Positions 1 through 26,901 of a DNA stretch of 26,901 nucleotides are shown here, piece by piece. Positions within the stretch are counted from its first letter, which is position 1. The number at the start of each line of letters is the position of its first letter. This DNA comes from a virus, in the IMG/VR virus record IMGVR_UViG_3300030090_001001, positions 1 through 26,901 of that record; one strand, 5' to 3'. The position numbers and the translations under genes were made by a program. Below the pieces are notes generated by a model. It did not search any database. It worked only from the letters and a program-made list of their open reading frames with translations, and had not been told where the DNA came from.

Positions 1-63
1 GTGTTGCACGACATGGAATCAGTAGGCAATCCCGCACTACAACTACAAGGAGAAATCCAGTAA
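1..63 (+). CDS. C-terminal end of an unidentified upstream gene (partial)
   Basis: Frame 1 is open from the window edge to a TAA at 61-63, giving the last 20 residues of a protein (ending LQLQGEIQ). The stop overlaps the ATG of the next gene (TAATG), and the ribosome-binding site of that next gene (AAGGAG, 48-53) lies inside this reading frame. This is the same packing seen across the window, so it is probably a real gene end. The fragment is too short to identify. Confidence 0.6.
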   Translation: MLHDMESVGNPALQLQGEIQ

Positions 64-371
64 TGGCATCAGAGTACAAGACCGGGCCACGGCAAGACTT
101 TGCATTGTTCAAGAACAAGTACGCAAAGACTGATCGGCATCCGTCCGAAGTTGGTACGATTGAAATCGAACGCGAGTTTCTAAAGGCCATGGTCGAACAG
201 GCCAAGACCGGCGTCATGCCGACACTCAAGGCCGCTTCGTGGAATCGTACATCGAAGAAGGGTGTTGCATATCAGTTCGTGCGGCTTGAGGTCGCTATGC
301 CACAAGAGGACAGCCCTGTTATCCCCGACGACACCGAAGAGGATGACAACGGCGACGACATGCCGTGGTAA
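63..371 (+). CDS. Small OB-like protein with SSB-type acidic C-terminal tail
   Basis: A 102-residue protein starting at the ATG of a TAATG overlap, with AAGGAG about 9 nt upstream. The N-terminal half has the pattern (ALFKNKYAKTDRHPSEVGTI, later ASWNRTSKKGVAYQF) of small phage proteins that look like OB-fold or DUF736-type beta barrels. The C-terminus is strongly acidic and ends DDMPW. Single-stranded DNA-binding proteins end in an acidic tail plus a short tip such as DDIPF, which recruits replication partners; here Trp replaces Phe. I infer a small ssDNA-binding or SSB-like early protein. The family match is by eye, and no catalytic motif is present. It sits first among the complete genes of the + strand cluster and overlaps the next gene by 7 bp. 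Confidence 0.8.
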   Translation: MASEYKTGPRQDFALFKNKYAKTDRHPSEVGTIEIEREFLKAMVEQAKTGVMPTLKAASWNRTSKKGVAYQFVRLEVAMPQEDSPVIPDDTEEDDNGDDMPW

Positions 372-541
372 AGACTAAGAGCATTCTTGTTCGTCTGCCC
401 CCTGCTGTAAAGCGGGGGGTGGATGAGCATGCGAAGCGCTTAGATATAAGCAGGAACCAGATCATCGTGGAGGCGGTCACTTTGTATCTGGAGCACATAG
501 AAAAAAACCGTCAGCCCACCAGAGATATATGGTGGAAATAA
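365..541 (+). CDS. Ribbon-helix-helix (CopG/Arc/MetJ-type) DNA-binding protein
   Basis: A 58-residue protein from a GTG start overlapping the end of the preceding gene, ending in TAA at 539-541. It reads as a standard ribbon-helix-helix: a short beta strand (KSILVRLP, residues about 5-12), helix A (AVKRGVDEHAKRLDI), then the turn and helix B (SRNQIIVEAVTLYLEHIE). It ends in a basic and Trp-containing tail (RDIWWK). Such proteins dimerise, place the paired strands in the major groove and usually repress their own or nearby promoters. The gene fills what would otherwise be a 200-bp gap in a tightly packed cluster. No clear Shine-Dalgarno precedes the GTG, so expression probably depends on coupling to the upstream gene. 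The DNA target is unknown. Confidence 0.85.
   Translation: MVKTKSILVRLPPAVKRGVDEHAKRLDISRNQIIVEAVTLYLEHIEKNRQPTRDIWWK
395..422 (+). promoter_or_regulatory. Very stable GNRA-tetraloop hairpin inside the ribbon-helix-helix gene
   Basis: On the + strand RNA, 398-406 (CCCCCUGCU) pairs with 411-419 (AGCGGGGGG) around the loop GUAA (407-410), a GNRA tetraloop. One pair is U-G. The stem extends outward through G-U, U-G and C-G pairs at 397/420, 396/421 and 395/422. No U-run follows, so it is not a classical terminator. A role in mRNA stability or translation is an inference. Confidence 0.5.
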
Positions 542-546
542 CCCTA

Positions 547-560
547 ACCGTAAGGACGGT
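547..560 (+). promoter_or_regulatory. Inverted repeat with the Shine-Dalgarno in its loop, before the ParB-like gene
   Basis: ACCGT (547-551) and ACGGT (556-560) form a perfect 5-bp inverted repeat around AAGG (552-555). AAGG begins the only Shine-Dalgarno candidate (AAGGA) for the ATG at 570, and an A8 run (561-568) fills the spacer. The palindrome could also serve as an operator for the ribbon-helix-helix protein encoded just upstream. Both roles are inferences from position. Confidence 0.4.
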
Positions 561-569
561 AAAAAAAAG

Positions 570-1442
570 ATGAACACTACAGCAAAGAGTGTGACAACCG
601 GACAATTGAAGAGGTGGCTTTTAACGGCCCCCAAGGATCCAAAGCTTTTGCTCATAACGCCTGAGTTGGCTTACGAGGCGCTTATACATAACGATGAAAA
701 CTTTCAGCGCCCCCTCACGCCCAACACAGTAAAAGAGTACGCTCGCAGGATGAGAGAAGAGGCGTGGCCACTTGTTCCCGATCCAATCTCATTCGATGTG
801 AAAGGGCGTACACAGAACGGACAGCACCGATTGCATGCAGTCGTCGAAAGCGGTGTGTCTATTCCTGCGTGGTGCTTCTTTGGTCAGCCAGAAGACAATT
901 TTGCTTTTTACGACATCGGAAGAAAGCGCACCCCAAGTGATATTTTTTCTATTAGGGGTGTAAAGAACGCAAAGAACGCCGCAACGATTGCTCGCAAGGT
1001 TTGGAAGTACAATCAAAAGACTGGATTACCACATCCGGTTACGGCAGAGAAGGCACCCATGCTTAGGACCCCAACAGAGGCTTATGACTATTACTTGGCG
1101 TTAGGCCCAGAGTCCGTGCAGGACTCAGTGTGTCACTACAAGAGGTGTCAAAAGCAAAAGTTGTCAGCACCGGGTACAGTGGCCGCGATGCATTTCATAG
1201 CTAAGGGTCTTGATGCTGAGTTGGCCGAAGAGTTCTTCGTATCTCTTGCGACAGGCGCCAACTTGGGGCCTCGGTCTATAGTAAAGAAGCTCAGAGATCA
1301 CCTGCTGAGATCTTCCGGGTCTATCCGCGCTGAGTTTGTCGGCGAGCTTGTGATAAGAGCGTGGAACGCCAAGAGAACAGGGCGCCGCACGTTTGATTTA
1401 CAGCCCAATAACATTAGCTCTGCTTACCCTACAATGGTTTAA
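570..1442 (+). CDS. ParB-like / NGQHR-domain phage protein
   Basis: A 290-residue protein. Residues 26-70 (TPELAYEALIH, then FQRPLTPNTVKEYARRM) resemble the N-terminal region of ParB/sulfiredoxin-like proteins, where a helix sets up a parameter-reading site. NGQHRLHA at 83-90 corresponds to the DGQHR/NGQHR motif of the same superfamily, followed by IPAW and then the conserved-looking D115-x-GRKRTPSD element. The C-terminal 150 residues are helical, with KNAKNAATIARKVWKY and AMHFIAKGL. Proteins of this layout are common in phages and mobile elements; their biochemical role is usually unknown, and some relatives bind or cut DNA or bind CTP. The gene follows the ribbon-helix-helix gene by 28 nt. 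The superfamily assignment is moderately sure; the function is not. Confidence 0.8.
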   Translation: MNTTAKSVTTGQLKRWLLTAPKDPKLLLITPELAYEALIHNDENFQRPLTPNTVKEYARRMREEAWPLVPDPISFDVKGRTQNGQHRLHAVVESGVSIPAWCFFGQPEDNFAFYDIGRKRTPSDIFSIRGVKNAKNAATIARKVWKYNQKTGLPHPVTAEKAPMLRTPTEAYDYYLALGPESVQDSVCHYKRCQKQKLSAPGTVAAMHFIAKGLDAELAEEFFVSLATGANLGPRSIVKKLRDHLLRSSGSIRAEFVGELVIRAWNAKRTGRRTFDLQPNNISSAYPTMV

Positions 1443-1478
1443 ACAGTACCAATGACTTCAAAAAAGGATGGTGACAAA

Positions 1479-1862
1479 ATGAGTCTTGCCCCTGCTTGGC
1501 TTGCAGAGGCCCAGAGCGATCCCCTTCAAACGTCATTGTTTGCGGGGGAGTCCGCTCGGGACGAAGCAGTCGCAAATCTCGACTTGGCTTACGACGGCTG
1601 GATAGATTCGGTGATAAAAATAATTTTATCAATTCCAGCTTTTCAGACGTTTACCACGGACTACTTGTGGGAGCAAGTTGAAACCACGCCCAATGAACCA
1701 CGCGCCATGGGAGCCGTGATGACGAGGGCAAAGAAGGAGGGCATAGTGGCCTCTACCGGTAGTTACACCAAGAGCAGGCGCCCCGAGTGCCATGCTCGTC
1801 CCGTAATGGTATGGATGCGTATTTACTCGTCCCGTGACGATGTGGAGGCATGTTTAGAATGA
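1479..1862 (+). CDS. Winged-helix-like protein of unknown function
   Basis: A 127-residue protein when started at the ATG at 1479, which has AAGGA (1464-1468) 10 nt upstream. An in-frame ATG at 1452 would add nine residues but has no ribosome-binding site. Residues 57-93 (FTTDYLWEQVETTPNEPRAM, then GAVMTRAKKEGIVASTG) look like the recognition helix and wing of a winged-helix fold. They are followed by SRRPECHARPVMVWMRI, a C-terminal signature I associate with small phage and prophage proteins of unknown role. The N-terminus (SDPLQTSLF) is polar and probably flexible. A DNA-binding part in replication or regulation is plausible but inferred. Its TGA overlaps the ATG of the next gene. Confidence 0.75.
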   Translation: MSLAPAWLAEAQSDPLQTSLFAGESARDEAVANLDLAYDGWIDSVIKIILSIPAFQTFTTDYLWEQVETTPNEPRAMGAVMTRAKKEGIVASTGSYTKSRRPECHARPVMVWMRIYSSRDDVEACLE

Positions 1863-2071
1863 CTGCCTTGAAAATCTTGTGGAACCTGTTCGTGGTCTCT
1901 CTTACGGTCGCAGTGATCGCAAGAATTATTTTATTTGGACTCGATAAGATTTACGACTGGGCCCAACGAGCTATAAAGAGCCCGATGTTCAACTCAAGCT
2001 TTGCGGGCAGGGCGATTATGCGAGACTGGTTGAAAAGGCTACGCGCCCCAAAGAGGACAGAAGATGAGTGA
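1859..2071 (+). CDS. Small single-pass membrane protein
   Basis: A 70-residue protein started at the ATG of an ATGA overlap with the preceding gene, with GGAGG at 1844-1848 spaced 10 nt. The ATG at 1850 is rejected because the Shine-Dalgarno would be 1 nt away. Residues about 6-29 (LWNLFVVSLTVAVIARIILF) form one hydrophobic segment, followed by an amphipathic region and a basic tail (RDWLKRLRAPKRTEDE). The positive charge after the segment suggests a cytoplasmic C-terminus. The family is not recognised; a host-membrane-directed early protein is an inference. Confidence 0.65.
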   Translation: MTALKILWNLFVVSLTVAVIARIILFGLDKIYDWAQRAIKSPMFNSSFAGRAIMRDWLKRLRAPKRTEDE

Positions 2072-2351
2072 GATCTTAGACAAGGCCAGTGAACTGGTTA
2101 GTGGCGATAGGAGGGATGACTACGGCCCCCCTGCGCTAAACCACGGCGCTACGGCAGACATGTTTAACGGCTACTTAGAGCGTCGATACGGTGTGTACAC
2201 AGGTGATGATCCTGTCGTAAGCCTAGACGCCCAAGATGTATGCGTGTTTAACATCTGCCAAAAGCTATCCCGGCTTGCGAATACACCGGGGCACAAGGAC
2301 AGCCTTGTAGACATAGCGGGTTACGTCGCGAACATCGACATGCTATCGTAG
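2064..2351 (+). CDS. DUF6378-type phage protein
   Basis: A 95-residue protein with the features of the DUF6378 family: an N-terminal helix (ILDKASELVSGDRRDDYG, with the GDRxxDYG turn), a central helix (ATADMFNGYLERRYG) and a C-terminal stretch (DVCVFNICQKLSRLAN, later KDSLVDIAGYVANID). The all-helical pattern with acidic residues recalls MazG-like NTP pyrophosphohydrolases, and related phage proteins are often placed in nucleotide metabolism; that link is an inference. The start overlaps the preceding gene by 8 bp. The last codons overlap the 3' end of the facing - strand gene by 9 bp. Confidence 0.85.
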   Translation: MSEILDKASELVSGDRRDDYGPPALNHGATADMFNGYLERRYGVYTGDDPVVSLDAQDVCVFNICQKLSRLANTPGHKDSLVDIAGYVANIDMLS

Positions 2352-2966
2352 GGTAGCTATCAACACCGCACCTGTTAGAACAGCCGTAGTGTGGCCTAGG
2401 AGGCGCTTGGGGAGTGAGGGAGAAGCCTTCGCCCTCCAAGCGTCTCTTTCGCCTTCTAAGGCGATTATAGAGCCTCTGAGCGCATCGTTCACCTCTACCT
2501 GTACAGCAAGCAAAGAGTCCGACACTTCGATGCGGCGCCACAGCAATTCTCTGTCGTGGTTAAGCGCATCAATCTCAGTCTGCATGGCCGTTACGACCTC
2601 CTCATGCGACTCCATTATTCGATCAAGCTCTTGAGCTAGGCCCGAATCAATAACAGCTAGGCTGTCCTGTAGCGTCTGGGCCTCTTCGTTAAGCCTCGCA
2701 GACGCTCGCCTAGCATCGCTTTGCGCGACTACAACCACATCTGATATGCTGTCCTGCACCAAGGACAGGCTGTCCACTACGCGATCATACTCAACAGAAG
2801 CCAAGGTCAATCGGGCTTCAGCTTCTTCTCGCAGACTGTCTGCCTTGGCCACGGCAACCATCGCTTCTTTCACGGCTACGTCGCTGCCACCAAAAAAATA
2901 ATTTGTTAGAAAAAAAGAAGTGACAAGAAGTCCTATCAGGGCCAAAAAAATATTTTTAATATTCAT
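2343..2966 (-). CDS. Membrane-anchored coiled-coil protein, spanin-like candidate
   Basis: A 207-residue protein started at the ATG at 2966, two bases after the stop of the upstream gene; a longer reading to 3038 would run through that gene. Residues 5-26 (NIFLALIGLLVTSFFLTNYF) form an N-terminal membrane segment. Residues about 33-185 are a long Ala/Glu/Asp/Leu/Ser-rich coiled coil with repeated DSL units, and residues about 188-205 (LLGHTTAVLTGAVLIATL) form a second hydrophobic segment. Inner-membrane spanins have one N-terminal TM plus a periplasmic coiled coil. The extra C-terminal hydrophobic segment and the lack of a lipobox leave the assignment open. It is the last gene of the late unit. 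Confidence 0.6.
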   Translation of the reverse strand: MNIKNIFLALIGLLVTSFFLTNYFFGGSDVAVKEAMVAVAKADSLREEAEARLTLASVEYDRVVDSLSLVQDSISDVVVVAQSDARRASARLNEEAQTLQDSLAVIDSGLAQELDRIMESHEEVVTAMQTEIDALNHDRELLWRRIEVSDSLLAVQVEVNDALRGSIIALEGERDAWRAKASPSLPKRLLGHTTAVLTGAVLIATLR

Positions 2967-2968
2967 TT

Positions 2969-3226
2969 TTAGTTGCCGATGTACCTGTATGCAGGAACCT
3001 TGCTTATCACTCCTACCATATTTCTTTTTCTGATCCACACTACCTCAACCTCTCCGTCTTCAATCATACCTCTTACAAGCTTTCTTGCAGCCTTATCTCT
3101 CATCTTAAGCGCTTCAGACAACTCGTTCATGGTCATAGCATCACCGTCAGACGTTTCAGAGTTCCTTGCTCTAAAAGACTCTTTGATCTGCTCAATGATT
3201 TCAGCTTCAGTAATTATATTGCTCAC
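2969..3226 (-). CDS. Small winged-helix DNA-binding protein
   Basis: An 85-residue protein from a GTG start overlapping the stop of the metallophosphoesterase gene (GTGA), with GAGG 10 nt upstream. Residues 29-80 fit a winged helix: helix 2 (MTMNELSEAL), recognition helix (RDKAARKLVRGMIEDG), then a beta wing (EVEVVWIRKRNMVGVISKVP) ending in AYRY. Several marine phages carry similar small proteins with VxELSEALG-type helices, which I take as support. It may act as a transcription regulator; the target is unknown. Its place near the end of the late unit suggests late expression. Confidence 0.7.
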   Translation of the reverse strand: MSNIITEAEIIEQIKESFRARNSETSDGDAMTMNELSEALKMRDKAARKLVRGMIEDGEVEVVWIRKRNMVGVISKVPAYRYIGN

Positions 3227-4086
3227 TTGACTACGACCTCCGTTGGTCTTTCTGGACGAAACAGGATTGGTTCTATGGTATAGTGCCCGTCTTCAATGAC
3301 GGCGCACACTAGCCCAATGTCAGCCATGCTCTCGGCAACACGATGGACATACTCTGTCGCTAACTGCCAAGCAGGTAGCGCTACTGCTCTAGTTTTAATC
3401 TTGTGAATTTGCCCACTGTCAGCGAACTGATGAAAGTGGCTTCGCACTGCTAAGTCAGGGGGATCTTCTCCGTCCATGGCGTAGTTAAAGAAGATGTCTT
3501 GAGCGTACCACCTCATGTACGGACCCTTGGTATGCGCCCTTCTGCCCATGCGGCCATGGTGCTTGACATCAATCTTAACGTCACCAATCGTGAGCTTGCG
3601 CCAGTACGAGGACTTCTGACCAGTGTCAGGGTCTGCAACAACAGGCCACCCAGCCGCAGACAGCGCCCTTGCGATACCCTCTTCCACGTTGCCCGACTCT
3701 CCAACGTGTGCCGCCGTCCCACGAATAATGTGGATAGAGTCTGGGCCTAGGGAAAGGGGAGTCAGCATTGATTCCATAAAACATCTGACATGGATGCCTG
3801 TTAGCCTACTAGCAATCTGCGATGTCTTGTGATGGTCGCCGTCAACAGCGTCCCCATTCATGACGATGTGCAAATTTGTACCCGGAACAATTTTTTTTAT
3901 TTTTGCAACACGATCCCAAGCGTCTAGCCAGTTTGACCAAAGCCAATGCTGTGCCTTGTTGGGTTGATACCAACCCCCGTCATCTAGCTCAAGCCCCTCT
4001 TCTGGGCAAAGCCCTACCGTAGATCCGCAATGGGTATCACCCAAAAATACTACTAAGTGTCTATCGTTTGGTTTGCGGGTATTCAT
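3223..4086 (-). CDS. Calcineurin-like metallophosphoesterase
   Basis: A 287-residue protein from the ATG at 4086, about 11 nt after GAGGA; ATGs at 4098 and 4113 are in frame but less well placed. The metal-binding blocks of the calcineurin-like fold are visible in order: GDTHCG (D17, H19), NGDAVDGD (D79), RGTAAHVGE (H127) in the place of the usual GNHE block, KHHGRMG, and SHFHQF near the end. The Asn of GNHD/E is not obvious, so the active site diverges at that block. Such enzymes cleave phosphomonoesters, phosphodiesters or nucleic acids using two metal ions. The substrate here is unknown; nuclease or nucleotide phosphatase are both possible. It lies in the late unit with a zinc-ribbon gene directly upstream and overlapping. 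Confidence 0.88.
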   Translation of the reverse strand: MNTRKPNDRHLVVFLGDTHCGSTVGLCPEEGLELDDGGWYQPNKAQHWLWSNWLDAWDRVAKIKKIVPGTNLHIVMNGDAVDGDHHKTSQIASRLTGIHVRCFMESMLTPLSLGPDSIHIIRGTAAHVGESGNVEEGIARALSAAGWPVVADPDTGQKSSYWRKLTIGDVKIDVKHHGRMGRRAHTKGPYMRWYAQDIFFNYAMDGEDPPDLAVRSHFHQFADSGQIHKIKTRAVALPAWQLATEYVHRVAESMADIGLVCAVIEDGHYTIEPILFRPERPTEVVVK

Positions 4087-4270
4087 TGGAGTTTCCATCC
4101 TCTTCAGGGTCAACGGGAGCTATGCCACACATGGAGCATCGCCCGTCATCTTGTACTGCGTCTCCGCAGTTAGGGCATTCAACAAATTCCTTGGTGCTGT
4201 CCCACCGGCACATCCAACAAAATCTTTCTTGGTCAGGGTTTGGTGTAGCGCATCTTTGACAGCTAGTCAT
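4061..4270 (-). CDS. Double zinc-ribbon protein
   Basis: A 69-residue protein with four CxxC knuckles: C4/C7, C18/C21, C32/C35 and C45/C48. The spacing of a pair of treble-clef or ribbon zinc sites matches the DZR type. The C-terminus is acidic and then polar (PVDPEEDGNSNEYPQTKR). Zinc ribbons of this size usually mediate protein or nucleic-acid contacts. The gene overlaps the metallophosphoesterase start (by 26 bp with the chosen start) and the membrane-protein gene before it, so its product may partner the phosphoesterase; that is an inference. Start at the ATG at 4270. Confidence 0.85.
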   Translation of the reverse strand: MTSCQRCATPNPDQERFCWMCRWDSTKEFVECPNCGDAVQDDGRCSMCGIAPVDPEEDGNSNEYPQTKR

Positions 4271-4559
4271 TGCATATTACTTCTGACTCTCGGGACGCTA
4301 GTGCCTCGCATAAGCGATCCAGCCTGTCGTTCATCTGACGCAGATCATCAGCAAAGTCTTGGTGCTGATTGTTGCGTCGGTCGATATAAGTGTTCTGGCG
4401 CCTGCTTATAGTCTCTACGCTACTTGCTTGGCTCGCACTGTCAGCTTCAAGGGAGCCAAAGCGGCGATCAATAAAAACAGAGAAAGCCATTAGTCCGATA
4501 ACGGCACCAATGGTAAGCTTAACCCCTGTGGACTTAGAAAATGTTGTGTCGTCAATCAT
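4263..4559 (-). CDS. Single-pass membrane protein with coiled-coil domain
   Basis: A 98-residue protein. Residues about 13-30 (VKLTIGAVIGLMAFSVFI) form a membrane segment followed by basic residues (DRRFG). The rest is polar and helical (ETISRRQNTYIDRRNNQHQ, later LRQMNDRLDRLCEALASRES) with heptad spacing of Leu, Met and Ala. The layout, an N-terminal TM and a short coiled coil, is like inner-membrane spanin subunits or superinfection-exclusion proteins. The family is not recognised. It lies with a second protein of the same architecture (4574-4969). Confidence 0.65.
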   Translation of the reverse strand: MIDDTTFSKSTGVKLTIGAVIGLMAFSVFIDRRFGSLEADSASQASSVETISRRQNTYIDRRNNQHQDFADDLRQMNDRLDRLCEALASRESEVICND

Positions 4560-4573
4560 GGTGTGATTTAGAC

Positions 4574-4969
4574 TTAGCGCCTTGCTCTTATCTCTTCAAC
4601 CTGCGACTCAAGCTCAGATATTCGCTGTGCATACCACTGAAGTGTAAGCTCTTGTTGTTGATCAAACGGAGCACTACCTGACTCTACTTCTTCAATCAAC
4701 TTGTCAAGTTGAGTTTCTAGGTGACCTAATAACATAAATTGTTCGGCGTCCGCAGGTAATGACCCTAGCTCGCCTCTAGGCCAACGCACCCTAAAGTCAG
4801 AGTTCGACTCAACTTCGTTTTCCATCATCATTTGAGAGGTTTCAATGGTGTTGAGGCGCTCGACTATCCCGAAGTATGCCCATACGCCCAAGGCAACCCC
4901 TGCCACAATGGACAGGAGGTTACGCAGGGGCATCGTGAGTTCGGTATTATCGTTTAGTCGAGCGGGCAT
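4574..4969 (-). CDS. Single-pass membrane protein with coiled-coil C-terminus
   Basis: A 131-residue protein when started at the ATG at 4969 (AGAAGAA-type purine stretch upstream), overlapping the metallopeptidase gene by 23 bp. An in-frame ATG at 4933 would remove 12 residues. Residues about 14-36 (PLRNLLSIVAGVALGVWAYF) form the membrane segment; EVESNSDFRVRWPRGELG forms a polar link. Residues 80-131 are a coiled coil (LLGHLETQLDKLIEEVE, later YAQRISELESQVEEIRARR). The PLRNLLSIV block is familiar to me from uncharacterised membrane proteins of marine phages. With 4263-4559 it forms a pair of membrane coiled-coil proteins close to the holin-like gene, which suggests lysis or envelope functions. 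Confidence 0.65.
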   Translation of the reverse strand: MPARLNDNTELTMPLRNLLSIVAGVALGVWAYFGIVERLNTIETSQMMMENEVESNSDFRVRWPRGELGSLPADAEQFMLLGHLETQLDKLIEEVESGSAPFDQQQELTLQWYAQRISELESQVEEIRARR

Positions 4970-5753
4970 TGTTTCTTTGTTCTTCTATTTTTCTTTTTAA
5001 TAGACGAGCTAATTGCACTTTCGGCATTGCATTCAAGGCAAGGCTTACAACACCCAAGGGCGTTCTACGTTCGGCTCTACGCGATCTGTTGATTGGGTGA
5101 TTTTCGTATATAGGTTGCTCAAGCAACATGCCCACTATTGTTTTTAGGTGAGCGGGAACATCTTCTTCTGATAAGGGGGCGTCCGTTGCGTGGTTTCTTT
5201 GCAGGTACCTGACCCCTTCAGAGAATGCGTCAGCAAACGTCTGAAAATCTCGATATGGATATTGAAGAAAATTGGGGTTGCTTCGAAGTTCTTCTATTGC
5301 TCTTTGCCTTTGATCATAGAAAGCCTTGTCATCAAAAGGCGCTCTAAACTCTTTATGGTGACCAAACTCGTGAGCCAGTGTCTGTCTGGCTGAATCATAC
5401 TCATCAGAGAATAAAGACTCAGAACTCGAAGGATAGCTTTCCTTGTACATTACAATTTCACCCGGCTCGCCCGACACGGCATACCCCATTGCGCGGCTAC
5501 GAGTGTCTCGTTCTTGGCCGGACCCAAGTAGTGGTCCAAAATCCCTTGGATCGTCACGCCGGTATGCTCGGTATGGGTCTTCGGGCCTGTTATAACGAAA
5601 GTCCACCGGCACCGCATCTCCACCAAGTATAGCCTGCAAGCTATCTGCAAACGGAACTAAGTGTTCTGGCACACCAGAATAGAGCGAGCGCTCTCCTTGC
5701 TGGCGCCGTTGCTCGGGCCTATCTGGGCCTAAGTCGGTAATGCCGTTAGCCAT
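4947..5753 (-). CDS. HExxH metallopeptidase-like protein
   Basis: A 268-residue protein whose ATG is coupled to the holin-like gene by TAATG. Residues 124-133 read QTLAHEFGHH, a full HExxH zinc-peptidase motif (H128, E129, H132) at the end of a hydrophobic helix. E179 in ADAFSEGVRY is a good candidate for the third zinc ligand of a gluzincin-type site. The N-terminus is Arg/Asp/Pro-rich (RPEDPYRAYRRDDPR) and the C-terminus is basic (LLKRKIEEQRNNARSTKR), so it may bind nucleic acid or be packaged. There is no signal peptide or membrane segment. Possible roles are virion maturation protease, host-protein cleavage or cell-wall peptide hydrolysis. The motif is clear; the role is not. Confidence 0.75.
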   Translation of the reverse strand: MANGITDLGPDRPEQRRQQGERSLYSGVPEHLVPFADSLQAILGGDAVPVDFRYNRPEDPYRAYRRDDPRDFGPLLGSGQERDTRSRAMGYAVSGEPGEIVMYKESYPSSSESLFSDEYDSARQTLAHEFGHHKEFRAPFDDKAFYDQRQRAIEELRSNPNFLQYPYRDFQTFADAFSEGVRYLQRNHATDAPLSEEDVPAHLKTIVGMLLEQPIYENHPINRSRRAERRTPLGVVSLALNAMPKVQLARLLKRKIEEQRNNARSTKR

Positions 5754-5986
5754 TAGTCAGTTTTGCTGGGCGCCCATTTTTCTATGCCGCTAATAGAGAA
5801 GCAGCCTAGCGTGATGATTAAAAAAGAATTGTAAATAAATTCTTGCACCTCAAGCTGCATACCCCACACGCCAGTCGTCACATCCACAACAGCAGTTACA
5901 ACCATCATCGCAAAAGAGATTGCGCCAATGATAGTCTTCTCATTCCAGTCGTTGTTGTCTTTAAAAACACTAAGGAATCTACTCAT
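5753..5986 (-). CDS. Holin-like two-TM protein
   Basis: A 77-residue protein started at the ATG at 5986, which has GAGGA 8 nt upstream; the longer reading to 6013 is not supported. It has a short charged N-terminus (FKDNNDWNEKT), TM1 at about 18-38 (IGAISFAMMVVTAVVDV), a polar turn (GMQLEVQEF), TM2 at about 52-68 (FLIITLGCFSISGIE) and a charged C-terminus (KWAPSKTD). The size, two TMs and charged ends match class II holins, which form holes in the inner membrane to time lysis. It overlaps the DUF5675 gene by 8 bp. Holin is the best reading; a membrane anchor protein is the alternative. Confidence 0.75.
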   Translation of the reverse strand: MSRFLSVFKDNNDWNEKTIIGAISFAMMVVTAVVDVTTGVWGMQLEVQEFIYNSFLIITLGCFSISGIEKWAPSKTD

Positions 5987-6395
5987 TGTTGTTGTCCTCG
6001 GTTGCGTCTTCAATTAAAAGTAAAAATTTTTCTTCGTCTTGTACAATTTCCCAAAACTCGTTGAATGCCTTCTTGCTGCTCCATACAGCAAGCCTGCCAT
6101 CCTCTGTCTCACCTCTGTCTTTACCGGGGGCGATGCACCCCTCAAGCTCATTGGCGTAGTTAGCAGCATGAAACAACAGTCTGTCTCGTCCTTCTACAAT
6201 AATTTCAAACGTGGGGTAGTCGCCACGATGGTAGTAGTCTTTCTGGCAAGGGTGCAGCCCTTCGGGAATTAGTGTCTGTGAATTTTCGATACTCCAAAAG
6301 CTTACACCGTCACTGTCGTTGTATAGCCTTCCCCACACTGCGTCACCCTTTTCTATCTCTCTGCGTAGATGCCATACCGGCGCGTTTACAGCCAT
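5979..6395 (-). CDS. DUF5675-type protein, candidate cell-wall enzyme
   Basis: A 138-residue protein coupled to the upstream 1225-residue gene by TGATG. It has the pattern of the DUF5675 family: VWGRLY, FWSIEN, TLIPEGLHPC, a central strand (PTFEIIVEGRDRLLFHAANY) and GCIAPG, then a helix (SSKKAFNEFWEIV). H76 in FHAAN and C87 in GCI are placed like the catalytic His and Cys of YkuD L,D-transpeptidases (HGxx...GCxR); this comparison is my inference. The next gene in the unit is the holin-like one, which makes a lysis or peptidoglycan role plausible. No classical endolysin domain is visible in the window. Confidence 0.75.
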   Translation of the reverse strand: MAVNAPVWHLRREIEKGDAVWGRLYNDSDGVSFWSIENSQTLIPEGLHPCQKDYYHRGDYPTFEIIVEGRDRLLFHAANYANELEGCIAPGKDRGETEDGRLAVWSSKKAFNEFWEIVQDEEKFLLLIEDATEDNNNE

Positions 6396-9300
6396 CAGTC
6401 TAAGATGTTGTCGATTGCACGAAACGCATTAACACCAAGCCTGCGTCCACGCTCTGTAATTCTATCAAGTTCATACCTAAGGCGTTCCTGAGAAATGGTT
6501 TCGCTTTCAAGCAACCTGTTTCTTTCCTGTCTTAACTCGTTCATGTCTGCAATAAGAGTTTTTGTGTACCGAGCAACTAGGATTTCGTCAGCGTAGTCTT
6601 CCCTGTAATTGTCAAGATCTTCGCGACTTACACCAGCCCTTTCCATGCGTCTTAACTCGTCAGCTTTTTCTTTGGCTTGTCGTAATATGTTATAAGAGGT
6701 GTACTCAATGCCTCCAATATCATACTGTTGGGTATTAAACCGCGCAGTTCCTATTATTTGAGAAAAGCGTTCATCGGGCTCCATTCGAGACAACGGGGTT
6801 CGGCCATCTGCACTTGCTCCAACCGCGTCTACTAATTGCATGGCCCTGCGACCAGTGGTCCCGCCAAGGCTTTGAATAAACGATTCGACTCTAAGCGGAG
6901 ATATTCCAACACCAGTTATATCTTTTATGGTTTGACCAATGCTTTCAGCAAGAACAGGAGTTGTTCTTGTGGTCTGGCGCTCACTTGGTCTTTCTTGAAG
7001 GTACTCTGGAACAATTGGTTTCCATCTAAATAAATCTTTGTTTACTGCTTGCTCAAGAAATGGTTGAGCAGCAGCCGGAATGGGTACAGTTCCTGTAATA
7101 TTTGCTTTCCCAAAGTCCATAATAGTCTGTGCTATCTGACCATCAACGCCCATGCCGCGAGGCGCCGCAGAAGATGCAAGCGATCTAACAGACTCAGGTA
7201 CAGTATCTGGAGAAGTGCTAACCCTCATTGCCATTGCGTCGAGCACTCTTTCGGGCAAAGACGCAAAGACGTAACCCAACTCAAACGGTTTAGGAATACG
7301 ATGGAACCCACCGTCTGGCTTTGGAATTAACCAAAAAAGATTTCTTTCCCACAGAGGCCTGTCCCAATATTCTGGGTTATCCTTGTTCGTCATCCACAAA
7401 GCAACGGTAGGTGCAGTGATTGCGGCACCCATGGTTGTAAGGGAGCCCGGCACAGCTATTGCTTTGGATTTTGTTGGGTCACCCCTAAACAATCTTCCGA
7501 GCTTAGCCCAGCCTTGTAACTGAGCGTTTAAAAACGGTGTAGCCTTAGCAAAGTTTTTTACTCCCTTCCATCCACCCCTTCGACCAAATGGCAATGTTAC
7601 ATCCTGAGAGGCCCATATTGGGGTGTTCGCAAGATCGTAACCCGGCAGTTTATTTTGAGCGCCTCGTGTAAGGGCTCTGTATTGTGCTACGCGAGGAGCG
7701 TTTTCTGCTGACATCCCAATAAGCCGAAGTGTATTGGTAAGAGCGTTTCCGGCTTTAGCTGGTCTTATAATGCCCGGATTCGTGCCGCGCATGAGGCGTT
7801 GAATTATTTTACCGGCATCACTAGCACTTCTGCTCCCAAACGCAACTCCTGCCGTAACGCCGCCTTCTTTTACAAACTCGTTCCAAAGATTTTTGTCCAT
7901 GCCTAGCATGTCACCAAGGCCACCAAGCACGTTGGCTACAGGCGCTGACACCCGACGAACAAAATTATCCCCTTCTGATGACAGCTCTCCGCGAGCCGCA
8001 ATCCCAAGGCCTTGAACTATTTCAGCGCCCGGTCTTGCAAGCGTTCCTATTCCTAATCCGGCTGCTCCAAATTGTAACGCTCGCTCCAGTCGCTCCTCTG
8101 GCGTATCAGCCGTGGTAGCGCCATAAGCCGCACCAGTTGCGCCACCAACAACAGGCTCTATTGCACCACGAGCACCTCGTTGCCCCACCCTTTGAATAGC
8201 AAACATGGGCCAGTCCCGAAGAATCGACAGCACCGCAAAGTCCGGCACCATGGTAATCAAATTTCTTTTTAGATTGGCGGTTTTTGTAAGGATTTCCATG
8301 GTTATGCCTTGAGCTTCTTGGGTTTGACCCTTCAAGACATTAAATAAATCTGTGTCTTCAATAAGAAAGTTTTTTGTTTTGCCTTCATGGATAAACGAAT
8401 AAATGTGGTCTCTGGTTACTTTTCTGCCCTTACTGTCTACTAATCTGCCCGCAGACAAAGCATTGTCTATGGTTTTTTGAGTCATGGGCTGACCGGATGC
8501 AGTCTTCAATTCTCTGGCAATACCGTCAAGAAGTCCTAGTTCGTCGCCTGCCTCCATGACATCGCTCAAGGTTTTGCCAAGCCTTTGACGAGCTACGTCA
8601 TCGTATGTTCTGTAAGTCTGGAAGGCGATAGCGCTGACGGGCGACTCTACTTTGTCGCTTCTTCTGACACCTTCTTGTAGTTCGTCAACACCTTTTTGAG
8701 GCCTGAGCTTAGTAACAATTCCTTTGGATTTAGCAATGCTCTCTTCTATTGACTGCTCACTCAACATAGGAACATAAAAATCTTCAATTGGGTCTGCGCC
8801 CCGCGACGGCCTAACCCTTGAAGACTCTAAAATATATTCATATTCTTGTTTAGAAATAATTCCAGCTTGATGTCGTCGCGCAAGATTTTTTCTTGCAAAA
8901 TCTCGCAACTCATTTGTGGCCCGAACCAACTCAGGGTTGGCCATAATTTCATCATATTTTATTTGCAATTCAGCGTCATCATATCCTGTCCCAGTTTTTT
9001 TGTTTTTGGCTAGTCGAGATGTTTTGCCAAGACTATTCTGTCGCAACACCCAATCTCTGCGAATAAGAGCCGCATCACTAATCTCATCTAGGTTGTTTCT
9101 GTTCCTAAGCAGCCAAGGTCTCATGTTTTGAGCCAGATCTAACTCTGCGGCTTTTTGGGAGCCAAGCATTTTAGCAACTTGCTCGTCAATGTCCTGACCG
9201 GCGCGACGGCCAACCCTGTACCCCAGCCGACTAAGCGGCGAGTACTCATCAAAAAGACCTGCGTAAAATCTTTGCCGGGGATTTAATAATGTTTTTCCGT

Positions 9301-10072
9301 CGCCTGATCCAATAAAGCCCATAATAGAAGACCTTAAGCGACCAAGTGTGGTTGACCCGTCCCTTACCTCTCCCGGCTTGTAAGAGTTGACGCCCTTAAA
9401 AGCGCCTTCGTCTATATCCATCTTTGGCGCTCTTCTGGCACCCGAACCCAAAAACGCACCACCAAGGGCAGATCCTGCTAATTCTAAGGCAAGCTCTTGG
9501 CCAAAACCTGTGCCTCTGTCTTGTGACCACGAAGCGGCTCGCGCAAACGAAAGCGGAGACTCTGCGGCTACGACGCCTGCGGCGCTACGCAGCTTAGAAC
9601 CTTGGGTTGCACGGCCAATACTTGCCAGTGCTCGTGCAGGTAAAACCGCTCTACCTAATCCAAGGGTTCCAATTGTCGTACCAACTTCACCACCTATACG
9701 ACCAATGACTTCTCCTGCTTTACCAGCTTTTCCTTCTGGAGTAAAAAGATTTTCTGCAATATCTTCTGCGCGTTCGGAAACATCTTCCAAGCCTCTACCA
9801 AGACTGCTTATGCCGGGAAGGTCTCCACGTTGGAGAAGCCATCCTGTCCCTTCCCCGAGGCTTGTAACGGCCCTTGTTGCGCCAAGCCCTAACCCTTCCG
9901 CAAACTCGCCAGTGGCACCTAGAAAGCCTTCGCCCTCTTCTTCCTCTTCGGGCTCTGGCGTAGGCGCAGTTGTCTGCACAGACGGACGCTGGCCCCGTTC
10001 TGCTCGCGACAAAGCTTCTTGATGCGACAGGCCTTGGTTTCGCCAAGCAAGATAAATTTCTATCTCATCCAT
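6395..10072 (-). CDS. Very large probable DNA-ejection protein with LPD38-like region
   Basis: A 1225-residue protein. It starts with a short helix (EIYLAWRNQGLSHQEALSRA) and an acidic linker. Residues about 50-220 are Gly/Ala-rich and amphipathic, and could insert in membranes. Residues about 250-560 are helical with RVGRRAGQDIDEQVAKMLG-like segments. Residues about 600-680 (NLITMVPDFAVLSILRDWPM) resemble the large polyvalent protein-associated domain LPD38. Residues about 840-865 (PFLNAQLQGWAKLGRLF) continue the same family feel. The C-terminus, from about 1120, is a charged coiled coil. LPD domains occur in giant mobile-element and phage proteins with packaged or injected enzymes. It is the last of five adjacent large Gly-rich genes after the nozzle, as in podoviruses with internal virion proteins. 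No catalytic site was found. Confidence 0.7.
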   Translation of the reverse strand: MDEIEIYLAWRNQGLSHQEALSRAERGQRPSVQTTAPTPEPEEEEEGEGFLGATGEFAEGLGLGATRAVTSLGEGTGWLLQRGDLPGISSLGRGLEDVSERAEDIAENLFTPEGKAGKAGEVIGRIGGEVGTTIGTLGLGRAVLPARALASIGRATQGSKLRSAAGVVAAESPLSFARAASWSQDRGTGFGQELALELAGSALGGAFLGSGARRAPKMDIDEGAFKGVNSYKPGEVRDGSTTLGRLRSSIMGFIGSGDGKTLLNPRQRFYAGLFDEYSPLSRLGYRVGRRAGQDIDEQVAKMLGSQKAAELDLAQNMRPWLLRNRNNLDEISDAALIRRDWVLRQNSLGKTSRLAKNKKTGTGYDDAELQIKYDEIMANPELVRATNELRDFARKNLARRHQAGIISKQEYEYILESSRVRPSRGADPIEDFYVPMLSEQSIEESIAKSKGIVTKLRPQKGVDELQEGVRRSDKVESPVSAIAFQTYRTYDDVARQRLGKTLSDVMEAGDELGLLDGIARELKTASGQPMTQKTIDNALSAGRLVDSKGRKVTRDHIYSFIHEGKTKNFLIEDTDLFNVLKGQTQEAQGITMEILTKTANLKRNLITMVPDFAVLSILRDWPMFAIQRVGQRGARGAIEPVVGGATGAAYGATTADTPEERLERALQFGAAGLGIGTLARPGAEIVQGLGIAARGELSSEGDNFVRRVSAPVANVLGGLGDMLGMDKNLWNEFVKEGGVTAGVAFGSRSASDAGKIIQRLMRGTNPGIIRPAKAGNALTNTLRLIGMSAENAPRVAQYRALTRGAQNKLPGYDLANTPIWASQDVTLPFGRRGGWKGVKNFAKATPFLNAQLQGWAKLGRLFRGDPTKSKAIAVPGSLTTMGAAITAPTVALWMTNKDNPEYWDRPLWERNLFWLIPKPDGGFHRIPKPFELGYVFASLPERVLDAMAMRVSTSPDTVPESVRSLASSAAPRGMGVDGQIAQTIMDFGKANITGTVPIPAAAQPFLEQAVNKDLFRWKPIVPEYLQERPSERQTTRTTPVLAESIGQTIKDITGVGISPLRVESFIQSLGGTTGRRAMQLVDAVGASADGRTPLSRMEPDERFSQIIGTARFNTQQYDIGGIEYTSYNILRQAKEKADELRRMERAGVSREDLDNYREDYADEILVARYTKTLIADMNELRQERNRLLESETISQERLRYELDRITERGRRLGVNAFRAIDNILD

Positions 10073-10077
10073 TTATT

Positions 10078-12093
10078 TTACGGCTGCGCCATCATTGTGC
10101 GCGTTCGTGATCCGGGGCTCATAATAAGGCCACCCTCTGCTCTTGACTCAAAAAGATCAACTCCGCTTTCCTGTATCATTTCTTGGAGAGCGGCTTCGGC
10201 CTCTGGTTCGTCCATATCCATTAGAACTGTTGCTCGGATTAGGTCCTTCATCTTCTGCATTTCCTCGCTGCTAAAGACTGACGCAGCGTTATCTATTGCA
10301 GTATAAGCAGCCATTAGTCGGGCTTCATCATTACCCACCCGCGCCCGATCCCTTGCTATTGTTAGCGCGGTTTCTAAAATAGATTCTTTATGACCTAAAA
10401 TTGCACTGCCCGTAGCTGGGGTTGGGGCCCTGCCCGTAATTTGTGCATCTTGCAAGGCTCTTATTCGTTGAATGTCTGAAAGAATTGACATTGCTTGTGC
10501 AGAAGTGATTTCGGAAGCTACAGAAGCATCGGCTTGAGCCTTAAGCTTTGCAAGATTCGCAGCTTCAAGTGCTTCGTCTGCTGTAATGACACCGGCTTCA
10601 ACAGACCTTAGAAGGTCTCTTTCAATTTCTCGCATGCCTGCAATGCGGCTTAGTCTACCAATCTCAAGATCGCCTGCACGGGTTAAGATTCTTTCACGCC
10701 TTTCTTCTTGAGCTTCTCGTAGTTCTCTTTGACGGGTAATGCCTCGCGCTAAGGCGCCACCAATCCCACCTTCTTGGAACCTACCGCTTGCGATAGCGCC
10801 AGCTACAATAGCCGCAAGATCATTAGCTTGATCCTGAGCGTCTTGTTCTGGATCATAAAGATTTGCTAAGCGTTGTTCTTGGGCCAGCATGGCTGCTTCA
10901 AGCTCAGTACGATCTGTACCAAGGTTTCTAAGCCTTTCGCGATCCCTCTGCTCGATGATTCGCGCTCGTTCCCGTGCGTTTGTAGCCTGTTCAAGTTGCT
11001 TTGCATAATATGCTTCTTGATCAGAAGTAAGTCCGGGGCCTTCTTCAATTTGCTCCGCAATCTGACGCATAAGGCGTCTTTCTAATTCACCTAGCTCGTC
11101 TAAGGGCTGCTCTTCTGGCTCGCCTCCCGTTGGTGAGTAGGCATCAGTGAGGTCCGATCTGCCACGAAAAAGGTCTTGCGCTGTCGGGGGACCAAAGGCA
11201 GGACCTCTATCCATCCCCGGAAGCATGCCCATTCTTCCGTAGGCTCTCATTTCAGCTAACAATACATCTTGTGGGTCAAGTTCTAGCTCTGATTCTTGCC
11301 CTTGTGCTTCTAGCCTATCAAGCGCTTGGGAATCTTCGAGCGAGCCACCTAGTCCGGGGAGTCCTTGCTCTCGTCTTTCTTGTGCCTCTTGAAAAAGCTC
11401 TCTTAGGACGCGCTCTTCTTCTTGTTCACCAATCCTTGATGGTATCGCTGAAACTCTTGTTGTTTCGGACAATGGAGTTCCCACATCTTGTCCATGAACA
11501 CCTGACCTTAAAAGTTCTTCTACGTCTTGGTACCGAGAAGGAGAGAAGTAGGGATCGGACTCAGCCTCGGCCATTGCCAGCATTCTTTCAATGTAAGACA
11601 AAGGCTCTTCTTGAAGATCACTATATCCTTGAGCCTGACCTACAAGACCGTTAGCGCTACTACCGTTTGAATAGCCGACGATACCGCCTTCTGCCATGGC
11701 ACCCATGGGCATCTGCATAGGCATACCACCTTGTGGGGGCATACCACCTTGTGGGGGCATACCGCCTTGCATCATTGGGGGGCCTTGCATCATTGATGGG
11801 TCCATTGGTGGACCGCCTTGTGCCAAGGCCATGGCGGCAGGCATGGGCTGTGTCTGTTGCGGTTGTGAAATACTGCCAATGCCTTGCAAAGCCCTGCTAA
11901 TAACTTGATCCTTAACGGTGCCTTGCGGCATTTGATTTTGTCGGCTTTGGTACGCTGCGCGATCTTTTTCGCGCCTTAGTATTTCAGCCAAGGTCAAATG
12001 AGGGGGGAATTCATTAGGAGCATTGGCCTCTTGCATTAACCTATCGTCAGAAACGCCTTCTAATTCTTTTGCTAACTGTAAAATATTAGGCAT
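10078..12093 (-). CDS. Probable internal virion (ejection) protein, Met/Gln/Gly-rich
   Basis: A 671-residue protein coupled to the preceding gene by TAATG. Residues 15-46 (SDDRLMQEANAP, then PPHLTLAEILRREKDR) are a module I recognise from uncharacterised marine phage proteins located among internal virion genes. Residues 75-133 are low complexity (MMQGPPMMQGGMPPQGG and similar). They are followed by AEGGIVGY (134-141), with a near copy, AEGGLIM, starting the last 20 residues. Residues about 240-560 are long charged helices (QEQRLANLYDPEQDAQDQA, later ITRQRELREAQEERRERIL), probably coiled coil. The layout suits a protein held in the capsid and ejected with DNA. Function is inferred from context only. 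Confidence 0.65.
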   Translation of the reverse strand: MPNILQLAKELEGVSDDRLMQEANAPNEFPPHLTLAEILRREKDRAAYQSRQNQMPQGTVKDQVISRALQGIGSISQPQQTQPMPAAMALAQGGPPMDPSMMQGPPMMQGGMPPQGGMPPQGGMPMQMPMGAMAEGGIVGYSNGSSANGLVGQAQGYSDLQEEPLSYIERMLAMAEAESDPYFSPSRYQDVEELLRSGVHGQDVGTPLSETTRVSAIPSRIGEQEEERVLRELFQEAQERREQGLPGLGGSLEDSQALDRLEAQGQESELELDPQDVLLAEMRAYGRMGMLPGMDRGPAFGPPTAQDLFRGRSDLTDAYSPTGGEPEEQPLDELGELERRLMRQIAEQIEEGPGLTSDQEAYYAKQLEQATNARERARIIEQRDRERLRNLGTDRTELEAAMLAQEQRLANLYDPEQDAQDQANDLAAIVAGAIASGRFQEGGIGGALARGITRQRELREAQEERRERILTRAGDLEIGRLSRIAGMREIERDLLRSVEAGVITADEALEAANLAKLKAQADASVASEITSAQAMSILSDIQRIRALQDAQITGRAPTPATGSAILGHKESILETALTIARDRARVGNDEARLMAAYTAIDNAASVFSSEEMQKMKDLIRATVLMDMDEPEAEAALQEMIQESGVDLFESRAEGGLIMSPGSRTRTMMAQP
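11720..11755. repeat. 18-bp tandem repeat, two exact copies
   Basis: Two identical 18-bp units (GGCATACCACCTTGTGGG) lie at 11720-11737 and 11738-11755, followed by a diverging third unit. They encode PPQGGM repeats within the Met/Gly/Pro-rich segment of the 671-residue protein, so the copy number may vary by slippage. Confidence 0.85.
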
Positions 12094-13376
12094 TATGTTT
12101 TCTTGTTTCTATTTTGATTGTATAAGTTCATGCCTGCGACTGCTGTGCTAAGGTACCTTTGTCCGGCTGACGGCCCCGCAGTTGCCGTGTTTCTTTGTTG
12201 CACAGTAGTAGATTGGTACGGAAGCTGCCCCATAGCGCCTAACGCAAAGCCAATGTTCTGACGTTCTTGGTTCATGCGGTTCTGGAAATCTTGGTACCCA
12301 ATGTCAAGCGACTGCTGTTGCATCTGACGGGCACGCTGTCCTGCGTCCATCATCTGACCAAAGCGACCAAACGCCATTTGCTGTTGCTGTCCGCCAAGCG
12401 AAGCCAAACCGCCCCCAACATTGTATAAGCCCTGAGATGCAGCCATGCGACGAGCTTGGTCAGCAGCAAACGCTTGTTGTGCGTTTTCAAACGCTCTTTG
12501 TTGGCCCATGCCATAGATGTCACCAATCTGTTGACTGGTACCCATGCGGATCGCTTGCTCGCCAAGACCGTGACGCATGCTGCCAAAAGCGCCTGCTCTT
12601 CCGGCATCACTACCAAGACGTTGCATTTGCCTTTGTGCTTCGCGCCTAACCTCTCTTGCTTGGGGATCAACCACACCAGACATGTAACTAGACATATAAG
12701 GATCTAAAGATCCGGGCTGACTTTGGTAGCCAACGCCGCCGTAGCCACCCATGGCGCCCATCATTGCCTGTTGCGCCGCGCCCATCTCTGCGGGGCCACC
12801 ACTCATGCCGTACTGGTAAATGCCGCGCATAGCCGATGTTTCAGGTCGGCTAAACCCTGCAAGTCGCTGCCCCCCATATCCTTGATAAGGCCGCATGCTT
12901 TCATTGACAATGCGATCTGTGAGTTGTGCATACGCTGGAGCAACTTCAGGTGACACAAAACTTTCTGTTACCTGTTGCGTGGCCTCGTCGATCTCGCCGC
13001 CCTCTTGGTAGCCGGGAAGCTTGCCGCCACCGGCATATCCGCGCTCAATACCAAACTCAGCTATTTCTTCTTCGGTAAGCATTGGCGCCGTCTCTGCTGT
13101 GTACAACGGAGGCAGTGGACGCCTAGGACGGTTCATCAAAGAAATAGCGCGAAGGGCCTCATCTCTCGCCCTGCGCTCTTGAGCAGACTCAAGCACCTTA
13201 CGGTCGCCACGACTCATGTAGTTTGGGTCCATGATTGTATTCAAGTAAGCTAGAATAGCCCTAAGACCTCTTTTGGGTGGCGCAGGAACATCCATCCGAT
13301 CCCTAGGACGGGAGACTGTGCCTTGCACTCCCGGTGGCATTTTCAATAGCTTATCAAGCGATTCGTCTCGTGTCAT
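12093..13376 (-). CDS. Probable internal virion protein, Gln/Met/Gly-rich
   Basis: A 427-residue protein started at the ATG at 13376, directly after the stop of the upstream gene; the in-frame TTG at 13391 is rejected. Residues 114-130 read YAGGGKLPGYQEGGEID, the Gly-Gly motif shared with its neighbours. Residues about 170-260 hold a segment (SYMSGVVDPQAREVRREAQR, then MQRLGSDAGRAGAFGSMRH) that I recognise from phage virion proteins of many groups. There helices with Arg and Gln lead into an AGAFGSxR block. Residues about 270-400 are Gln/Ala/Met-rich helices. No signal peptide or enzyme motif is seen. It belongs to the ejection-protein series by position and composition. Confidence 0.65.
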   Translation of the reverse strand: MTRDESLDKLLKMPPGVQGTVSRPRDRMDVPAPPKRGLRAILAYLNTIMDPNYMSRGDRKVLESAQERRARDEALRAISLMNRPRRPLPPLYTAETAPMLTEEEIAEFGIERGYAGGGKLPGYQEGGEIDEATQQVTESFVSPEVAPAYAQLTDRIVNESMRPYQGYGGQRLAGFSRPETSAMRGIYQYGMSGGPAEMGAAQQAMMGAMGGYGGVGYQSQPGSLDPYMSSYMSGVVDPQAREVRREAQRQMQRLGSDAGRAGAFGSMRHGLGEQAIRMGTSQQIGDIYGMGQQRAFENAQQAFAADQARRMAASQGLYNVGGGLASLGGQQQQMAFGRFGQMMDAGQRARQMQQQSLDIGYQDFQNRMNQERQNIGFALGAMGQLPYQSTTVQQRNTATAGPSAGQRYLSTAVAGMNLYNQNRNKKT

Positions 13377-13377
13377 T

Positions 13378-15840
13378 TTAAGCAATCTCAACGTTCAAGG
13401 GCCCGTCTGTTCTTGACCCAGCAATATCAATACTTCTTGCAAGTTTTTTTATTCGCCTAGCGCCTTCTTCTGTGCTGCCGCCGCCAACGTTCCGTACCTG
13501 ACTAGCAGTTAAGACGTATTCGTTTGGTGCAATTGCAGCGCCAACGCGAACAGGCCCACCCTTAGCTAGGTTTTGACGAAACTCCATCTCTACAAGACGA
13601 TCCATATCATCTTGTTGTTCTAAGGCAGTATTGCCCTCAGAAGACCTAAGCTCTGCTTCCAGATCCATAATAAATTCTTTACCAAAAATACTTTCTGCTA
13701 GTGCAATAATATCTTGCGACACTGCACTGTTTGGATTGCGAATCGCCTGCTTTAAAGCGTCAAGCATCTGCATGCTTTCTGAGGACACCTCTGATATTTC
13801 TGGCTTCATTATAGCTACGCGGTCATCAACAGCTCCGCTGCTTTCCATGGTGCCGTCTTCAAAAGGTTCAATAAAACCCTCAAACGGAATGTCTTGCGGA
13901 GTCATGCCGCCATCAGCGCGACCCTTTAAAGCTTTTGTAGACCTAGGGCCCCTACGACTTTTTAACCCCCCTAGGCCTCCTTTTGATTTTTCGGAAGCTT
14001 TTCTTTTGCTGACTGGAGCAACATCATCTGACCTGCGTTGTTGCGGCGGAGGCAGCATGCGACCAACTGGCATTTCCTGCATGGGCTGCGGCATAAAGTC
14101 AGGTCCTCCCATAACTGGCTGTGGCATTTGCCGGTCGGCGGAAACCATTCGCCGTGGCGCTTCTATCCTTGGTCGAGAAAACTTATCTCCGGGGTCAACA
14201 ATTGGAGGGGGTGGTCCCATCTGCGGTGGACCTTGCTGCAAGAAAGGCATGTTCGGAACCTGTAGCGGAGCCTGTGGCGCCGCAGGTCCACGGAACATAG
14301 AAATTGGATCTTGTTGTTGTCCAACAAACACAGAGAATGGGTCTTGGCCTAAGAAGGTCTCTGGCTGCCCTCTTTCTAGCGCTTGTTCAGACATTAACCC
14401 GGCACGATACCATTCTGGAATATCCGTTATTTCGTGCGCCTGAGGCCTGAACTGTCCCGTAGGTGGACCAACAACAACCGGCGCCCTTCCCCCCGGCATA
14501 GAGGTTGGACTATCGTCATAGGGGCTTTCTCCTTCAATCATTGTGCCGTCAATACTAACTATGTCGTCTGAGGGGGTGCCCTTTGCAATAGCTCGTATGT
14601 TCTCTATTTCAGCCGATTCGTCTGCGTCCCCAAACTCATCTTGAGTTTCAAACCTTTCTGCCATTCTTTTTTGTTCTTCGGTCATGCGGTCACCGTAACG
14701 GTAACGACCCTCTTCGTAAGAAGTGCCCCTTCCTTCCTGCTCTCCGTCCCCTGTTGTCCGCTCCTCTGTTCCAGAAAGATCACCGCCGCCCTCGCTTGAG
14801 CCTCGCTCTCTGCGACCTTCACGCGAAGTCACCTCTCTTTCAAATTCTTCAAAGCGATCTTCAACCGCAGATGTTTCTTCGCGCTGTTCTTCCGATGGAA
14901 GTTCTTCTTCTGGTCCCGTAGGACGATCTATGTTTAGGTCAGGCCGACGCTCTATGACGGGAGTAGTATACTCAGGTATTGGGCGTCTGGGCCTAACGGG
15001 CTGTGGCATAAAGTCAGGCACACCCATTTCGTACTCTTCGTCCATTACACCACCGTGTCTTCTGCTAGGAATCTCGGCGTATTGCTGTGCTCGACGATCA
15101 GTAACATAACTGGGCATAACACGCCGGATGGGCTCACCTGTTGTACTTCTTGCCGGACCCATCCTACCTAAACTGTCCCTACCTACACTACCTAATAGCT
15201 CACCCAACAGTGGGTAACCAATTGCCATCATAGCAGGGTGGTTTGCATACTTTAAAATTTTATCTAAGGTGCTCAGGTTTTCGTCACCTGATTCTCCTGA
15301 AATATTACTTAACGTATCCTTAAGGCTACCATCTCGAATTGCCTGCTCAAGTCTTGCAAAGCCACCGCCATTAAAGCTTTCTATTTTAGCGTATCCTTGC
15401 GCCTTCGGCTCCTCTTCTTCTGCACCTGAAGGACTGGTGGCACGGCTCGACATAGCGCCCCTCAATGATGAAAGCTTGTTCAATGATGAAACCTGATCTG
15501 GTTCCAGCCAATCAAAGTTATCGTACATACCCGTTTTCGTGGCAGCGCCTGACTCTTCCTTATCGTCATCCCCATTTAATCTCTTGCCTAGTTCGCCAGA
15601 AACTATTGCTGTTCCTGCTGCATATGGCTGGTGAGGGCCCGGAATATAAGAAGCTACGGTAGCAACTTTATTTAACCCACGAAAAAATCCACCCCATCCA
15701 TATCCGGGTACATACATTCCACCACCCGCCATGGGAATGGTGTAAATACCACCACCAGCCATTTGCGCGAGGTGTGGCATTGTGTAGATACCGCCGCCAG
15801 CATAACCCATTTGCTCAGGAAAATTTGCTCGACTCATCAT
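13378..15840 (-). CDS. Probable ejection protein with tape-measure-like C-terminal motif
   Basis: An 820-residue protein with two adjacent ATGs at its start. The first 50 residues carry three spaced AGGG[IM]Y units (14-17, 28-31, 38-41), then a hydrophobic Gly-rich stretch (GWGGFFRGLNKVATVASYI). The middle, about 250-620, is Pro/Glu/Arg-rich and probably disordered (PQMGPPPPIVDPGDK; PDFMPQP occurs twice). Further Gly-Gly units occur at FNGGGFARLEQAI, RHGGVMDEEY, ADGGMTPQD and AKGGPVR. Residues 772-789 (PNEYVLTASQVRNVGGGS) match the PxEYVxxAxxV...GxGS block found near the C-terminus of many tape-measure proteins. In this podovirus context an ejected virion protein is the best reading. Confidence 0.65.
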   Translation of the reverse strand: MMSRANFPEQMGYAGGGIYTMPHLAQMAGGGIYTIPMAGGGMYVPGYGWGGFFRGLNKVATVASYIPGPHQPYAAGTAIVSGELGKRLNGDDDKEESGAATKTGMYDNFDWLEPDQVSSLNKLSSLRGAMSSRATSPSGAEEEEPKAQGYAKIESFNGGGFARLEQAIRDGSLKDTLSNISGESGDENLSTLDKILKYANHPAMMAIGYPLLGELLGSVGRDSLGRMGPARSTTGEPIRRVMPSYVTDRRAQQYAEIPSRRHGGVMDEEYEMGVPDFMPQPVRPRRPIPEYTTPVIERRPDLNIDRPTGPEEELPSEEQREETSAVEDRFEEFEREVTSREGRRERGSSEGGGDLSGTEERTTGDGEQEGRGTSYEEGRYRYGDRMTEEQKRMAERFETQDEFGDADESAEIENIRAIAKGTPSDDIVSIDGTMIEGESPYDDSPTSMPGGRAPVVVGPPTGQFRPQAHEITDIPEWYRAGLMSEQALERGQPETFLGQDPFSVFVGQQQDPISMFRGPAAPQAPLQVPNMPFLQQGPPQMGPPPPIVDPGDKFSRPRIEAPRRMVSADRQMPQPVMGGPDFMPQPMQEMPVGRMLPPPQQRRSDDVAPVSKRKASEKSKGGLGGLKSRRGPRSTKALKGRADGGMTPQDIPFEGFIEPFEDGTMESSGAVDDRVAIMKPEISEVSSESMQMLDALKQAIRNPNSAVSQDIIALAESIFGKEFIMDLEAELRSSEGNTALEQQDDMDRLVEMEFRQNLAKGGPVRVGAAIAPNEYVLTASQVRNVGGGSTEEGARRIKKLARSIDIAGSRTDGPLNVEIA

Positions 15841-15842
15841 AA

Positions 15843-17291
15843 TTATTCGCCGCGAATCATTCGTAGGATTTCACGTTCTGACATCATCGGAGCGCCTTGA
15901 AAGTCTGTAATTGACTCGTCAAGCAACTCACCAAATATTCCCGGTGCGGTTGGTTGCAGCCTCCGACGAGGCTTAGCTCTGTCCGCCCTCATTGCAGATG
16001 ATTGACGCTGTGGCGTAATCTTGGGCACCCTAATTGTATCCGTGGGCACAAAAGAAGGTTGGCGCAAAGCTGGACCAGAAAGTTCTAATGTAGAAATAAT
16101 TTTTTTAAGTTGGTCGGCAGGGCTTTCTGTTTCTTCTGCTATTATTTCTACAAGGTCAGACAAATCGTCAGGTAGCCCAAACGGCAAGCCGCTATCAATC
16201 GACATATCTAGTTCAGGTGACAAAAGAGATGGGGGATCCTCTGCTTCAGCCCTAAGACTTATGCTAACATCTGGACGCTCGCCTCGTTCTTGCGCTGCTG
16301 CTCTTATGGCATCAAGGGTTATGCGCCCCATTTCACCTGTGCGCCGCATAGATAGCGGTAAAACATCTTCGTCAAGACTTTCTATTGCACTAGCAATAAG
16401 ATTTTGTGTTGCGCTTGGTCCCGAGCTTGCGGCTGACATAAATGGAATGCCTTCCGTGCGCCGTTGAGAGGCCGCTTCTTGGCGGCGCCTGTCGCGCCTA
16501 GCGCCTCGAATACTGTCGGCATCAGCAAGCGCGTCAAATGCATTGCTTACTCTCATTTCAGAAATTGAAGGGTCCATTACTCTAAGTGAATCAACTGCTG
16601 CAACACTGTCTGGCACACCAGAAACCCCCGGAAGCGCTGCATCGCTTAGGCTCCTAGTGTCTGTCTGAAGACGAGATGGAGCCACAGGTTGGATTGCCCC
16701 TTGTGTGGCCCGAACGCTGCGTCGAAAGTCTTCTTCTCTTGCCTGAGGCACACTGCCCATTACTGCCCGCATTGCGTCTAGACCCTGCTCAGCAGACTCT
16801 CTGTATGAACCTTGTTGCTCTGGAGCCGGGCGTCCTCGATTTCGATTAAAACGTTTTGCAGCTTCGAGTAAAGCGGCCTCTCCTTCCAACCTTCTTTGAA
16901 TGTCTTCTGATTCTTCATCTATGCCCGGCAACATCCCGCGCACTCTTGGATACACTGCATCTTGTAACGCGGCACCTATCCCTAACCCTGTCAGTATTCC
17001 ACCTCCGCGTCCCGCAAGGCGTCCTGCCGTTCCAGCAAGCTGTGCCCGTCTTGCTTGACGGAAATAAGAACGAAAAGCGTCAAGGTTACCCGCAACTGCT
17101 CTTTTTTGTGCAGGCGTAAGATTCTGTGTCAACCTGACAAGTTCATCGCTTCCTATGGAGCCACGCTGCATAAGACGGCGTACCAACTCCGGCGCTTTTT
17201 CGGCTATTAATTTTGGATTAATGCGAGCAGTCCCGGCGGGCCGTGAAGGCTGACCAAACAAAGCGCGTATGCCGCTTAGTAACTTATCCAT
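15843..17291 (-). CDS. Probable internal virion protein
   Basis: A 482-residue protein ending 2 bp before the next gene starts. Residues 1-90 are basic and helical (KLIAEKAPELVRRLMQRG, later NLTPAQKRAVAGNLDAFRS). Residues about 90-115 are a Gly-rich hydrophobic stretch (GRLAGRGGGILTGLGIGAAL) that could be a membrane-active helix. The rest is Ser/Arg/Glu-rich with short helices and Pro, and reads as mostly disordered. Composition and place, first of the five large genes after the small tail proteins, suggest an ejected protein. The family is not recognised, and no catalytic motif is seen. Confidence 0.6.
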   Translation of the reverse strand: MDKLLSGIRALFGQPSRPAGTARINPKLIAEKAPELVRRLMQRGSIGSDELVRLTQNLTPAQKRAVAGNLDAFRSYFRQARRAQLAGTAGRLAGRGGGILTGLGIGAALQDAVYPRVRGMLPGIDEESEDIQRRLEGEAALLEAAKRFNRNRGRPAPEQQGSYRESAEQGLDAMRAVMGSVPQAREEDFRRSVRATQGAIQPVAPSRLQTDTRSLSDAALPGVSGVPDSVAAVDSLRVMDPSISEMRVSNAFDALADADSIRGARRDRRRQEAASQRRTEGIPFMSAASSGPSATQNLIASAIESLDEDVLPLSMRRTGEMGRITLDAIRAAAQERGERPDVSISLRAEAEDPPSLLSPELDMSIDSGLPFGLPDDLSDLVEIIAEETESPADQLKKIISTLELSGPALRQPSFVPTDTIRVPKITPQRQSSAMRADRAKPRRRLQPTAPGIFGELLDESITDFQGAPMMSEREILRMIRGE

Positions 17292-17299
17292 CTAAATAC

Positions 17300-17650
17300 C
17301 TATGAAGTTTCTACGCCAAATAAATTAAATGCTACCTGATCGTGACTTGCTGTTACTGACACGATATCGCCATCACTAAGCGTAATGCCGATCACCAATG
17401 CTGCTGTAGCATTTGCATCTATGCTACGACCCTTACAAATATACTGCTGTGTTGCTAACGGCGCCCCTTTAATCCGTATAGCGACATCATATGTTTTTGC
17501 CCCGCTGCCAGTGTTGCAAATTACCAACGAGCTAATAGTTGTTTGTGACCCACCGGGAACCGTGTAAAGCGTAAATAAGTTTGCAGGAACGCTAGTGTTT
17601 GTATTGTTTAGCTGTCCCAAGACCTTTAACGCATCAGACACTGGCACCAC
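17300..17650 (-). CDS. Small beta-sandwich structural protein
   Basis: A 116-residue protein with a likely GTG start at 17650 or 17647, overlapping the upstream gene. It is almost wholly short beta strands with turns (LFTLYTVPGGSQTTISSLVI, NTGSGAKTYDVAIRIKG, GDIVSVTASHDQVAFNLFG), like an Ig-like or jelly-roll virion domain. No ATG is available in this frame near the overlap, and no clear Shine-Dalgarno precedes the GTG, so coupling to the upstream gene is likely. It lies between the nozzle gene and the ejection-protein genes and is probably a virion part, such as a tail or head accessory. The function is not known. Confidence 0.7.
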   Translation of the reverse strand: MVPVSDALKVLGQLNNTNTSVPANLFTLYTVPGGSQTTISSLVICNTGSGAKTYDVAIRIKGAPLATQQYICKGRSIDANATAALVIGITLSDGDIVSVTASHDQVAFNLFGVETS

Positions 17651-17843
17651 CCATTGTCATAAACTGATACTTACGGAGCGACAGTGATGAAGTCGATTCC
17701 GTGTGATCCATTGCTTTTTTTACTTCTGATCCAGTTGTTCTAAAATTTTGTTGAACTGTGTATCGAAACGACTGAGCCTCCACGGGATCATACTCCTGTG
17801 GCGGAACCTCAATGTTTAAATACTTATTCCCGGTATCACTCAT
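17634..17843 (-). CDS. Small conserved-type phage protein
   Basis: A 69-residue protein whose ATG overlaps the stop of the nozzle gene (ATGA); GGATGG lies 6 nt upstream. The sequence is polar (YLNIEVPPQEYDPVEAQSF, RYTVQQNFRTTGSEVKKAM, RKYQFMTMGGASV) with one probable helix at about 24-45. The next gene starts inside its last codons. The family is not recognised; position suggests a minor virion component or a tail-assembly helper. Confidence 0.7.
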   Translation of the reverse strand: MSDTGNKYLNIEVPPQEYDPVEAQSFRYTVQQNFRTTGSEVKKAMDHTESTSSLSLRKYQFMTMGGASV

Positions 17844-20197
17844 CTGCGACCATCCGTTCTTGCGTCAACTCGTATGTAGCCAACGCGCCACCCGTAACCT
17901 GCGCCCGCGCTAGATACTTTTACTGAGGCTTGTCTTGATCGTCCGCGAATCTCTGACTGTGATGCTGTTGGCGTAAACGAAGACGCCGCAAGTTCTGCCT
18001 GTGCTTCTTGAGGGTAGTCGTGTCCGTTAATTGTCACGGTAACCTCGTCATCTGAAGAAGCATTTAAAAATTTTATATCTGGAATAATTCTATTGAGAAG
18101 CATAAACTGGTCGCCTTCACCCAGATCTATGTCTCCTGTTTCAATGTATGAGGTAAACGCAGAGTCTACGTCATTCCATCCAGATTCCTGTCTATACAAT
18201 ACATTAGGATAAATAACTGTGCCCGATCCGCCAGCAGCAGACTCCGTTGACGTAGCATTTGAACCCATTTCTAGCGTATAGGTGTTAACTCCTGTAACAG
18301 TTACAGGGTGCATATTGTTAATACCTTTTTCGTGGAATCCGCCAAATTCTGAAAATGCTTTAAAAATAACTTTATCGTTCGTAGACAGTCCGTGTGCAGT
18401 GTCTGTTACGGTAACAGACGAAGAGCCACTTGATGTAGCAAATGGATTAGCGCCAAGAGACTTGGTGTTAATTGATGTCGCCAAGGGGTTGTTAATTAAG
18501 AAAGCGTTGTCCCAATCACCCCTAGCCATAGTTCCGAAATACCACACATCTTCGTCGTAGTTATAAACAACGTAGCGGTCGTTTCTTCCAGAAGATGAAG
18601 TAGAAGGGTAGAACCAGAACACTTCGGAAAGGTCTACATTTGTACCTGCAACCACTTTGTAGTCTTGATCGAAGTTAAAGTCATCAAAGACTGTGCTAAG
18701 GACAGGGCATGTAAGTCTTTGCACTGTTCCCGTGTAGCGGTAAAAGGCGCCACGATCCATAAAGAACGTTACACCGTTAGCGCTTGCGGCAGCGTTGGGG
18801 GAAATCATCGACATTCCCACCCCTACGGTGCTAAAGGCAAAGTAAAACGGATCTCCTGTGTAACGCATACTAACGAGGCCAGCATCAGTCCATATTAAAA
18901 TTTCGCCACGCGCTTTTAAGGCACCAATAATGGTGGAACCAAGAGATAGTTCTTGACCACCAGCGCTATTTGTAGACAGGGGTTGCCAGTCTGTAGCGTC
19001 TTCAGAACTAGACCACCGCACAAGATTTAAATCAATTGTGCTAGACCCAATTGGATTGCATCCAAAACAAATAACATGCTTAGCAATTTCGCTTGTCATT
19101 ACCTGCAAGCATTTTGTTGGCGGGTAATGCGTACCAGCCTTGTATGTTGCAGTAATTCCGGTGCCGCCGCCGGTTGCTGTTGACGAAGCGTTTGAGCCAA
19201 ACGTAATCGTAAAGACAGAAAGCGTCACGATTGAAGCAACATCATAGGTGCCATCAATGCTAATTCCGCCAACAGAGGGGGCACCTGCAATGGTTACACT
19301 GTCACCAGCAGCTAAACCGTGTCCAGCATCGTCGTAAATTTCAACGGTCGGAGACCCTGACGTTGTTGTAATTGGGTCCGTACCAAGCGTAACTGAAGCC
19401 CTTGTTAGATCAGCAAGAGGAACAGCGGCTGTGCTAGTTCCTGCACTTTCATCCCAGTAGTAAACCTTGTTGGCACGGTTGTTTGCAAGAAGGTCATCTC
19501 CGAAAGAATCCATAGACCACAAGCGAATCTTTTCTTCAGGAGTAGATAGCGTTGAGCCCCAAGGTCCACTGCCCCACGTTCCGGTGCCCCATGCTGTCAG
19601 AGACGCGGCGTCAATCGGGCCAGAGTTTATTTCATAAGTAGCGGTAAACGATGAGCCCGCAGCACCTGTGCTGGTAGCAAAATCGTCTACTAAGACAACG
19701 TATTTATTGTTTTCGTCTGTACCTGCCAAGTCGCCTAGGTACGCAATGTAATGTTCGGTATTTAGCGTTGCAGCAGGTATACCGTTTACGGCGCCACTAA
19801 TACTAGAAAAGGTTACAAAGTCGCCACGCTTTGCCCCGTGGTTGGTGTGCGAAACAACAACAAGACCGCTTCCGTCTGTCGTTGTTATTTGGTTACTACT
19901 TATAGAAGCCGTCGATCTTGTTGGCGTAATGTCGTAGTAACCAATGGTGTTGTTGACGTACAGCTTGTTGTTGGTCCCAACACCAATATAGATCTCGCCG
20001 GTTCCGGTAGCCCAATTGAAGATTTTGCGCCCAACGCCAAATATTTTTCCTGACGTATAATTAATCCAGCCGCCTATCTTCTCTACAAAGCCTTTACGAA
20101 ACCTGACTTTATCAGAGTCGAACCAAGTTCCTTCTGCGGAATACCTTGTTCCGTCAGTAAAAACTCCGGGGCGAGGCGCAATCTTCAGAAGAGGCAT
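17840..20197 (-). CDS. Tail nozzle / DNA stabilization protein (P22 gp10-like) with inserted beta domains
   Basis: A 785-residue protein from the ATG at 20197; an in-frame GTG at 20275 would add 26 residues but overlaps the preceding gene. The N-terminus (MPLLKIAPRPGVFTDGTRYS, then DSDKVRFRKGFVEKIGGW) is the signature of podoviral stabilization or nozzle proteins. These form the hexameric tail tube end that holds DNA in the capsid. Propeller-like strands follow (KIFGVGRKIFNWATGTGEIY). Three similar inserted domains share a HGxxxGDxV or HGLxxxDxV core, and each ends in ATSTxxxG...GTxxY-like segments (+ coordinates about 19610-19895, 19125-19400, 18215-18480). The C-terminal part (QPLSTNSAGGQELSLGSTII, later MDRGAFYRYTG) fits the same family. 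It is followed by the ejection-protein genes, as expected for a podovirus. Confidence 0.8.
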   Translation of the reverse strand: MPLLKIAPRPGVFTDGTRYSAEGTWFDSDKVRFRKGFVEKIGGWINYTSGKIFGVGRKIFNWATGTGEIYIGVGTNNKLYVNNTIGYYDITPTRSTASISSNQITTTDGSGLVVVSHTNHGAKRGDFVTFSSISGAVNGIPAATLNTEHYIAYLGDLAGTDENNKYVVLVDDFATSTGAAGSSFTATYEINSGPIDAASLTAWGTGTWGSGPWGSTLSTPEEKIRLWSMDSFGDDLLANNRANKVYYWDESAGTSTAAVPLADLTRASVTLGTDPITTTSGSPTVEIYDDAGHGLAAGDSVTIAGAPSVGGISIDGTYDVASIVTLSVFTITFGSNASSTATGGGTGITATYKAGTHYPPTKCLQVMTSEIAKHVICFGCNPIGSSTIDLNLVRWSSSEDATDWQPLSTNSAGGQELSLGSTIIGALKARGEILIWTDAGLVSMRYTGDPFYFAFSTVGVGMSMISPNAAASANGVTFFMDRGAFYRYTGTVQRLTCPVLSTVFDDFNFDQDYKVVAGTNVDLSEVFWFYPSTSSSGRNDRYVVYNYDEDVWYFGTMARGDWDNAFLINNPLATSINTKSLGANPFATSSGSSSVTVTDTAHGLSTNDKVIFKAFSEFGGFHEKGINNMHPVTVTGVNTYTLEMGSNATSTESAAGGSGTVIYPNVLYRQESGWNDVDSAFTSYIETGDIDLGEGDQFMLLNRIIPDIKFLNASSDDEVTVTINGHDYPQEAQAELAASSFTPTASQSEIRGRSRQASVKVSSAGAGYGWRVGYIRVDARTDGRR

Positions 20198-20201
20198 GGG
20201 T

Positions 20202-20453
20202 CTACCACTTTTTGCAACTCCAATACCGCGCACTAAGTTTGTCAGGCTTTGAGGTATCGCACTTGTGTCTAGCACGAAAAGACTTTCTGCGCTTTGGGTT
20301 GCTTTTTTTAATGGTCATCTTGGGGTCCCCAAACCGCACAAGTTTTACCTTGTCACCCTTTTTAGCTAAAACAGCAAATTTTTTTTTCTTACCGGGAGTG
20401 CGCTTAGGCTTGTTGTACCCGCTAAACCTTTCGCCGCGATATGTGATAGCCAT
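20202..20453 (-). CDS. DUF6321-type small basic protein
   Basis: An 83-residue protein, very rich in Lys and Arg, starting at a TAATG overlap with the upstream gene. The blocks VKLVRFGDPKMTIKKSNPKR and RKSFRARHKCDTSKPDKLSA, then RYWSCKKW, are the hallmark of DUF6321 proteins, which I know from marine phage genomes among tail genes. Two Cys remain in the C-terminal part and may be redox active or bind metal. A basic, compact protein in the late unit could bind DNA or be packaged; that is an inference. A run of nine A on the coding strand (encoding part of KKKK) is a possible slippage site. Confidence 0.85.
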   Translation of the reverse strand: MAITYRGERFSGYNKPKRTPGKKKKFAVLAKKGDKVKLVRFGDPKMTIKKSNPKRRKSFRARHKCDTSKPDKLSARYWSCKKW

Positions 20454-20686
20454 TAGTGGTCCGTTCTCCTTGCGAGTCTTTCTTTGATGTTTGCTGTCTC
20501 TGCTTCAACCGATGCAAGGCGCTCGCCATGCGTATCTACTTTTGTTCCGATACGGTTTACGGTGCGTTCAATTTGAGCAAGAGATTGTTTTGCGCCGTTC
20601 AAACCTGCCTTTACTCCGCCATAAGCGGCCCCTGCTGCGGCTGGTATAGCAAGTAAAGACATTAAAGTAGTCACATCACTCTCCAT
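20453..20686 (-). CDS. Small protein with hydrophobic N-terminus and coiled coil
   Basis: A 77-residue protein from the ATG at 20686 (MESDVTTLMS), with GAGG shortly upstream; the longer reading from a TTG at 20722 is less likely. Residues 6-34 are Ala/Gly-rich (LMSLLAIPAAAGAAYGGVKA) and may form a membrane-associated helix. Residues 35-73 form a coiled coil (IERTVNRIGTKVDTHGERLA, then EAETANIKERLARR). The start overlaps the tail-fibre gene by 11 bp. It resembles spanin- or holin-like small phage proteins in layout, or a trimeric fibre partner. The family is not recognised. Confidence 0.65.
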   Translation of the reverse strand: MESDVTTLMSLLAIPAAAGAAYGGVKAGLNGAKQSLAQIERTVNRIGTKVDTHGERLASVEAETANIKERLARRTDH

Positions 20687-23600
20687 CGTCCTCGTCTTCT
20701 GCCGGTTTTTCTGGCTCAACAATTACGCGACCGTTGTTATCCGTCCAATTAGTATCCATCATGTGCTCGTCTTGACGCTCTGCTACAACAAGCCACGATA
20801 CCGTGTCAGTGCAGTCGTTGTCTTGTGCGGTAATCGTGAGCGTCGAGCCTGAGACAGAGCCACGGACCTGAGTCCATCCATCTTCGTTCTGGACCCACAC
20901 CTGCGGATCACGGCAAAGTAGCTCCCATGTGCCATCGGTCATGGTTGCGGCTGCGTCCAAGTCTACTGTAGCTGTGCCTCCTGACAGTTGCACGGAGCCG
21001 CGATACATCAGATCGGCTCTTGGTCCCTCAATAAATGAGTGAACCAGATCGTGCGTGTCCTTCATTGAGTCTAGAGGATGGTCGATTCTAAACGAACCAG
21101 AACCTTTAGACAGGGCACCAACGACACTCATATTAGTGCCTGTGACCTCAAACTGTTTAGAACCGCCAGCAAAAAACCGCATGACGTTAGCAGAGCCTTC
21201 AACAATGTATGTATCGCCGCCGTTGTCGAGATACAGGTTGTTGCCTGACGGGATCATAACACCATCAGCTTGTATCTGAAAACGACTCGTCCCACCGCAG
21301 AAGAACCGCATAGTGTCGCCACTAGACTCATGGATGTAGGTGTTGCTACCTCCGTCTAAATAAATCTTACTTGTTGCTGGAACGCTAAGATCAGCACCAA
21401 GAGTTGTTGCTCCTGACACATCCAGCGTGCCGTTTAGGTCAACGGCTGTCGCGTTAAGCTCAATCTCGTCGGTAGCGTTAATATCTAAAACGGTAGCCGA
21501 AGGTGCATTGATGTACTGAGACGCATCGTTAAACTGCAAAGCCATTGTGCTATTAAGCAACAAGCCCGTGTCTGCAACATGAGTCAAGGTTACATCTTGA
21601 TCATCACCAAACGCTGCAACAGCACCGTCTGCTAAATACAGGTCACTAAACTCTAGTGACGTTGTACCCAAAGCAGCGCCATCTGACGCATCGGGCACAA
21701 ACGCTGTGGTAGCCGTGATCGTTGTTCCCTGAATGGTGCTAGACCCTGTAATCGCACCGTCTACTTGTAGCGTAGACGCCATATCTACAGCACCATCAAT
21801 GTCTACCACATCTAAGTTTGCAGTACCCTCAACATCTATAGCGCCTGAAATATCTAATGTAGCCGCATCTAGTTCACCCGTAATAGTAAGATTTCTTATT
21901 CCTGTGTAATCTTTATTCGAGTCTAGAACGACTGCCTTAGAAGCTATAGCTGTTCCAACTGCCGTTGAGCCTAGGTCTAGATAATTAATTTCCCCGACTA
22001 CAACCGTGGCACCATCTAGTATGTTAAGCTCAGCCGCAGTAGAGCTTACGGCGGTTCCATTAATAGACAGCGCATCTGTCTCTAGGGTTCCGTCAATGTC
22101 AGCATCTCCAGAAACATCAAGGGAGCCAGCGTCAAGTTCTCCTGTAAGCGTAACATTTCTAAAGCTTGCAATGTCCTTGTTGCTATCTACTACAACCGCT
22201 TTGGAAGCTGCTACAGTTCCAGCGGTTATGCCGTCAAGCATTTCTAGCTCGGCTTCTGTTAACTCTGCGCCTGAGCCTAGCGTAAGCGTCCCTGTTACCG
22301 TGAGGTTGTCATTAACCGTTACTTCTGATGTGGTGTGACCTATTGAGACTGGAACGCCTGACGTAGCGGTTCCTATGGTAATTCCGTTTGAGGTATTGGA
22401 ATTATCTATGTTCAGTGTAGATGTAGAGTCCAGTGAAATATTAGAACCGTCTACAACTAGGGTTCCATCTACATCTGTATTGTCTAGGTTGGTGGTCCCA
22501 TCTACATCTAAATCGCCGTTAAAGTCAGCGTTGCCACCAAGGGTCAATGTCGTAGCCATGTCAACCGCACCGTCAATATCTACTACATCTAGGTTGGTTG
22601 TACCGTCTACGTCTAGGTCACCATTAAAATCTGCATTACCAGCTAAGGTTAGCGTAGACGCCATGTCAACTGCGCCGTCAATGTCTACGACATCAAGATT
22701 TGTGGTTCCGTCTACATCTAAGTCGCCTGCTAGGTCAATGCCCGCAGCGCCTGCTAAAACTAGATCGTCAGTAGACGTATCCCAAAGCATGTACGCACTA
22801 GCGGTGTCTCCAAAAAACTTTACGTCATACCCGGTGTCATCTACACCAACTGTAACGGTCGAGTCAATTTGCACTGCGCCGTCAATGTCTACTGCGTCTA
22901 GGTTGGTAGTTCCGTCTACATCCAGATCCCCATTAAGATCAGCATTGCCAGCTACGGTAATGGTGCCAGACACATCCAGTGTGCCGTTTAAATCTATTGC
23001 GGTAGCGTTAAGCTCAATTTCGTCTGTTGCGTTAATGTCCAGTATTGCATTTGAAGGAGCATTGATGTATTGACTGGCATCATTAAACTGGATTGCCATT
23101 GTAGAGTTAAGTAGCAATCCGGTATCTGCAACATGTGTTAGCGTTACGTCGGTGTCTGCACCAAAGCCAAGAACAGCAGCGTCTGACTTGAGGGTAAGGT
23201 CGTCGCCAACAATTGCATCAGTCCCGACCGTTAGGCTTGTCATTAGCTCTAAGTCAGCAAACGCATCTAGTACCGCAGCACCTGATCCCGCACCATCAGT
23301 AAAGACTGCTGCAACCTTTCCGTTGCCAATAGTGATGTTGGCGCCAGAGCCTTGGCTAATAATAATATTGTATGGCCCGGAAGACCCTGAGTCGCCAGTA
23401 GCATTCTCAATAAACCACAGTTTATTAACTGTGTTCGGGGCAATCGTAATTGTGCAATCAGAGTCTAAGTCGCCCGTATACTTAAGAAACATTGCGCGGC
23501 CTTCATCGGCGGCGCCATCTGCTATCGTCGTAGTATGAGTATTGGCGTTAGTGGTAATTGCTTCTGTACCAGAGCCAAACGCATCTGCAATCAACTCAAG

Positions 23601-23687
23601 GTTAGTGTTGGTTGACGCTCCCCATGTGCCTTCTTCGTCGCCAGTAGCAATTTCCTTTAAACGAAGATTGTTAACGTATGTAGCCAT
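20676..23687 (-). CDS. Tail fibre / receptor-binding protein
   Basis: A 1003-residue protein coupled to the upstream gene by TAATG. Residues 1-150 (TYVNNLRLKEIATGDEEGTW, then GASTNTNLELIADAF and QGSGANITIGNGK) are the N-terminal virion-attachment module common in marine phage fibres. Residues about 180-780 are Asp/Thr/Ala/Leu-rich beta repeats with DLDVDGTTN units, AELNILDG-type turns and two long duplicated blocks, as expected of a trimeric beta-helical shaft. Residues about 860-920 (GSGSFRIDHPLDSM, LVHSFIEGPRADLMYRG) form a C-terminal module also known from ocean phages. The acidic end is EKPAEDEDDGE. It should trimerise and bind the host surface; the receptor is unknown. Confidence 0.88.
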   Translation of the reverse strand: MATYVNNLRLKEIATGDEEGTWGASTNTNLELIADAFGSGTEAITTNANTHTTTIADGAADEGRAMFLKYTGDLDSDCTITIAPNTVNKLWFIENATGDSGSSGPYNIIISQGSGANITIGNGKVAAVFTDGAGSGAAVLDAFADLELMTSLTVGTDAIVGDDLTLKSDAAVLGFGADTDVTLTHVADTGLLLNSTMAIQFNDASQYINAPSNAILDINATDEIELNATAIDLNGTLDVSGTITVAGNADLNGDLDVDGTTNLDAVDIDGAVQIDSTVTVGVDDTGYDVKFFGDTASAYMLWDTSTDDLVLAGAAGIDLAGDLDVDGTTNLDVVDIDGAVDMASTLTLAGNADFNGDLDVDGTTNLDVVDIDGAVDMATTLTLGGNADFNGDLDVDGTTNLDNTDVDGTLVVDGSNISLDSTSTLNIDNSNTSNGITIGTATSGVPVSIGHTTSEVTVNDNLTVTGTLTLGSGAELTEAELEMLDGITAGTVAASKAVVVDSNKDIASFRNVTLTGELDAGSLDVSGDADIDGTLETDALSINGTAVSSTAAELNILDGATVVVGEINYLDLGSTAVGTAIASKAVVLDSNKDYTGIRNLTITGELDAATLDISGAIDVEGTANLDVVDIDGAVDMASTLQVDGAITGSSTIQGTTITATTAFVPDASDGAALGTTSLEFSDLYLADGAVAAFGDDQDVTLTHVADTGLLLNSTMALQFNDASQYINAPSATVLDINATDEIELNATAVDLNGTLDVSGATTLGADLSVPATSKIYLDGGSNTYIHESSGDTMRFFCGGTSRFQIQADGVMIPSGNNLYLDNGGDTYIVEGSANVMRFFAGGSKQFEVTGTNMSVVGALSKGSGSFRIDHPLDSMKDTHDLVHSFIEGPRADLMYRGSVQLSGGTATVDLDAAATMTDGTWELLCRDPQVWVQNEDGWTQVRGSVSGSTLTITAQDNDCTDTVSWLVVAERQDEHMMDTNWTDNNGRVIVEPEKPAEDEDDGE
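21415..21597. repeat. 183-bp dispersed duplication in the fibre gene, copy A
   Basis: Matches 22969-23151 in the same orientation with equal length and no gaps seen by eye. Differences are mainly at third codon positions. It encodes TLTHVADTGLLLNSTMA, then QFNDASQYINAPS and the INATDEIELNATA block. Confidence 0.85.
22480..22960. repeat. 105-bp tandem protein-coding repeats in the fibre gene
   Basis: Units beginning TCTACATCTAA-like start at 22501, 22606 and 22711, an exact 105-bp period (35 codons). A fourth starts at 22915 after an extra segment of 99 bp. Each encodes a version of GDLDVDGTTNLDVVDIDGAV. The copies differ largely at synonymous sites. Confidence 0.85.
22969..23151. repeat. 183-bp dispersed duplication in the fibre gene, copy B
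   Basis: Partner of 21415-21597. The encoded protein differs at only a few residues (for example MAIQF against MALQF), while the DNA differs at many third positions. This suggests either selection on the protein or an old duplication. Confidence 0.85.
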
Positions 23688-24121
23688 TACTTAACCCTTA
23701 CAATTGCATTAGATGAATCGGCATCTGGAAACTCTACTGTAAACGTCGAGCTAGAAACCTCTCTGTCGATTCCAAAATCAAGAACCGCTACAGCCTTGTT
23801 TCCATTTGTACTGTTATAAATTAATGCGCCCCTAGCAGTAAAGGACGCACTAGACCAAGATGTGTCCGCAAAATCAGTAAAACCAATACTGTTAGAAGTT
23901 GTTGGCTCTACGTTTGTTAACGTGTTTCCACCTGCTGTATAATTAGTGCCCGAACTGCTTACTTCGCCAGTTGTTGTATACACTGTTGTTGATGGGCCTA
24001 GTGACGCATCGTCAGTGTACAAAGCAATCTTGAATGTGTTGCCGCCACTAGCAGAAAAATTATGTACAGCTTTTAAAACTTCGCTTTTAAAAGAGTTGCA
24101 AATAGACTGAGTAATGGCCAC
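23687..24121 (-). CDS. Beta-rich structural protein, tail-fibre neighbour
   Basis: A 144-residue protein from a GTG start with GAGGG 7 nt upstream. The N-terminal helix (CNSFKSEVLKAVHNFSASGG) is followed by a strand run (TFKIALYTDDASLGPSTTVY, NYTAGGNTLTNVEP, FTARGALIYNSTNGNKAVAV) ending FTVEFPDADSSNAIVRV. I recognise this NTFKIALYT...GEV...NYTAGG pattern from small virion proteins encoded next to fibres in marine phages. A part of the tail or fibre attachment is likely; the exact function is not known. Its stop overlaps the fibre start. Confidence 0.75.
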   Translation of the reverse strand: MAITQSICNSFKSEVLKAVHNFSASGGNTFKIALYTDDASLGPSTTVYTTTGEVSSSGTNYTAGGNTLTNVEPTTSNSIGFTDFADTSWSSASFTARGALIYNSTNGNKAVAVLDFGIDREVSSSTFTVEFPDADSSNAIVRVK

Positions 24122-24123
24122 AA

Positions 24124-24759
24124 CTATACCCTCGGCACGCGAATCGTACCGTCTCTGTACTCATCGATGGTCATGCGTCCTTCTGCCTGTGTTTTTAACA
24201 ACCCAAGCGCTTCTTGGTAACGCTGGTTATATGTATTCATAAGGTCGGCATCACCCTTCATAAAGGTGTACGCTTCTATTAGGGCACCATAAAGCAATGC
24301 GCTGTCAGCGTTTGTTCCAAGCCATGTTGTTGAAGCGGTAACGATGCTCGCAGGCTTGTAAAAATAACTTAGCCTATATGCAGAAGTTGCACTTGGCGAA
24401 GGGCCAAGGACAAAGTTTGTGCTGTCATAGATTGCATAGTGTTTAGGAAAACCTTTTACAGAGTCGTCAGGGTACGCCTGAGACATAAAGTTGTAATCTT
24501 TGTTAATCAAAAACACTTGATCACTTGCAGAGTTGGTGACCGCAAACGACAGCGGCGCCAAAAGATCTGACGGGAACGTTAAGAGTTTGGTCGAAGTTGA
24601 CAGGTTTCCGTCAACTATTTTTCTGCTAACTGGAAGATTTACTGACCGATAAATACGATCTTCGGCTTGTTTTACGAACGTAGGAATATTATTTACAAAC
24701 GTTGTTTCTGTGTTATCGCAATAAGCCTTAATCGCTGCAACTAGCTCTGTATAGTTCAT
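24124..24759 (-). CDS. Head-tail adaptor protein (SU10-adaptor-like)
   Basis: A 211-residue protein whose ATG overlaps the stop of the upstream gene (ATGA). Residues 5-45 (LVAAIKAYCDNTETTFVNNI, then PTFVKQAEDRIYRSVNLP) fit the N-terminal helices of podoviral adaptor or tail-tube A proteins. The middle has strands (LTFPSDLLAPLSFAV, FPKHYAIYDSTNFVLGPSPS) and the C-terminal half has helices (SALLYGALIEAYTFMKGDAD, YNQRYQEALGLLKTQAEGR). Such proteins form a 12-fold ring between portal and nozzle. The position, three genes before the nozzle side, fits. Confidence 0.8.
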   Translation of the reverse strand: MNYTELVAAIKAYCDNTETTFVNNIPTFVKQAEDRIYRSVNLPVSRKIVDGNLSTSTKLLTFPSDLLAPLSFAVTNSASDQVFLINKDYNFMSQAYPDDSVKGFPKHYAIYDSTNFVLGPSPSATSAYRLSYFYKPASIVTASTTWLGTNADSALLYGALIEAYTFMKGDADLMNTYNQRYQEALGLLKTQAEGRMTIDEYRDGTIRVPRV

Positions 24760-25094
24760 GTCGTAGAAATGGTTACAGTTCCAACGTGTGCCCGGACTGT
24801 AGTGCCGCCGTCTGTGTCAGCGTTTCCGTTACCCACTGGGTTCCAAGCAAACAGCCCACGGCTTTCAGTTAACGATATGTCAGGTCTTGGGTTTCTTAGG
24901 GATTGCGGGTCCGTGTAGTCCCCGAGCTTTCCTAAAAAGTTTTGTGGCTGGTCTGCATCCCACACATCCTTGCCAACCAATAAGCCAGTTTTTACACCTG
25001 CACGAAACTCAGGCTTTAAATCAGAAAGCTTGTACCTAAATCCGGTTCGATCACAAAACCCAAAAGCATGCTTGCCGTTTGCGTATCTGCCCAT
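24756..25094 (-). CDS. Small structural protein of the connector block
   Basis: A 112-residue protein at a TAATG overlap. The N-terminus (MGRYANGKHAFGFCDRTGFR, then YKLSDLKPEFRAG) carries an Arg/Cys/Gly-rich segment that I know from marine phage proteins beside adaptor genes, followed by LLVGKDVWDADQPQNFLG. The C-terminal 30 residues are Gly/Asn/Thr-rich beta (GNGNADTDGGTTVRAHVGTV). The FGFCDRTGF segment resembles a one-sided zinc knuckle but has too few Cys. Virion part by context; the family has no name I can give. Confidence 0.75.
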   Translation of the reverse strand: MGRYANGKHAFGFCDRTGFRYKLSDLKPEFRAGVKTGLLVGKDVWDADQPQNFLGKLGDYTDPQSLRNPRPDISLTESRGLFAWNPVGNGNADTDGGTTVRAHVGTVTISTT

Positions 25095-25777
25095 TAGACG
25101 CTCCCGTACCCGCCGGGCACGAACCTAACAGACGACCTGTCGCGGTCTTCTGACTGTGCTAAATCCCACTGAAACTCATACTCTGCCTTTAGATCAGCCA
25201 TTCTGTTGTTGGCTTGTGGATACTTCATGGACAGTTGGTACGCTAAACCAGCCACCATGCAAGGCAAGAATCGAAACGGTGCATCCATTGTGTATTCACC
25301 GTCGTGACCCACATCTTGAACTCTCCGAAGCTTTTGATAAACAAACGTGTAAGCTTCGTCGGGTGTAGGCCAAAAGTAAGCAACAGGAGCCGCACGTTGC
25401 TTGTCAATGTAAATATTTACAGGTCTGCCAGATGTATTTTTGTTTGGCAAGCTTGAATACTGAGACACGCTAATACGACTAAGCTGTTCATCGTTTTGCG
25501 TAGCGCCGGAACCCGTTCTGATCCAGTGCTCAATAATATCAATGGTATCAGTAGGCAGTGTCAGCGTAGCCGTGTCTGCTGTTAGCGAGGTTGATACCTG
25601 CTCGACAGTCCAGAAGTTTATGCCTCGGTTTGCCCACTCAATCGTTAGTAGGTTTAACGAACGAGTCGCTGTCTTCAGATCGTAACCAGTACGAAGCTGA
25701 AGACCGCATCGCTCAAACGCCTCTTCTGCAATCTCTGTAATGTCAAGATCAAATGTAGTAGTGCCAGAGGTGGCCAT
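25094..25777 (-). CDS. Tail adaptor / connector protein (P22 gp4-like)
   Basis: A 227-residue protein with an excellent Shine-Dalgarno (AAGGGAGG) just upstream. Residues 7-60 (FDLDITEIAEEAFERCGLQL, then ATRSLNLLTIEWANRGINFW) are typical of tail adaptor proteins that join the portal ring. TADTATLTLPTDTIDIIEHW follows, and the C-terminal part has PFRFLPCMVAGLAYQLSMKY plus a long helix (MADLKAEYEFQWDLAQSEDR). It probably forms the first ring below the portal. It and 24124-24759 both look like adaptors, so one may be the gatekeeper and the other the tube. Confidence 0.8.
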   Translation of the reverse strand: MATSGTTTFDLDITEIAEEAFERCGLQLRTGYDLKTATRSLNLLTIEWANRGINFWTVEQVSTSLTADTATLTLPTDTIDIIEHWIRTGSGATQNDEQLSRISVSQYSSLPNKNTSGRPVNIYIDKQRAAPVAYFWPTPDEAYTFVYQKLRRVQDVGHDGEYTMDAPFRFLPCMVAGLAYQLSMKYPQANNRMADLKAEYEFQWDLAQSEDRDRSSVRFVPGGYGSV

Positions 25778-25792
25778 CTATCCTCCCTTGGG

Positions 25793-26200
25793 TTAACCGT
25801 ATTGTTTTTCCAAGACGAGAATAATTGTATACCTGTCGCCGCTACTGTGACCAACCGTAGTAAAAAGAACGTCGCCGTTTTTGCCGCTACCCGCATTGTT
25901 GGTAAGCGCCTGCATTTTACTAAAGTCGTAGTGACCAGAGCTAGAGTCAGACACGGTAAAGCAAAGAACGTTAGAGGTTGCGTTCCAAAGAATATCAACA
26001 GACATGCCTTCTAGGGCATAAAATATTTGTTGAATTTTTACTCCAGAACACTCCCTATCTGTTCCCGGTTCTGCGCTAAGCGCCGAAACATCTACCTTTG
26101 TAACCGCAGACTCGCCCGAGCCATCAGAAATATTCGTAAACTTCATAACGGCAACTCTAGGGCCGTCAGAAAGTGTTTGTGATGTTACTGCATCAGCCAT
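25793..26200 (-). CDS. Beta-rich virion protein
   Basis: A 135-residue protein. The start at 26200 follows a weak Shine-Dalgarno (GGAAA). The sequence is strand-rich (GPRVAVMKFTNISDGSGES, KVDVSALSAEP, GVKIQQIFYALEGMSVDILW) and ends in YTIILVLEKQYG. I recognise the RVAVMKFTNISDGSGE and C.GVKIQQI pattern from uncharacterised marine phage structural proteins located between the capsid and adaptor genes. A capsid decoration or head-completion role is inferred. Confidence 0.75.
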   Translation of the reverse strand: MADAVTSQTLSDGPRVAVMKFTNISDGSGESAVTKVDVSALSAEPGTDRECSGVKIQQIFYALEGMSVDILWNATSNVLCFTVSDSSSGHYDFSKMQALTNNAGSGKNGDVLFTTVGHSSGDRYTIILVLEKQYG

Positions 26201-26221
26201 GTTGTTTTCCGGTGAAAGAGC

Positions 26222-26250
26222 GGGGCCACCTGCTCAAGGCGGGTGACCCC
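26222..26250 (-). terminator. Hairpin between the two head-protein genes, possible attenuator
   Basis: On the transcribed (-) strand, GGGGUCACC pairs fully with GGUGGCCCC (one U-G pair), giving a 9-bp stem and an 11-nt loop. It lies in the 59-bp spacer between 26260 and 26200. Only a weak pyrimidine run (CUCUUUC) follows. It could be a partial terminator or an mRNA-stabilising hairpin that sets the level of the upstream gene apart from the rest. Confidence 0.55.
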
Positions 26251-26259
26251 ATCTGTTGA

Positions 26260-26784
26260 TTACGACTGATCTGTAAACGCAGGTGCATCTGCGCCTTCAG
26301 TGTTACCCCAGATAATCCAGTTTGTAGAATCCTTAGCCACAATATTGATCTCCATAAGACCAAAGTCTGTAAGGGTAAGGATTGAATTGGAGTTACCATC
26401 TGCGTACACGGACACGTTGTCCGCGTTAGAGTCCAGATGGATAACACCACCAATGAAGTAATTGGTGTCGGAACCAGTGTCGATAATCAAGTTCTCGGTT
26501 TCTTCTGCTGCTCCACCGTAAATAAACTTAAACGACACGCCTTCAGAAGGGCTGGGAAGCGTAAGTGTGCGGTTACCCGTAAGGGCCGGAACCACAAGAA
26601 CTCTACCACCGTGAGTAGCCGCAGTTAGGCTGGCGTCCGCATCAGACAGGGTTACGGGTGCGACCTGCATACCTGAGCCATCATAGGTAAAGGAGGTCGT
26701 AAACGCGCCTGTGGTAGCGTTTTTAGAAACTACTTCAAAGCCGTTTTCTGACCGAACTGCACCACTAAAAGTTGTATTTGCCAC
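26260..26784 (-). CDS. Head decoration-type protein
   Basis: A 174-residue protein from a GTG start with AAGAGGG 7 nt upstream. The N-terminus (MANTTFSGAVRSENGFEVVS) is a block I recognise from virion proteins of many marine phages, followed by a strand-rich segment (GGRVLVVPALTGNRTLTLP, then EGVSFKFIYGG). The C-terminus is also strand-rich (SILTLTDFGLMEINIVAKD, NWIIWGN). It is the first gene of the visible late unit and probably lies just after the major capsid gene outside the window. Decoration, head fibre or collar protein are all possible. Confidence 0.75.
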   Translation of the reverse strand: MANTTFSGAVRSENGFEVVSKNATTGAFTTSFTYDGSGMQVAPVTLSDADASLTAATHGGRVLVVPALTGNRTLTLPSPSEGVSFKFIYGGAAEETENLIIDTGSDTNYFIGGVIHLDSNADNVSVYADGNSNSILTLTDFGLMEINIVAKDSTNWIIWGNTEGADAPAFTDQS

Positions 26785-26901
26785 AAGAGTACCCTCTTAC
26801 GAAAGGATTTGTTTTGGGTTCTCCGTAAGTGTCTGCCGGGACAGTTACCCAAAACTTTAATAAACCCGGAAATAATTTATATAATAAAAATGGGGCGAAG
26901 G
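26785..26901. other. Non-coding spacer at the window end, AT-rich
   Basis: A 117-bp stretch before the first visible late gene. No convincing coding frame was seen on either strand. It holds the hairpin at 26811-26855 and an AT-rich run (26864-26890) with TATAAA-like stretches on the - strand. The -35 region would fall outside the window, so a promoter cannot be claimed. Confidence 0.6.
26811..26855 (-). promoter_or_regulatory. Large 5' hairpin before the head-protein gene
   Basis: Arms 26811-26819 and 26847-26855 are a perfect 9-bp inverted repeat (GTTTTGGGT / ACCCAAAAC). Inside it, 26827-26833 and 26840-26846 pair in six of seven positions around a 6-nt loop, with a 7-nt one-sided bulge (26820-26826). 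It lies about 27 nt upstream of the GTG start. No U-run follows on the - strand, so leader stabilisation or processing is more likely than termination. Confidence 0.55.

Follow-up and report, generated by a model that had tools for sequence, protein, structure and literature searches.

A conserved Gly-Gly motif in the pilot-protein block of marine, probably short-tailed phages, with a C-terminal module very probably shared with many tape measure proteins

Three adjacent proteins encoded on a viral contig of 26.9 kb (IMG/VR record IMGVR_UViG_3300030090_001001, positions 1 to 26,901; this whole stretch is called the window below) carry recurrent Gly-Gly units. Such units might be docking segments, plain hinges, cleavage sites or a by-product of glycine-rich composition, and the question is which of these explanations fits the locus. 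The tail and ejection block is on the minus strand. Its order is two SU10-type adaptors, a phrog_3287 virion structural protein, a fibre-like protein, p482, p820, p432, p671 and an LPD38 protein. The genes on which the question turns are as follows.

13378..15840, minus strand: p820, the protein at the 820 slot of the pilot block; slot kept in 52/52 loci and tape-measure-type module in 49/52 (alignments)
12093..13391, minus strand: p432, DNA ejection protein family phrog_4287 (E = 1.9e-14)
10078..12093, minus strand: p671, third in the block; 9/10 proteins at the D1 slot of related loci carry the motif
6395..10072, minus strand: large LPD38 protein at the end of the pilot block (PF18857, E = 8e-34); motif not enriched
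4947..5753, minus strand: HExxH protein, accessory and not tied to the motif (gene content of relatives)

The phrog_4287 profile matched p432 over residues 138-421, and the protein is 427 aa long if its start is the Met at residue 6. Full-length p432 and p820 gave no match in tblastn against phages, and neither did the p432 profile against the PDB. From synteny we infer that p820 and p671 are present in the virion, and gene order together with the phrog_4287 match suggests that they are ejected. The phage is probably short-tailed, judging from its gene content, because the close relative IMG/VR 3300045135 (41.8 kb) adds TerL, portal and a head protein upstream, and the head and tail proteins scanned, both in the window and in this relative, include no tail-tube family. 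In the same block, the fibre-like protein (window 20676-23687, minus strand, 1003 aa) contains degenerate repeats, e.g. GDLDVDGTTNLDVVDIDGAVDMASTLTLAGNADF.

All of the units named in the sequence-only reading were found at the places it gave: YAGGG at residue 13, AGGG[IM]Y at 28 and in the region of 38, and AKGGPVR at 759 in p820; YAGGG at 119 in p432; and AEGG[IL] at 134 and 652 in p671. In all three proteins (820, 432 and 671 aa), the motif takes approximately the form G-[YMF]-[AQ]-x-G-G-[IMV]-[VYI]. Plain Gly-Gly counts were only weakly above those of composition shuffles (p = 0.06 for p820, 0.19 for p432 and 0.007 for p671). The pattern [AGSYQME][ADEGKNQ]GG[IVLMFYP] occurred at six sites in p820 and five in p671 (p = 0.0005 each), and at none in p432 or in the other window proteins tested. 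When two of the proteins were used to train a flank profile, the conserved sites in the third scored among the highest of its Gly-Gly sites, with held-out p values of 0.001 for p820, 0.014 for p671 and 0.10 (not significant) for p432. Statistical support for the motif is weakest in p432. Isolated Gly-Gly units had no match in Pfam. A search of NCBIfam gave no meaningful match. At the LPD38 slot (window 6395-10072, minus strand), at least one pattern-fitting Gly-Gly site was seen in 9/9 ORFs examined, with overall enrichment absent. The units of the three proteins that were followed in the relatives are listed here.

15682..15807, minus strand: p820 residues 12-53, Gly-Gly units in tandem at the N-terminus; kept 5/5, predicted disordered (pLDDT 31-40)
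15040..15063, minus strand: p820 unit RRHGGVM, residues 260-267; kept 5/5, flank identity 49%, five codon pairs
13891..13920, minus strand: p820 unit RADGGMTPQD, residues 641-650; kept 5/5
12984..13040, minus strand: p432 paired units GYAGGGKLPGYQEGGEID, residues 118-136; both kept 5/5, motif in 10/10 M-slot proteins
11668..11703, minus strand: p671 unit MAEGGIVGY, residues 131-142; kept 5/5, with further YSDGGRIPGYQDGG units after it in relatives
10750..10782, minus strand: p671 unit GRFQEGGIGG, residues 438-448; kept 5/5
10081..10146, minus strand: p671 C-terminal unit RAEGGLI..QP, residues 650-671; kept 5/5, flanks 11% identical

The sequence-only reading had named positions that are not conserved as evidence against itself. 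Position proved decisive, and it is conserved: none of the five close relatives has lost the motif-type dyads of p820, p432 and p671, whereas most of the Gly-Gly pairs that lie in low-complexity stretches have disappeared. At the kept sites, the glycine codons differ synonymously between relatives. The clearest retention was that of the p671 C-terminal unit, which persists despite the 11% identity around it. The copy number of the tandem units at the p820 N-terminus varies from three to seven in relatives.

We also surveyed a larger set of loci. The p432-family profile retrieved 80 loci; two more were used, and 54 remained as non-redundant at 85%. As the search pattern had been composed after the window clade was viewed, this wider set is the fairer test. 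In the 820 slot, i.e. the gene directly upstream of the phrog_4287 gene, the motif was present in 52/52 proteins, with 168 sites against 26.4 +/- 5.1 in shuffled sequences. In the other slots of the 54 loci, the motif was no commoner than in shuffles. Among ten related loci, sites numbered 60 vs 7.5 shuffled in slot U, 14 vs 5.2 in slot M and 26 vs 3.8 in slot D1; all other ORFs together had 4 sites vs 10.4. In the window clade and the intermediates, the motif was found in 10/10 proteins of the 820 slot, 10/10 of the M slot and 9/10 of the D1 slot. In the wider group, the third protein begins with M..[KR]RPMFRKGGxVxxGIMxG, which is 63% identical, compared with 3-36% in 20-residue blocks elsewhere. 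Within the pelagiphage-like loci L053-L130, a near-invariant FRKGG peptide precedes a very divergent body of the D1-slot protein, and a GG lies within residues 1-30 in 43/44 of them. The Gly-Gly observation was thereby confirmed, and it is stronger than was visible from the window sequence alone. The 820-slot protein is characterised by the motif, and in close and intermediate relatives the next two proteins have it as well.

The last motif unit of p820 opens a longer conserved segment, a module of about 50 residues with the form GG..NEYVLTA..V..GGG.

13411..13566, minus strand: p820 C-terminal module AKGGPVRVGAAIAPNEYVLTASQVRNVGGG..., residues 759-810; very probably common to tape measure proteins

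The p820 C-terminus, LAKGGPVRVGAAIAPNEYVLTASQVRNVGGGSTEEGARRIKKLA, aligns with the same-slot C-termini of pelagiphage HTVC027P, phage 023Pt_psg01 and the wider set. These C-termini in turn match tape measure proteins of actinophages at 1e-5 to 3e-5. They also match, at 9e-7, the protein that DSL-LC04 has in this slot, and its annotation is again tape measure protein. PHROG tape-measure families were matched by 40/52 module sequences. The window module alone had a weak tape-measure match in PHROGs (E = 0.11, none at E <= 0.01), and the claim of a shared module therefore rests on the relatives. In hhalign comparisons with a hand-picked set of tape measure segments, the window clade scored 82% and the wider set 97.5%, and 0/200 column shuffles reached either value. 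The best of 177,635 PDB sequences was the tape measure protein of mycobacteriophage Douge (E = 0.002, two copies). Lambda gpH has the same motif order, FATGG..GEFVFTKEATSRIGVG..YATGGYVG. The spacer TSDSIPA-LS, which in most members leads from GG to GE[FY]V, was not found in the window clade, where it is shortened to VRVGAAIAP; lambda gpH likewise lacks the TSDSIPA spacer. Taken from these alignments, it is very probable that p820 and many tape measure proteins have the module in common.

The tape measure module is already implicit in PHROG families, and neither a name for it nor its typical strings were found in the literature searched. What is new is the module together with the scattered motif within the ejection block of phages that are probably short-tailed. 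A motif in every tape measure protein was considered and rejected, as those of HK97, P2 and Mu are without it. The same module, in the form GG..DDIPA.LSEGEFV, was also seen in HMO-2011-type phages, at the N-terminus of a protein encoded near the portal gene (HMO-2011 gp49, L029 38772-41060; CRP-1 gp49, L042 5941-8088).

AlphaFold2 was used to model both the module and the whole of p820. From 52 sequences, the module was predicted as helix, GG loop, extended NEYVLT, helix, GGG and helix (mean pLDDT 76). Foldseek searches with this model gave no usable match in the PDB (E >= 4.5) and weak matches in BFVD, mostly to uncultured-phage proteins (best E 0.06). The full p820 model had a mean pLDDT of 48, which makes it unsuitable for a fold search. 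In this model, residues 1-159, including the N-terminal units, are predicted to be disordered, and one helical domain stands out.

13561..13782, minus strand: predicted helical domain of p820, residues 687-760 (AlphaFold2, block pLDDT mostly 76-97); ends at GG 761-762

In p820, the modelled copies thus either lie in chain predicted to be disordered or cap a helix at the border of a domain. The placement at domain borders proposed from the sequence holds for one unit in the p820 models; some others appear as linear motifs in a disordered chain. p820 does not fit the picture of a tail-length ruler, a long helical protein encoded beside tail-tube and tail-assembly chaperone genes: it is mostly predicted disordered, and there was no tail-tube family among the proteins scanned.

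The units make up a short linear motif that evolution has kept in the pilot block across a large group of phages that are marine and probably short-tailed. As to their function, we give roughly an even chance to the proposal that they act as uncut docking/turn segments of a pilot-protein complex with a presumed partner. The units would stay uncut, and the loosely folded pilot proteins would use their Gly-Gly turns to dock at several places on one multi-copy partner that they share at the exit vertex, which might be the portal, the core or the tail nozzle. The same turns would allow the chain to pass out by way of the narrow tail channel, one protein after another in order. By analogy with tape measure proteins, p820 may be the channel-side protein of the set. 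Docking loops have a precedent in T7, where loops of gp6.7 bridge the portal, gp14 and gp15 (PMC11784390). This proposal draws on the positional conservation with synonymous change, the slot-specific enrichment, the variable tandem copies, the FRKGG peptide and the shared module. The predicted disorder around the N-terminal units of p820 and the GG 761-762 at the end of the helical domain also point to it. The motif is not essential to ejection as such, because the pilot proteins of Lederberg, HTVC034P and T7 and the tape measure proteins of HK97, P2 and Mu are without it. A broader version, in which long- and short-tailed phages use a common Gly-Gly docking code by which their ejected proteins bind one class of partner, either at the exit vertex or in the envelope of the host, is tentative and seems less likely. 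If it were true, both delivery systems would have a homologous trigger or anchor part.

The alternative that fares best is that the units are pure hinges, i.e. flexible turns between helices and disorder that serve passage through the tail channel and have no partner. Glycine favours turns, and the models place GG 761-762 at a helix end and GGG 786-788 between two helices, as hinges would be. However, a plain hinge would need neither conserved flanks nor slot specificity, and both were observed: the residues around Gly-Gly are conserved ([YMF][AQ]x before, [IMV][VY] after), the unit is specific to certain slots, and the 20-residue peptide around one unit is the most conserved part of a fast-evolving protein. 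The pure hinge is plausible but less probable than docking.

Maturation cuts at Gly-Gly, made by the HExxH protein or by another protease, are improbable. Cutting would suit units that sit near ends and domain borders, and lambda gpH, a carrier of the module, undergoes cleavage as the tail assembles (PMC3224144). The accessory 268-aa HExxH protein is zincin-like (TLAHEFGHH, FADAFSEGV) and had no match in Pfam or PHROG. The sequence-only reading regarded it as a possible protease and suggested looking for co-variation of its gene with the units. The gene does not travel with the motif. It was located in the window and in one other contig only (L024 3315-4115), and it was absent from the records of six relatives. 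In L002, its two flanking genes abut directly with a clean junction. In L005 and L006, it is missing from the corresponding interval between g138 and g86; an unrelated 266-aa gene, without a counterpart at this place in the window, lies between the homologues of these two genes (L005 9634-10434, L006 17361-18161). No HExxH ORF was seen in 51/54 motif-bearing loci within the limited flanks scanned, which is not proof of absence. Processing is also at odds with the conservation on both flanks of Gly-Gly, and with mature virions that keep residues past the module: gpH 818-842 in lambda (PMC10721106) and the last tape measure residues, 1658-1699, in Douge (PMC13033339). As the lambda cut site was given no position (PMC3224144), a host protease might still be a cutter. 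A C39-type double-glycine leader was rejected, as both flanks are conserved and the units are internal and C-terminal. The earlier interpretation was thus partly supported: docking and hinge roles are both plausible, and processing by the HExxH protein was left unsupported.

Chance or low-complexity drift, whereby the composition of proteins with 9-13% Gly would yield Gly-Gly, agrees with the non-significant plain counts in p820 and p432, but it has a negligible probability and was rejected in view of the slot-specific enrichment, the positions kept with synonymous change, the shared module and the motif in every 820-slot protein of the larger locus set.

The pilot proteins of many marine short-tailed phages, which the virion has to hold and trigger, are too divergent to be compared easily, and the motif and module offer a sequence handle by which they can be found. 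Motif and module also single out individual residues to mutate in laboratory phages that are well known. Sequence evidence suggests that podoviral ejection proteins and tape measure proteins have a part in common, and the shared module would link two phage routes for DNA across the cell envelope.

Among known systems, the pilot blocks of HTVC027P, 023Pt_psg01 and DSL-LC04 resemble that of the window in their four-gene order and in the C-terminal module of their first protein. They differ in that the second protein is without the motif, and in this set an N-terminal FRxGG peptide is found on the third protein in two marine phages. The pelagiphages Lederberg and HTVC034P, reached through the LPD38 match, lack the motif in their ejection proteins. 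The capsid targeting sequence of T4 is likewise a short peptide common to several unrelated ejected internal proteins; it is N-terminal and is removed by the prohead protease. Unlike it, the Gly-Gly units are multiple and internal, with no sign of removal. T7 stores several proteins at the vertex and ejects them before its DNA, and short loops of gp6.7 bridge its portal and core (PMC11784390). However, the T7 ejection proteins and gp6.7/gp7.3 have different sequences, and motif and module were not found in T7. Tape measure proteins are long tail-length rulers, whereas p820 is mostly predicted disordered, its ejection block has no tail-tube genes in the relative examined, and its module lacks the TSDSIPA spacer. 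Nevertheless, p820 resembles the tape measure proteins that carry the module (lambda gpH 733-790, N15 gp16, Tsukamurella TIN2, Gordonia Orchid and Douge gp16) in the motif order xAxGG[VF].., (IPA.LS) [GN]E[FY]V..[TA]..[AV]..G, to which lambda adds YATGGYVG.
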